DNA from: Prevotella sp.
GTDB lineage: Bacteria; Bacteroidota; Bacteroidia; Bacteroidales; Bacteroidaceae
Length of the DNA stretch: 50,600 nt
Assembly (NCBI GenBank): GCA_017847725.1
Contig: JAGAXW010000027.1
Span: 1-50,600, forward strand
Reading direction: 5' to 3'
The notes beneath the pieces are model-generated. The model had not been told where the DNA came from, did no database searches, and saw only the letters and a program-made list of their open reading frames with translations. A program made the translations under genes and the position numbers. Below are positions 1-50,600 of this stretch, one piece after another; position 1 is the stretch's first letter, and each line of letters opens with the position of its first letter.

Positions 1-1
1 A

Positions 2-601
2 GCCAACCGACAGCAGTTCTTAGCAACTGCCCTGGAATGGGTAAGTCGGAATATGGACGCAAAGGATAAAGTAAGTGCCTATATGTCTGCCCATCGTCGT
101 GACGAGGACATCAGCGAAATAAAGACCTATTTCAACACCGTGATAGATTGGGTGGATAGCAAGTTTGATGATGTCTATGACGAAATGCAAGGTTTGAACT
201 GGGGCGAACTCTACGAGCGTTTCCATTCGCTGCCATTGAACCATACGGAACTGTCGCAAAAAGTGCGTGAGTTGATGCATGACGATTTTGTTGGGAATCG
301 CCGAGGCGTGTTTGAGTATGTGCTTGGTGGCTGTCAAGATACAAAGCTCTTGAATGTCCGTTTGTTCGACAAGCCAACCATGCGCAAAGTGTATCAGCAA
401 CAGACCGATAAGGCAAAGGCAGAAGGCGTGAGTAACTGCCCCTACTGTGCCATCGGTCATGACCAGAATGCCCGCCGCATCTGGAGGCTGGAAGAAATGG
501 ATGCCGACCATGTAACCGCATGGAGCAAGGGTGGCTCAACAGATATTGAAAACTGCCAGATGTTGTGCAAGACACATAACAGGGCGAAAGGGAATAGATA
601 A
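2..601 (+). CDS. DUF262-type protein with C-terminal HNH endonuclease domain (5' partial)
   Basis: The frame is open from base 2, with no stop before the first ATG at 53, so the gene almost certainly begins outside the window and only its last ~200 codons are present. The C-terminus is an HNH nuclease: a CPYC pair, then EEMDADHVTAWSKGG, then NCQMLCKTHNRAKGNR. The preceding helical stretch (LEWVSRNMDAKDKVSAYMS onward) resembles the C-terminal half of DUF262 proteins, the GmrS-like ParB-fold NTPases of modification-dependent restriction, which often end in HNH. I infer a DNA nuclease in phage or plasmid defence. The next gene starts 2 bases after the stop, which suggests an operon. The DUF262 domain itself is not visible, so that half of the call rests on memory of the family's C-terminal region. 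Confidence 0.8.
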   Translation, partial: ANRQQFLATALEWVSRNMDAKDKVSAYMSAHRRDEDISEIKTYFNTVIDWVDSKFDDVYDEMQGLNWGELYERFHSLPLNHTELSQKVRELMHDDFVGNRRGVFEYVLGGCQDTKLLNVRLFDKPTMRKVYQQQTDKAKAEGVSNCPYCAIGHDQNARRIWRLEEMDADHVTAWSKGGSTDIENCQMLCKTHNRAKGNR

Positions 602-603
602 AA

Positions 604-1257
604 ATGGAAGAAAGAAACAATAAAAGAAAGGGACTGAAAGGCTATTGGCATTGGATGCTATTTATTCTTTTCTGGCTATTAGTCTTTCCTTACATATTGA
701 ATAAACTTATTTTGACTGAAAGTTATTGGACTATTGTTGGTGGTCCAAAGGAATGGCTGGCTTTTTGGCCATCGTATTTAAGTGCACTTGCATCTGCTGT
801 AATGATTGCGTATACGGCTATGACATTGAAAAATAATAAAGGCCAATTAGATGAATTAAAACGCCAATGGGAAGAAGAGCACAAACCAAATGTATCTGTT
901 TCTTTTTGTCAATTAGGCAAAGTAGCTTATCTCAGAATAGTTAATACATCTATTGTTGAAGTTCGGAATTTACAAATTAAAGGAAAATTCTTTGTAGGAG
1001 AGGAAGAAAGTAAATTCTTCAACATGGGAATCCTTGAGCGATTCAAAATAGACATAGAGCCTAATGGTATAAGAAATGTTGTTCTACATAACAACATAGA
1101 ACCCCTAACAGACAATTTCTATTTCATATTAAAGCTGTTTTATGACGGATTAGAAAAACCTAAAGTAGTAAAAGTTTATTGTAATAATGTATATATTGTA
1201 GGGGATGTAATACAAGGAAGTCAACTTATTGAAAGCATAAAGAAATCAAATAGATAA
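604..1257 (+). CDS. Two-span membrane protein of unknown function in defence-like cluster
   Basis: 217 residues, not recognised. Two hydrophobic segments are visible, about residues 14-38 (HWMLFILFWLLVFPYIL) and 54-72 (YLSALASAVMIAYTAM). A charged, probably coiled-coil linker follows (KNNKGQLDELKRQWEEEHKP), then a ~120-residue C-terminal domain rich in beta-type sequence and likely cytoplasmic. It starts 2 bases after the HNH gene and ends 2 bases before the GIY-YIG gene, so the three are probably co-transcribed. Base composition is clearly more AT-rich than the housekeeping genes of the window, consistent with horizontal transfer. Membrane proteins of this layout occur beside nucleases in defence islands, but nothing in the sequence fixes a function. 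Confidence 0.7.
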   Translation: MEERNNKRKGLKGYWHWMLFILFWLLVFPYILNKLILTESYWTIVGGPKEWLAFWPSYLSALASAVMIAYTAMTLKNNKGQLDELKRQWEEEHKPNVSVSFCQLGKVAYLRIVNTSIVEVRNLQIKGKFFVGEEESKFFNMGILERFKIDIEPNGIRNVVLHNNIEPLTDNFYFILKLFYDGLEKPKVVKVYCNNVYIVGDVIQGSQLIESIKKSNR

Positions 1258-1259
1258 TT

Positions 1260-1889
1260 ATGGAATACGGAATAGTTTATCTTTTAACCAATCCTGTAAT
1301 GCCTGGTCTTGTGAAGATTGGCATGACTACGCAGGAAGATATAGACAAGAGGATGAAGGAACTCTATACAACGGGCGTTCCTGTTCCCTTTGAGTGCCAG
1401 TTTGCTTGCAAGGTGAAGAAAGGCGACTGCGCCAAGATTGAGAAAGCCCTGCACACGGCATTTGCTCCGCAGCGCATCAATGCTAACCGTGAGTTCTTCC
1501 GCATACAGGTTGAACAGGCCAAAGCCATTCTTGAACTATTCCACCATACCGACGTGACAGAAGAAGTGAGCGACGAGATAGAAAACGACTTGACTGATGA
1601 CGATAAGGCAGCATCGGCAAAGGCTCAGATTCACCGCCCACCGCTCAACTTCTACGAAATGGGAATGCAAAAAGGTGACGTACTGCAATGGAAAGACGAC
1701 CCAACGATAACCGTTACGATTGTATCGGAACGAAGAATCAGCTACGAGGGAGAGGAAACTTCTATCAGTTCACTCTCTGCCAAGTTGAAAGGCTACAAGG
1801 TCAAGCACATTGCCCCCGGTGCTCACTGGCTCTACAAAGAGAAACTACTAAGCGACATTTACGACGAAACATATCCGTTTGAGGAATAA
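1260..1889 (+). CDS. GIY-YIG nuclease (T5orf172/MUG113 type) with RAMA-like C-terminal domain
   Basis: 209 residues. The N-terminal ~95 residues show the T5orf172 form of the GIY-YIG fold: YGIVYLLTNPVMPGLVKIGMT, then a KRMKELYTTGVP stretch, then the HTAFAPQRINANREFFRI segment that supplies the C-terminal catalytic part. Residues ~138-205 (KGDVLQWKDDPTITVTIVSE, then ISYEGEETSISSLSAKLKG) resemble a RAMA or DUF4357-like domain. RAMA domains are predicted to read modified DNA and occur with restriction or methylase systems. The gene lies 2 bases after the membrane protein and appears to be the last intact member of the cluster. Likely role (inference): a nuclease component of a defence system. 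The nuclease fold is well supported; the RAMA call is moderate. Confidence 0.8.
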   Translation: MEYGIVYLLTNPVMPGLVKIGMTTQEDIDKRMKELYTTGVPVPFECQFACKVKKGDCAKIEKALHTAFAPQRINANREFFRIQVEQAKAILELFHHTDVTEEVSDEIENDLTDDDKAASAKAQIHRPPLNFYEMGMQKGDVLQWKDDPTITVTIVSERRISYEGEETSISSLSAKLKGYKVKHIAPGAHWLYKEKLLSDIYDETYPFEE

Positions 1890-1891
1890 CT

Positions 1892-1948
1892 ATGGAAATA
1901 AAGGACTTTATAAAGGAAGCATTACTCCAAATCATTGCTGTCCACTAA
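1892..1948 (+). pseudogene. Truncated 5' end of a fourth cluster gene (18 codons)
   Basis: An ATG two bases after the GIY-YIG stop opens a frame reading MEIKDFIKEALLQIIAVH and then stops. The first ~14 residues look like the N-terminus of a common Bacteroidota protein type (MEIKDFIKEAL-like starts that continue for ~100 residues). The sequence after about base 1936 does not continue it, so the gene seems cut by a deletion or insertion junction. It may equally be a genuine very short ORF. The same operon spacing as the preceding genes favours a truncated fourth member. Confidence 0.45.
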
Positions 1949-2069
1949 AAAACGCCAAGTGTTCTTTGAAATGATTGAAATATAGTTAGTTGCAGAGATT
2001 TTTCGGGTGCATCCCGATTTACATTCTCGTTACTTCCTGTTTCTTGTTTTTGATTTTAATTCGTTACTA

Positions 2070-2482
2070 CTATTTGTCTTTTTCTAAAAGTTCCTTTATC
2101 CTATGGATGAATGCCTCGGCCAGCGGCGTCAGGTCGTCAACCAAAGCCTTGTCGCAATAGGCAAATGCCTCATAGTCGCTGCTGTGACGCTTCTCAAAAA
2201 GCGTGTTAAAGGTCTTGCCATGTTCAATAGAGATGATACCCTTCGTAATGAAATGCAAACCAAGCATCGACTTCACGCCTGCATGGGTCGTGGCAGCAAT
2301 GTGATGCTTCAGCAATAAGGCTTGCACGGCATAGAAACAGGCATAATACAGGCGGTTGACAGCAGCGTTGTAGTGTCCTCGCTCGGCAAGAATCCCAACC
2401 TCTTTTCCATCGTCTCGTCAGCCCGCTCCATGCGGTAGCGCATCAGTCCAAATCGGCTCTGTTCGTCAAGTGTTTCCTTCAT
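2070..2482 (-). pseudogene. HEPN-domain toxin of MNT/HEPN pair, frameshifted
   Basis: Reading down from ATG 2482, the frame gives MKETLDEQSRFGLMRYRMER, then ADETMEKR, and then runs out of homology and stops. From about base 2400 a second frame gives VGILAERGHYNAAVNRLYYA, continuing CFYAVQALLLKHHI to the stop at 2070. Together they make a normal ~135-residue HEPN protein. HEPN proteins are RNase toxins paired with MNT nucleotidyltransferases. A single-base loss near 2395-2405 (in GAAAAGAGGTTGGG) would explain the break. Its ATG overlaps the stop of the MNT gene (ATGA, 2479-2482), the usual arrangement of this pair. A sequencing error is possible; otherwise the toxin is dead. Confidence 0.75.
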
Positions 2483-2799
2483 ATCCTGATGCCCTCATTC
2501 ATTACGTTGATATAGAACGGAGTCTTGAACGGCATATTCTCCCACTGCTTGCGCAGCATCACCGTAGGGCTGACCAGAACCCCCGTCTGCCACTCTATCT
2601 CGTTGAGCGGTCCAGTTACTTCCATTTCGCGTTTCAGGCTCATCTTGTCGCCGTCAAGCAGAATCAGCACATCAATATCACTGTCGCTGCGGGCATCGCC
2701 ACGAGCCTCTGAACCGTAGAGTATGGCTGTTGCGGTAGGGGCAACTTTGCGTATTGCCTTGCTTATTTGGTTTACAACTTCCGTTCGTCTCATATTCAT
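2479..2799 (-). CDS. MNT-type nucleotidyltransferase, antitoxin partner of HEPN
   Basis: 106 residues with the minimal nucleotidyltransferase signature: YGSEARGDARSDSDIDVLIL, with GS at residues 29-30, ARG at 32-34 and the catalytic acids in SDSDID at 38-43. Length and motif fit the MNT antitoxins that AMPylate and neutralise HEPN toxins. The stop overlaps the HEPN start by four bases, so the pair is translationally coupled. Because the HEPN partner is frameshifted, this antitoxin may be left without a target. The gene lies directly beside the left arm of a 25-base inverted repeat. Confidence 0.85.
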   Translation of the reverse strand: MNMRRTEVVNQISKAIRKVAPTATAILYGSEARGDARSDSDIDVLILLDGDKMSLKREMEVTGPLNEIEWQTGVLVSPTVMLRKQWENMPFKTPFYINVMNEGIRI

Positions 2800-2810
2800 A
2801 GTTCCTTAAA

Positions 2811-2943
2811 CGATTGCAAAAATAGTCAAAAATCTCCGCATTGCCACCTATCTCTATAAAAAAGTGCTAAATTTCATGTGATTTTAGCAGAAAATTGTTC
2901 GGATACCTAGGAAATCGTAGATTTTTGACTATATTTGCGATTG
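2811..2943. repeat. Inverted repeat pair of 25-base arms upstream of the MNT gene
   Basis: Arms at 2811-2835 and 2919-2943 are near-perfect reverse complements (about 22 of 25 bases; shared core ATAGTCAAAAATCT). They are separated by ~83 AT-rich bases. Each arm holds a -7-like box pointing out of the interval: TATTTTTG on the minus strand in the left arm and TATATTTG on the plus strand at 2930-2937. They may be divergent promoters or operator sites for the toxin-antitoxin pair, or ends of a lost small element. Confidence 0.55.
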
Positions 2944-3042
2944 GATTTTATTCAAATCAGCGAACGATAAACTATAGTACTCACACTTAAAGATAGAAAG
3001 GTTAAGATTATGGCAGACTTTGAAGAAAAAAAAACAAATTTC

Positions 3043-3073
3043 TTTGTAGTGCTCTCGATTTTTCGTAACTTTG
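3043..3073 (+). promoter_or_regulatory. Promoter of the secreted protein gene at 3102
   Basis: TTTG at 3043-3046, 19 bases, then TAACTTTG at 3066-3073, an exact match to the Bacteroidota -33/-7 form. The ATG lies 28 bases after the -7 box. Confidence 0.75.
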
Positions 3074-3101
3074 CAACTACCTTATTTAAAGACCATAAAC
3101 T

Positions 3102-4280
3102 ATGAGGAAATATCTGTTGTGTTTTATAGCCTTTGTGGTAATGGCTACATGTGGGCACGCTGAAACCACCTATAAACTGACGCGTGTGACTACCGTCGAG
3201 GACGGAGGTATGTATGTGTTTGAGCAGAGCGGTTATGTGATGGGGAACACTATTAACAACGCAGGAAGCACTCCCGCACTTCGGGTAGTATCTATGCCAA
3301 CAAAAACTACCGGTCTCACAGGTAATGAAGATTACGTTTGGACACTTGAAAAGACAGGCGACCTTTTTTATATGAAGAATGTGTCCAACGGCAATTATTT
3401 GTATGTTTTCAATACATCATATCATTTACAATGGAATGAATCGAAAAAAACAAAATGGGACTTTATTTTACGAGAAGATAAGGAGAATACGTTCAACATC
3501 GTAACGAAGAGCAATGACAAAATAAACAATACCGATATTAACAACCGCCATCTTGGATATAACGGAATGTATTATTATTATCGAACCTACACCTATACTG
3601 ACGGAAAAACTACAAACCCTGGCGACATCACCGTCTACAAGCTGGAAGAGGAAAACAGCGAGGATGTGGTGGTGACAAAGGTGGCTGGACTGGCGACATA
3701 CGTGAGCGACTACGATTTGGACTATTCCGAAGTGGGGGGGGTAAAAGTTTATCGAGCACAGGTTACGGGCTACGATGTTACCTTTCACAGAGTGCTTAAG
3801 GTGCCTGCCGGTGAGGGCGTGCTGCTGAGAGCGACGGGTGTATTTGGCGAGGAGGAGACCAATAAGACATTTACCATTCCCATTACGACGGGATTATCGG
3901 CATGGAACGACGACGACAATGACTTCATACGCGGCAATGGCGTTGCCATCGCCTCTGAAAGCGACGGATACTATAACTTCATCCTCAACGTGGTAAACAC
4001 CGAGGTTGGTTTCTATAGAGCCAACGATCAAGTCGTGGCCAGCAACCGCGCCTACCTGCGCACGACGACAGCGCCCGCCGCAGGCAGCCGCATAGGGATG
4101 ACATACGAGGATGAAATCAACGGCATCAGCACGATTGACAGTCAGCCCGCAAACCATCGGCAGCACGTTTACAACATATATGGGATGCAAGTGGGCACCA
4201 TCAGCGAAGGACACCTACACGAGCTGAAGCTCGCGAAAGGGGTCTACATCGTCGACGGCAAGAAAGTGATACTGCGGTAA
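3102..4280 (+). CDS. Secreted protein with type IX-like C-terminal sorting region, unknown function
   Basis: 392 residues. The N-terminus is a Sec signal peptide (MRKYLLCFIAFVVMATCGHA, cut before ETTYKL). The C-terminus (VYNIYGMQVGTIS, then LKLAKGVYIVDGKKVILR) is the Por/T9SS-like ending common on Prevotella exported proteins, so cell-surface or extracellular location is likely. The middle reads as beta-rich repeats: residues ~20-185 are a ricin/lectin-like or WG-like stretch I cannot name, and a second unit starts near VTKVAGLATYVSDYDLDY. No catalytic motif is recognised. A run of eight Gs (3734-3741) sits in frame in the coding sequence and could slip. A canonical promoter lies at 3043-3073, and a short ORF follows 18 bases after the stop. 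Confidence 0.75.
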   Translation: MRKYLLCFIAFVVMATCGHAETTYKLTRVTTVEDGGMYVFEQSGYVMGNTINNAGSTPALRVVSMPTKTTGLTGNEDYVWTLEKTGDLFYMKNVSNGNYLYVFNTSYHLQWNESKKTKWDFILREDKENTFNIVTKSNDKINNTDINNRHLGYNGMYYYYRTYTYTDGKTTNPGDITVYKLEEENSEDVVVTKVAGLATYVSDYDLDYSEVGGVKVYRAQVTGYDVTFHRVLKVPAGEGVLLRATGVFGEEETNKTFTIPITTGLSAWNDDDNDFIRGNGVAIASESDGYYNFILNVVNTEVGFYRANDQVVASNRAYLRTTTAPAAGSRIGMTYEDEINGISTIDSQPANHRQHVYNIYGMQVGTISEGHLHELKLAKGVYIVDGKKVILR

Positions 4281-4298
4281 AAGAAGGGGGAACACAAG

Positions 4299-4442
4299 AT
4301 GAGAAAGAGATACTACACTCCTACGACTGATATCCTCAGGATGGAGACACAGCATCTGGTGGCGACATCCTTTGACGACACGAACGACACGGGTAGGTCG
4401 ACGCTACGCGGCGACCAAGACGCTCAAGGCGAAGGACTATAG
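4299..4442 (+). CDS. 47-residue protein of the Prevotella 'YxxP...E...L' microprotein type
   Basis: The product begins MRKRYYTPTTDILRMETQHL and ends DQDAQGEGL. Very short proteins starting K/R-R-Y-x-x-P, followed by an acidic residue and a hydrophobic segment, are often found next to surface or exported proteins in Prevotella and Bacteroides. Their role is unknown to me. A purine-rich stretch (AAGAAGGGGG) precedes the ATG by a few bases. The stop overlaps the convergent monophosphatase gene by six bases. Co-transcription with the secreted protein upstream is likely given the 18-base gap. Confidence 0.55.
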   Translation: MRKRYYTPTTDILRMETQHLVATSFDDTNDTGRSTLRGDQDAQGEGL

Positions 4443-5234
4443 GGCGACGGCCTCAAGGAGGTCGGGATGGATGATGCCGTTGGTGGCGACAATACTGTTG
4501 CCACGGAGGAAGGTGGCTGCCCCCGCATAGTCGGTGACTCGACCGCCAGCCTCGCTGACTATCAGCGCTCCTGCCATAAAGTCCCACTGCCCGATATAGC
4601 GCTCGGCATAGCCGTCGAGACGACCTGCAGCGACATAGCAGAGGGCCATAGCGGCAGAGCCTATCATACGGATGCTGGCGACACGGCCGTAGAAATGGTC
4701 GATGAGGTGCTGGATGACGGGCTTGTAGGCATCGCTGTTGTAGGGGAGCTGCAGGCACAGCAGGGCATCGCCGATGCTGCTCCGGCCCACATGCAGTGGC
4801 TCACTTGGTCCCTGACCTTTCTTCACATACGCTCCCCCGCCCTGCCAGGCATAGAAGCACTCGTCGGCACATATCTCATAGACGACGCCCAATAGAATCC
4901 GTTCGCCCTGGATGAGGGCAATGGAAACGGCATAAGGAGCAAAGCCGTGGATGAAGTTGGTGGTGCCATCGAGCGGGTCAACTACCCACAGCAGTTGCTC
5001 ATCCCGATGCGTGGCCAGTCCTTCCTCGGTGATGAAGCCGGCCTCGGGCAGCAGGGCGCCCAGACGCTCCACAATGAGGCGTTCGGAACCTTTGTCGACA
5101 TACGACACGTAGTCATGGGCGTGTTTGCGCTCCACTTTCTCCACGGAAAAGCCTTCACGCTCCTTCCGTATATAGGAACCCGCCTCGCGGGCAATATCAC
5201 ACACGAGGCGGGTTAGTGTTTCGAGATTCTGCAT
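4437..5234 (-). CDS. Inositol monophosphatase family protein
   Basis: 265 residues, the normal family length. The Li+-sensitive phosphatase motifs are complete: E70 in FITEEGLATH, the metal-binding VDPLDGTTNF (D86, D89) and the C-terminal WDFMAGALIVSEAGG. The family hydrolyses inositol-1-phosphate or related sugar phosphates (or 3'-phosphoadenosine 5'-phosphate in the CysQ branch); the exact substrate cannot be told here. It lies 18 bases after ilvC on the same strand and probably shares its transcript. The start at 5234 gives a standard N-terminus (MQNLETLTRLVCDIAREAG). Confidence 0.9.
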   Translation of the reverse strand: MQNLETLTRLVCDIAREAGSYIRKEREGFSVEKVERKHAHDYVSYVDKGSERLIVERLGALLPEAGFITEEGLATHRDEQLLWVVDPLDGTTNFIHGFAPYAVSIALIQGERILLGVVYEICADECFYAWQGGGAYVKKGQGPSEPLHVGRSSIGDALLCLQLPYNSDAYKPVIQHLIDHFYGRVASIRMIGSAAMALCYVAAGRLDGYAERYIGQWDFMAGALIVSEAGGRVTDYAGAATFLRGNSIVATNGIIHPDLLEAVAL

Positions 5235-5252
5235 GAAAAACTATCTGTTAAA

Positions 5253-6302
5253 TTAGTCTTCCTGATACTCGGGACGCAGCTTACGCACAGTCTCGCCGGC
5301 ACGCCACATCTCCTGGTTGCGCATGGCCTCCAGTTCCTTCTCCAGTCCCTGACGATAGTCGGGCTTCGAGTTGGCGTCGATGGTAATCTGTGCCTCGTTG
5401 CCAGTCTTCACCGAGTAGTACAGCCACTCCATGACGGGCTTGATGGCGTCGTGGAAACGGGGAGCCCAGTCGAGGGCACCACGCTGGGCCGTCGTCGAAC
5501 AGTTGGCATACATCCAGTCCATACCCTTGGCACCAAAGAGCGGGCCGAGGCTCTGGGTGAGTTCCTCGACGGTCTCGTTGAAAGCCTCTGAGGGGGTGTG
5601 GCCGTTCTCGCGCAGTACCTCATACTGTGCCAGCAGCAGACCCTGGATGGCACCCATCAGCGAACCACGCTCACCAGTCAGGTCGCTGGTAGCCTCGCGC
5701 TGGAAGGTCGTCTCAAACAGATAGCCGGCACCGATACCGATACCAAAGGCGAGCGTCTTCTCCTTGGCCTTGCCCGAGGCATCCTGATAGACGGCATACG
5801 AGCAGTTCAGACCGCGACCCTCGCAGAACATGGTGCGCAGACTGGTACCGCTGCCCTTAGGAGCCACCATGATGACGTCGACATCCTTGGGAGGGACGAC
5901 ACCCGTACGGTCGCTCCAGTTGATGGCGAAGCCGTGGCTGTAGTACAGCGTCTTGCCGGGCTTCAGATATTTCTTGATGGTGGGCCACTGCTGCATCTGA
6001 CCAGCATCGCTCAGCAGCATGCACAGGATGGTACCTTTCTCTGCTGCCTCTTCGATAGAGAACAGCGTCTTGCCGGGCACCCAGCCGTCGGCAACGGCCT
6101 TGTCGTAGGTCTTGCCCTGACGCTGACCGACGATGACGTTGAAACCATTGTCGCGCAGGTTGCAGGCCTGTCCGGGACCCTGTACGCCATAACCGATAAC
6201 GGCGATAACCTCATCCTTCAATACTTCACGTGCTTTCTCGAGTGAAAACTCCTTGCTGGTGACTACCGTCTCAATAACGCCACCAAAATTCATTTCTGCC
6301 AT
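5253..6302 (-). CDS. ilvC: Ketol-acid reductoisomerase
   Basis: 349 residues. It converts 2-acetolactate (or 2-aceto-2-hydroxybutyrate) to the dihydroxy acid with NAD(P)H and Mg2+, the second common step of valine and isoleucine synthesis, in the cytosol. The Rossmann motif IGYGVQGPGQACNLRDNG lies near residues 36-53. The two-domain layout continues through the metal-binding helices (EATSDLTGERGSLMGAIQG) to LEAMRNQEMWRAGETVRKLR. It is the class I-like form with an N-terminal extension. It is separated from the rest of the ilv genes by 177 bases carrying its own promoter and a structured leader, so it can be controlled apart from ilvD-ilvB-ilvN. Confidence 0.96.
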   Translation of the reverse strand: MAEMNFGGVIETVVTSKEFSLEKAREVLKDEVIAVIGYGVQGPGQACNLRDNGFNVIVGQRQGKTYDKAVADGWVPGKTLFSIEEAAEKGTILCMLLSDAGQMQQWPTIKKYLKPGKTLYYSHGFAINWSDRTGVVPPKDVDVIMVAPKGSGTSLRTMFCEGRGLNCSYAVYQDASGKAKEKTLAFGIGIGAGYLFETTFQREATSDLTGERGSLMGAIQGLLLAQYEVLRENGHTPSEAFNETVEELTQSLGPLFGAKGMDWMYANCSTTAQRGALDWAPRFHDAIKPVMEWLYYSVKTGNEAQITIDANSKPDYRQGLEKELEAMRNQEMWRAGETVRKLRPEYQED

Positions 6303-6350
6303 AATTGCATTTTGTTTTGAGTGTTATACTTGTCCACCAGAGCCATGCCC

Positions 6351-6409
6351 GTTCTTCCCGAGAACAGTCGTCTTGCGGTCTCTCTCCCACCCTGCGCGAG
6401 GGTGCGACT
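6351..6409 (-). promoter_or_regulatory. Structured 5' leader of ilvC, candidate cis-regulatory RNA
   Basis: Between the ilvC promoter and its ATG, the ~125-base leader carries adjoining inverted repeats. CACCCT (6388-6393) pairs with AGGGTG (6399-6404). AGTCG (6366-6370) pairs with CGACT (6405-6409) and encloses the first hairpin. GTTCT (6351-6355) pairs with AGAAC (6361-6365). No leader peptide rich in Ile, Leu or Val and no terminator T-run is visible, so a classical attenuator is unlikely. A protein- or ligand-binding leader is possible. Confidence 0.4.
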
Positions 6410-6434
6410 ATGGATTAACTAATAAAATCGGTCG

Positions 6435-6466
6435 CAAAGATAACAATTTGTAAGCAAACCGCCAAA
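6435..6466 (-). promoter_or_regulatory. ilvC promoter
   Basis: On the minus strand TTTG (6463-6466), a 20-base spacer, then TATCTTTG (6435-6442). The 21 bases at 6450-6470 are nearly identical to the block upstream of the purF-like gene (47480-47500), at the same distance from the -7 box. Confidence 0.7.
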
Positions 6467-6479
6467 TTTTCTTTCGTTT

Positions 6480-7220
6480 TTATACGAATTTAACCTTACT
6501 GCGGCAACATTCAGTACCGTCCGAGCGTACAATGCGTATGCAGTAGTCGCCGTCGGCAGCCTGCTCACGGTAGAAACTGAGCCGGTCGCCCTGATGGGCC
6601 TCGGCGACATAGGCTATCTCGAAGCGGCGCACGGCATGCTGCCGATACCAGTCGAGGGGCCACAGGTCGAGGATATGCTCGATGTACTTGACACTATTGA
6701 CATGACCGTTGATGTCGACATCGTTGTAATAGGTGTCGATGGTGCGCACGAGCTGTGCGTCGTCGCCCATCTTGACGCGGCCACCCTTGTCGATGGGACA
6801 GTCTTTGTCCTTGACAATCCACTGGTCAATGGCGCCGTTGTCGATGGCGTAGATGTCTGTAGGCTGACGCGTCTCGGTGTCTATCATCGCCCAGATGGAA
6901 CGTCCGTAGCCGTAGGTATGGCCGTCGGGCCCGACTACGGCAAAGTTGCGCGAGGTGAAGTAACGCATGGCCGACTCTACCCACGTCTCGACGCTGAAGC
7001 GCGTATACTGGCTGGGCATCTCGTTCATCTCGATGGCCAGACGGGAGAGCACCCATGAGCGATGGATGGTCATGAGGTATTTCATGCCAAAGCCACGGTC
7101 GGTAGAGTGGAAGTCGGCAGCGTTGAGCATGTGATTGCCAAGATGGCCCATGAAGAGTCGGCCACTAAAGTCACAGTGGAACGGCTCGGCCATGAATTCG
7201 TAACGTCCTATCTTATCCAT
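6480..7220 (-). CDS. Acyl-ACP thioesterase (FatA/FatB family)
   Basis: 246 residues with two hot-dog domains. It is predicted to release fatty acids from acyl carrier protein in the cytosol. The second domain carries YYNDVDINGHVNSVKYIEHI, whose N and H correspond to the catalytic Asn/His of plant FatA/FatB. The first domain contains the DRGFGMKYLMTIHRSWVLSR segment typical of the bacterial family. The start overlaps the ilvN end by eight bases, so it belongs to the ilvD-ilvB-ilvN transcript. I recall the same placement in other Bacteroidota, perhaps linking branched-chain precursors to fatty acid supply, but that link is inference. Confidence 0.9.
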   Translation of the reverse strand: MDKIGRYEFMAEPFHCDFSGRLFMGHLGNHMLNAADFHSTDRGFGMKYLMTIHRSWVLSRLAIEMNEMPSQYTRFSVETWVESAMRYFTSRNFAVVGPDGHTYGYGRSIWAMIDTETRQPTDIYAIDNGAIDQWIVKDKDCPIDKGGRVKMGDDAQLVRTIDTYYNDVDINGHVNSVKYIEHILDLWPLDWYRQHAVRRFEIAYVAEAHQGDRLSFYREQAADGDYCIRIVRSDGTECCRSKVKFV

Positions 7221-7764
7221 TTGCCCTGCTCTCGTTGCGTTGTTCCAGGAATTCGCTCACCTGCTCCTGCATGCCACGCGTGACGGCGATACGTCCGGAA
7301 CGAGTGTACTGGAGCACACAGCCGAACTCGTCGAGGGCACGGAACAGGCTGATGATATCTTCCGTCTTGCCGCTCTTCATGACGATGACATAGGTGGGGT
7401 TTACCTCCGTAATCTTGGCATCGTGATGGCGGATGGTCCTTGAAATGTTGGTATTCTGCATCACTATGTCGGTGGCCAACTTGTAGAGGCCCGTCTCACG
7501 GATGAAGAGCTGGTCGTCGGTAAAGTAGTTGGCCTTGATGACGTCAATCTTCTTCTCTATCTGGCGGGTTATCTTCTCTATCTGGTCGGCATCGCTCCAT
7601 GCCGTGATGGTATACTTGTGAACGCCCTCGATGCTGGAGGCCGACACGTTAAGGCTCTCGATATTGACCTGACGGCGCGTGAACACAGCGGTAATCTGGT
7701 TCAAGATACCCGCAATATTCTCTGAGTAAACCAATAAGGTATATAACTTCTTTTTCTCTTCCAT
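7213..7764 (-). CDS. ilvN: Acetolactate synthase small (regulatory) subunit
   Basis: 183 residues. The N-terminal ACT domain (YTLLVYSENIAGILNQITAV, NIESLNVSASSIEGVHKYTI) binds valine for feedback control. The C-terminal ~100 residues form the second regulatory domain (RETGLYKLA, VMKSGKTEDIISLFRALDEF). It pairs with the large subunit encoded 16 bases upstream. It overlaps the thioesterase start by eight bases. Confidence 0.94.
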   Translation of the reverse strand: MEEKKKLYTLLVYSENIAGILNQITAVFTRRQVNIESLNVSASSIEGVHKYTITAWSDADQIEKITRQIEKKIDVIKANYFTDDQLFIRETGLYKLATDIVMQNTNISRTIRHHDAKITEVNPTYVIVMKSGKTEDIISLFRALDEFGCVLQYTRSGRIAVTRGMQEQVSEFLEQRNESRANG

Positions 7765-7780
7765 CTTACTTCTTACATCA

Positions 7781-9484
7781 TCACACTTCCAACATCATCT
7801 CGTTAACGTTCATGCCCGGAGGGGTCATGGGCAGCACGTTGTCTTCCTCCTTGATGGCACACTCCAAGATGAAGGGTCCTTTGGTCGACAACATCTTGGC
7901 AACGGCACTTGCCAGATCCTTGCGGTCGGTGACTGCCTGATAGGCGATGCCATAGCCCTTGGCTATCAGTTCGTAGCAGGGGTTCAGCATCTTAGTGAAC
8001 GACTTGCGGCGCATCCAGAACATGTCCTGCCACTGGCGGACGTTGCCCAGATAGTTATTGTTAAGCAATATCATCTTGACAGGAGCCTGCTGTTCCATGA
8101 TAGTTCCAAGCTCCTCGATACACATCTGGAAGCCGCCGTCGCCCATGAAGCAGCACACGGTGCGATCGGTGGCGAACGTGGCACCAATAGCTGCCGGCAT
8201 GCCGTAGCCCATCGTGCCCAAGCCTCCGCTGGTGCAGATGCTACGCTTCTCGGGGAAGCGGAAGTAGCGCGTCGCAAAGAGCTGATTCTGCCCTACGTCC
8301 GTCACGAGGACAGCGCCGCGAGGTGCCTGCTCGGCAACGACATTCACCACCTCGCCCATGAGCAGGGGGCCCTGCTGGGGATGGATGGCAGGCTCTATCA
8401 CCTTCGTAAGCTCCTTGATGTCCAGTTCCTTGAATGACTGGCGCCACTCTGTATGCTTATTCTCATTCAGCAGTGCGGTGATTACGGGCAAGGATTCCTT
8501 ACAGTCGGCCACCACAGCGACATCAGTCTTCACGTTCTTGTCAATCTCGCTACGGTCAATATCCAAATGGATTATCTTGGCTTGCTTTGCATAGTTCTTC
8601 AGATTGCCCGTCACGCGGTCGCTGAAGCGCATGCCGATGGCTATCAGCACGTCGCACTCCTGCTCCTTCTGGTTGACGGCATAATTGCCGTGCATGCCCA
8701 ACATTCCGACATTCAGAGGATGGTCGGAAGGCAGTGCCGAGAGGCCCAACATGGTACGACCGGCTGGAATGTCGGCTTTCTCCAAGAAGGCTTTCAACTC
8801 GTCATGGGCATTGCCGAGTTCTACCCCCTGGCCCACTAACGCTAACGGCTTTTTGGCATTATTGATTAGTTCGGCAGCCTCGCGCACGGCATCTGTATTG
8901 AGTTTGGGGTAAGCGACATAAGAGCGCACAAAGTCAACCTTCTTGGGCTCCCAGTCAATCTCTTCCACCTGTGCATTGCGGGGAAAGTCCAACACGACAG
9001 GACCAGGGCGACCACTACGCGCAATATAGAAAGCACGGCTGACAGCCCACGCTATGTCTTCAGCATGGCGTATCTGATACGACCACTTCGAGATGGGCTG
9101 GGCCACACCCACGAGGTCGACCTCCTGGAACGCGTCGGTTCCCAAGGCGGAGATGGCAACCTGTCCTGCTATGACCACCATTGGGGTGGAGTCCATCATG
9201 GCATCAGCCACACCTGTCAACGTATTCGTAGCACCTGGACCACTGGTCACGAGGGCAACACCTACCTCACCACTGACGCGGGCATATCCCTCGGCAGCAT
9301 GGGTCGCAGCCTGTTCATGGCGCACCAGAATATGGTCAAAGCACTTTTTCTCGCCACGTGTGTAGTCGAAGAGTGCATCGTAAACGGGCATGATGGCACC
9401 TCCAGGATAGCCGAAGATGGTTTTCACCCCCTCGGCCTGCAGGGCACGCATCAGCGCCTTCGCTCCTGTAATTCTATCTCTCAT
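7781..9484 (-). CDS. ilvB: Acetolactate synthase large subunit
   Basis: 567 residues, the usual size. This TPP-dependent enzyme condenses two pyruvates (or pyruvate and 2-oxobutyrate), the first common step of valine and isoleucine synthesis. Motifs in order: GYPGGAIMPVYDAL with the activating glutamate in VRHEQAATHAAEGYAR (N-terminal TPP domain), a central Rossmann-like domain (IGMRFSDRVTGNL), and the TPP/Mg2+ motif GDGGFQMCIEELGTI ending in LLNNN. It lies 25 bases after ilvD and 16 bases before ilvN on the same strand, which fits one operon. Confidence 0.96.
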   Translation of the reverse strand: MRDRITGAKALMRALQAEGVKTIFGYPGGAIMPVYDALFDYTRGEKKCFDHILVRHEQAATHAAEGYARVSGEVGVALVTSGPGATNTLTGVADAMMDSTPMVVIAGQVAISALGTDAFQEVDLVGVAQPISKWSYQIRHAEDIAWAVSRAFYIARSGRPGPVVLDFPRNAQVEEIDWEPKKVDFVRSYVAYPKLNTDAVREAAELINNAKKPLALVGQGVELGNAHDELKAFLEKADIPAGRTMLGLSALPSDHPLNVGMLGMHGNYAVNQKEQECDVLIAIGMRFSDRVTGNLKNYAKQAKIIHLDIDRSEIDKNVKTDVAVVADCKESLPVITALLNENKHTEWRQSFKELDIKELTKVIEPAIHPQQGPLLMGEVVNVVAEQAPRGAVLVTDVGQNQLFATRYFRFPEKRSICTSGGLGTMGYGMPAAIGATFATDRTVCCFMGDGGFQMCIEELGTIMEQQAPVKMILLNNNYLGNVRQWQDMFWMRRKSFTKMLNPCYELIAKGYGIAYQAVTDRKDLASAVAKMLSTKGPFILECAIKEEDNVLPMTPPGMNVNEMMLEV

Positions 9485-9509
9485 ATTTTTTCCAGTTATT
9501 CCTGTTGTA

Positions 9510-11312
9510 CTATTCTATCACGCGGACACCACCCTTGTCGGCACTGCTGACGCTCTGGGCATACGCACGCAGGGCCTTGCTTACCTGACGATTACGCTTC
9601 AGCGGCTGCTGAGGACGCGCAGCCAACTCTTCGTCGCTCAGCTTCACATTAATCTGACGGTTGGGAATATCTATCACGATGATGTCGCCATCCTTGATCT
9701 TACCGATGTTACCACCTGCGGCAGCCTCGGGCGAGATGTGACCGATGGAGAGTCCGCTGGTTCCACCCGAGAAGCGGCCGTCAGTGATGAGGGCGCACTC
9801 CTTACCCATGTGCATCGACTTGATGTAGCTGGTAGGATATAGCATCTCCTGCATGCCAGGGCCACCCTTCGGTCCCTCGTGGGTGATGACGACACAGTCG
9901 CCCTTCTTGACCTTGCCGCCCAGAATGCCATCACAGGCGTCCTCCTGAGAGTCAAAGCAGACGGCAGGTCCCTCGAAGTGCCACAGTGCCTCGTCGACAC
10001 CGGCGGTCTTGACGACGCAGCCGTCTTGTGCGATATTGCCGAAGAGTACAGCCAGTCCGCCATCCTTGGTATAGGCATGCTCAATGTCGCGGATACAGCC
10101 GTTGGCACGGTCGGTATCCAGTATTCCCCACACTTCGCTCTGACTTCCCATCTTGGTGGAGAAGCGATTGCCGGGAGCCGACTGATAGATACGGTTGGCT
10201 TCTGCATCGACGGGACCGTCGACAATGCTGTATTTCTGCATGGCCTCCCCCAGCGTCATACCATCGACCCGAGGAGCAGAACCGTCGATGAGCCCACCCT
10301 TGGCGAGTTCATTCATGATACCCAAGATGCCACCTGCACGGTTGCACTCCTGAACACTGTATTTCTGGGTATTGGGCGCCAACTTGCAGAGGCAGGGTGT
10401 CTTGCGAGAGAGGGCATCGATGTCTCCGATGGTGAAATCGACACCAGCCTCCTGGGCAACAGCCAGCAAGTGGAGCACCGTATTGGTAGAGCCACCCATT
10501 GCGATGTCGAGCGTCATGGCATTGAGGAAAGCCTGACGGGTAGCGATGTTGCGGGGCAGCACGCTGTCGTCGCCATCTTCATAGTAAGCCAACGCATTCT
10601 TGACTATCTGACGGGCAGCAGCCTTGAAGAGTTCAATGCGGTTGGTATGGGTGGCGAGGATGGTGCCATTGCCGGGCAGCGACAGCCCGATGGCCTCGGT
10701 AAGGGAGTTCATGCTATTGGCGGTGAACATACCCGAGCACGAACCGCAACCCGGACAGGCGCACTGTTCAATCTGCTCCAGCTCGTCGTCGCTGACAGAG
10801 GAATCGGCACCCTTCACCATAGCGGTGATGAGGTCGGCATTCTCACCACGCCAGCGACCAGCCTCCATCGGTCCGCCACTACAGAAGACGGTGGGAATGT
10901 TCAGTCGCATAGAGGCCATCAGCATACCGGGCGTCACCTTGTCACAGTTGGAGATGCAGATCATGGCATCGGCCTTGTGGGCGTTGACCATATACTCCAC
11001 CGAGTCGGCAATAATGTCACGCGAAGGCAGTGAGTAGAGCATGCCGTCGTGCCCCATAGCGATGCCATCGTCGATGGCAATCGTATTGAATTCGGCAGCA
11101 TAACACCCCATCTTCTCTATCTCCTCACGAACAATCTGTCCTATCTCGTGGAGGTGAGTGTGACCCGGCACAAACTGGGTGAACGAGTTGACAACGGCGA
11201 TGATGGGCTTGCCAAACTGCTCGTGTTTCATACCTGTGGCAACCCAGAGCGCACGGGCTCCAGCCATTCTTCTACCTTCTGTGCAAACTGCACTGCGCAA
11301 TGGATGTTTCAT
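9510..11312 (-). CDS. ilvD: Dihydroxy-acid dehydratase
   Basis: 600 residues, matching the IlvD/Edd family. It dehydrates dihydroxy acids to 2-oxo acids in the isoleucine and valine pathway and uses an iron-sulfur cluster. The expected cluster cysteines are in [14 protein letters not shown] and [17 protein letters not shown]. Further family motifs are [13 protein letters not shown] and [15 protein letters not shown] with [15 protein letters not shown]. It is the first gene of the minus-strand ilvD-ilvB-ilvN-thioesterase run, with a promoter just upstream and no long leader. Confidence 0.96.
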
Positions 11313-11359
11313 ATATCAATGTATATTTGCTTAGTTCCTAAGATTATAATTATAAGGTG

Positions 11360-11390
11360 CAAAGGTACACCTTTTTCCATAAATAGCCAA
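11360..11390 (-). promoter_or_regulatory. Promoter of the ilvD operon
   Basis: Minus strand TTG (11388-11390), 20 bases, then TACCTTTG (11360-11367). The ATG follows ~47 bases later. No leader peptide or attenuator is visible in this short leader. Confidence 0.65.
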
Positions 11391-11400
11391 CAAATCGGCA

Positions 11401-11435
11401 CAAAAAATCCCCGCAATCTTACAATTGCGAGGATT
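11401..11435 (-). terminator. Intrinsic terminator after the OmpA-family gene
   Basis: A 12-base stem (AATCCTCGCAAT with ATTGCGGGGATT on the minus strand, one mismatch), a 6-base loop and a T6 run (11402-11407) lie 26 bases after the ompA stop. Confidence 0.85.
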
Positions 11436-11461
11436 TCGGAAGGATTTTATTATTATTCCTA

Positions 11462-12622
11462 TTATTTCGTGGTGTCGATGAACATGGCCACACGGTTGAA
11501 GTCGCGCTCGTCAGAGAGCTTGTCGGTAGCACCAAGACCCTCGACGGTGATGCGGTCGGCAGCAATCTTGTACTTCTTGATGAGAGCCTTCTTCACAGCC
11601 TCGGCACGCTTCTCAGACAGTTTCTGGTTGAACTCCTTAGAGCCCTCGGGAGAAGCATAGCCCACAACCTTAACCTTAGCATCGCTGTGGTTCTTCATGT
11701 ATTTGGCAATCATCTCGATGCTGGCATACTGAGCGGCATCGATGGTGCTCTTGCCCTGACGGAAGATAACGTGGGGCTGCAGGAATGCCTCCTTCTTCTC
11801 GACTACCTGTACGGGGCGAGACTCACAGTCGGCGAGCTTCTTCTTCAGGTCGGCGATGGTGGCAGCGTCGGCAGCAATCTTACCATCCTTGGCGGCATTG
11901 TCGGCACGCAGCTCGTTGATCTTGGCGTTCAGACCGTCAATCTCTGCCTGGTCGCGCAGCTCGGCAATCTTGAAGTTATGAGTACCGTTAGAGTTGGCGA
12001 ACTTGTAGTTAACACCGACAAGTACGCCGATACCGGCATCGTTGATGTTGTATGACACTTTGTGAGCGAAACCAGAGGCATTCATGGCACCCTCCATGTT
12101 GAACACGATGTTGGGCTCTACATAAATCTGCCAAGCCTTGGCAGCACCCAGATTGAAGGCGAAGTCGATACCCAGCTTAGAAGACAGCCAGTTGCTGTTG
12201 TCCTTCGGGTGGTTGCTCTTGGTGCCCCATACGTGACCCCAGCCAAGACCATAGACACCGATGACCTCAAAGAAGCGAGGCTCGCCCTTGTAGCCACCAA
12301 ACCAGTTGCTGAAGTTAGTCATACCCAACAGAGATACGTTAGTGCAGCGAACAAATGTACCCAGCGAAGCGGCGGGCTTGTTGCCGAAATAAGCGGTACC
12401 CTCAGCAGCCACACCGAATACGGGAGTGAACCAACGGCCTACACGCAGGCCGGCCTGAGGATTGATGTTCTTCATTACCTTGTAGTTCTTGGCAGGTGCG
12501 CTTACGCCACCGTTGACACCAATAAACCAGTTGTCTGTCAACTTGCTCTCCAGGACGGTCTGAGCAGAAATTGCCTGTGCCGACAGAGCAGCAACAGCAA
12601 GCATTAAAAATAACTTTTTCAT
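11462..12622 (-). CDS. OmpA-family outer membrane protein
   Basis: 386 residues. Signal peptide MKKLFLMLAVAALSAQAISA. Residues ~25-215 form the N-terminal beta-barrel (NWFIGVNGGVSAPAKNY, GYKGEPRFFEVIGVYGLGWG). A coiled-coil linker follows (ELRDQAEIDGLNAKINELRA, then IAADAATIADLKKKLADCES). The C-terminal ~110 residues are the OmpA/MotB peptidoglycan-binding domain (VVGYASPEGSKEFNQKLSEK, RITVEGLGATDKLSDERDFN). The role is structural: anchoring the outer membrane to the cell wall. It is a single-gene unit with its own promoter (TTACTTTG preceded by TTG at 20 bases) and a strong terminator. Confidence 0.93.
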   Translation of the reverse strand: MKKLFLMLAVAALSAQAISAQTVLESKLTDNWFIGVNGGVSAPAKNYKVMKNINPQAGLRVGRWFTPVFGVAAEGTAYFGNKPAASLGTFVRCTNVSLLGMTNFSNWFGGYKGEPRFFEVIGVYGLGWGHVWGTKSNHPKDNSNWLSSKLGIDFAFNLGAAKAWQIYVEPNIVFNMEGAMNASGFAHKVSYNINDAGIGVLVGVNYKFANSNGTHNFKIAELRDQAEIDGLNAKINELRADNAAKDGKIAADAATIADLKKKLADCESRPVQVVEKKEAFLQPHVIFRQGKSTIDAAQYASIEMIAKYMKNHSDAKVKVVGYASPEGSKEFNQKLSEKRAEAVKKALIKKYKIAADRITVEGLGATDKLSDERDFNRVAMFIDTTK

Positions 12623-12759
12623 TTGTACTAACTCGTTAATTTTATAAAAAATAACTTACTTTTTCTTACTATCGAGTGCAAAGTAACAAAAAAATTATCT
12701 AACCTCCAAGTTTTTTTGGTAAAAACGCACCTTATCGGTGTAAAAATTGCCCTCTTCAG

Positions 12760-12789
12760 TTGCTTTTCGGCAGATTTTTACTACCTTTG
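12760..12789 (+). promoter_or_regulatory. Promoter of the cobUTS operon
   Basis: TTG (12760-12762), 19 bases, TACCTTTG (12782-12789). Only 12 bases separate the -7 box from the cobU ATG, so there is no room for a cobalamin riboswitch in the leader. Confidence 0.75.
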
Positions 12790-12801
12790 CCTATCAAAAC
12801 A

Positions 12802-13308
12802 ATGAAACATATCACACTGATAACAGGAGGACAGCGCTCGGGCAAAAGCCGCTATGCCGAACAACTGGCACTACAGCTGAGCGACCATCCCGTATACGTG
12901 GCAACAGCACACGTATGGGACGAGGAGTTCGGGGAGCGTGTCAGGCGACACCAACAGCGGCGCGGACCGCAGTGGACCAACATCGAGGAGGAGCGTGAGC
13001 TGAGCCGCCACGACCTGACTGGGCGCGTGGCCGTCATCGACTGCATCACGCTGTGGTGCACCAACTACTTCACTGAGGGCATCACCGTTGACAATGCCCT
13101 GGCCGCTCTCAAAGCCGAGTTCGATCGTTTTACCGCTCAGGACGCCACGCTTATCTTCGTCACCAACGAGATTGGCTCCGGCGGCGTCAGCACCAACCAG
13201 TTGCAACGCCGCTTCACCGATCTGCAGGGGTGGATGAACCAATATGTGGCACAACATGCCGACGAGGTAATTCTGATGATCAGTGGAATACCTGTAAAGA
13301 TAAAATGA
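12802..13308 (+). CDS. cobU: Adenosylcobinamide kinase / adenosylcobinamide-phosphate guanylyltransferase
   Basis: 168 residues from ATG 12802; upstream in-frame codons fall within the promoter and are not used. It phosphorylates adenosylcobinamide and attaches GMP in nucleotide loop assembly of cobalamin. The P-loop is GGQRSGKS (residues 9-16). Further family features are VYVATAHVWDEEF (the guanylylated-histidine region nearby, with HQQRR), VIDCITLWCTNYF and FVTNEIGSGGVS. The stop overlaps the cobT start (ATGA), indicating tight coupling with cobT and cobS. Confidence 0.94.
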   Translation: MKHITLITGGQRSGKSRYAEQLALQLSDHPVYVATAHVWDEEFGERVRRHQQRRGPQWTNIEEERELSRHDLTGRVAVIDCITLWCTNYFTEGITVDNALAALKAEFDRFTAQDATLIFVTNEIGSGGVSTNQLQRRFTDLQGWMNQYVAQHADEVILMISGIPVKIK

Positions 13309-14348
13309 AGACATTCGACATACAACAACCCGACCAAGCGCTACAGGCCGCACTACAGCAGAAGATTGACAATCTGAACAAGCCCAAGGGCTCGTTGGGA
13401 CGCCTTGAAGAACTGGCCATGCAGATAGGACTGATACAACAGACGCTCTCGCCCACCCTGAGCCATCCGTGCCACCTGCTACTGGGTGCCGACCATGGCA
13501 TAGAGCGCGAGGGAGTCAGCGTCAGTCCGCGAGAGGTGACGTGGCAACAGATGATTAACTTCACCCGCGGGGGTGGCGGTGTCAACATGTTCTGCCGACA
13601 GCATGGCTTCAAGCTGCGCATCGTCGACGTCGGCGTCGACTACGACCTCAGCGGCTACGAAGGAATCATAAACCGTAAAATAGCACGCGGCACGGACGAC
13701 TTCCTATATGGACCGGCAATGACCGGCGAACAGGCTGACAGGGCCGTCGACGTGGGGGTAGAACTGGTAGACGAGTGCTATGCCGAGGGCTGCAACGTGG
13801 TGAGCATCGGTGAGATGGGTATCGCCAACACGTCGCCCAGCAGCATTTGGATGCACCTCTATACGGGCACACCACTGAAGGAGTGCATAGGCGCCGGCGC
13901 CGGACTCGACAACGAGGGCATACGCCACAAATATAGCGTGCTGACACAGGCGGTACACCGCTACGCATCCGAAAGCCATAGCAACGCCCTCGACCCTATC
14001 CGCTACTTCGGCGGCTTCGAGATGGTGACGGCCATCGGTGCCATGCTGCGCGCTGCCGAACGGCACATGACAGTGTTGGTAGACGGATTCATCATGACGG
14101 CCTGCGCACTGGCAGCCTGCGAACTGTACCCAGATGCCAAGCATTACATGATATTCGCCCACTGCGGCGACGAGAGCGGCCATAAGCGCATGCTCGACTA
14201 CCTGCATGCACAACCACTGCTGCACTTGGGGCTCCGGCTCGGTGAGGGCACGGGAGCCCTCTGCGCCTATCCCATCGTGGAGTCGGCAGTGAGGATGATA
14301 AACGAAATGAACAACTTCGACAATGCAAATATCACTCGATACTTCTAA
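13305..14348 (+). CDS. cobT: Nicotinate-nucleotide:dimethylbenzimidazole phosphoribosyltransferase
   Basis: 347 residues from ATG 13305 (MKTFDIQQPDQALQAALQQK), chosen because it overlaps the cobU stop as ATGA; a longer in-frame start at 13230 would lie inside cobU. It makes alpha-ribazole phosphate for the lower ligand of cobalamin. Family motifs: NKPKGSLGRLEELA, LLGADHGIEREGVS, IGEMGIANTSPSS and LRLGEGTGALCAYPIVESAV, the last containing the catalytic glutamate. It overlaps cobS by 26 bases. Confidence 0.95.
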   Translation: MKTFDIQQPDQALQAALQQKIDNLNKPKGSLGRLEELAMQIGLIQQTLSPTLSHPCHLLLGADHGIEREGVSVSPREVTWQQMINFTRGGGGVNMFCRQHGFKLRIVDVGVDYDLSGYEGIINRKIARGTDDFLYGPAMTGEQADRAVDVGVELVDECYAEGCNVVSIGEMGIANTSPSSIWMHLYTGTPLKECIGAGAGLDNEGIRHKYSVLTQAVHRYASESHSNALDPIRYFGGFEMVTAIGAMLRAAERHMTVLVDGFIMTACALAACELYPDAKHYMIFAHCGDESGHKRMLDYLHAQPLLHLGLRLGEGTGALCAYPIVESAVRMINEMNNFDNANITRYF

Positions 14349-15141
14349 CACGCCTGACAGCGGCCGATGGTATGACCACATCTGGGCGGCACTCATCTTC
14401 TTTACCCGTCTGCCCTTCTGGCGAATCTACCAACCACCGCAGGAGGCGTACAAGACGGTCGTAGAGCACTGGCCACTCGCAGGGTGGATTACGGGAGTGG
14501 CTATGGGTGCCGTACTGTACTTCGGTGTCGAACTGGTGCCCTACGAGATTGCCATCATACTGGCCATCATCGTACGCCTACTGATAACCGGGGCACTGCA
14601 CGAGGACGGACTGGCCGACTTCCTGGACGGCTTCGGAGGTGGCGGACACGACCGCCAGCGTATTCTCGCCATCATGAAAGACTCGCACATCGGCACGTAT
14701 GGCGTCATCGGACTCATCGTCTATTTCCTGCTGTTTTTCCACGTGCTACACAGCATGCAACCGGCAGATGCCGCACTGGCCATCATCGCCGCCGACCCTT
14801 TTGCCAAGATGCTGTCGGCACAACTGATTCTGATGATGCCCTATGCACGCACAGAAGAGACGGCAAAAAACCATACCGTGTATCGCAAGTTTGACGCCAA
14901 GGCCGGAATCAGCCTTACCATACAGGGACTACTGCCCATAGCACTCTTTCTTTATTATATAGGTACACGCGTGAGCTGGCAACTGTTGGTGTTTGTCCCC
15001 GCCGTCGTGATGTATGTGCTCTACCTACTCATCTGGCGACGCCTGCACGGCTACACTGGCGACTGCTGTGGAGCAGTGTGCCTACTGACCGAACTGGCCA
15101 CGCTGCTAACCGTCTGTTCCTGTCTGAATACACTTGTTTAA
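14323..15141 (+). CDS. cobS: Adenosylcobinamide-GDP ribazoletransferase (cobalamin synthase)
   Basis: 272 residues, an integral membrane protein with about six hydrophobic segments. It joins GDP-cobinamide and alpha-ribazole. The family signature is HEDGLADFLDGFGGGGHDRQ followed by ILAIMKDSHIGTYG; the acidic residues bind Mg2+. The N-terminus (IWAALIFFTRLPFW) is typical. It is the last gene of a three-gene overlapping operon. The alpha-ribazole phosphatase gene (cobC), often the fourth member in related bacteria, is not next to it. Confidence 0.93.
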   Translation: MQISLDTSNTPDSGRWYDHIWAALIFFTRLPFWRIYQPPQEAYKTVVEHWPLAGWITGVAMGAVLYFGVELVPYEIAIILAIIVRLLITGALHEDGLADFLDGFGGGGHDRQRILAIMKDSHIGTYGVIGLIVYFLLFFHVLHSMQPADAALAIIAADPFAKMLSAQLILMMPYARTEETAKNHTVYRKFDAKAGISLTIQGLLPIALFLYYIGTRVSWQLLVFVPAVVMYVLYLLIWRRLHGYTGDCCGAVCLLTELATLLTVCSCLNTLV

Positions 15142-15217
15142 AGTTATTTGTGCATTGCGTTTTAAACCTTCGTGCCGCTACTACGTCTAACTGACAAACA
15201 CAAAAAACAAATCCACT

Positions 15218-17347
15218 ATGGCCAAAAGACTACTTCTAATTGTTGCAGTGATATCCATCACACTGGCTACGGCAGCCCAGCAACAGTTGATGACAGACAG
15301 TCAGATGCGCCGCATGCGCAATCCTGTCAGAAAGACATCGCCCGAATTTTTCAAGACCCCCGAGGCCACGCGCATTGGCGAACAGTTGCTGCTCTACCAA
15401 CGCATCACGGGTGGATGGCCCAAGAATATCGATATGGCCAAGCCCCTCACTGACAAAGAGCGAGAACAGGTGATGAGAGACAAGCAGCGGCGCGACGATT
15501 CCACCACCGACAATGGCGCTACCTCGATGCAGATGGCTTATCTGGCACGCCTTTTCCAAGCCACTGGCGACGAGCGCTTCCGCGAGGCCTTCCGGCACGC
15601 TGTAGACTTTCTGCTCAGCGGACAGTACGACAATGGCGGATGGCCCCAGTTCTGGCCGGAGATGCAAGGCTATCAGCTACACATCACCTACAACGATGAC
15701 GCCATGGTAAACACCATGAAACTGCTAAGGGATGTCGCCAACACACAAGCTCCCTACACCAAGGACCTTACCACCAACAAGCAGCGCAAGCTGGCACAGA
15801 AAGCCTTCGACAAGGGGATTGAGTGCATTCTGGCCACACAAATACACATCGATGGGCAACTGACGGTATGGTGCCAACAGCACGATCGTAACACCTATGC
15901 TCCCGCACCGGCACGTGCCTATGAGCTACCGTCTTACTGTTCGCAGGAAAGTGCCTCCATCGTGGAGTTGCTGATGCAGCTGCCCCATCCCGACAAGCGG
16001 GTGAAGGCTGCCGTTCATGCTGCCATGCAGTGGTTTGACAAAAACAAACTGACGGGAGTACGCATTGTACGCACAGGCCGCTGGGGTAGCAATAACCGCG
16101 ACACCAAACTGGTGGAAGACTCCACGGCAGGACCGTTATGGGCTCGCTATTACGACCTGAAACACTGTGAACCCTACGTATGCGACCGCGACGGCATTCC
16201 CCGTCGTCGTTTGGAGGACATCGGACCCGAACGACGCAACGGCTACGGATGGTATGGCGACCGTCCTGCCATGCTTTATCCGCTCTACAACCAGTGGGCC
16301 GACAAGTTTGACCCTGAAAACAAGGTGAGCATCAGTCTGACGACCAAAGGGGCCAACGAGAACGGTACCATGCAGCTGTATCGCCAGCCCAGTCCCGACC
16401 TGCACGACTTCGACACCGTGGTGAGCGAAGGACAGAGCATCCAGCAGGCCATCGAGAATGCTCCCGCCAATCCTGCCAAGCCCTACAAAATACTGATTCG
16501 TAAGGGTACGTATTCACAAAAGGTGATTATCGACCGCCCCAACATCGTACTGGTGGGCGAACAGCGCGACAGCACTGTCATCGTGCTCGCCGAACTGTCG
16601 AAGAACAGAACCGTCAAGGAGTACAAAGGCAAGCCGGTGGGCAACGGTGTTATCGTGCTGCAGGAAGGTGCCGACGACTGCATCATCAGCGGTCTTACCG
16701 TCTATAACAACTACGGGACAGCCATAGAACCCGGCAATACCGCCCACCAGATGAGCATCTTCGGACGCGCCACACGTACCATCGTCATCAACTGTAACGT
16801 ATGGGCCGACGGCAACGACGCCCTCTCGCTGTGGGCACCCGGCGGCAACGGCATGTACTACCATTCCGACCTCTATCTGCGCTGCAAGGGTGTTGACTTC
16901 CTGTGTCCGCGCGGCTGGTGCTATGCCACCCGCTGCCGACTGGAAGGCGACGGCCATGCCCTCATCTGGCACGACGGCCGTGGTGACAAGTCGAAGAAAC
17001 TGGTCATCACCAACTCCACGTTCGATGCCCTTAGACCCACACCGCTGGGCCGCTACCACCACGACTCGCAGTTCTACATCGTCAACTGCAAACTGTCGGA
17101 GAACGTCATCGACGAAGACATACGCTATGCCTATACCGACAAGGTGCTTGACCCCTGTCCCTGGGGAAAGCGCGTCTACTACTACGGCTGTACGCGTGAC
17201 GGTGGCGACAGCGGATGGCTGAAGGACAATCTGCAGGAATCAGCAGAAAGTCCAGAGTTCCATGGAATCACGGCACTCTGGACCTTCGGTGGACAATGGG
17301 ACCCGGAGTGTCGCATCCGGGAACTATGGAATGTGTTAGCCTACTAA
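15218..17347 (+). CDS. Secreted pectate lyase (PL10) fused to a CE8-like pectin esterase domain
   Basis: 709 residues with signal peptide MAKRLLLIVAVISITLATAA. Residues ~40-375 are a PL10 pectate lyase (YQRITGGWPKNIDM, TTDNGATSMQMAYLARLF, QYDNGGWPQFWPEM, ITYNDDAMVNTMKLLRDVA, DIGPERRNGYGWYG). Residues ~395-705 form a right-handed beta-helix of the CE8 type (DTVVSEGQSIQQAIENAP, ILIRKGTYSQKVIIDRPNI). The usual CE8 motifs are altered: QDTL is replaced by GNDALSLW, GxVDFIFG by KGVDFLCPRG, and LGRPW by LGRYH. The aspartates and arginine persist. Predicted action: de-esterify and cleave pectin outside the cytoplasm. The 3' end overlaps the convergent gene by 12 bases. No clear promoter was seen in the 76 bases after cobS. 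Confidence 0.9.
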   Translation: MAKRLLLIVAVISITLATAAQQQLMTDSQMRRMRNPVRKTSPEFFKTPEATRIGEQLLLYQRITGGWPKNIDMAKPLTDKEREQVMRDKQRRDDSTTDNGATSMQMAYLARLFQATGDERFREAFRHAVDFLLSGQYDNGGWPQFWPEMQGYQLHITYNDDAMVNTMKLLRDVANTQAPYTKDLTTNKQRKLAQKAFDKGIECILATQIHIDGQLTVWCQQHDRNTYAPAPARAYELPSYCSQESASIVELLMQLPHPDKRVKAAVHAAMQWFDKNKLTGVRIVRTGRWGSNNRDTKLVEDSTAGPLWARYYDLKHCEPYVCDRDGIPRRRLEDIGPERRNGYGWYGDRPAMLYPLYNQWADKFDPENKVSISLTTKGANENGTMQLYRQPSPDLHDFDTVVSEGQSIQQAIENAPANPAKPYKILIRKGTYSQKVIIDRPNIVLVGEQRDSTVIVLAELSKNRTVKEYKGKPVGNGVIVLQEGADDCIISGLTVYNNYGTAIEPGNTAHQMSIFGRATRTIVINCNVWADGNDALSLWAPGGNGMYYHSDLYLRCKGVDFLCPRGWCYATRCRLEGDGHALIWHDGRGDKSKKLVITNSTFDALRPTPLGRYHHDSQFYIVNCKLSENVIDEDIRYAYTDKVLDPCPWGKRVYYYGCTRDGGDSGWLKDNLQESAESPEFHGITALWTFGGQWDPECRIRELWNVLAY

Positions 17348-17881
17348 ACTGATAATCCGTCCTCCCTCCTCAATGGCTCGCATATTGAGGGGAATGAGGT
17401 CGTGATGGCGCTCGGGAAGAGTCTTCTTGAGCGCTTTTTCTACGCCTCCGGTGCTGACGACAGGAGCCACCTTGAGCAGACCGCCCAGCACAATCATGTT
17501 GAACACCTTACCGTTCTTCATCTCAGCGGCCTTGTCCATGGCGTCGATGCGATACACGGTGATGTCCTTGCGCGTAGGCGGATTGATGATGCCATAGCCG
17601 TCGTAAATCAAGATGCCACCGGGCTTCAGTTTTGGCTCAAACTTATCCAGCGAAGGCTGGTTGAGCACGATGGCAATGTCGAACTTGCTGAGGATGGGCG
17701 ACGAAATCTTGTCATCGCTCACGATAACTGTCACGTTGGCCGTTCCTCCACGCTGCTCAGGACCATAGGCAGGCATCCATGTCACCTCCTTGTCGTCCAT
17801 CAGTCCTGAATAGGCCAGAATCTTACCCATGGAGAGCACGCCCTGACCTCCGAATCCTGATATGATGATTTCTTTCTTCAT
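17336..17881 (-). CDS. 2-oxoacid:ferredoxin oxidoreductase, gamma subunit
   Basis: 181 residues. It is the PorG/KorC-type subunit that completes the 2-oxoacid:ferredoxin oxidoreductase encoded just upstream. Motifs are IISGFGGQGVLSMGKILAYS and AYGPEQRGGTANVTVIVSD, both diagnostic. The start overlaps the stop of the beta subunit by four bases. It is the last gene of a long minus-strand operon and ends inside the 3' end of the opposing pectinase gene. Confidence 0.92.
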   Translation of the reverse strand: MKKEIIISGFGGQGVLSMGKILAYSGLMDDKEVTWMPAYGPEQRGGTANVTVIVSDDKISSPILSKFDIAIVLNQPSLDKFEPKLKPGGILIYDGYGIINPPTRKDITVYRIDAMDKAAEMKNGKVFNMIVLGGLLKVAPVVSTGGVEKALKKTLPERHHDLIPLNMRAIEEGGRIISLVG

Positions 17882-18642
17882 TTCGTCGTATCCTTTAAGT
17901 CACCCTTGGGGTAGTAGTTAAACATATGCTCCTGCATCCACTCGTTGGCAGCCTTCGGCGACATTTTCCAGCCGCTGTTGCACGTGGAAACAATCTCCAC
18001 CAGACTCGACCCTTTGCCCGCCATCGATGCCTCAAAGGCCTTACGGATGGCTTTCTTGGCGCTACGGATGGCAGCCACCGACTCTACCGACTGACGCGTC
18101 ACATAGCACGTGCCTTCCAGCGTGGCGGCAATCTCGGTGATATGCAGGGGGTATCCGTGCAGGTCAGCCTGACGGCCATAAGGGCACGTCGACGTCTTCA
18201 TGCCCATCAGCGTGGTGGGTGCCATCTGTCCGCCCGTCATGCCATAAATGGCATTGTTGATGAAGATGATGGCGATATGCTCTCCACGGTTCAGCGCATG
18301 GATGGTCTCACCCGTACCGATACAGGCCAGGTCGCCGTCGCCCTGATAGGTGAACACCAGACGGTCGGGCCACAGGTGCTTGATGGCCGTAGCCACTGCG
18401 GGGGCACGACCGTGAGCAGCTTCCTGCCAGTCGATGTCCAGATAGTTATAGGCAAACACGGCACAGCCCACAGGGCTCACACCGATAGTTTTCTCCTCCA
18501 TGCCCATCTCCTCAATGACCTCGGCGACGAGCTTATGCACTACGCCATGCGAACAACCGGGGCAGTAGTGCATGTGGTTGTCGTTCATCAGCGTCGGCTT
18601 CTGATATACCAGATTCTCTGGGGATATAATATTGTTTTCCAT
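17878..18642 (-). CDS. 2-oxoacid:ferredoxin oxidoreductase, beta (TPP-binding) subunit
   Basis: 254 residues. The TPP motif is GDGDLACIGTGETIHALNR, ending in IFINNAIYGMTGGQMAPTT. The YCPGCSHGVVHKLV segment near residue 27 carries CxxC, and GVSPVGCAVFAYNYLD supplies a further cysteine. The enzyme decarboxylates a 2-oxo acid and passes electrons to ferredoxin. Branched-chain 2-oxo acids or 2-oxoglutarate are likely substrates given the VorB-like alpha subunit, but this cannot be settled from sequence alone. It lies one base after the alpha subunit gene and overlaps the gamma gene. Confidence 0.93.
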   Translation of the reverse strand: MENNIISPENLVYQKPTLMNDNHMHYCPGCSHGVVHKLVAEVIEEMGMEEKTIGVSPVGCAVFAYNYLDIDWQEAAHGRAPAVATAIKHLWPDRLVFTYQGDGDLACIGTGETIHALNRGEHIAIIFINNAIYGMTGGQMAPTTLMGMKTSTCPYGRQADLHGYPLHITEIAATLEGTCYVTRQSVESVAAIRSAKKAIRKAFEASMAGKGSSLVEIVSTCNSGWKMSPKAANEWMQEHMFNYYPKGDLKDTTK

Positions 18643-18643
18643 C

Positions 18644-19723
18644 CTACATCATCTTCTTTAATGCTTCAACAATCTCTTCTGGTTCCGGCACGATTCCGCC
18701 CAGACGGCCGAACTGCTCGACGGGCACCTTTCCGTTGACAGCCAGGCGCACGTCCTGCACCATCTGACCGGCATTGATTTCTACGACCAGAACGCCTTTC
18801 TTGCCCTTCGCCATGTCGGCAATCTGCCTAGACGGGAACGGCCACAGCGTGATGGGACGCAACAGGCCCACCTTGATGCCTTCTTCGCGGGCCATCTCGA
18901 TGGCCTTCTGCGTCAGACGGGCAGCAGAGCCGAAGGCCACCACCACATACTCGGCATCGTCGCAGTAGAGCATCTCGTAGCGCACCTCCTTCTCTTCTAT
19001 CTCTCTGTACTTGGCCTGCAGGTGCAGGTTGCGGGCTTCCATGGCCTCGGGCTTCAGCTCCAGTGACGTGATAATGTTCGGCTGGCGATCCTTGGTGCGA
19101 CCGATGGTAGCCCAGGGGCACTGCTGACGTATTTCCTCTTCCGTGCGACGCGGCTTGTAGGGGGGCAGCACGATTTTCTCCATCATCTGACCGATGACAC
19201 CGTCGGAGAGAATCATGGCCGGATTGCGGTATTTGAAGGCAAGTTCAAAGGCCAGATCCACAAAGTCGGCCATCTCCTGCACCGAGTTGGGCGCCAGCAC
19301 AATGACGTTATAGTCGCCATTGCCACCGCCACGCGTAGCCTGGAAATAGTCGCCCTGTGAAGGCTGGATGGTGCCCAGTCCGGGACCGCCACGCTGCACG
19401 TTGACGAATACGCCCGGCAGTTCGGCACCTGCCATGTACGTGATACCCTCCTGCATCAGCGCCACACCGGGCGACGACGACGAGGTGAGCACGCGCTTGC
19501 CGGCGGCAGCACCGCCGTATATCATGTTAATACTGGCTATCTCGCTCTCGGCCTGAAGCACCACCATTCCCGTGGTCTCCCAAGGCTTCAGCTCGGCCAG
19601 TGTCTCTATCACTTCGCTCTGGGGCGTGATGGGATATCCGAAGTATCCGTCGGCGCCGCAGCGGATGGCAGCGTGGGCTATCGCCTCGTTGCCCTTCATC
19701 AGTGTTACTTCTTGCTCTGCCAT
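18644..19723 (-). CDS. vorB: 2-oxoacid:ferredoxin oxidoreductase, alpha subunit (VorB/KorA-like)
   Basis: 359 residues. The N-terminal pyrimidine-binding domain shows GNEAIAHAAIRCGADGYFGY and PITPQSEVIETLAEL. NVQRGGPGLGTIQPSQGDYF and LTSSSSPGVALMQEGITYMA match the VorB/KorA group. The C-terminal part is the transketolase C-like domain (VAFGSAARLTQKAIEMAREE, VGLLRPITLWPFP). The single-chain alpha with separate gamma and ferredoxin genes is the four-subunit form. It is six bases after the ferredoxin gene. The choice between 2-oxoisovalerate and 2-oxoglutarate is uncertain. Confidence 0.9.
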   Translation of the reverse strand: MAEQEVTLMKGNEAIAHAAIRCGADGYFGYPITPQSEVIETLAELKPWETTGMVVLQAESEIASINMIYGGAAAGKRVLTSSSSPGVALMQEGITYMAGAELPGVFVNVQRGGPGLGTIQPSQGDYFQATRGGGNGDYNVIVLAPNSVQEMADFVDLAFELAFKYRNPAMILSDGVIGQMMEKIVLPPYKPRRTEEEIRQQCPWATIGRTKDRQPNIITSLELKPEAMEARNLHLQAKYREIEEKEVRYEMLYCDDAEYVVVAFGSAARLTQKAIEMAREEGIKVGLLRPITLWPFPSRQIADMAKGKKGVLVVEINAGQMVQDVRLAVNGKVPVEQFGRLGGIVPEPEEIVEALKKMM

Positions 19724-19729
19724 AGCTAC

Positions 19730-19960
19730 TTATTCCTCCACTTTTTTACGATAGACGGTGATACATCCGTCAGGACATACCACAGCACACGACGTACAAC
19801 CCGTGCACTTGTCTATCTGCACCGGCTCCACATAGGGATAGCCGCGCATGTTGACACGATTGGCCAGTGCGATAACGCCCTGCGGGCAGGCGCTCACGCA
19901 GAGCACACATCCCTTGCAGCGGTCGGTATTCACCACAATAGCACCTTTCACTTTTGCCAT
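19730..19960 (-). CDS. 4Fe-4S ferredoxin-like delta subunit of 2-oxoacid oxidoreductase
   Basis: 76 residues with two complete CxxCxxCxxxCP clusters: CKGCVLCVSACP and CTGCTSCAVVCP. It is the electron-transferring subunit of the oxidoreductase encoded immediately after it. It starts 19 bases after the small TPR-like gene. Confidence 0.94.
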   Translation of the reverse strand: MAKVKGAIVVNTDRCKGCVLCVSACPQGVIALANRVNMRGYPYVEPVQIDKCTGCTSCAVVCPDGCITVYRKKVEE

Positions 19961-19979
19961 TACTCTTATATTTTAGTTG

Positions 19980-20159
19980 TTATGGATTATACGAATCCTT
20001 GTTATAGAAGGCCAGAATGTCGTCGAGCATCCGCTTGGCTTCAGCAGCAGGACTGTCGGGGTCGATTGCTGCAGCCTGGATATAGCTGTTGATGGCCTCA
20101 TGCCATAGCCCCTGCTTCCTGTAGGCATTGCCCTGTTCGTACCACTCCTGCGCCGTCAT
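19980..20159 (-). CDS. 59-residue TPR-like protein in the oxidoreductase operon
   Basis: The frame from ATG 20159 reads MTAQEWYEQGNAYRKQGLWH, EAINSYIQAAAIDPDSPAAE and ends FYNKDSYNP. The W-x2-G-x3-Y and A-x3-Y-x2-A-x3-D-P spacing is that of one tetratricopeptide repeat followed by a helix, so it probably binds another protein. It lies 16 bases after folD and 19 before the ferredoxin gene in the same operon. A role as assembly factor for the oxidoreductase is possible but unproven. Confidence 0.75.
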   Translation of the reverse strand: MTAQEWYEQGNAYRKQGLWHEAINSYIQAAAIDPDSPAAEAKRMLDDILAFYNKDSYNP

Positions 20160-20175
20160 CTCTCAGCCTTGTCCA

Positions 20176-21054
20176 CTATAAATAGTATTCCTTCTTTCCC
20201 GCAGCAAGCGTGTTCTTCATCAGCGAGCAGATGGTCATGGGACCTACTCCGCCGGGGACCGGCGTGATGAACGAGCACTTGGGAGCCACCTCGTCGAACT
20301 TGACATCACCATTCAGGCGGAAACCACTCTTGCGGGTGGCATCGGGCACGCGGGTGGTACCGACGTCGATGATGACAACCCCCTCCTTCACCATGTCGGC
20401 AGTGACGAAGTCAGGCCGTCCGATGGCAGCAATGATGATGTCGGCTTCGCGGCACTCCTCCTTCAGGGTCTTCGAGCGCGAGTGACACACGGTGACGGTA
20501 GCATCGCCGTACTGTTTCTGCATCATGAGCTGTGCCATGGGCTTGCCCACAATGTTTGAGCGTCCCAGGACGACACACTTCTTACCCGACGTCTCGATAT
20601 GGTAGCGCTTCAGCAGGGTGATGATACCAAGAGGCGTAGCGGAAATAAAACAAGGCAGGCCGATGGCCATGCGCCCCACATTGATGGGATGGAAACCGTC
20701 GACATCTTTTCGATAGTCGATGGCCTCAATGATTTTCTGCTCGTCGATGTGCTTGGGCAGGGGCAGCTGCACGATGAAGCCGTCGACATCGTCGTCTTTG
20801 TTGAGCTTGTCGACGCATGCGAGCAGTTCATCCTCTGTGATGTCGTCCTCATAACGGATGAGTGTCGACTTGAAGCCACAAGCCTCGCAGGCCAGCACCT
20901 TGTTCTTCACATAGGTCTCAGAACCTCCGTCGTGACCCACCAACACAGCAGCCAGATGGGGCTGCTTGCCGCCACGGGCTACTATCTCCTTCACCTCTTC
21001 GGCTATTTCAGCCTTGATGGCTGCTGCCGTTGCTTTTCCGTCTATCAGTTGCAT
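20176..21054 (-). CDS. folD: Methylenetetrahydrofolate dehydrogenase / methenyltetrahydrofolate cyclohydrolase
   Basis: 292 residues, normal for FolD. It interconverts 5,10-methylene-, methenyl- and 10-formyl-tetrahydrofolate with NADP. Motifs: [19 protein letters not shown] with the catalytic lysine, [33 protein letters not shown] (nucleotide binding) and [20 protein letters not shown]. It follows ffh by three bases. Its one-carbon role is shared with the cyclo-ligase half of the fusion protein encoded just beyond ffh. Confidence 0.96.
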
Positions 21055-21057
21055 ATC

Positions 21058-22413
21058 TTAGAATTTTGGCATTCCACCTTTCATATTGCGCATGGCGTTG
21101 GCCATCTGAGCCATCTTGGAACTGCCTGCGCCTGTCATCATGCGCATCACCTTGCGCGTCTGGTCGAACTGTTTCATCAGGCGGTTCACCTCCTCTATCT
21201 TCGTGCCCGAGCCCTTGGCAATGCGCAGCCGACGGCTCTGGTTGATGATGTCGGGATTGGCACGCTCCTTGGGGGTCATCGAGTTGATGATGGCCTCGAT
21301 GCCCTTGAAGGCATTGTCGTCGATGTCGACGTCCTTCAAGGCCTTGCCGACACCAGGAATCATGCTGGCCAGGTCCTTGATGTTACCCATCTTCTTGATT
21401 TGTTGTATCTGGGCCATGAAGTCGTCGAAGTCGAACTTGTTCTTACGGATTTTCTTCTCCAAGCGCTTGGCTTCCTCCTCGTCGTACTGCTCCTGCGCAC
21501 GCTCGACAAGACTGACGATGTCGCCCATGCCGAGGATGCGGTCGGCCATGCGGTCGGGGTGGAACACGTCGATGGCCTCCATCTTCTCGCCGGTACCCAC
21601 AAACTTGATGGGCTTGGTGACGACGGTGCGGATCGACAGGGCTGCACCGCCACGGGTGTCGCCATCGAGCTTGGTGAGCACCACGCCGTCGAAGTCAAGA
21701 CGGTCGTTGAACTCCTTGGCGGTATTCACAGCGTCCTGACCCGTCATGGCGTCGACAACAAACAGGGTCTCATCCGGATTGACGGCCTCCTTCAGGGTGG
21801 CTATCTCGTCCATCATCTCCTCGTCGACGGCCAGTCGGCCGGCGGTATCGATGATGACGACGTTGTAGTTTTTCTGCTTAGCCTCGCGGATGGCGTTGTT
21901 GGCAATCTCGACGACATTCTTGTTCTCGGGCTCGGAATAGACGGGCACGCCGACACTCTCGCCCACCACGTGCAGCTGCTGGATGGCAGCAGGACGGTAG
22001 ACGTCGCAAGCCACGAGCAGGGGCTGCTTGTGCTGCTTCGTCTTCAGCATATTGGCCAGTTTGCCGCTGAACGTCGTCTTACCAGAACCCTGCAAGCCCG
22101 ACATCAGCACGATGGCAGGACGGCCATCAAGTTTTAGTTCTGCAGCCTTGCCGCCCATCAGGTCGGCCAGTTCGTCGTGGACAATCTTCACCATCAGCTG
22201 GCTGGGCTTGACGGCAGTAAGCACATTCATGCCCAGCGCCTTCTGCTTGACAGTGTCCGTAAAAGTCTTGGCTACTTTGTAGTTGACATCGGCGTCGAGC
22301 AGTGCCTTGCGCACATCCTTCAGCGTCTCAGCAACGTTTATCTCGGTGATTTTTCCCTCACCTTTCAATATCTTGAACGACCGTTCAAGTCTGTCACTTA
22401 AGTTTTCAAACAT
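21058..22413 (-). CDS. ffh: Signal recognition particle protein Ffh (SRP54)
   Basis: 451 residues, the usual length. N domain, then the GTPase domain with GLQGSGKTTFSGKLA (P-loop), DVYRPAAIQQL, DTAGRLAVDEEMMDEIA and TKLDGDTRGGAALSI. The methionine-rich M domain closes the protein (KVMRMMTGAGSSKMAQMANA, MRNMKGGMPKF) and binds SRP RNA and signal sequences. Acts at the cytoplasmic face of the inner membrane. First gene of the ffh-folD-TPR-oxidoreductase operon, with a clear promoter upstream. Confidence 0.97.
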   Translation of the reverse strand: MFENLSDRLERSFKILKGEGKITEINVAETLKDVRKALLDADVNYKVAKTFTDTVKQKALGMNVLTAVKPSQLMVKIVHDELADLMGGKAAELKLDGRPAIVLMSGLQGSGKTTFSGKLANMLKTKQHKQPLLVACDVYRPAAIQQLHVVGESVGVPVYSEPENKNVVEIANNAIREAKQKNYNVVIIDTAGRLAVDEEMMDEIATLKEAVNPDETLFVVDAMTGQDAVNTAKEFNDRLDFDGVVLTKLDGDTRGGAALSIRTVVTKPIKFVGTGEKMEAIDVFHPDRMADRILGMGDIVSLVERAQEQYDEEEAKRLEKKIRKNKFDFDDFMAQIQQIKKMGNIKDLASMIPGVGKALKDVDIDDNAFKGIEAIINSMTPKERANPDIINQSRRLRIAKGSGTKIEEVNRLMKQFDQTRKVMRMMTGAGSSKMAQMANAMRNMKGGMPKF

Positions 22414-22436
22414 ATATTAATAGTCTAATTGGATTG

Positions 22437-22468
22437 CAAAGGTACGAAGAAGTGAGCAAAGCACCAAA
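22437..22468 (-). promoter_or_regulatory. Promoter of the ffh-folD operon
   Basis: Minus strand TTTG (22465-22468), 20 bases, TACCTTTG (22437-22444). The ATG follows 23 bases after the -7 box. Confidence 0.75.
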
Positions 22469-22472
22469 GATT

Positions 22473-23603
22473 TTAATCTTTTTTCTCTTTATATACGAGT
22501 TCGTCCATGGCGATGTCATGGCTGTCGGCAGGCACCTGTGCTACCTGCTGGAAGGGGAAACAGACCCCAATGGTGCGGCGCAACGGATGCTGCGCCAAGA
22601 ATCGGTCGTAGTAGCCACGGCCCCGCCCCAGCCGGCGACCGGCCGCATCGAAGGCCATACCCGGGATGAGGGCGACGTCGACGGCATCATAGTCCTCGAA
22701 GAGCACACCGGTAGGTTCCTGGATGTGGAAGGCTCCTTCCCGGAGGTCGGCCGACGACGTGTAGCAGCGCAGCTCCATGGTGTCGTCGCCTGTCACGCGA
22801 GGCAGCACGACCTGTCGCCCTGCTGCCACCAAGCGGTCGAGCAACTGACGGATGTCTACCTCGTCGGGCAGCGGCCAGTAGGCCATCACCACACGGGCGT
22901 CGCTAAGGCGCGGCACCAACAGCTCGCAAACGGTCTGCGACATCGAGGCCAACTGCGACTCGTGGCACTGCTTGGCAGCACGCATCTGACGGCGCAGAGC
23001 GGCCTTGGTGGGCGCACCGCCCGTCTGTCCCTGACGGGCAGAGAACTCGCAGCCACAATACTGCTGATTGTAAAAGGCATACTCCTTGAGTAACTGGTTG
23101 CGGCGCTCCTGCAGCCCTCCCTTGCGCCAGTTCTGCGCCCAGAAGGTGACGTCGCCGACGGTCTCTTCGGCAATGCGACCGGCGTTTGCTATCTGCTCCA
23201 GACTTTTCCAACGGCTGGAGGCCAATGTAGTGGCAAAATAGCGCAGGCCCAGGCGGCGGGCCTCACGCGCTGCTGCCACAAGGCGCAGCGTGAAACACTG
23301 CTGGCAACGGCGACCGCGCTCGGGTTCGTTCTCGAGTCCGCAGACACCTTGCAGCCAGGCCTCGTGGTCGTAGTCGCCGTCTATCCAGCGCAGTCCCAGA
23401 CGCTCGGCATGGCGTTTGCTCTCCTCCTTGCGGATGTCGTACTCCTCGCGAGGCCAGATGTTAGGATTATAATAGAATATGGTGGGGCGCACGTCGTGAG
23501 CCACCAGCCACTCGACAATAGCCGACGAGCATGGGGCACAGCAGGCATGCAGCAAGAGCTCACTACAGTCCGCGGGCTTTCCAAATGCGCTCTTTTGCTT
23601 CAT
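22473..23603 (-). CDS. QueH epoxyqueuosine reductase fused to 5-formyltetrahydrofolate cyclo-ligase
   Basis: 376 residues from ATG 23603 (MKQKSAFGKPADC). A longer frame to 23642 would sit deeper inside the upstream gene. Residues ~13-200 are QueH, which reduces epoxyqueuosine to queuosine in tRNA: LLHACCAPCS, FYYNPNIWPREEYDIRKEE, RCQQCFTLRL, LASSRWKS and the C-terminal QQYCGCEFS provide the iron-sulfur cysteines. Residues ~204-376 are the cyclo-ligase converting 5-formyl-THF to methenyl-THF: KAALRRQMRAAKQ, VVMAYWPLPDEVDI, LIPGMAFDAAGRRLGRGRGY and YDRFL. Both halves look complete. It overlaps the preceding gene by 41 bases. Confidence 0.9.
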   Translation of the reverse strand: MKQKSAFGKPADCSELLLHACCAPCSSAIVEWLVAHDVRPTIFYYNPNIWPREEYDIRKEESKRHAERLGLRWIDGDYDHEAWLQGVCGLENEPERGRRCQQCFTLRLVAAAREARRLGLRYFATTLASSRWKSLEQIANAGRIAEETVGDVTFWAQNWRKGGLQERRNQLLKEYAFYNQQYCGCEFSARQGQTGGAPTKAALRRQMRAAKQCHESQLASMSQTVCELLVPRLSDARVVMAYWPLPDEVDIRQLLDRLVAAGRQVVLPRVTGDDTMELRCYTSSADLREGAFHIQEPTGVLFEDYDAVDVALIPGMAFDAAGRRLGRGRGYYDRFLAQHPLRRTIGVCFPFQQVAQVPADSHDIAMDELVYKEKKD

Positions 23604-24360
23604 TGATTTTCTGGAACTTGACCTCAGCGGCCCGACGCACATCCTCGCCGAGGGCTGCCACCTTGTCGGGATGATGCTCGAGGGCCAGTCGGCGATAGGC
23701 TTTCTTCACCTCGTCGTCTGTAGCCGTAGGACTGACTCCCAGTACCTGATAGGCCGACTCGAGGTCGTCCTTGCCCAGTCCGAGCATCGAGTCGACGTCA
23801 TCCGCCGACATGCTCATCCACTGGGCGCACTCCTTCATGGCCGTCACCTCTGCCGCGTCGACGTGCCCGTCGGCCTGCGCAATCATGACCAGGAAGTTGA
23901 GCAGCTGCAGGCGCTGCGAATAGTCCATGTTCTGGGCTATCTGCCGGCAGCAGTCCATGACGGTCTGACGGAACTGGCTGAAGCCTATCCGCTTCTGCTC
24001 GTCGAACAGGCGGCGCAGTATCTCGTCGCCCTGCATGCGGGCAGCCTCGCCGAAGTTCTGACGCAGCACGTTTCTCACCAACTCCATCTCCGAGTGCATC
24101 ACCTTGCCGTCGGCCTTGATGATGTAGGAAGCCAGCACCAGCATAGAGAACAGAAAACTATTGCGCTGTCCCTGCTGTTGCTGGTGGGCATACGTCTCCC
24201 CAAAGCCCTGTGCACCGCCGAAGGTGCCCTGCGTCTCCGGGGTATTTACTGCGTCGAGCATCGAGTCGAGCACTCCACCCAGCACGATGCCGGCCAGGGC
24301 ACCCAGCGGGCCGCCGCTCATGAAGCCGACGATTCCTCCTATCCACTTACCTATTGCCAT
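23563..24360 (-). CDS. TerB/DnaJ (DjlA-like) co-chaperone
   Basis: 265 residues. A glycine-rich hydrophobic N-terminus (WIGGIVGFMSGGPLGALAGI) may be a membrane anchor, as in DjlA. Residues ~70-180 are an alpha-helical TerB-like domain (LASYIIKADGKVMHSEMELV, IAQADGHVDAAEVTAMKECA). The last ~65 residues are a J domain with the HPD tripeptide (YRRLALEHHPDKVAA). It would stimulate DnaK ATPase. It is 15 bases after the HD hydrolase gene and overlaps the QueH/cyclo-ligase gene. Confidence 0.9.
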   Translation of the reverse strand: MAIGKWIGGIVGFMSGGPLGALAGIVLGGVLDSMLDAVNTPETQGTFGGAQGFGETYAHQQQQGQRNSFLFSMLVLASYIIKADGKVMHSEMELVRNVLRQNFGEAARMQGDEILRRLFDEQKRIGFSQFRQTVMDCCRQIAQNMDYSQRLQLLNFLVMIAQADGHVDAAEVTAMKECAQWMSMSADDVDSMLGLGKDDLESAYQVLGVSPTATDDEVKKAYRRLALEHHPDKVAALGEDVRRAAEVKFQKINEAKERIWKARGL

Positions 24361-24375
24361 ATCTCAACTATCAAC

Positions 24376-25038
24376 TTAATATTCGTGCCACCATACTTTT
24401 CCATTCTGCTCCTCCCGCTCCAGGTCGTCGATCAAGCACTCGGCCAACTGGAGCACCACCTCCTGCGGTACTTTCAGGCGGTCGTCATCGCTATGCGGAT
24501 TGATAGCGCCGAGGAAGTGGGGCATCTCATTCTTGTATACCTCCTTCATGCGCCGGTTGTCAGCGTTCTCGCCCGTACAGCTGAACGTGATGTTGGCCAA
24601 GCGGTCGCACAGTTTCACAAAAGGCGCATAAGGGGTCTCCCTAATGCCCTTATAGTAGCGCTCGCCGGCACGCTCCTTACGCGAACGCCCCTTGTCATTG
24701 GTCAGCGCATAGACTATCTCCGTAGCCATCAGCGCCTGCTCCATGGTCATATACTTGTTGGCCACCTTCATCACGTCGTTGTACGTCAGGCGGGCATCCT
24801 CGATGCTGTCGTGGTAGTAGCCGCCAAAGAAGAGCGGCAACACGTCGTTCTCACCGGCGCATACCAAATGGCCAAAGTTGCGGATGCCCTGCACCACCAT
24901 GTCGAGATGATACCCGTATGGCAGGTCGTCGCCATACGTCTGGTTGACACTCTGGTGCAGCGCATGGGCCGACTGGCGGATGCGCTCTATCTGCTCGGCA
25001 TTTTTCGTCATATATGCCTCGAATTGCTTTCTGTCCAT
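24376..25038 (-). CDS. HD-domain phosphohydrolase (SpoT/MESH1-like fold)
   Basis: 220 residues from ATG 25038 (MDRKQFEAYMTKNAEQIERI). The open frame continues 5' to 25836, but that part is antisense to another gene and crosses two promoters, so it is not used. Metal ligands of an HD hydrolase are visible: GYHLDMVVQGI, FFGGYYHDSIEDARLTYNDV (the HD pair) and VKLCDRLANITFS (the distal D). The pattern is closest to the (p)ppGpp hydrolase or nucleotidase branch; substrate unknown. The -7 box at 25044-25051 is only five bases before the ATG, suggesting a leaderless mRNA. Confidence 0.82.
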   Translation of the reverse strand: MDRKQFEAYMTKNAEQIERIRQSAHALHQSVNQTYGDDLPYGYHLDMVVQGIRNFGHLVCAGENDVLPLFFGGYYHDSIEDARLTYNDVMKVANKYMTMEQALMATEIVYALTNDKGRSRKERAGERYYKGIRETPYAPFVKLCDRLANITFSCTGENADNRRMKEVYKNEMPHFLGAINPHSDDDRLKVPQEVVLQLAECLIDDLEREEQNGKVWWHEY

Positions 25039-25043
25039 AGCTG

Positions 25044-25101
25044 CAAAATTACAACTATTTTTTGAAAACACGAACTTTCTCACATATATTTTGTAACTTT
25101 G
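25044..25101. promoter_or_regulatory. Divergent promoters for the HD hydrolase and the M20C lid protein
   Basis: Minus-strand TAATTTTG at 25044-25051 drives the HD gene. Plus-strand TAACTTTG at 25094-25101 drives the gene at 25126. The -33 elements are weak for both. Confidence 0.55.
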
Positions 25102-25125
25102 CCCCCGAAAAAAAAGCTGACGACC

Positions 25126-25914
25126 ATGCTTACAACAAAACGCGTCTACGAACTGCTCAATGAGCAGCATCCTATTGCAGTCGACAAAGACTATGACACC
25201 ACCGTCGCCAAGGCTGCAGGCGTCTGCCTGCAGTACCACCAGATTCCCGTGGAGCGCAAAGCCAGTCCCGGCGGCAAGCGCCGCTGGTATCGCATCCGTT
25301 TCGAGGGCGGACTGGGCGGCCATGCTGCTACCGACATCGGCAAGGGACACTGCTCGACCGTCATCCCCATGTGGGCACTGCTGACCACGGTATATAACGA
25401 GTACGACTACGACCTGGCCGTTCTCCATATCGGCCAGGCCGACGATGCCATCGCGTCGACGGCAGAGGCGGTGGTCTGCATCCCCTCTGGAGAACCTGCC
25501 GAATTCCTGAAGCAGCAGCAGGACATGATGAATCAGTGGCTGCGCGACGAATATCCCCATGATGCCCAGATGACTTGCTCTATCGAAAAGTGTGAGCGCA
25601 TGGACAGCGTCGTCGACGGTGCCGCTTTCGAGGCGCTGCTGAGCTGTCTGGAGCAGATTCCACAGGGCATCGTCAAGATGAGTGAGGTGATTAGCGACAC
25701 TGTAGAGACCTCGAACAACGTGGGCTGTATTCAGACGGCAGCGAACCACATCTTCGTCAGCACCCAGACACACAGCTTTTCCGACAGCGAGAGGCGCACG
25801 GTCAGTGATGACATTGCCGGCGTCTTTGCTGCTCACGGTGCCACGTCTGAGACCATTGTCTCGACCCCTGCCCTCCCCGCACTTGCCAAACTCTTGCTAC
25901 AGTCAGAAGACTGA
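25126..25914 (+). CDS. Isolated lid/dimerisation domain of an M20C (PepD-like) peptidase
   Basis: 262 residues from ATG 25126. The sequence matches only the middle of PepD-type Xaa-His dipeptidases: IRFEGGLGGHAATDIGKGHC corresponds to the GLxGGHSGxDIxxG motif, and PQGIVKMSEVISDTVETSNN to the PNGVxxxS...VETSLN segment, then VGCIQTAANHIFVSTQTHSF. The N-terminal metal-binding region (HxD, the DNG and E-E motifs) and the C-terminal catalytic region with its last histidine are absent. It therefore cannot be a peptidase by itself. It has its own -7 box at 25094-25101, a clean frame and a normal start, so it may be expressed. Either a decayed pepD copy or a repurposed dimerisation module. Confidence 0.7.
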   Translation: MLTTKRVYELLNEQHPIAVDKDYDTTVAKAAGVCLQYHQIPVERKASPGGKRRWYRIRFEGGLGGHAATDIGKGHCSTVIPMWALLTTVYNEYDYDLAVLHIGQADDAIASTAEAVVCIPSGEPAEFLKQQQDMMNQWLRDEYPHDAQMTCSIEKCERMDSVVDGAAFEALLSCLEQIPQGIVKMSEVISDTVETSNNVGCIQTAANHIFVSTQTHSFSDSERRTVSDDIAGVFAAHGATSETIVSTPALPALAKLLLQSED

Positions 25915-25918
25915 CAGG

Positions 25919-26815
25919 TCAGCGCCGCCGGTCGCAGAGGTACATGCCCAGCAGAATGCAGACGGTGCCAATCAGGAACCATGGAGTAATCTGCTCGTGC
26001 AGCAGCCACCAGGCAAAGACGATGGTGGTGATGGGGTTGAAATAGACCCAGTTGGTGGCGACGACGGCTCCCAACTTGCGGATAATCCAGCTCCATAGCA
26101 AGAAGCAAAGCATGGAAGCGATGACACCTAAGAACAGGAGGTTGAAGACAGTGAAAGCGTCAAAGGACAGGAAAATGGAGGGAGCAGCTTCGGCCGGGCG
26201 CCATATATAATAAGGAGCAATAGTGACCAGCCCGTAGAAGAACACCTTACGGGTGATAAAGATGGTAGAATAGCGACTGGTAGCCGCCTTCATCAGCAGT
26301 GAATACACAGCCCAGCAGAAACAGGCAGCAAAAGCCAGCAGGTCGCCTACTGGCGACAAGTGTAACACGAAATGACCGTTGAGCACGACGACAGCCATGC
26401 CCAGGCAGGCCAGCAGCGAGCCGAACAGTTGCGTCTTGCCGAAATGCTCGTTCTGCCGATATACCATCGCTATGAGCAGCATGGCAAACAGGGGGCACGA
26501 ACAGACGATGAGCGACGTGTTGGTGGCAGTGGTGTAGATCAGGGCGGCATTCTCCGTCAAGAAATACAGCGAACCGCCCGTCAGGCCCAGCGCCACCATC
26601 ATCAGCTCGTCGCGCCACGTGTCGCAGCGCGCCTTGAACGACGACCACTGCATCAGCAGTTCAAAAGCCAACAGCAGCACATAGGCAATGGCAAAGCGCA
26701 GGGTAAATATCTGCGCAGGCGACAGACCGCTCTGCAGCAGCATCTTCGTGAAGACAAACGTGCTGCCCCAAATGGCCACGACGCCAAAGGCCACCAGGTG
26801 ATAATGCCACTTCAT
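25919..26815 (-). CDS. EamA/DMT-family transporter at the end of the aromatic amino acid operon
   Basis: 298 residues with ten predicted hydrophobic segments in two EamA repeats, starting HLVAFGVVAIWGSTFVFTKM and ending IGTVCILLGMYLCDRRR. It is an inner-membrane drug/metabolite transporter. It lies five bases after tyrA and is the last gene of the pheA operon, so export of an aromatic amino acid or intermediate is a reasonable guess, but no substrate residue supports it. It converges on the M20C lid gene with a four-base gap. Confidence 0.88.
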   Translation of the reverse strand: MKWHYHLVAFGVVAIWGSTFVFTKMLLQSGLSPAQIFTLRFAIAYVLLLAFELLMQWSSFKARCDTWRDELMMVALGLTGGSLYFLTENAALIYTTATNTSLIVCSCPLFAMLLIAMVYRQNEHFGKTQLFGSLLACLGMAVVVLNGHFVLHLSPVGDLLAFAACFCWAVYSLLMKAATSRYSTIFITRKVFFYGLVTIAPYYIWRPAEAAPSIFLSFDAFTVFNLLFLGVIASMLCFLLWSWIIRKLGAVVATNWVYFNPITTIVFAWWLLHEQITPWFLIGTVCILLGMYLCDRRR

Positions 26816-26820
26816 CTTCC

Positions 26821-27615
26821 CTACCGCTTAATCTCTATGTCACGCCTGACGTTGTTACGGATTTTCGCGAGATAGGCTTTCATGCCTGCTGCATCCTTCC
26901 GGTCGATAATCTCCAGCAGTTCCTTCAGCTCGGTACGTATCTGGCTCACTTGGTCATGGGTGTACGGATTGAAGAGAATTTCCTGCAGCAGGTAGTCGTC
27001 TTCGTTGAGCACGCCCTTGGCGATGCGCATGTGGCGTTTGAAGGTGGTGCCCGGCGCATCCTGATGCTTCATGACGGCAGCAAAGACGAAGGTCGACACG
27101 AACGGTATCGACAGCGAGTAGGCCACCGTCTTGTCGTGCTCCTCGAAGGTGTACTCATAGATGTTGAGCCCCAGCCGCTGATAGAGGTCCTTGAAGAAGA
27201 TGCGCCCCATATAGTCGCCTTCGCTGATGATGATGGCGTTCTCCTCGCTCAGCTGGTTCAGATTGGCAAAGGTAGGACCGAACATGGGGTGGCTGCTGGC
27301 ATAGCGCATGCCCGTCGACTCGTAAAACTCCTTCAGCCCTGTCTTTACGCTCGAGATGTCAGTAATGATACAATCCTGGGGCAGGAAGGGCATCACCTCC
27401 TGGAAGGCGGGAATGGTGTACTTCACCGTCACGGCGTTGATGAGCAGCTCAGGCTTGAACTCGCTGATTTCTTCCAGCTGTGTGAAGCGCTGGCAGTTGT
27501 ACGTGAAGCGCATGCGCTTGGGGTCTTTCTCGAAGACGGCCACCTCATGATCAAAGCTCAGCAGGTCGATGAAGAACGAGCCCATCTTGCCTGCTCCTAA
27601 TACTAATATTTTCAT
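26821..27615 (-). CDS. tyrA: Prephenate dehydrogenase
   Basis: 264 residues. NAD-binding Rossmann motif ILVLGAGKMGSFFIDLL at the N-terminus. The TyrA active-site region is ITDISSVKTGLKEFYE followed by YASSHPMFGPTFANLNQ, with the conserved histidine. It oxidatively decarboxylates prephenate to 4-hydroxyphenylpyruvate for tyrosine. The protein has no chorismate mutase or ACT domain; the mutase is fused to the DAHP synthase in the gene just upstream. The gap to that gene contains a long hairpin. Confidence 0.9.
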   Translation of the reverse strand: MKILVLGAGKMGSFFIDLLSFDHEVAVFEKDPKRMRFTYNCQRFTQLEEISEFKPELLINAVTVKYTIPAFQEVMPFLPQDCIITDISSVKTGLKEFYESTGMRYASSHPMFGPTFANLNQLSEENAIIISEGDYMGRIFFKDLYQRLGLNIYEYTFEEHDKTVAYSLSIPFVSTFVFAAVMKHQDAPGTTFKRHMRIAKGVLNEDDYLLQEILFNPYTHDQVSQIRTELKELLEIIDRKDAAGMKAYLAKIRNNVRRDIEIKR

Positions 27616-27629
27616 GCTGTTGACTTTTA

Positions 27630-27680
27630 GCCATTGGCTGTCGGCGAAAAGCTAATTGCTAAAAGCCGACAGCCAACGGC
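27630..27680. repeat. Hairpin repeat between the DAHP synthase and tyrA genes
   Basis: Arms GCCATTGGCTGTCGGC (27630-27645) and GCCGACAGCCAACGGC (27665-27680) pair over 16 bases with one mismatch around a 19-base loop containing AGCTAATTGCT. There is no T-run, so it is not a simple terminator. It could set relative expression or mRNA stability in the operon. Related words occur inside the aminotransferase gene at 29418-29452. Confidence 0.7.
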
Positions 27681-27684
27681 CCGT

Positions 27685-28749
27685 TTATTGATTGACTATC
27701 TCTATCTGCTGACGGACGCTCTCCTCGTGGATGCTCTCGAACACCTTAGCGACAAACTCCGGCGACATGCCGGTGAGCGAGCCCTGCACGCCGCGCTTCT
27801 CCAGTATCTCGTTGTAGCGGGAGGTCTGCAGCACTGTCATGTTATGTTCCTTCTTGTAGTGGCCTATCTCGCGGCACACCTCCATGCGCTTGGCCAGCAG
27901 CTCCATCAGCGTATTGTCCAGTTCGTCAATCTGCTTGCGCATCTGCTGGATGCTCTCCGTCGTGACGTGCTCATCGCGGATGATGAGCAGCGACAGAATG
28001 TAGTCGAGCACTTCGGGCGTCACCTGTTGCTTGGCGTCGCTCCACGCCTTGTCGGGGTCGCAGTGGCTCTCCACGATAAGACCGTCGAAGCCGAGGTCCA
28101 TGGCCTGCTGGCAGAGCGGGGCAATGAGCTCTCTCCGGCCCCCGATGTGCGAAGGGTCGCAGATGATGGGCAGCTCCGGTATGCGGCGGTGCAGCTCGAT
28201 GGGTATCTGCCACATAGGGGCATTGCGGTATATCTTCTGCTCAAAACTGGAGAAACCGCGATGGATGGCGCCCAGCCGCTTGATGCCGGCCTGATTGAGG
28301 CGCTCCATGGCACCTATCCACAGCTCGAGGTCGGGATTGACGGGATTCTTGACGAACACGGGGATGTCGACGCCCCTCAGCGCATCGGCCAGGGCCTGCA
28401 TGGCAAAGGGGTTGGCCGTGGTGCGAGCTCCTATCCAGAGGATGTCCATGTCGTACTTCAGCGCCAGCGCTACGTGCTCGGGGGTGGCCACCTCTGTGGA
28501 TATCAGCATGTGGGTCTCCTCCTTCACCTGCTTCATCCAGGGCAGCGCCTTCTCGCCGTTGCCCTCAAAGCCGCCCGGCTTGGTGCGCGGCTTCCACACG
28601 CCGGCACGGAAGTTGTGGCAGCCCTTCATAGCCAGTTCGCGGGCAGTCTTCATCACTTGCTCCTCTGTCTCGGCACTGCAGGGACCTGCAATGACGAAGG
28701 GGCGTTCATTGTCACTCGGTAAGTTCAGGGGTGTTAATTCCAGTTCCAT
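27685..28749 (-). CDS. Bifunctional DAHP synthase / chorismate mutase
   Basis: 354 residues. Residues ~15-255 are a type Ibeta (KDO8P-like) DAHP synthase: FVIAGPCSAETEEQVMKTAR, FRAGVWKPRTKPGGFEG, MDILWIGARTTANPFAMQAL, VFVKNPVNPD, RLGAIHRGFSS and IICDPSHIGGRREL. Residues ~268-350 are an AroQ-type chorismate mutase (IQQMRKQIDELDNTLMELLA, KRMEVCREIGHYKKEHN). It makes the first committed shikimate-pathway intermediate and also converts chorismate to prephenate; the mutase may give allosteric control. It is three bases after the aminotransferase gene. Its product supply complements pheA and tyrA in the same operon. Confidence 0.94.
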   Translation of the reverse strand: MELELTPLNLPSDNERPFVIAGPCSAETEEQVMKTARELAMKGCHNFRAGVWKPRTKPGGFEGNGEKALPWMKQVKEETHMLISTEVATPEHVALALKYDMDILWIGARTTANPFAMQALADALRGVDIPVFVKNPVNPDLELWIGAMERLNQAGIKRLGAIHRGFSSFEQKIYRNAPMWQIPIELHRRIPELPIICDPSHIGGRRELIAPLCQQAMDLGFDGLIVESHCDPDKAWSDAKQQVTPEVLDYILSLLIIRDEHVTTESIQQMRKQIDELDNTLMELLAKRMEVCREIGHYKKEHNMTVLQTSRYNEILEKRGVQGSLTGMSPEFVAKVFESIHEESVRQQIEIVNQ

Positions 28750-28751
28750 AG

Positions 28752-29933
28752 TTATATTGCGTTTTTGATTCTTTCCAATGCCTGTTGTATCTTTTCCTCC
28801 TTGGCGCAGAGCGAGATGCGGATGTAGCGCTCGCCATTGGAGCCGAAGATGAAGCCTGGGGTGATGAACACACGGGCCTCGTGGAGCACACGCTCTGTCA
28901 GTTCCTCTGCGCCGGCATACTTCTCGGGTATCTTGCCCCAGAGGAACATGCCCACCTGCTGTGGGTCGTAGGTGCAGCCCAGCACATCCATGATTTGCTC
29001 AGCATACTTGCGGCGACTGGCGTAGCACTCGATGTTGGCCGTGCGATGCCAGTCATCGCTGTTGTTGTAGGCCTCGGCGGCAGCCAGTTGGATGCCGCGG
29101 AAGGTGCCGCTCTCGATGTTCGACTGCACCTTCAGTATCCACGAGATGAACTCGGCATTCGAGGCGCACATGCCCACACGCCAGCCCGGCATATTGTGCG
29201 ACTTGGACATCGAGTTGAACTCGACGCAGCAGTCCTTGGCACCTGCCACCTGCAGGATGCTGAGGTGCTCATCGCTCAGGATGAAGCTGTAGGGATTGTC
29301 GTTGACCACCACGATGTCGTGGTCCTGTGCAAAGCGCACGAGTCGCTCATAGGTAGCACGCTGTGCGCGCCCGCCTGTCGGCATGTTGGGATAGTTGGTC
29401 CACATCAGCCTGATGCGGCCGTTGGCTTTTTGCTCCTGGCTGTTGGCTATCTGCTCCAACTCGTCGAAGTCGGGCTGCCAGCCGTTATCCTCGCGCAGGT
29501 TGTAGTTGACGATTCGCGCTCCCAGTATCTTCGAGAGCGAGGTGTAGGTGGGATAGCCCGGATTGGGCACCAGCACCCCGTCGCCCGGATTGACAAAGGC
29601 CAGCGTCACGTGCAAGATGCCTTCCTTCGACCCTATCAGCGGCAGCAGTTCCGACTGGTCGTCGAGCGCCACGCCGTACCAGCGCTTGTAGAAGTCGGCC
29701 ATGGCGCGCCGCAACTCGGGCGTGCCCTGCGTGGGCTGATAGCCGTGGGCACTGGGGTCGTGAGCCACCTCACACAGTTTCTCAATGGTCTGCTCCGAGG
29801 GCGGCATGTCGGGGCTGCCGATGGCCAGACTAATAATGTCCTTGCCCTCGGCATTCAGCCGGGCCACCTCCTTCAGCTTGCGGCTGAAGTAGTATTCCTG
29901 TACTAAACTTAATCTTTCTGCAGGTTGTATCAT
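28752..29933 (-). CDS. PLP-dependent aminotransferase (class I/II), probably aromatic
   Basis: 393 residues. Fold type I motifs: ISLAIGSPDMPPSE, VPNPGYPTYTSL, LMWTNYPNMPTGGRA, VVVNDNPYSFILS and the PLP lysine in FNSMSKSHNMPGWRVGM. It resembles the aspartate/LL-DAP aminotransferase group. Its place between pheA and the DAHP synthase/chorismate mutase suggests it transaminates phenylpyruvate and 4-hydroxyphenylpyruvate. Residues around 160-172 (IANSQEQKANGR) look like an insertion encoded by a repeat of the type seen at 27630-27680. Six bases after pheA. Confidence 0.9.
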   Translation of the reverse strand: MIQPAERLSLVQEYYFSRKLKEVARLNAEGKDIISLAIGSPDMPPSEQTIEKLCEVAHDPSAHGYQPTQGTPELRRAMADFYKRWYGVALDDQSELLPLIGSKEGILHVTLAFVNPGDGVLVPNPGYPTYTSLSKILGARIVNYNLREDNGWQPDFDELEQIANSQEQKANGRIRLMWTNYPNMPTGGRAQRATYERLVRFAQDHDIVVVNDNPYSFILSDEHLSILQVAGAKDCCVEFNSMSKSHNMPGWRVGMCASNAEFISWILKVQSNIESGTFRGIQLAAAEAYNNSDDWHRTANIECYASRRKYAEQIMDVLGCTYDPQQVGMFLWGKIPEKYAGAEELTERVLHEARVFITPGFIFGSNGERYIRISLCAKEEKIQQALERIKNAI

Positions 29934-29939
29934 AATTTT

Positions 29940-30782
29940 TCAGTTTGTCTGTTTTCCGTCTTTGTATTCTCCTAAAATCTTGAATTCCTTGGTCAGCGGG
30001 ATAATCGCATCAATGGACTGGCGGTAGCGCGTCAGGTCGTCGTACATCAGGTCGACGTAGAACAGGTACTCCCACTCCCGCCCGATGATGGGCAGCGACT
30101 GTATCTTCGTCAGATTAATCTTGTAGAACGACAGGATGGCCAGCACATGGCTTAGCGAGCCCTCCTCGTGAGGCAGCGAGAACACGATGCTCGACTTGTT
30201 GGTCTCCGTCAGCGGGCGCAGCAGGTCGGCCTTGTTGGGATTGCTCACCACGAGGAATCGCGTGAAGTTGTGCTTGTTGTCCTCGATGTGGTCCTCCAGC
30301 ACCTTCAGCCCATAGAGCCGGGCGGCCTCTACATGGCAGATGGCGGCCCACCCTCTCTTCTGGCCCTCGCTGATCATCTTGGCACTTCCGGCCGTATCCT
30401 CAGCCTCCACATTCTTTATCTGTGCATGCTGCTCCAGAAAGTGGCGGCACTGCATCAGTGCCACGGGGTGCGAGTGTACCTCCGTGATGGTGTCCCAGTC
30501 GTCGTCGGGCAGACAGCAGATGCAGTGTGAGATGTGCAACTTGTGCTCACCGACGATGGTGGTGCCCGAGTCGCGCAGCAGCTCGTAGTTGTGTAGCAGC
30601 GAGCCGGCGATGGTGTTCTCGATAGCCACCATGCCGATGCTTGTAGGGTCCTGGCGGATACTGTCGAACACCTGCTCGAAGGTGGAGCAGCAAATAAGCT
30701 GTATCTGCTCGCCCTCGAAATAGAGGTGGGCCGCAATGTCGTGGAACGACCCCACCAGACCCTGTATTGCTATTCTCTTCAT
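29940..30782 (-). CDS. pheA: Prephenate dehydratase with ACT domain
   Basis: 280 residues. It converts prephenate to phenylpyruvate. The catalytic TRF motif is in NFTRFLVVSNP near residue 178; the N-terminal part opens IAIQGLVGSFHDIAAHLYF. The C-terminal ACT domain (SLPHEEGSLSHVLAILSFY, then NLTKIQSLPIIGREWEYLFY) is the phenylalanine-binding regulatory part, with the ESRP-like element read here as IQSLPIIG. It is the first structural gene of the operon, behind a leader peptide and attenuator. No fused chorismate mutase. Confidence 0.95.
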   Translation of the reverse strand: MKRIAIQGLVGSFHDIAAHLYFEGEQIQLICCSTFEQVFDSIRQDPTSIGMVAIENTIAGSLLHNYELLRDSGTTIVGEHKLHISHCICCLPDDDWDTITEVHSHPVALMQCRHFLEQHAQIKNVEAEDTAGSAKMISEGQKRGWAAICHVEAARLYGLKVLEDHIEDNKHNFTRFLVVSNPNKADLLRPLTETNKSSIVFSLPHEEGSLSHVLAILSFYKINLTKIQSLPIIGREWEYLFYVDLMYDDLTRYRQSIDAIIPLTKEFKILGEYKDGKQTN

Positions 30783-30792
30783 CGTATGTTCT

Positions 30793-30837
30793 TTTTATAA
30801 AATGAAATCCCGCTTTCACTTTGTCTGTGAAGCGGGA
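30793..30837 (-). terminator. Attenuator terminator hairpin in the pheA leader
   Basis: Minus strand: TCCCGCTTCAC (30837-30827), a 7-base loop, GTGAAAGCGGGA (30819-30808) with one bulged base, followed by the T-rich TTTCATTTT. The 5' arm can instead pair with CTGTGAAGCGG at 30897-30887 in the leader ORF over 11 perfect bases, so the terminator and an antiterminator exclude each other. Confidence 0.8.
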
Positions 30838-30872
30838 CCTTATTTCGTTTTTTGTTTTCTTATTCCTTATTA

Positions 30873-30950
30873 TTACATACGGCCTTCCGCTTCACAGTCT
30901 GCTGCAAAGTAAAAATAAAAGCCGTAAAAGTAAGCATTCAACATGTTCAT
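30873..30950 (-). CDS. pheA operon leader peptide, rich in Phe and Tyr
   Basis: 25 codons from ATG 30950 to TAA 30873. The middle reads YFYGFYFYF (codons at 30932-30906): eight aromatic residues in nine, four Phe (all TTT) and four Tyr. The ORF is preceded by a canonical promoter (30978-31009) and followed by the attenuator. The antiterminator strand (30897-30887) lies in its last codons. By analogy with proteobacterial phe and trp operons, a ribosome stalled on the aromatic codons would free the antiterminator, while complete translation would mask it and let the terminator form. Phe- or Tyr-tRNA supply would thus set transcription of pheA onward. Confidence 0.85.
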   Translation of the reverse strand: MNMLNAYFYGFYFYFAADCEAEGRM

Positions 30951-30977
30951 TGTCTTTTCGTTCTTGATTACCGCCTG

Positions 30978-31009
30978 CAAAAGTATAATTTTTTCCCGAA
31001 TCCCGCAAA
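30978..31009 (-). promoter_or_regulatory. Promoter of the pheA aromatic amino acid operon
   Basis: Minus strand TTTG (31006-31009), 20 bases, TACTTTTG (30978-30985). The predicted start near 30971-30973 puts the leader peptide ATG ~22 bases downstream. Confidence 0.75.
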
Positions 31010-31049
31010 CATTTTGACAGATTTTTTTGCCGCTTTCTGTCATTTTATC

Positions 31050-31145
31050 ACCGGCGGCCCGTCGCGCCACGTGGGGAGGGGCGTGCAGGACGCCTATTTC
31101 GCACGAAAACGGTCACCGTTTTCATCCGCCCCCACGCCCGCCGGT
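31050..31145. repeat. GC-rich nested inverted repeats between pheA and the metal ATPase
   Basis: ACCGGCGG (31050-31057) pairs with CCGCCGGT (31138-31145). GGGCGTG (31079-31085) pairs with CACGCCC (31133-31139). GAAAACGGT (31105-31113) pairs with ACCGTTTTC (31115-31123). The arms are nested and could fold as one long hairpin. The block is much more GC-rich than its flanks. No ORF or T-run is evident. Confidence 0.55.
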
Positions 31146-31278
31146 TCTCCGTCGGGCCATCCGCCTCGTGCACAATAGCTTTTCAGTTTTTTACCTTCAC
31201 CTTTCTCTTGTACAAAGGACTTCCGCCCATTTTCCCCTCCCCCTCCCTCACCTTCACCGCTGACAGGTGAAGGAAAAT

Positions 31279-31309
31279 TTTGAATTATCTAAAATAATTG
31301 CTAACTTTG
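31279..31309 (+). promoter_or_regulatory. Promoter of the P1B-type ATPase gene
   Basis: TTTG (31279-31282), 19 bases, TAACTTTG (31302-31309). The ATG at 31318 is eight bases after the -7 box, so the mRNA probably starts at or within a few bases of the start codon. Confidence 0.75.
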
Positions 31310-31317
31310 CACCCGCT

Positions 31318-33192
31318 ATGGAGAAGAAAACTTTTGCCGTGCTGGGCATGATGTGTGCCGGATGTGCGGCCAACGTGGAAAAGAGACTGAAGAATACGGA
31401 AGGCGTCAGGAGCGCAGCAGTTAACCTGCCTGCACGCACGGCCTTGGTAGAGTACGACGAACTGCAGACCTCGCCCACCCTGCTGCAGGAAGCACTGGCA
31501 CAGATAGGCTACGACCTGGTGGTCGAGGAAGACCGCAACGTGGAGGCTATCGAGCAGCGGGCCTACAGGGCGCTGCGACTGAAGGTGATTCTCTCGTGGC
31601 TTTTCGCCCTGATGGTGATGAGCATCTCGATGGGCTATATACACTTGGGCACGCACGACGTGGAGAATCAGGTGATGCTCATCCTCGCAGGACTCAACAT
31701 CGCATACTGCGGGCGCCAGTTCTACACGAATGCCGTACGCCAGCTGCTGCACGCCACTGCCAACATGGACACGCTGGTGGCGCTGTCAACGGCCATCTCG
31801 TTTCTCTTCTCCGCCTTCAACACCTTCTGGGGCGACAGCTACTGGGGGGCAAGGGGCATCGAGTGGCACACCTACTTCGACGCCTCTGTGATGATTATCA
31901 GTTTTGTGCTGACGGGCCGACTGCTCGAGGAACACGCCAAGCACGGCACAGCCTCTGCCATACGCAGCCTCATGGGACTGCAGCCTAAGACGGCCCACCT
32001 CATTGCCGACGGCATGCCAGTGGATGCTCCCCTCTCCTCACTGCAGAAAGGCGACACCATCGAGGTGCGGCCCGGCGAGAAGATTCCCGTCGACGGACGC
32101 GTGGTGGGCGACAGCATAGCCCGCGTCGACGAGTCGATGATTACCGGCGAGTCGGTGGCCGTAGAGAAGCGGCAGGGCGACAAGGTGCTGGCAGGCACCA
32201 TCGTCAGCGAGGGCACTTTCCGCTTCAAGGCCGAGGAGGTCGGACAGAAGACCGTCCTGGCCAACATCATCCGCATGGTGCAGGAGGCGCAGGGCTCGAA
32301 GGCTCCCGTGCAGCGGGTGGTCGACAGGATTGCTCTCGTCTTCGTACCGGCCGTGAGTGCAATCGCACTGCTCACCTTCCTGGCATGGTATCTTCTGGGC
32401 GGACAGCAATACCTGCCGCAGGCCGTTCTCTCTGCCGTCTCTGTTCTCGTCATCGCCTGCCCGTGTGCCATGGGACTGGCTACGCCTACGGCGCTGATGG
32501 TGGGCATCGGCAAGGCTGCCGAACTGGGCATCCTCATCAAAGACGCTACGGCACTGGAACAGCTGCGACAAACGGATGCCCTCGTCATCGACAAGACGGG
32601 GACACTGACGGTCCCCGCCAGCCATCCCCAAGAGGGGGAGACACTGAAGCCGCACGCCGCCGAAGCCATGCGACAACTGCACCAGCTGGGCATCGAAGTA
32701 TATATGATGAGTGGCGACAAGGAGGAGCGTGTAGCTCCCATCGCCCGTCAGGCTGGCATCAGCCACTATCGCTCGGAGGTGATGCCGCAAGATAAGGAGG
32801 AACTGGTTCGTGAGCTGCAGGCACAGGGCCGACATGTGGCGATGGCAGGCGACGGCATCAACGACTCGCAGGCCTTGGCACGCGCCGACGTCAGCATCGC
32901 CATGGGGCGCGGCACCGACGTGGCCATGGACGTGGCCCAGGTGACGCTCATGGGCGACGACCTGCGCCGCATAGCCGAGTCGGTCAGTCTCTCCAAGAAG
33001 ACGGTTTCGATGATTCACCAGAATCTCTTCTGGGCCTTCATCTACAACCTCGTTTGCATCCCACTGGCAGCCGGGCTGCCCTATCTCATAGGCCTTCACT
33101 GGCAGATTACGCCCATGTGGGCCTCGGCGCTCATGGCCTTCTCCAGCGTCAGCGTAGTGCTCAACTCACTGCGCCTGAAGTTCACCGCATAA
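31318..33192 (+). CDS. P1B-type heavy-metal ATPase lacking the nucleotide-binding (N) domain
   Basis: 624 residues from ATG 31318; a 5' in-frame GTG at 31267 precedes the promoter and is rejected. HMA domain with MMCAGCAANVEKR, eight hydrophobic segments, the actuator loop with TGES (MITGESVAVEK), the membrane motif CPC (VIACPCAMGLATPTALM) typical of Cu+ pumps, DKTGTLT and GDGINDSQALA with the P domain. Between DKTGTLT and the P-domain stretch leading to YMMSGDKEER there are only ~35 residues; in ordinary CopA about 130 more lie there, forming the N domain with its SEHPL and GxG motifs. The deletion is in frame and the rest is well kept. Whether it can bind ATP is open. Confidence 0.88.
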   Translation: MEKKTFAVLGMMCAGCAANVEKRLKNTEGVRSAAVNLPARTALVEYDELQTSPTLLQEALAQIGYDLVVEEDRNVEAIEQRAYRALRLKVILSWLFALMVMSISMGYIHLGTHDVENQVMLILAGLNIAYCGRQFYTNAVRQLLHATANMDTLVALSTAISFLFSAFNTFWGDSYWGARGIEWHTYFDASVMIISFVLTGRLLEEHAKHGTASAIRSLMGLQPKTAHLIADGMPVDAPLSSLQKGDTIEVRPGEKIPVDGRVVGDSIARVDESMITGESVAVEKRQGDKVLAGTIVSEGTFRFKAEEVGQKTVLANIIRMVQEAQGSKAPVQRVVDRIALVFVPAVSAIALLTFLAWYLLGGQQYLPQAVLSAVSVLVIACPCAMGLATPTALMVGIGKAAELGILIKDATALEQLRQTDALVIDKTGTLTVPASHPQEGETLKPHAAEAMRQLHQLGIEVYMMSGDKEERVAPIARQAGISHYRSEVMPQDKEELVRELQAQGRHVAMAGDGINDSQALARADVSIAMGRGTDVAMDVAQVTLMGDDLRRIAESVSLSKKTVSMIHQNLFWAFIYNLVCIPLAAGLPYLIGLHWQITPMWASALMAFSSVSVVLNSLRLKFTA

Positions 33193-33197
33193 CACGG

Positions 33198-33977
33198 CTA
33201 CCACTCCCTGATACTGGCACGAGCCTCGATGGCGTTCTCTATATCGTCGGGAAGCGAAGGGAAGAAGTCGATGCCCGTGATGCGCTCCACCTCGTCTACC
33301 GTGTTGGCAAACTGGTCGCGACGCTTCGTACCGCCATTGTTGCGTATCACAAAGCCGATGGCCTTAGGCTGGCCTTTCAGACAGAGCACCACCTTGAAGA
33401 AAGCCTCGGGCACCACCACCTTGTTGCGTCCTATCGTGGCGTGCTGCCGGTTCAGCAGTACGGGACCACAGACGATGTACACCTCGCCATACTTCCTCGC
33501 CCACTTACGGCAGTCCTGCTCTATCTTGTTCCACACGCCACTGTTCAGCCCCCTGTCTTGCGGGCACATATTCGTCAGCAGGTTCGACTGGCGCATCGCC
33601 TCCTCGTCCCACTTGTTGTCGCCGGCAGGACACATGTGACCGTGCGACCAGCCACTCTTTCTGTAGTCGGCCTTCGTGGCGCGAGGCAGGGGCACCTCAT
33701 CGTCCTCAAGGTATCCGCCAAAGCGCTTCACCATGCCGTCCGTATGCTCAGCCGTCAGCTTCCAGCCCACCCAGTTGGGTATCTTCGTCCTTCTGTTATA
33801 CGACGTCACATACCCCACCCTCTCCAGCATCTGTTCACCAGCCACGGGTGCTGCCATCTCTAACTGTCCGTCAGCATCGTGGCATGCTACGCTATCTTTC
33901 GTAATATACGAAGCCAACACCGTCGCGCCGCAAAGCGTCAGGGCACCGACAATCACCCATTGCGTAATCTTTTTCAT
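33198..33977 (-). CDS. DNA/RNA non-specific endonuclease (NUC/NucA family), exported
   Basis: 259 residues. N-terminal hydrophobic segment (MKKITQWVIVGALTLCGATV) acts as signal peptide or anchor. The catalytic region reads RKSGWSHGHMCPAGDNKWDE, with the active-site histidine of the DRGHM-type motif (here SHGHM) and later the Mg-binding asparagine in QSNLLTNMCPQ. Family length is normal. It probably degrades nucleic acids in the periplasm or outside the cell. It converges on the ATPase gene with a five-base gap; a TATCTTTG box (34007-34014) lies 29 bases before the ATG. Confidence 0.9.
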   Translation of the reverse strand: MKKITQWVIVGALTLCGATVLASYITKDSVACHDADGQLEMAAPVAGEQMLERVGYVTSYNRRTKIPNWVGWKLTAEHTDGMVKRFGGYLEDDEVPLPRATKADYRKSGWSHGHMCPAGDNKWDEEAMRQSNLLTNMCPQDRGLNSGVWNKIEQDCRKWARKYGEVYIVCGPVLLNRQHATIGRNKVVVPEAFFKVVLCLKGQPKAIGFVIRNNGGTKRRDQFANTVDEVERITGIDFFPSLPDDIENAIEARASIREW

Positions 33978-34090
33978 ATCTCATGCATTTTTCATCGTCT
34001 GTTTTGCAAAGATAGTGAAAAATAACCGAAACACGACCGTTTTTTTCTTTTTTCACTTTATTCTTCGTACCCTTGCCGCAGAAAAAAAAT

Positions 34091-34150
34091 ATGAAGAAAG
34101 AAGTGATTGGCGAAATGGTTCGCTTCGTCTTCAAGCATTTCAAAAAATGA
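34091..34150 (+). CDS. Possible 19-residue peptide
   Basis: ATG 34091 opens MKKEVIGEMVRFVFKHFKK, an amphipathic basic peptide, 15 bases after a TACCCTTG box (34068-34075, one mismatch to consensus). The -33 region is poor. It could be a small membrane-active peptide or chance. Confidence 0.25.
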   Translation: MKKEVIGEMVRFVFKHFKK

Positions 34151-34210
34151 AATGCGTTTCGAAACCACTTAATGGACATCTGCAGACCGTGCGACAGCTG
34201 TGGTAAACAG

Positions 34211-34250
34211 GTGCGACGGTCGTCGCAAGTATGCATAACGGCCGTCGCAC
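34211..34250. repeat. Paired palindromic repeat, copy 1
   Basis: GTGCGACGGTCGTCGCA (34211-34227) and ACGGCCGTCGCAC (34238-34250). Each is part of the palindrome GTGCGACGGCCGTCGCAC, and the two halves can also pair with each other. A matching pair lies at 49936-49975. Located after the C1 peptidase stop. Confidence 0.7.
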
Positions 34251-34285
34251 TATCAAGAAAGGTGTACGCAGATTTTTTTTGTAGA

Positions 34286-35686
34286 TTATTCATCCATCTG
34301 GAAGAGAGGATCTTCTGGCATAACCATAAGGGGCTTCTGCTCGTAGTCTTTCAGCAGCTTGTCGGAGACGTATTTCTTGTCGACGACAAGGCGGAACATG
34401 TACTCGCGGAACCAGCGGGCCGTCATGATGATACAGCCGTTATGACCTGAGTCCGAGCCCCAGGAGTTCTCGACCTTCCACTTCAAGGGCTGCCCCTGTG
34501 CGTCGAGGTCGACGGCTGTGAGGGTCATGGCATGGGTGGAGCCGCTGTCGAAGGTGGAGATGCGCTCTGCCTTGTTCATGCCGAACGTGGTGTTGAAGAG
34601 TGAGGCGTAGTCGAAGTTCTCTGTGTCAGCATAGCCACGCTTGCGGTCGAGCTGTTTGCCTACGTCGTAGGAACTGTAGAGCTTGCGGCCGTCCTTCAGC
34701 GAGGCAATGGCGAGTTTCTCTATTTCCTCCATGGGCAGGTTGAGGTACTTCCAGTTGTGGCCGTCGTAGACGTGACGGTCGTACTCTACCTCGAAGGTCT
34801 TGTAGTATTCGCGACGCGGGTCGTTCATCACCATGATGAAACTGCCGTTGAGGGGGCCGCCTACGGTCTCCTGATAGAAGGTCTTGGGGGTGTACTTCTT
34901 GGCTGCTGTCAGAGCCTTGCCGTTCTTGTTCTTGAAGGCGTAGGTGAACTCCTTGACGGGCTCGCCCAGGGTGATGACGAGCATGTGGTAGACTTCGGAG
35001 AGCATCTCCGTCTTGCGCTTCTGGATGTCGGCAGCCTTCTTGCCGTCGGCTACCATTCGGCGCAACTGGAGCCCAAACTCGCGCAGTTTGGACTGGATGG
35101 TCTTCGACAGGCGCGAGGTATTCTCGGCCGAGTAGGTCTCGGGCTGTACCTCAGTGGGCACAAGGCCGTACTTCTCGGCCAGGTCGGCTACGCCGCAGAA
35201 GGTGCCTCCGTCACCCAGTGGATGATGGAAGAAAAACTGTACGCGCTGGTCGTCGATGGGTTTCTTGGCAGTCTCAATGACGCCCTGCAGCATGAGGTTC
35301 GACTTCTCGAGCTGATCCCAGAAGAAGAGATAGTCTTGCGAGAAGGTGACGCTGAGCGAGTCGGTACGCTTGGCAAAATTGGCGCGCAACACGTTGAGTC
35401 CGCTGAACATCCAGCAGCGTCCGCTGGACTTCTGGTTGGTGATGGACTGTTTCTTGGTCTCTACGCTGAAGTAGGTGTCCAGGGCCTTGGCATTAGCCTG
35501 GTTCTTGGCCAGATTGTCGATGGCATTAGCAGCGAGGGCGTTGCGCAGCGCCTTGTCGGCTGCGCTGGGTGCGTTCTGCTGCTGAATCTGGGCTAACATC
35601 TGGGGCGTGATGCCTCCGTTCTTGCTTTGGGCAGCCATGGTGAGGGCCATCGCCAGGGCAGCCATACTCATAAATACTTTTTTCAT
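34286..35686 (-). CDS. C1-family cysteine peptidase (bleomycin hydrolase / PepC-like), exported
   Basis: 466 residues with signal peptide MKKVFMSMAALAMALTMAAQ. The papain-like catalytic residues are present: Cys in NQKSSGRCWMFSGLNVLR (about residue 92), His in FDSGSTHAMTLTAVDL and Asn in KWKVENSWGSDSGHNGC. The family acts as an aminopeptidase. The signal peptide places it in the periplasm, unlike cytosolic PepC of Firmicutes. It follows the M48 protease gene by 20 bases, so the two may be co-transcribed as an envelope peptide-processing unit. Confidence 0.93.
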   Translation of the reverse strand: MKKVFMSMAALAMALTMAAQSKNGGITPQMLAQIQQQNAPSAADKALRNALAANAIDNLAKNQANAKALDTYFSVETKKQSITNQKSSGRCWMFSGLNVLRANFAKRTDSLSVTFSQDYLFFWDQLEKSNLMLQGVIETAKKPIDDQRVQFFFHHPLGDGGTFCGVADLAEKYGLVPTEVQPETYSAENTSRLSKTIQSKLREFGLQLRRMVADGKKAADIQKRKTEMLSEVYHMLVITLGEPVKEFTYAFKNKNGKALTAAKKYTPKTFYQETVGGPLNGSFIMVMNDPRREYYKTFEVEYDRHVYDGHNWKYLNLPMEEIEKLAIASLKDGRKLYSSYDVGKQLDRKRGYADTENFDYASLFNTTFGMNKAERISTFDSGSTHAMTLTAVDLDAQGQPLKWKVENSWGSDSGHNGCIIMTARWFREYMFRLVVDKKYVSDKLLKDYEQKPLMVMPEDPLFQMDE

Positions 35687-35706
35687 AGATGTGTTGGAGT
35701 GTTAGG

Positions 35707-36594
35707 TTATTTTGACTTGATATGGATTGTCCTCTCTACTGTTCTGCGGCGGCCTGTCGACTTGGAGGCGGCCGTTACGGTGACGGAGGGTTTGTAATAC
35801 TTCTTGGCCTCAGGCATCCACTCGCGGATGTGGCGAATGCGGGTGTTGTCGGTGGGGTGGTCGCTGAAGATAGACGACGAGCCTCCGCCCGTGGCGCTCG
35901 ACATGCGCTGCCAGAAGGCCACAGCCACCTGGGGGTCGTAGCCTGCCATGGCGGCAAATATCAGTCCCATGTGGTCGGCCTCACTCTCCTGACTGCGCGA
36001 GAATCCTGCTGTAAAGGCCTTGCTGCCCAGGCCCAAGGCTACCTGGCCCAACTGCTGCACACCTGAGCTGACGCCTGCCCCTGCGGCCACTGCGCTCAGG
36101 ATGTTGACACCGTACTGCTGCTTGTAGGCATTGCTGAGGCGCTCGGCCGAGTGCTTGGCTACGGCGTGGGCTATCTCGTGTCCCAACACGATGGCCAGCG
36201 ACGCCTCGTCGCGCGTGACGGGCAGTAGTCCTTCGTAGACAACTATCTTACCACCTGGCATGCAGAAGGCGTTCACCTGCTTGTCCTGCACGAGGTTGAA
36301 CTCCCACTGATACTGCGATACTTCGCTGCCCAGGCCGTTGTTATTGAGATAGCTGACAACGGCAGATGCCAGTCTCTGCCCTACTCGCTTCACCATCTCT
36401 GTGTTGGCGGCATCCGTGGAGCGCTTGGCTGACTGCATATATTCCCTGTACTGCTGGTTGCTCAGACTGAGTACCTGCTCGTCGCTGACCAGCAGGTTCT
36501 GCTTGCGCCCTGTGATGGGCACGGTCGACGTCGTGCCGCAGCTCACCAGCAGGGCTGCGACGACGGATAAGAGAAAAAGTCGGATATTACGCAT
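35707..36594 (-). CDS. M48-family metalloprotease lipoprotein
   Basis: 295 residues. Lipoprotein signal with lipobox LLVSC (Cys 19). Zinc motif HEIAH (His 139, Glu 140, His 143, in IVLGHEIAHAVAKHSAERLS) with the third ligand in RSQESEADHMGLIFAA. The layout is like the periplasmic part of LoiP/YggG or BepA, an outer-membrane quality-control protease. A promoter (TTTG, 20 bases, TATTTTTG at 36613-36620) precedes it. It is upstream of the C1 peptidase in the same direction. Confidence 0.92.
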   Translation of the reverse strand: MRNIRLFLLSVVAALLVSCGTTSTVPITGRKQNLLVSDEQVLSLSNQQYREYMQSAKRSTDAANTEMVKRVGQRLASAVVSYLNNNGLGSEVSQYQWEFNLVQDKQVNAFCMPGGKIVVYEGLLPVTRDEASLAIVLGHEIAHAVAKHSAERLSNAYKQQYGVNILSAVAAGAGVSSGVQQLGQVALGLGSKAFTAGFSRSQESEADHMGLIFAAMAGYDPQVAVAFWQRMSSATGGGSSSIFSDHPTDNTRIRHIREWMPEAKKYYKPSVTVTAASKSTGRRRTVERTIHIKSK

Positions 36595-36612
36595 TTGTAT
36601 ATTATATTTTCT

Positions 36613-36644
36613 GCAAAAATAAAACTTTTCCCGCTCACTACCAA
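36613..36644 (-). promoter_or_regulatory. Promoter of the M48 protease gene
   Basis: Minus strand TTTG, 20 bases, TATTTTTG (36613-36620). The start codon is 18 bases after the -7 box. Confidence 0.65.
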
Positions 36645-36666
36645 ATTTTTCGACTATTTATGTACA

Positions 36667-36702
36667 CAAAAAAGGCTGCAACCCTGACGGCTGCAGCCTT
36701 TG
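36667..36702 (-). terminator. Intrinsic terminator after the 119-residue exported protein gene
   Basis: Minus strand AAAGGCTGCA, a short loop, TGCAGCCTTT, then a T run (36668-36673). It sits ~35 bases after the stop at 36736. Confidence 0.85.
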
Positions 36703-36735
36703 CTAAAATTCAAAACACACTAATACTAACTAAAA

Positions 36736-37095
36736 CTACTTCAAACCACGGTTGCTGAGGGTGATGTTCAGCAGCATCAGGTACTTGCGATACTGTTCGC
36801 TGTTGAGGATGTAGTTCATGTAGGCAAGGTCCTTCTTGATAGCCTTGTCGACCTTCTGGTCGCGCTCTTCCTTACCATACTGTGCAGCAAACATCATCTC
36901 GGCACTGAAGGTCTTGTGAATCTCTGCAACACTCTCCATCTGATCCTGCGACAGGCCAAGCGCCATACCGAGTTTTTCAATGTTGACGGTCATGTTGTAA
37001 GCCTCCGTCGTATTCAGATTAGCTGCACTTTCGTTCTCAGCAAATGTCATTGTCATGCTCATCAGAGCAACAAGCGTAAGAATAATCTTTTTCAT
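36736..37095 (-). CDS. Small exported helical protein of unknown function
   Basis: 119 residues. Signal peptide MKKIILTLVALMSMTMTFA, then a mostly helical ~98-residue chain (EKLGMALGLSQDQMESVAEI, KEERDQKVDKAIKKDLAYMN). The layout recalls Spy/CpxP-like periplasmic proteins in size and helicity, but no LTxxQ motif is seen, so that is only a comparison. Own promoter (TTTG at 37208-37211, 20 bases, TACCTTTG at 37180-37187), an ~80-base leader and its own terminator make it a single-gene unit. Confidence 0.75.
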   Translation of the reverse strand: MKKIILTLVALMSMTMTFAENESAANLNTTEAYNMTVNIEKLGMALGLSQDQMESVAEIHKTFSAEMMFAAQYGKEERDQKVDKAIKKDLAYMNYILNSEQYRKYLMLLNITLSNRGLK

Positions 37096-37179
37096 TTTCG
37101 TTACCCTTTCTTTTTTTAATTCTTAATCTTTTTACTTTTTTTCTCTTGTCACCAGATGTTTTTGTTCTGATTGACGATG

Positions 37180-37211
37180 CAAAGGTACGGCAAATTTACA
37201 TACACTCCAAA
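37180..37211 (-). promoter_or_regulatory. Promoter of the small exported protein gene
   Basis: Minus strand TTTG (37208-37211), 20 bases, TACCTTTG (37180-37187). Confidence 0.75.
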
Positions 37212-37248
37212 CTTTTTGATGAATTGTTTGCGCACACAGACCGAATTC

Positions 37249-37292
37249 TTGACCTCTGTCAAAGAAAGCCCACAATCCTTGACTTGCGTCAA
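37249..37292. promoter_or_regulatory. Two TTGAC-N4-GTCAA palindromes spaced three helical turns apart
   Basis: TTGACctctGTCAA (37249-37262) and TTGACttgcGTCAA (37279-37292) have centres exactly 30 bases apart, between the divergent promoters of the small exported protein gene and slyD. This has the form of paired operator sites for a dimeric regulator. Confidence 0.6.
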
Positions 37293-37316
37293 AATGAAAG
37301 AAAAAACGGTATTTCT

Positions 37317-37348
37317 TTTGGCTTTTTGCTTGAATTACCGTACCTTTG
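37317..37348 (+). promoter_or_regulatory. Promoter of slyD-aroC
   Basis: TTTG (37317-37320), 20 bases, TACCTTTG (37341-37348). The ATG is 25 bases after the -7 box. Confidence 0.75.
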
Positions 37349-37373
37349 CGAACAAATTATATATATAAGGTAT

Positions 37374-37940
37374 ATGAACAATCAGACTAACAAGCGTATT
37401 GCCGTGTCGTACAAGCTCTACGTAGACGGCGACAAAGGCAAGGAACTGGTGGAAGAGACCTCTGCCGAACAGCCTTTCGAGTTTATCAGCGGATTCGGTT
37501 TCGCGCTGGATGCCTTTGAGGAAATCATCACCCAGAAGGCCAAGGGCGAGGACTTCAGTTTTGCACTCACCAAGGAGCAGGCCTATGGCGAATATCACGA
37601 CGACTACGTACTCGACCTGGATCGCGAGACGTTCTGCATAGACGGTAAGTTCGACGCAGAGCACATCTACACCGACGCCATTGTGCCCCTACAGAACGAG
37701 GAGGGACAGCGCTTCAACGGCCGCGTGCTGGAGGTAGGCGCAGAGAAGGTGAAGATAGACATGAACCATCCGCTGGCCGGCGAGACGCTCTACTTTGAAG
37801 GCAAGGTATTGGAGAATCGCGATGCCACCAAAGAGGAAGTAGACCGCCTCATCAAGCACATGACGGGCGGATGCGGAGGCTGCGGAGGAGGATGCAAAGG
37901 CGGCAACTGCGACGACGGATGCTGCGGAGGGTGCAACTGA
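37374..37940 (+). CDS. slyD: FKBP-type peptidyl-prolyl isomerase, SlyD-like, with Cys-rich metal-binding tail
   Basis: 188 residues from ATG 37374; upstream in-frame codons lie across the promoter. FKBP domain with the inserted IF (chaperone) flap: [40 protein letters not shown], and the return strand [20 protein letters not shown]. The last ~24 residues ([20 protein letters not shown]) hold eight cysteines and would bind Ni2+ or Zn2+. The enzyme assists folding in the cytosol. aroC follows after 14 bases. The paired palindromes upstream suggest regulation. Confidence 0.92.
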
Positions 37941-37954
37941 CTGTTGGAAAAAAG

Positions 37955-39025
37955 ATGAACACGATAGGACAGATATTCAGACTGACCACCTTTGGCGAAA
38001 GCCACGGCGAGGCCATCGGAGGCGTCGTCGACGGCATGCCGGCCGGCATCAGTGTCGACGTACAGGAAATACAACGCGAACTGAACAGGCGGCGGCCAGG
38101 ACAGAGCAGTATCACGACAGCACGCAACGAGGCCGATCAGGTAGAACTGCTCAGCGGGGTCTTTGAGGGAAAGTCGACAGGATGCCCCATCGGCTTCGTA
38201 GTACGTAACACCAATCAGCACTCGGGCGACTATGACAATATGCGCGAACTATACCGCCCGTCGCATGCCGACTTCACATACACTCAGAAGTACGGTCTGC
38301 GTGACCATCGTGGCGGTGGGCGCTCGTCGGCCAGAATCACCATCAGCCGCTGTGTAGCCGGAGCACTGGCTAAGATGGCCCTGCGACAGCTGGGCATCAG
38401 CATCACGGCCTATACATCGCAGGTGGGCAACATCTGTCTGGACCACAACTACAACCACTACGACCTGGCAATGGCAGAAACCAATGCCGTACGCTGCCCC
38501 GACCAGCAAAAGGCAGCAGAGATGATACGACTCATCGAGACGGTAAAGGCTGAGGGCGACACCATCGGCGGCATCATCACCTGCGTCGTCAAAGGGTGTC
38601 CCGCCGGACTGGGCGAACCAGAATTCGGCAAGCTGCACGCCACGCTTGGCGCTGCCATGCTAAGCATCAACGCCGTGAAGGGCTTTGAATATGGTGAAGG
38701 CTTTGCCGGAGCAAGTCAGCGAGGATCGGAACAGAACGACCGCTTCCTGCCGACATCGCCCATCACCACGGCAACCAACCATAGCGGAGGCATACAAGGC
38801 GGCATCTCCAACGGACAAGACATATACTTCCGCGTAGCCTTCAAACCTGTAGCTACCCTACTCCGCGAACAGCAGACTGTGACGACAGAAGGTAGGGAGA
38901 CCACGCTGAAGGCTAAGGGCCGACACGATCCGTGTGTGCTCCCAAGAGCCGTACCCGTTGTAGAAGACATGGCTGCAATCGTTATTTTAGATGCTTATTT
39001 GGTCAATAAGGCGGTTATATTGTAA
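37955..39025 (+). CDS. aroC: Chorismate synthase
   Basis: 356 residues from ATG 37955 ([20 protein letters not shown]). Reads with no break through [62 protein letters not shown] and the C-terminal [20 protein letters not shown]. It needs reduced FMN and makes chorismate, the substrate used by the DAHP synthase/chorismate mutase fusion and pheA encoded at 27,685-30,782. It lies 14 bases after slyD and is probably co-transcribed. Confidence 0.97.
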
Positions 39026-39064
39026 CAAAAATGCAAGTAATTGCAAAAAAAATCACGAAATCTA

Positions 39065-39094
39065 TTGCAGTTTAAAAAAATTGTACTATCTTTG
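39065..39094 (+). promoter_or_regulatory. Promoter of a probable small RNA
   Basis: TTG (39065-39067), 19 bases, TATCTTTG (39087-39094). No coding sequence follows on this strand before the terminator at 39163-39197. Confidence 0.65.
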
Positions 39095-39099
39095 CAATG

Positions 39100-39197
39100 C
39101 TATTCAGGGTTTGTGAAAATCCTAATATGCTTTAGTTAAGTCTAGTTTAGTTTTTGTGTTGGTTGAGGGCGGCTGATTGGCCGCCCTCAAATTTTCT
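39100..39197 (+). ncRNA. Probable ~95-base small RNA with its own promoter and terminator
   Basis: The predicted transcript begins ~39099-39102 and ends in a perfect 11-base stem TTGAGGGCGGC (39163-39173) / GCCGCCCTCAA (39180-39190) followed by ATTTTCT. The only ATG (39127-39129) is followed by a stop after one codon. The ~60 bases before the terminator are A/T-rich and free of strong structure, which suits a trans-acting regulator. The stem would also work on the opposite strand for pyrD, though the A-run there is weaker. Confidence 0.6.
39163..39197 (+). terminator. Terminator of the small RNA (possibly also ending pyrD)
   Basis: 11-base perfect stem, 6-base loop TGATTG, T-rich tail. GC-rich and convincing. 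Confidence 0.8.
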
Positions 39198-40103
39198 CTA
39201 TATACATCCCACTATTTCATCGACTGATTGACAGCCGTGGGCATCGAGCCAGTCAGCAATGCCGTCGCGCACCTTGATGGTGACTGAAGGGTCGAGGAAG
39301 TTGGCCGTACCTATCTCAATAGCCGTAGCACCCGCCATAAGAAACTCGATAGCATCAGTAGCTGTAGAGATGCCACCCAGACCCACGACAGGAATCTTGA
39401 CGGCCTTGGCCACCTGCCATACCATGCGAAGAGCCACAGGCTTGACACAAGGCCCGCTCAGGCCTCCCGTGCCGATGCTGAGCAGCGAGCGGCGCTTCTC
39501 TATGTCGATGGCCATACCCATCAAGGTGTTGATGAGTGACACACTGTCGGCTCCCTGGGCCTCACAGGCACGTGCGATGTCAGCAATATTGGTGACGTTG
39601 GGCGATAGTTTGACTATCAGGGTCTTATGATAACGGGCACGAACAGCCTTGACCACGCTCTCTGCACCAGCACAGGTGACGCCAAAGGCCATGCCGCCGT
39701 CTTTCACATTGGGACACGAAATATTGAGCTCGATAGCGGGAATCCTGTCAAGGACATCTATTCGCGCAGCACACTCAGCATAATCGTCGGGCGACGAGCC
39801 ACTGACATTGACTATCATATTGGTGTCAATATCCTTAATCTGAGGGTAGATGTGCTCACAGAAGTAGTCGACGCCCTTGTTTTGCAGCCCCACACAGTTG
39901 AGCATGCCCTGCGCTGTCTCTGCCATGCGCGGATAGTCATTACCTTCGCGAGGGTGTAGCGTGGTGCCTTTGACAATGATGCCACCCAGTCCGTCGAGCG
40001 GAATGAAATCTTGAAACTCCAGGCCATAGCCAAAGGTTCCTGAGGCCGTCATCACTGGATTTTTCAGTGCAAGGCTGCCTATATTGACGTTTAATCTTGC
40101 CAT
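39198..40103 (-). CDS. pyrD: Dihydroorotate dehydrogenase B, catalytic subunit
   Basis: 301 residues of the class 1B type. It oxidises dihydroorotate to orotate in pyrimidine synthesis with FMN. Motifs: [31 protein letters not shown] with the catalytic cysteine, [31 protein letters not shown] and [20 protein letters not shown]. It overlaps pyrK by 13 bases; the two form the heterotetramer with NAD+ as final acceptor. It ends at the small RNA terminator. Confidence 0.95.
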
Positions 40104-40864
40104 AACAATCGTTTAATGTTAAATACCGGACCATCCTTGCAGACGCACAAATTCCCCTCTGTCGTCTTCTCTACACAGCACAGGCAGGCGCCCAAGCCAC
40201 AGGCCATCATATTCTCGAGCGACGCCTCACAGTCAATGCCCTGCAAGCGGGCATAGCGTGCCACGGCCTTCATCATTGGAGTAGGCCCGCAAGTGGCTAT
40301 ATAGTCAAAATGCTCCTTGAGCACAGAATGGTTGGTGACGAAACCCTTCTCACCTGCAGAACCATCTTCTGTCGTTACGCACACGCGCCCGTACTTATTA
40401 AATAAGTCAAGCTCCAGGAGATCCTTCTCACTGCGTCCACCCAACAGGAACGTAGGCGATATGCCACGCTCCTTCAGTACAGCACCCAGATAGAGCAGTG
40501 GAGCCACTCCGACACCGCCTCCTATCAAAAGGCAAGAGTCAGAAGGCACAACATGAGTGCGGAAACCATTGCCCAGAGGCAACACACAATTGACAACACA
40601 GCCAGTCTTTAGTTCGCCTAACCTCTTAGTGCCCTCGCCAATCACAGCCACCATGAGCCACAACTCATTGTGCCCCCTGTCTACGAAATTAATAGAGATA
40701 GGGCGACGCAAGAAGGTATGCGGAGCACCATCGATGCGAACCTCAACAAACTGGCCTGGAAGCATTTCCGGCAGGGGTCGCTGGTCGGTAAGCCGCAGCA
40801 GCACATGCTTAGGACTGATGCGCTCCACGCCAACAACCGTCAAGTCGAGCATATATTTTTTCAT
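40091..40864 (-). CDS. pyrK: Dihydroorotate dehydrogenase B, electron transfer subunit
   Basis: 257 residues. FAD-binding domain ([29 protein letters not shown]), NAD-binding domain ([16 protein letters not shown]) and the C-terminal 2Fe-2S cluster with four cysteines in [13 protein letters not shown] and LCVCKDG. It delivers electrons from PyrD to NAD+. First gene of the pyrK-pyrD pair, with a TACCTTTG -7 box at 40897-40904. Confidence 0.94.
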
Positions 40865-40896
40865 AATCTGGTGATTTTCTCTGTCCTACAATGGCA

Positions 40897-40904
40897 CAAA
40901 GGTA
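40897..40904 (-). promoter_or_regulatory. -7 box of the pyrK-pyrD promoter
   Basis: Minus strand TACCTTTG, 32 bases before the pyrK ATG. The -33 element is not clear. Confidence 0.55.
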
Positions 40905-41036
40905 CTAATAAGTCAACGAATAGCCTTTTATTTTGGCCACTTTTTTCGACTAAAATTGCAAACAAATCAAAAAATCCACTAAAAACTAACGGTTGATGCC
41001 CACAGAATTAAATTTTTATTCGTAAATTTGCCAAGT

Positions 41037-41411
41037 ATGACTAAATATATATCCATATCAATATATTGCATCGTCATCAGTCTGGCATACACCCTACAGT
41101 ATGGCAATGGTCAGCAGCATACACTATGGCCTACTGACAAATTGTTTGAAGTGTTGTCGACACCAAGCCATGAGATGCTGAAAACCGGTCAACCTATCCG
41201 GATTGGCAAAAAGCACAACGGCCAACGGGCAGAAGTCATTGCCAACAATGCCGACATTCTGAATGCTGGTCAAGCCAATATACGAAACCACCACAAAGCA
41301 GAGGTAGCCGACGAGCCTGTCTATCTACCTGAAAGTCAACATCTCAGTTGTCAGCATACTCGTGCAGCTACTGCCCTGTCCTACTTCTTAGAAGGTACAA
41401 ACGTCTCGTAA
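41037..41411 (+). CDS. Possible small exported protein, unknown function
   Basis: 124 residues from ATG 41037 (MTKYISISIYCIVISLAYTL). The N-terminus looks like a signal peptide, followed by a hydrophilic chain ending LSYFLEGTNVS that I do not recognise. A TAAATTTG box (41023-41030) lies six bases before the ATG, with no clear -33. The last 31 bases overlap the convergent XRE regulator gene. The C-terminal half has unremarkable composition. It is plausible but without homology support. Confidence 0.4.
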   Translation: MTKYISISIYCIVISLAYTLQYGNGQQHTLWPTDKLFEVLSTPSHEMLKTGQPIRIGKKHNGQRAEVIANNADILNAGQANIRNHHKAEVADEPVYLPESQHLSCQHTRAATALSYFLEGTNVS

Positions 41412-41866
41412 GTCTGATCGTCGTAGTATACACGTATCTCTGTCACTCTACGCGGCTCTTTTTCGACGATTCTAACCTCCTCACGCACCATTTCCGGGTG
41501 TCCAGCCTTCATATTTGGCTGATAAAAGCCTGTATGGTGGACTTGCGAACCTCCATTATACGAAGCAGAGGGTTCCGTATCGAAGTTTAAAACCAAGTCC
41601 TGAGAACTCGAAGCATCGCCAGCATCTGCGGTGCCAGAACCGTTAGGGTGGGAAACATATTTCTCGCCTGTACCGTAAAGTAGCCATTCGACAGAGATGT
41701 CAGGAATTTTTGCTTTTATGGCGTCAACCACATTTAGGGTTGGACGCGTTCTTCCATTGAAAATACTAGATAGGGTGGCAGGGGACTGCTGGAGAAAATC
41801 AGCAAACACCTGCTGCGTCATATGCTGATCTTCCATGAGGATTTTGATTCTGTCTTTTGTGTCCAT
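41381..41866 (-). CDS. XRE-family helix-turn-helix regulator
   Basis: 161 residues. N-terminal HTH (residues ~5-65): RIKILMEDQHMTQQVFADFL and QQSPATLSSIFNGRTRPTLN, then PDISVEWLLYGTGEKY, the usual end of this Bacteroidota XRE group. A low-complexity linker (NGSGTADAGDASSSQDLVLN) leads to a C-terminal segment with basic and acidic patches (REEVRIVEKEPRRVTEIRVY, YDDQTYETFVPSKK). A TACCTTTG box (41908-41915) with TTG at 20 bases lies upstream, after a long AT-rich stretch. Confidence 0.85.
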   Translation of the reverse strand: MDTKDRIKILMEDQHMTQQVFADFLQQSPATLSSIFNGRTRPTLNVVDAIKAKIPDISVEWLLYGTGEKYVSHPNGSGTADAGDASSSQDLVLNFDTEPSASYNGGSQVHHTGFYQPNMKAGHPEMVREEVRIVEKEPRRVTEIRVYYDDQTYETFVPSKK

Positions 41867-42617
41867 AACTGAAAATGGGGCAAAAATGCCTTTTTATTAA
41901 GATTTTACAAAGGTAAAGCAAATTTTTGAACTACACAAGAAATCTAAAGGAATTTTTATTCCCGAAATTTAAGTTTACGTTTTACAATTTTAAATCCTAT
42001 ATTAAAGAGTTGCGGGTTTGTTCTTTAGGATTACAAATCCTGTAATTTAGGAAACAAAATATTACAAAGTATTTTTATAGCAAATAATGGTAAATATCTG
42101 ATTATAAATAAAGTATTTAAATACTATGTCTATTCTATAAACCTATATTCACCCTATAGTGCCCCCAACTGGTCTACTTTTTAAGCCAAAATCTTATAAA
42201 AGGACGTATCTATCTGATTTTTATATACTTATTTTCGTTTAGACTGCCTGTATATTTATTTATTTACAATATAAAACTTATTGTTTTGAATTTGCAAACA
42301 TAAACAGCACGCAGGTTTTGTTGTTTTAATGTTTGAAATTTACATTCAGAAAAGAGAAATTCATTTTAGAATTCATGTAGATTTAAGTATTTAAATTTAG
42401 AATTTGATAGCATAAAATTTATTAAAGCTAAATTTCGGTGTAAGTAAGCGCCATTTTTTTGCGTTTTTCTGCGAAATCCGAGCAATTGGCGGGAGAAATA
42501 AAAAAGCGAGAAATATGAAGGGGGTATTTCCTCGCGAAACGTAGTGGGAATCGGCATTTGAGGCCAAAATTCCTTGTCAGCAAAAAGAGCAATTCTAGAA
42601 AATCCAGAGGTTATTTT
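41867..42617. other. 750-base AT-rich intergenic stretch
   Basis: It holds the regulator's promoter (41908-41938), a perfect AGGATT-ACA-AATCCT palindrome (42027-42041) and a hairpin GCGAGAAATA (42506-42515) / TATTTCCTCGC (42525-42535). No credible ORF or RNA gene is visible; a 63-codon frame at 42366-42557 lacks coding character. It is the largest gap in the window and much more AT-rich than the genes. Confidence 0.6.
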
Positions 42618-43643
42618 TTAGTGAAATGTAAAGAAAATTAATTCCTTCATCAACTCTCCCGGAGGGGTATTTGGGTTATCCAGTCCTTTACTTTTGGCAT
42701 CTATTTCTCTAATCTTGGAAATAATCTGTAGGACCTTCACTCCCGTGTAATTTCGCATGCCAGTGATATAGTCGCGTGCTCCCCAGGGCGAGCTCATGCC
42801 GAGCCACTGAGCCAGCGCCTCCTGACTGCTTCTCTGTGGACAATAATAGGCGAGCATCAGATTTTGGAAATAATTGAAGACAAGCGGAAGCAGAGCATAT
42901 AGTCCCCCAGCCTTCGGATTTTCATCAAAATACTTAATAATCCGGTTAGCCTTCAGAATATTGCGATTTACGATGGCATCGCGCAGCTCGAAGGCGTTAT
43001 AGTCCTTGCTCACCCCAATCCTTTCTTCCACTATCTGGGGCGTCACACGCCTGTCCTCTGCAGGCAAGCCGATAAGCACCTTATCCAATTCGCCCGTAAG
43101 GCGGTTCAGATCAGCTCCAATAGCATCGGCTATCATCTGTATCGACTTGGGGTCGATAGCGGCCTTACGCTCCTTCATATAGCGTTCTATAAAGCCGGGG
43201 AGTTCGCGCTCCTTGAGTTTCATGCTCTCAAACAGCACGCCCGCTTCACGAATGGCATTTAGCAGTCCCTTTTTCTTTCCGTCAATTTTGCCGTTTTTGT
43301 GGCACATGACAAGAATGGTTGAGGTCATAGGCTGCTTGAAATACTTCTCCAAGGGCTCCATATTCTTGATATTCTGAGCCTCCTTGACTATCAGCACCTG
43401 GTATTCAGACATCATGGGATAGCGCCTGGCGGCGTCAACAATCTGCGAGGCATTGACGTCAGAGCCAAACAAGACGGTTTGATTGAAGTCCCTCTCCTCC
43501 GGCTGTAGTACATTCTCTGCTATCCAGTCTGCCACCTTATCTATATAATAAGGCTCGTCGCCCATCAGGTAGTAGACGGGCTTAAACCGACGCTCTTTGA
43601 GTTCTTTCATCACGCTGTCGTATGTTACTGCAGGTTGAGCCAT
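42618..43643 (-). CDS. holA: DNA polymerase III delta subunit
   Basis: 341 residues, normal for HolA, the clamp-loader subunit that opens the beta clamp. N-terminal LKERRFKPVYYLMGDEPYYI and NQTVLFGSDVNASQIVDAAR, the conserved RRYPMMSEYQVLIVKEAQ segment, then the C-terminal collar domain (AFELRDAIVNRNILKANRII, YALLPLVFNYFQNLMLAYY). The -7 box (43648-43655) ends four bases before the ATG, so the mRNA is predicted to be leaderless. It is divergent from the HsdR-N gene through a shared promoter region. Confidence 0.94.
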   Translation of the reverse strand: MAQPAVTYDSVMKELKERRFKPVYYLMGDEPYYIDKVADWIAENVLQPEERDFNQTVLFGSDVNASQIVDAARRYPMMSEYQVLIVKEAQNIKNMEPLEKYFKQPMTSTILVMCHKNGKIDGKKKGLLNAIREAGVLFESMKLKERELPGFIERYMKERKAAIDPKSIQMIADAIGADLNRLTGELDKVLIGLPAEDRRVTPQIVEERIGVSKDYNAFELRDAIVNRNILKANRIIKYFDENPKAGGLYALLPLVFNYFQNLMLAYYCPQRSSQEALAQWLGMSSPWGARDYITGMRNYTGVKVLQIISKIREIDAKSKGLDNPNTPPGELMKELIFFTFH

Positions 43644-43647
43644 GTTG

Positions 43648-43705
43648 CAAAGTTACAAATAAAATAAGAAATAAAATAAGAAATAAAAAATATTTTGTAC
43701 TTTTG
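43648..43705. promoter_or_regulatory. Bidirectional promoter, holA / HsdR-N gene
   Basis: Minus-strand TAACTTTG (43648-43655) and plus-strand TACTTTTG (43698-43705) are 42 bases apart. The space between is a tandem AAATAAAATAAG-type A/T repeat. Its first 28 bases differ by one base from the element at 48748-48775. Confidence 0.7.
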
Positions 43706-43713
43706 CAGGCGAA

Positions 43714-44166
43714 ATGCACGAACTGAATCTTCCGCCCTTTGAGGTAAAGTTAAAAGGAACGCGCGAGAAACCGGAAATTTTCGATTTCCTTCGCCGTCGC
43801 TATGTAGCCCTAACCCCTGAAGAATGGGTACGCCAGCATTTCACGCACTGGCTGGTCGAGCATAAAGGCTATCCCAAAGGACTTCTGGGCAACGAGATAG
43901 CCCTGAAAATCGGTGAAAAGACGCTACGCTGCGACTCTATCCTGTACGACCAGCGGGCACAACCGAGGATGATCATAGAATACAAAGCACCCACTGTGCC
44001 AGTGACACAGCGGGTGTTCGACCAGATTTCAGCATACAATCTCCTGCTTCACGTAGACTACCTGATGGTTTCAAACGGTCTGCAGCATTATTGTTGCCGA
44101 ATGGACTATCAGCACAAGAGCTACGAGTTCATGCGGGACATCCCCGACTTCTCGGCACTCTACTGA
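43714..44166 (+). CDS. HsdR N-terminal-type nuclease domain protein
   Basis: 150 residues of the HSDR_N_2 type: FDFLRRRYVALTPEEWVRQH, HKGYPKGLLGNEIALKIGEK, RCDSILYDQRAQPRMIIEYK and APTVPVTQRVFDQISAYNLL. The D...ExK pattern (CDSILYD; IIEYKAP) is that of a PD-(D/E)xK nuclease. It is a single domain without helicase, common and conserved in Bacteroidota beside holA, which points to a DNA repair or housekeeping role and not to a restriction enzyme. The -7 box is eight bases before the ATG. Confidence 0.9.
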   Translation: MHELNLPPFEVKLKGTREKPEIFDFLRRRYVALTPEEWVRQHFTHWLVEHKGYPKGLLGNEIALKIGEKTLRCDSILYDQRAQPRMIIEYKAPTVPVTQRVFDQISAYNLLLHVDYLMVSNGLQHYCCRMDYQHKSYEFMRDIPDFSALY

Positions 44167-44184
44167 CTCTATACTTCACGTATT

Positions 44185-45033
44185 TTATTCTGCTACAGCC
44201 TCCTCGGCAGCATCGTCTTTCTTCACCGTCTTACGGATGACGCGCTTGCGCGGCTTCTTCTCCTCAGCAACGGGAGCAGCAACCTTGATACCGGCCAGTT
44301 CAGGATCGATCAGAATGCGTCCGCAATACTCGCACACGATAATCTTCTTGTGCATCTTAATGTCGAGCTGGCGCTGGGGCGGAATCTTATTGAAGCAGCC
44401 GCCACAGGCGTCGCGCTGCACGTACACGATACCCAGGCCGTTGCGGGCATTCTTACGGATACGCTTGAAAGAAGTGAGCAGGCGCGGCTCTATCTTCACC
44501 TCCAGCTCCTTCACCTTCTGCTTCAGGCGGTCTTCCTCTGCGCGAGTCTCTTCCATAATCTCGTCCAGTTCGCTTTTCTTGACATCCAGAGCCTGGCGAC
44601 GGTCTTCGATTACCTCCTGGTTCTGAACCAGTTCGTTTTTCTTCTCTTCGATTCGTGCCGTAGCCTCTTTGATTTTCTTGTTGCAGAGTTCGATTTCCAG
44701 ACTCTGGAACTCGATTTCCTTCGACAACGTGTCGTACTCACGATTGTTCTTCACGTCGTTCAGCTGTGTCTTGTAGCGCTCCACGCTGGCCTTGGCCGTC
44801 TCTATCTCGCCCTTCTTCTGCGACACGGCGCGTTCGAACTCGTTGATGTCCGACTGTATTTTCTCGACACGGGTGGTCAATCCCTCGATTTCGTCCTCGA
44901 GGTCTTGCACTTCCAGAGGCAGTTCACCTCTCAAGGCACGTTTCTCGTCGATGCCAGAGAGCGTCGTTTGCAATTGGTAGAGGGTTTTCAGGCGCTCTTC
45001 CACTGACAGGTCTGTAGGATCTTTCTTTGCCAT
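44185..45033 (-). CDS. Coiled-coil protein with C-terminal zinc ribbon (DUF164/C4-type)
   Basis: 282 residues. Long coiled coil (residues ~15-190, e.g. VEKIQSDINEFERAVSQKKG and KKIKEATARIEEKKNELVQN). Then a C4 zinc ribbon: CGGCFNKIPPQRQLD and IIVCEYCGRILIDPEL. A basic C-terminus follows (KKPRKRVIRKTVKKDDAAEE). The family is nucleic acid-binding and of uncertain function, and is regularly adjacent to Nif3-like genes. It follows the Nif3 gene by 53 bases on the same strand. Confidence 0.92.
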   Translation of the reverse strand: MAKKDPTDLSVEERLKTLYQLQTTLSGIDEKRALRGELPLEVQDLEDEIEGLTTRVEKIQSDINEFERAVSQKKGEIETAKASVERYKTQLNDVKNNREYDTLSKEIEFQSLEIELCNKKIKEATARIEEKKNELVQNQEVIEDRRQALDVKKSELDEIMEETRAEEDRLKQKVKELEVKIEPRLLTSFKRIRKNARNGLGIVYVQRDACGGCFNKIPPQRQLDIKMHKKIIVCEYCGRILIDPELAGIKVAAPVAEEKKPRKRVIRKTVKKDDAAEEAVAE

Positions 45034-45086
45034 TTTCTTAACTCTTTAATGATTGAATATATTTTTTAATTGATTCTTGTCACGTG

Positions 45087-45872
45087 CTATAGACAGACGA
45101 TAGGATTGGTGTTTGTGCAAGCCAGCTCCGTCCTTACGCCAGGGCACTCGCGCTGGATAATCTCACGGAATATCTCTGCCGTGTACTGCTCACTCTGATA
45201 GTGCCCGATGACACATATCTGTATGGACTGTTCGTGGCCGAAATACTGGTGATAGTGCATCTCGCCCGTTATAAAGGCGTCGGCACCCAACCGCTCTGCG
45301 TCGTCCAGCAGGAAGTCGCCCGCTCCGCCGCATAGGGCCACCTTGCGCACGGGACGCTCCAACAGCTCATTACACTGGGCGCAGTCTACACCAAACCGCT
45401 GTTTGACCATGGCGATAAAGTCGGCAGCAGCCATCTTCTCCGGTAGCAACCCGATGACGCCGCTGCCCGCCTCTATTGAGCCAACGGTCTTCTGCGCAAA
45501 GAAACTACACTCCTGGAGCCCCAGTTTCTCGGCCATCTTCCAGTTGACGCCCCCTCGGGCATTGTCCATATTGGTGTGCATGGAGACGACGACGATGTCG
45601 TTTTTCAGGGCCTTGATAACGGTGCGCTGCACGTAGTCAGCCCCGCTAATCTGCTTCAGTCCCCTGAACAATAGCGGATGATGGCTCACCACCAGGTTAC
45701 ACCCCTTGGCAATGGCCTCGTCAACAATCTGTTCGTTAACGTCCAGACACAATAATGCCCCTGAAACCTCCGCCTCCGTCAGTCCCAGTTGCAGGCCAGC
45801 ATTATCCCAGCTTTCCTGCAAGGGCAGAGGCGCGAACTGTTCAAGGGCGTTCAGCACTTGCTTGATTTTCAC
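45087..45872 (-). CDS. Nif3-like dinuclear metal centre protein
   Basis: 261 residues. Motifs of the Nif3/YbgI family: FAPLPLQESWDNAGLQLGLT, NLVVSHHPLLFRGLKQISG (metal-binding HH), VVSMHTNMDNARGGVNWKMA, DAFITGEMHYHQYFG and IGHYQSEQYTA. The internal PII-like insertion seen in some ~365-residue homologues is absent, so this is the short form. Biochemical role is not firmly known (a GTP cyclohydrolase 1 type 2-like designation is used). A TAATTTTG box at 45899-45906 lies 26 bases before the ATG. Confidence 0.92.
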   Translation of the reverse strand: MKIKQVLNALEQFAPLPLQESWDNAGLQLGLTEAEVSGALLCLDVNEQIVDEAIAKGCNLVVSHHPLLFRGLKQISGADYVQRTVIKALKNDIVVVSMHTNMDNARGGVNWKMAEKLGLQECSFFAQKTVGSIEAGSGVIGLLPEKMAAADFIAMVKQRFGVDCAQCNELLERPVRKVALCGGAGDFLLDDAERLGADAFITGEMHYHQYFGHEQSIQICVIGHYQSEQYTAEIFREIIQRECPGVRTELACTNTNPIVCL

Positions 45873-45898
45873 GCTTCTATAAATGTTATTTCAGCGTG

Positions 45899-45906
45899 CA
45901 AAATTA
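45899..45906 (-). promoter_or_regulatory. -7 box of the Nif3 promoter
   Basis: Minus strand TAATTTTG, 26 bases before the Nif3-like ATG. The -33 element is weak. Confidence 0.5.
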
Positions 45907-45946
45907 CGAAAAAACCTCGAAATATACGAATTCTTTTGTGATTTTT

Positions 45947-47422
45947 TTATGTAAACCACTTTTCGTTGTCCTTTTCGTGACAATAACTGGAGCCGTCGAA
46001 GCAGTGGGTGCACACCTGTTCCTTGGGTAGTCCGATGCTCTCTATCAGGTCTTCGATGGTGGCAAACTTCAGGCTCGTCAGTCCCAGCCGACGGGCGATT
46101 TCCTTCACCATGCGTTCGTATTGGGGCGTGCCCGTCGTGGCATATTCCGCGAGGTTTTTCTTGTCGTCTCCCTCAAAATCCTGTATGATGCGGCGCGTGA
46201 TAAGTTCCAGGTCGCTCTTCGAAGAAGTGAATCCGATGAACGGACATCCATAGGTCAGCGGCGGGCAGGAGATGCGCACGTGAACCTCCTTGGCACCGTT
46301 TTCGAAGAATGTGCGCACATTGTCTCTCAGCTGGGTGCCACGCACGATAGAGTCGTCGCAGAACACGACGCGCTGGTCTTTCAGCACGGCCGGGTTGGGT
46401 ATCAGCTTCATCTTGGCCACCAGGTCGCGCCGGTTCTGATTGCCGGGAGTAAACGAGCGGGGCCACGTCGGCGTATACTTCAGTACAGCGCGCTTGTAGG
46501 GTATCTTCTTGCCGTCGGCATAGCCCAGCGCCATACCGACTCCCGAGTCGGGAATGCCGCACACGATGTCGGCCTCTATATCGTCCTTTTCGCCGAGTAG
46601 GCGACCGTTTTTCTCGCGCACGTATTCCGTATTAATACCTTGATAGTCACTGGCAGGGAATCCGTAGTACACCCACAGGAACGAACAAATCTGGCAACGA
46701 CTCAGCGGCTTCTGTATCACCTCGATGCCGTCGGCCCTCAGACGCACGATTTCGCCCGGCCCTATGTCGCGCAGCACCTTATAGTCCAGATTGGGGAAGC
46801 TGGTTGTCTCGCTGCTCACGGCATAAGCCTCGATAAGCTCGTCAGTACCTATCGGCGACAGCCTGTGCACCGACTTCTTGCCTATCACGATGGGCGTGCG
46901 CCCCAGGAAGTCGCGGGCAGCGATGATGCCGTCTTCCGTCAGTATCAGCATGGAGCAGGAGCCCTCTATTTTCTGATAGACCAGATTGATTCCCTCCGCA
47001 AAGGTATTACCCATATTGATGATCAGCGCCACCAGCTCCGTCTGGTTGATATTGTTGGCCGACATCTCGCTCAGATGCATCCGCTTGGCCAGCAGTTCGT
47101 CGGCTATCTGCCTCAGATTGTTGATTTTGGCGACGGTGACCACTGCGTAGCGTCCCAGATGCGAGTTAATGATGATGGGCTGAGGGTCTGTGTCGCTGAT
47201 GACGCCCACCCCTTGATGGCCTTTGAAGTCATCCAGTTCGTCCTCGAAACGCGAGCGGAAATACTGGCGCTCCAGTGAGTGGATAGAGCGGTGGAAACCA
47301 CTTTCCTCGTCGAAAGTCACCATACCTGCACGTTTTGTACCCAGATGCGAGTTGTAGTCTGTTCCGTAAAACAAGTCGTTTACGCAGTCTCTTTTAGAAA
47401 TGGTACCAAAGAAGCCACCCAT
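45947..47422 (-). CDS. Amidophosphoribosyltransferase-like protein without the N-terminal catalytic cysteine
   Basis: 491 residues. The PRPP motif RVVFCDDSIVRGTQLRD and the PurF core (IPDSGVGMALGYADGKKIPY, KYTPTWPRSFTPGNQNRRDL) are intact, so the phosphoribosyltransferase half of PurF is present. The N-terminus reads MGGFFGTISKRDCVNDLFYG, whereas glutamine-using PurF has Cys right after Met (after processing) as glutaminase nucleophile; the first cysteine here is residue 13. The frame starts at a good ATG with a promoter (47465-47496) and no better upstream start. It may work with free ammonia or a partner glutaminase. The C-terminal VCTHCFDGSSYC is typical. Confidence 0.88.
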   Translation of the reverse strand: MGGFFGTISKRDCVNDLFYGTDYNSHLGTKRAGMVTFDEESGFHRSIHSLERQYFRSRFEDELDDFKGHQGVGVISDTDPQPIIINSHLGRYAVVTVAKINNLRQIADELLAKRMHLSEMSANNINQTELVALIINMGNTFAEGINLVYQKIEGSCSMLILTEDGIIAARDFLGRTPIVIGKKSVHRLSPIGTDELIEAYAVSSETTSFPNLDYKVLRDIGPGEIVRLRADGIEVIQKPLSRCQICSFLWVYYGFPASDYQGINTEYVREKNGRLLGEKDDIEADIVCGIPDSGVGMALGYADGKKIPYKRAVLKYTPTWPRSFTPGNQNRRDLVAKMKLIPNPAVLKDQRVVFCDDSIVRGTQLRDNVRTFFENGAKEVHVRISCPPLTYGCPFIGFTSSKSDLELITRRIIQDFEGDDKKNLAEYATTGTPQYERMVKEIARRLGLTSLKFATIEDLIESIGLPKEQVCTHCFDGSSYCHEKDNEKWFT

Positions 47423-47464
47423 AGAATCTGTCTTTTCCTAACGATTAATACCTTTTTGTGGCTG

Positions 47465-47496
47465 CAAAATTACTAATAAGTAAGCAAACCACCAAA
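47465..47496 (-). promoter_or_regulatory. Promoter of the PurF-like gene, sharing a 21-base block with ilvC
   Basis: Minus strand TTTG (47493-47496), 20 bases, TAATTTTG (47465-47472). Bases 47480-47500 match ilvC 6450-6470 at 20 of 21 positions, each block beginning seven bases beyond the -7 box. Confidence 0.7.
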
Positions 47497-47498
47497 TT

Positions 47499-48245
47499 TT
47501 ATTTCACAAAATCAGTAGAATCTTGTTTTAACTTGACGTAGATAAAGACAGACGCCAGCAGCGAGAGCAGCGAGCAGCACAGGCCCGCCATCGTCAGCAT
47601 CAGCACGAAGAGCGCAGCCTGGACAGGCTCTACGCCCCCTATCAGCAGGCCCAGCAACAACGATGGCACGAATACCACGCCAACCAGCAGCAGCTGTGAG
47701 AGCACCGGGGCGTAGGCACGCCTGACGGCTGCCGCTATGAATGGTTTCAGCGCCTGCACGTCCTTGGCGCCATTGCCCAGCAGATACTCGTTCAGACTGC
47801 CGTGCTCGCGCCTGTTCAGCACATAGCTGGTCAGGCCCCTACGACTCACGAAGAGGCACTCCGCCTGCAGCAGCGTCATCACCGGGACGAACAGCCACGC
47901 CTCAAACACCGAGCCGGCAGGGCCGGCGAGCAACAGCGTCAGCAGTCCGACGGGAAACAGTGCCACCAACATGCCCACAAAGACCGGCACCAGTAGCCAG
48001 CGCCTGCGACAGTAGCGCAGCGTAGCCACCCCACCCGACAGCACAATCCAAACGACGTTGAGCCAAGCGCTATCCCACTGAAACAGATACACATAACAGC
48101 ACGTCAGCACGACCAGCACGGTCACAAACTGGCCCATCGCCACCACCGTCTGGCGAAAGAGCCGACGGCTCAGCCACCAGAGCCCGCAGGCGGGTGCAGC
48201 CAGCAGCAACAAGCTCAACACGAAATGCCAATAAGATATGTTCAT
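47499..48245 (-). CDS. UPF0014 (FetB-like) ABC permease
   Basis: 248 residues with about seven hydrophobic segments, e.g. FVLSLLLLAAPACGLWWLSR, LLLVGVVFVPSLLLGLLIGG. The YVLNRREHGSLNEYLLGNGA and KDVQALKPFIAAAVRRAYAP stretches match the FetB family, a two-component exporter thought to act in iron homeostasis. Its start overlaps the stop of the ATPase gene by four bases, so the two are coupled. Confidence 0.88.
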   Translation of the reverse strand: MNISYWHFVLSLLLLAAPACGLWWLSRRLFRQTVVAMGQFVTVLVVLTCCYVYLFQWDSAWLNVVWIVLSGGVATLRYCRRRWLLVPVFVGMLVALFPVGLLTLLLAGPAGSVFEAWLFVPVMTLLQAECLFVSRRGLTSYVLNRREHGSLNEYLLGNGAKDVQALKPFIAAAVRRAYAPVLSQLLLVGVVFVPSLLLGLLIGGVEPVQAALFVLMLTMAGLCCSLLSLLASVFIYVKLKQDSTDFVK

Positions 48246-48736
48246 AGCTCTATCTGAATATGCGAAGTTCGCGGATTGACTGCCAACACCGTACTACCGC
48301 GCCCGGCAGCCTCGCCCAGCAGTTGGGCGGCCTTCAGCCTCGTGGCGTCAGCGACAGGCGACGGAGGTTCGTCGACGACGAGCAGCGGCTTGCCAGACCT
48401 GACAGCCGCCGACAGCAGCATCAGGTAACGCTCGTCGACAGAGAGGGCGTTCCACTGCTCCAGTTCCCAGCCTTCATAGCCGTCGGGCAGCGACAGATAC
48501 TGCGGCACGTAGGCCGTCTGCCTGCGGAAGTAGGGCGCCGACAGCGGCGTCATCAGTTCGCCGTCGATGCTGATATGCCCGCCGTCCACAGGTATGAAGC
48601 CCATGACGGCCCTCAGCAGCGACGTCTTCCCCCTCCCGGGCACACCCGTTATGCCTGCTATCCGTCCGCCGTCCACCGTCAGCGACAGGTTCTTGACGTG
48701 CGGCGCAATGCTTATGTTATGCAGTTCCAACATCAT
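48242..48736 (-). CDS. Miniature ABC ATPase, FetA-like
   Basis: 164 residues from ATG 48736; codons further 5' run across the promoter and the start of a divergent gene. Walker A is GVPGRGKTSLL (about residues 31-41). The Q-loop is YVPQYLSLP and Walker B is PLLVVDEPP. The helical subdomain between Q-loop and signature is only about 20 residues instead of ~50, and the ABC signature is degenerate (NALSVDERYLML in place of LSGGQ). Typical FetA is about 220 residues, so this is a strongly reduced ATPase. It overlaps the permease gene by four bases. Confidence 0.82.
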   Translation of the reverse strand: MMLELHNISIAPHVKNLSLTVDGGRIAGITGVPGRGKTSLLRAVMGFIPVDGGHISIDGELMTPLSAPYFRRQTAYVPQYLSLPDGYEGWELEQWNALSVDERYLMLLSAAVRSGKPLLVVDEPPSPVADATRLKAAQLLGEAAGRGSTVLAVNPRTSHIQIEL

Positions 48737-48747
48737 AAATTCTGCCA

Positions 48748-48804
48748 CAAAGGTACAAATAAAATAAGAAATAAAAAAGAATTGAAAAATAATTCGTACC
48801 TTTG
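48748..48804. promoter_or_regulatory. Bidirectional promoter, FetA-like / agmatine deiminase genes
   Basis: Minus-strand TACCTTTG (48748-48755) and plus-strand TACCTTTG (48797-48804) are 41 bases apart. Its first 28 bases are nearly identical to the element at 43648-43675. Confidence 0.7.
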
Positions 48805-48809
48805 CCGCC

Positions 48810-49748
48810 ATGAATACGAGAAAAAGACGAATGCCGGCCGAATGGGAGCGGCAGAGTGGCGTACAGCTGACGTGGCCGCATGCCGCCACCGACTGGGCTC
48901 CCATGCTGGAGGACATCACCGCCGTCTATCAGGAGATGGCACGGGAAATCAGCAAGCGCGAGTCGCTGATAGTCGTCGACGACATCCCCCACGACGACAC
49001 GTGGGCACGCGACCACGGATTCATCACGGTCGAGGAGAACGGACAGCTCATCCTGCTGGACTTCTGCTTCAACGGATGGGGCGAGAAATTTCCTGCCCGG
49101 CAGGACAACCGCATCAACAGGCAGCTCTACGAGCGGGGCCTCGTCAAGGGCACCTACGAGTCGCATCTGGACTTTGTGCTGGAGGGCGGCAGCATCGAGA
49201 GCGACGGCCGGGGCACCGTGTTCACCACCACCTGCTGCCTGATGGCGCCCCATCGCAACCAGCCGCTCACGCAGCAGCAGATAGAAGAGCGGCTGAAGGC
49301 CTATCTGGGAGCCGAGCGCATCGTATGGCTCAACCACGGCTCACTGATAGGCGACGACACCGACGGGCACATCGACACACTGGTACGCATCTGTCCTGAC
49401 GACACGATTCTCTATACCGGCGGCGATGCCGACCACCCCGACCTCGACCTCATGCAGCAGGAGCTGCAGCAGTTGCGCACCCTCGACGGACGCCCCTACC
49501 GGCTGCTCGGCCTGCCCCTGCCCCGCCCCATCTACGATGGCGACGACCGGCTGCCCGCCACCTATGCCAACTATCTGGTCGTCAACGGCGCCGTGCTCGT
49601 GCCCACCTACGCCCAGCCCGACCTCGACCGCCTGGCCATGGACACCATCGCCCTCGCCTATCCCGACAGGGAGATTGTGCCCATCGACTGTCGTCCCGTC
49701 ATCCGTCAGCACGGCTCTTTGCACTGTTGCACCATGCAGTATTATTGA
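48810..49748 (+). CDS. aguA: Agmatine deiminase family protein
   Basis: 312 residues of the peptidylarginine/agmatine deiminase fold. Catalytic pieces in order: DDTWARDHGFI, LEGGSIESDG, GDDTDGHIDTLVRI (Asp/His) and the C-terminal GSLHCCTMQYY with the nucleophilic cysteine. It converts agmatine to N-carbamoylputrescine; the partner N-carbamoylputrescine hydrolase gene is not adjacent. The -7 box lies five bases before the ATG (predicted leaderless). Confidence 0.9.
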   Translation: MNTRKRRMPAEWERQSGVQLTWPHAATDWAPMLEDITAVYQEMAREISKRESLIVVDDIPHDDTWARDHGFITVEENGQLILLDFCFNGWGEKFPARQDNRINRQLYERGLVKGTYESHLDFVLEGGSIESDGRGTVFTTTCCLMAPHRNQPLTQQQIEERLKAYLGAERIVWLNHGSLIGDDTDGHIDTLVRICPDDTILYTGGDADHPDLDLMQQELQQLRTLDGRPYRLLGLPLPRPIYDGDDRLPATYANYLVVNGAVLVPTYAQPDLDRLAMDTIALAYPDREIVPIDCRPVIRQHGSLHCCTMQYY

Positions 49749-49807
49749 CAACAGAAGAAAAACATCCAACTTACCTGTTTTCAACGTGAGTTCGATGAAA
49801 AAATTAC

Positions 49808-49860
49808 AGTTTCACACGTAGGCTTATATCGTTGACACTTAACGAGATACGTGTGAAACT
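49808..49860. repeat. Long imperfect hairpin with 13-base perfect arms
   Basis: AGTTTCACACGTA (49808-49820) and TACGTGTGAAACT (49848-49860) pair exactly; the interior adds ATCGTT/AACGA(g)AT pairing. A third copy of AGTTTCACAC occurs at ~50086-50095. It is followed by TATTTTTG, so it could end the agmatine deiminase transcript, but its length suggests an element end or site. Confidence 0.6.
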
Positions 49861-49935
49861 ATATTTTTGTCCCGTCACGTCTGTACCATCTCCCATTATC
49901 GCTTATTTCGTTTTTTTTAACGGTTGCATCATATT

Positions 49936-49975
49936 GTACGACGGCCGTCGCACATATCTACCACGGCCGTCGCAC
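49936..49975. repeat. Paired palindromic repeat, copy 2
   Basis: GTACGACGGCCGTCGCAC (49936-49953) followed after ~7 bases by CCACGGCCGTCGCAC (49961-49975). This is the same two-part layout as 34211-34250, also in an intergenic region. Confidence 0.7.
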
Positions 49976-50201
49976 GATATAAACTAAGGCTCTCCGAACG
50001 GTGATAAACCTGCTATAGATGATGTTTCAGCCTAATTTTACAGATAGCGCACACCTGGACTGCATGCCTGTGTCCTCCAAAACTTAGTTTCACACCTAAA
50101 ACGCAGTCACACAGACGGATACGAATTGTTGTGAATGTGGAAAATGTGCACTATATCGTGTTAAAGTCTGTCATATCAGAACCTCCTTGAAGAATATTTT
50201 G

Positions 50202-50209
50202 TAACTTTG
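50202..50209 (+). promoter_or_regulatory. -7 box of the Bro-N gene
   Basis: TAACTTTG, 28 bases before the ATG. The -33 element is weak. Confidence 0.55.
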
Positions 50210-50237
50210 CAACCAAATCACATAGGATTGTATCATC

Positions 50238-50600
50238 ATGAACGAGAATTTCGCTATACAGCTCTTTGAGGGCAAGAAAGTTCGCATCGTATGGGATGCA
50301 GAACAGGAGAAGTACTATTTCTCTGTAACGGATATAGTGCAGGTCTTGACAGATTCTGTAAATCCGCGTGATTACATAAAGAAGATGCTTAGACGTGACC
50401 CAGAACTGAAATCCAAGTGGGGGACAATTTGTCCCCCTGTTGAAATGTTGGCTCCAGATGGCAAGCGACGCAAGACGCAAGCCGCTGATCTTGAAGGCAT
50501 TTTTAGAATCATCCAGGCCATACCCTCCAAGAAAGCCGAACCGGTGAAACAATGGCTTGCTGAGTTGGGCAGTATGCGTGTTGACCAAATGATTGACCCG
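50238..50600 (+). CDS. Bro-N domain (phage antirepressor-like) protein, 3' partial
   Basis: 121 codons from ATG 50238 to the window edge, open throughout. The start MNENFAIQLFEGKKVRIVWD, then EQEKYYFSVTDIVQVLTDSV and NPRDYIKKMLRRD match the Bro-N domain of phage antirepressors and related chromosomal genes. LEGIFRIIQAIPSKKAEPVK and QWLAELGSMRVDQMIDP continue it. Such genes are common in prophage remnants and in defence or toxin loci of Bacteroidota. Function in this context is unknown. Confidence 0.85.
   Translation, partial: MNENFAIQLFEGKKVRIVWDAEQEKYYFSVTDIVQVLTDSVNPRDYIKKMLRRDPELKSKWGTICPPVEMLAPDGKRRKTQAADLEGIFRIIQAIPSKKAEPVKQWLAELGSMRVDQMIDP

Follow-up and report, generated by a model that had tools for sequence, protein, structure and literature searches.

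A close described counterpart of the element discussed here is the Phe leader of the enterobacterial pheL-pheA system, in which a leader peptide with Phe codons precedes alternative antiterminator and terminator structures located before pheA. In leaders of the ilvGMEDA type, a single leader counts the codons of several amino acids of one operon. Classical attenuation needs a ribosome that is close behind RNA polymerase. The original prediction held that such attenuation is little described in the phylum Bacteroidota; in fact, such attenuation is already on record there. First, the Bacteroid-trp leader (RF01692; PMC2864571) is a leader-peptide element from the same phylum. Second, a study of Flavobacterium psychrophilum reports strong clues that amino-acid operons are under leader-peptide attenuation, as well as conserved 5′ elements before pheA and hisG (PMC9723704). 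The pheA element is conserved in the Flavobacteriaceae and has no Rfam hit; the passages that deal with it cover one species and its family, and contain no anatomy, pairing statistics or class-wide spread. In addition, short ORFs reminiscent of attenuation leader peptides have been noted in Bacteroides thetaiotaomicron (PMC7366714), and two candidate regulatory uORFs with Phe and Tyr have been listed before shikimate genes, among five other genomes (PMC6429828). These uORFs are Phe/Tyr-rich, like the leader described below; the passages on them name no Bacteroidota carrier and give no mechanism.

Here, we describe a pheA leader element in a 50,600 nt stretch of DNA from Prevotella sp. (contig JAGAXW010000027.1), referred to as “the window”. 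The whole element reads on the minus strand. It is very probably a transcription attenuator of the ribosome-mediated type, with charged tRNA-Phe and tRNA-Tyr as the signals. The promoter motif, leader, codons, exclusive pairings, terminator and conservation can be read from the sequence, and the parts are as follows.

30978..31009, minus strand: Bacteroidota-type promoter, by motif match (−33 TTTG at 31009-31006, −7 TACTTTTG at 30985-30978)
30873..30950, minus strand: leader peptide ORF of 25 codons, MNMLNAYFYGFYFYFAADCEAEGRM (ATG at 30950, stop codon at 30875-30873), with similar leaders in relatives
30906..30932, minus strand: control codons Tyr-Phe-Tyr-Gly-Phe-Tyr-Phe-Tyr-Phe, 8/9 of them Phe or Tyr
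30917..30926, minus strand: segment 1 (TACGGCTTTT), partner of 30887-30878 in the 1:2 hairpin of the MFE fold
30887..30897, minus strand: segment 2 (CTGTGAAGCGG), putative antiterminator 5′ strand within the last codons of the leader ORF, from pairing shuffles
30825..30835, minus strand: segment 3 (CCGCTTCACAG), exact complement of segment 2, common to antiterminator and terminator
30799..30837, minus strand: predicted intrinsic terminator (stem 30837-30827 / 30819-30808, U-rich tail 30807-30799)

The promoter motifs, TTTG and TACTTTTG, are spaced 20 nt apart and match the Bacteroidota consensus TTTG / TAnnTTTG quoted in PMC7366714. Our ORF script reported a shorter version of the leader, from the second ATG (30944). 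The terminator stem contains one extra A (a bulge), and its tail reads TTTCATTTT; the hairpin ends 25 nt before the pheA ATG. A generic sigma-70/terminator scan of the minus strand of the window detected neither promoter nor terminator, we think because it applies E. coli promoter rules and disallows a bulge in the stem. Searches with Rfam at gathering level gave no match on the window, on four loci of the same genome or on 12 pheA loci, and no NCBIfam model matches the leader peptide of the window or that of L014, a related locus. A strict Phe-Tyr-Phe-Tyr-Phe pattern occurs three times in the genome, one occurrence being the window leader, and a reversed control pattern occurs twice.

Like pheL-pheA, the window element combines a leader peptide and alternative structures before pheA, although the enterobacterial model (RF01859) scores only 16.0 bits here, against a cut-off of 55. 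There are two further differences: the window leader mixes Phe and Tyr codons, with genes behind it that also make Tyr, and leaders of this class show no Shine-Dalgarno pattern. The Bacteroid-trp leader differs in having Trp codons and preceding trp genes, and RF01692 gives no match at the pheA leader, either at gathering level or with E up to 10 in 30750-31020. Leaders of the ilvGMEDA type share with the window the counting of more than one amino acid, for branched-chain rather than aromatic amino acids. The kind of attenuator is already known; the window case is most likely a class-wide instance of it in Bacteroidia, a class of gut and environmental bacteria, and limited literature searches found no description of a class-wide Phe/Tyr element.

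Five genes lie behind the leader.

29940..30782, minus strand: pheA, prephenate dehydratase (NCBIfam NF008865, E 1.9e-58, 197.8 bits, below the cut-off of 219)
28752..29933, minus strand: aminotransferase, 6 nt after pheA (best NCBIfam matches LL-diaminopimelate aminotransferases, below cut-off)
27685..28749, minus strand: DAHP synthase fused to chorismate mutase (NCBIfam matches below cut-off)
26821..27615, minus strand: tyrA, prephenate dehydrogenase (NCBIfam matches below cut-off)
25919..26815, minus strand: EamA-family transporter, probable last gene of the operon (TIGR00950 E 5.7e-23, below cut-off)

The four successive gaps between these genes are 6, 2, 69 and 5 nt, and from this spacing it is likely that a single transcript runs through all five, up to the EamA-family gene, which has a weak match to YddG (E 0.0011). 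The aminotransferase adjoins pheA on the same strand in 96/110 loci that have at least 300 nt of downstream sequence. Because the leaders mix both kinds of codon and the genes behind them make both Phe and Tyr, the element would act as a joint Phe/Tyr sensor.

The leader RNA (30945-30793) has a folding energy of −41.4 kcal/mol (z = −3.96). The original prediction, which comprised a promoter followed by a 25-codon ORF with eight Phe or Tyr codons in nine, a terminator hairpin at 30837-30808 before pheA, and an 11-base complementarity between 30897-30887 and the 5′ arm of the terminator, is correct in its coordinates on the minus strand. The hairpin folds at −17.1 kcal/mol and the complementarity is exact. 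The duplex of segments 2 and 3 (2:3) reaches −22.0 kcal/mol, compared with a shuffled mean of −9.4, and 0/200 shuffles pair as well; the 1:2 helix is equalled by 32/200 shuffles, which is not significant for a single locus. The predicted mutual exclusion of antiterminator and terminator is borne out by folding at two ribosome positions. With RNA free from 30897, as for a ribosome stalled at the last Phe codon, the antiterminator folds; with RNA free from 30861, as for a ribosome at the stop codon, the terminator folds. Without a ribosome, the antiterminator is the optimum as long as segment 4 has not been made, which counts against the attenuator; the optimum of the full RNA consists of the 1:2 hairpin and the terminator. 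By folding, an untranslated leader is predicted to be capable of either state, depending on timing and kinetics, and is not clearly “off”.

From this arrangement, we infer ribosome stalling, actual termination, read-through and the tRNAs that are sensed. To judge from the −7 motif, RNA polymerase would start ~20–25 nt before the leader ATG, and a ribosome would start translating the leader although no Shine-Dalgarno sequence is recognisable there. When Phe- or Tyr-tRNA is scarce, the ribosome would stall in the run of aromatic codons and leave segment 2 free to pair with segment 3; this antiterminator would block the terminator, such that transcription continues into pheA and on through the aminotransferase, DAHP synthase/chorismate mutase and tyrA genes. 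When both tRNAs are plentiful, the ribosome would run to the stop codon at 30875-30873 and cover segment 2, in which case segments 3 and 4 would form the terminator and transcription would stop near 30800.

To examine conservation, we searched for pheA, with matches in 39/60 relatives and in 176/201 genomes from the family, 80/198 from the order and 258/296 from the phylum. The 231 upstream regions analysed are a chosen set: L001-L111 come from the searches, and 120 more (L112-L231) were hand-picked from the listed matches; of the 258 genomes with a match in the phylum search, 61 are represented. We scored a leader as an ORF starting with ATG and having at least six aromatic residues in 10. 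By this measure, 192/231 regions have a leader, compared with 29/2310 shuffled copies. At least eight aromatic residues in 10 are found in 172/231 real regions, 0/2310 shuffles and 0/231 reverse strands; on the reverse strand, 4/231 regions reach six in 10 and none goes higher. Nearly all leaders (190/192) hold both Phe and Tyr codons, and 28 also hold Trp codons, counted over the whole ORF. Within the genus, the C-terminal residues of the leader peptide look conserved.

The set includes 198 loci from Bacteroidia, of which L078 and L133 lie at contig ends and were left out. Among the 196 testable loci, 188 have a leader (187 with ATG, and L174 with a GTG start), and eight have none (L036, L068, L072, L077, L168, L195, L198 and L230). 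One of the eight, L068, has the aminotransferase and DAHP synthase behind pheA, which counts against the attenuator. In L036, L072 and L077, pheA appears by eye to lie behind other coding sequence. The aminotransferase was not found downstream in these three loci, suggesting that pheA there no longer belongs to its operon; the attenuator was possibly lost alongside. Conversely, L028 and L076 have kept the leader, with no aminotransferase match downstream. A second set of 80 loci with record titles, two of them too short, was tested for the ORF alone: 69/78 loci have an ORF with at least seven aromatic residues in 10, three with a GTG start, and nine have none. Carriers of the ORF (the only feature tested here) include Bacteroides fragilis S82, B. 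xylanisolvens XB1A and a metagenome-assembled genome (MAG) named Parabacteroides distasonis, in each case before pheA.

A terminator follows the leader in 187/192 loci, and 179/192 real regions have one at −12 kcal/mol or below, compared with 0/192 shuffled regions. The five loci without a terminator (L032-L035 and L114) were left out of the pairing counts. For the remaining 187, we tested how well RNA downstream of the aromatic codons and upstream of the terminator pairs with the terminator 5′ arm: 145 loci reach p ≤ 2/200 and 165 reach p ≤ 10/200; the other 22 miss the latter threshold for 2:3, which we count against the attenuator. The 2:3 cores diverge widely in sequence, for example AGCGGGA/TCCCGCT, GGTGAGGC/GCCTCACC and GCTTTCGGGA/TCCCGAAAGC. 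In 72 loci, the mean pairing energy of segment 3 is −15.1 kcal/mol with the segment 2 region of the same locus, compared with −9.7 kcal/mol for the regions of other loci; the own pairing ranks in the best 5% in 31/72 and the best 20% in 59/72. All of these loci except L059 and L060 are from outside the window's family, and several share a family with each other. Five loci with offsets >40 (L067, L070, L073, L075 and L229) were left out of this comparison and of the 1:2 test.

A 1:2-type helix across the aromatic codons is found at p ≤ 10/200 in 122/182 loci, and in 21/34 from the genus. The original prediction had proposed covariation as a check, and in the genus the outcome was divided. For the 1:2 helix, in the form seen in L014, 14 cells of the alignment are changed on both sides and 0/500 shuffles reach this number, with the caveat that related sequences can exceed shuffles without structure; the helix scored lies upstream of the 1:2 helix predicted for the window. 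For 2:3, covariation among the 31 loci aligned is not above shuffles, the core of the helix hardly varying. Support for the 2:3 pairing comes from per-locus shuffles and from distant loci. Leader ORF and pairing both recur across the class; their absence from relatives had been named as the refuting outcome.

The position of segment 2 relative to the codons is regular. In 161 of the 165 loci with pairing at p ≤ 10/200, the start of segment 2 is 0–16 nt downstream of the last aromatic codon; the distance is 7–11 nt in 118/165. The other four (L067, L070, L073 and L075) contain two units, of which the script took the first for the leader and the second for the terminator. PMC4833913 puts the reach of a ribosome at up to 12 nt beyond a stop codon, so the offset is about the downstream reach of the ribosome. 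The leader stop codon lies before segment 2 in 29 loci, within it in 14 and after it in 122. The stop codon thus varies in position relative to segment 2, and it therefore seems that the RNA is kept, rather than the peptide reading frame, and that selection acts on the RNA.

This last point bears on the foremost alternative, namely, that the leader encodes a genuine small protein, or acts in trans as a peptide or RNA, with the terminator serving to end a short transcript and control of pheA being a side effect. There is precedent for action in trans in peTrpL of Sinorhizobium (PMC7298713), plentiful amino acids would yield a short terminated RNA, and the apparent genus-level conservation of the peptide C terminus fits a functional product. 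Across the class, however, the peptide beyond the aromatic residues differs, stops early or changes frame, whereas the complementary RNA segment stays. Moreover, the element is placed before pheA. Among the eight leaderless Bacteroidia loci, three (L036, L072 and L077) have a pheA that appears by eye to sit behind other coding sequence, with no aminotransferase match downstream. There are exceptions to the latter argument, since L028 and L076 have a leader without an aminotransferase match and L068 has the aminotransferase without a leader. We regard this alternative as very improbable, although a role in trans may exist alongside attenuation.

A second alternative, which we consider even more improbable, is that there is no intrinsic terminator, and that control is by translational attenuation, with the hairpin masking the pheA start, or by a riboswitch or T-box. 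The imperfect tail in the window (TTTCATTTT) and the five leaders without a terminator by our T-run rule would agree with this; in four of the five, L032-L035, a hairpin is present but lacks a proper T-run. Against it, a hairpin with a U-rich tail stands behind 187/192 leaders, and the terminator of the window ends well short of the pheA ATG, by 25 nt. Neither the window nor any of 12 pheA loci contains a match to an Rfam riboswitch or T-box at cut-off, and a riboswitch leaves the aromatic codons unexplained. Riboswitch, T-box and functional small protein were each considered and found less likely than an attenuator. The last alternative, a chance Phe/Tyr-rich reading of a T-rich stretch beside an unrelated terminator, has a negligible probability: the AT-richness of the region and the frequency of short ORFs speak for it, but eight aromatic residues in 10 are reached by 172 real regions and no shuffled one, and pairing and geometry recur across loci.

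Returning to the attenuator, the signals for its transcription and translation are also widespread. In 161/192 loci, the 80 nt preceding the leader ATG contain a −7 motif, compared with 6.8 loci expected from mononucleotide shuffles; the median distance from motif end to ATG is 27 nt. By contrast with the enterobacterial leader, a Shine-Dalgarno pattern (AGGAG, GGAGG or GAGGT, in a 15 nt window) was found in 0/192 leaders. The share of A upstream of the leaders is 0.59 at −3, 0.53 at −6 and 0.49–0.67 at −11 to −15, as raw values with no background. These frequencies are in line with the A-richness of Bacteroidota mRNAs described in PMC7366714.

Some loci contain two units in series, with a second leader and its own terminator between the first terminator and pheA. 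More than one Phe/Tyr-rich ORF was found in 20/231 loci, of which six (L025, L028, L059, L099, L105 and L185) were dropped by eye. The 14 that were kept come from 11 families (L061, L067, L070, L071, L073, L075, L088, L101, L189, L190, L194, L196, L199 and L229). All 28 units have a terminator. The pairing of a unit with its own region is better than that with the region of the other unit in 26/28 cases, the exceptions being L088 unit 2 and L190 unit 1, and both units reach p ≤ 10/200 in 8/14 loci; the second unit is weak in L088 and L190. A −7 motif precedes unit 1 in 9/14 serial loci and lies between the units in 0/14, and it therefore seems that polymerase must read through unit 1 to reach unit 2. 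There is a single unit in the window, and the second set, with 78 testable loci, contains no serial case. Tandem arrangements are known for T-boxes (PMC9413887). Limited literature searches found no report of serial leader-peptide attenuators, and the variant is apparently undescribed.

Outside Bacteroidia, a leader was found in 5/33 loci (L086, L087, L095, L100 and L201). Three of these leaders precede a pheA that is closer to the query than that of the leaderless family peers fetched: E 1.4e-64 versus 6.7e-46 and 3.3e-48 in family f153, 5.9e-69 versus 1.0e-50 and 2.1e-47 in f138, and 2.3e-58 versus 1.1e-47 in f135. Because the leader-bearing genes match the query better than their leaderless peers, this hints that pheA and the attenuator can travel together. 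Family f166 has two similar pheA genes (E 1.0e-65 and 5.6e-65), one with a leader (L095) and the other without (L097); the latter speaks against joint transfer.

Taken more broadly, the Phe/Tyr attenuator without a Shine-Dalgarno sequence might be ancestral and near-universal in Bacteroidia, imply close coupling of ribosome and polymerase in a phylum whose translation initiation is unusual, move between classes with pheA, and form a serial two-stage gate in several families. We consider this wider reading to be evenly poised between right and wrong, an estimate that was lowered slightly because the second set contains no serial case and L097 argues against joint transfer. The window element offers a precise, testable model for the control of Phe and Tyr synthesis in dominant gut bacteria, and would supply a missing RNA family for annotation. 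Given class-wide leaders with no Shine-Dalgarno pattern in any of 192 cases, coupling in Bacteroidota could be tested by means of a simple reporter, and loci with serial units lend themselves to studying two attenuators in combination.

Other leaders are present in the window's genome. At its trp operon, RF01692 scores 45.3 bits, just under the cut-off of 49. The same locus (L233, about 88-237 on the plus strand, G000:C2 about 40200) has a Trp leader (MMRTNNTWWWRNSRFK) with a strong hairpin, preceding a trpB-like gene (by eye) and trpE; its own pairing is weak, with 20/500 shuffles equally good. No His leader was seen in the 420 nt before hisG. Before ilvD, there is an ORF with four Ile codons that overlaps a −7 promoter motif. 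Lastly, a branched-chain leader, MKSQNLLNNLIIIRLRGVVGSDKACI, with a hairpin terminator lies before leuA (L236, 1301-1381 on the plus strand, G000:C17 about 29400), and its segment 2:3 pairing is equalled by 1/500 shuffles.
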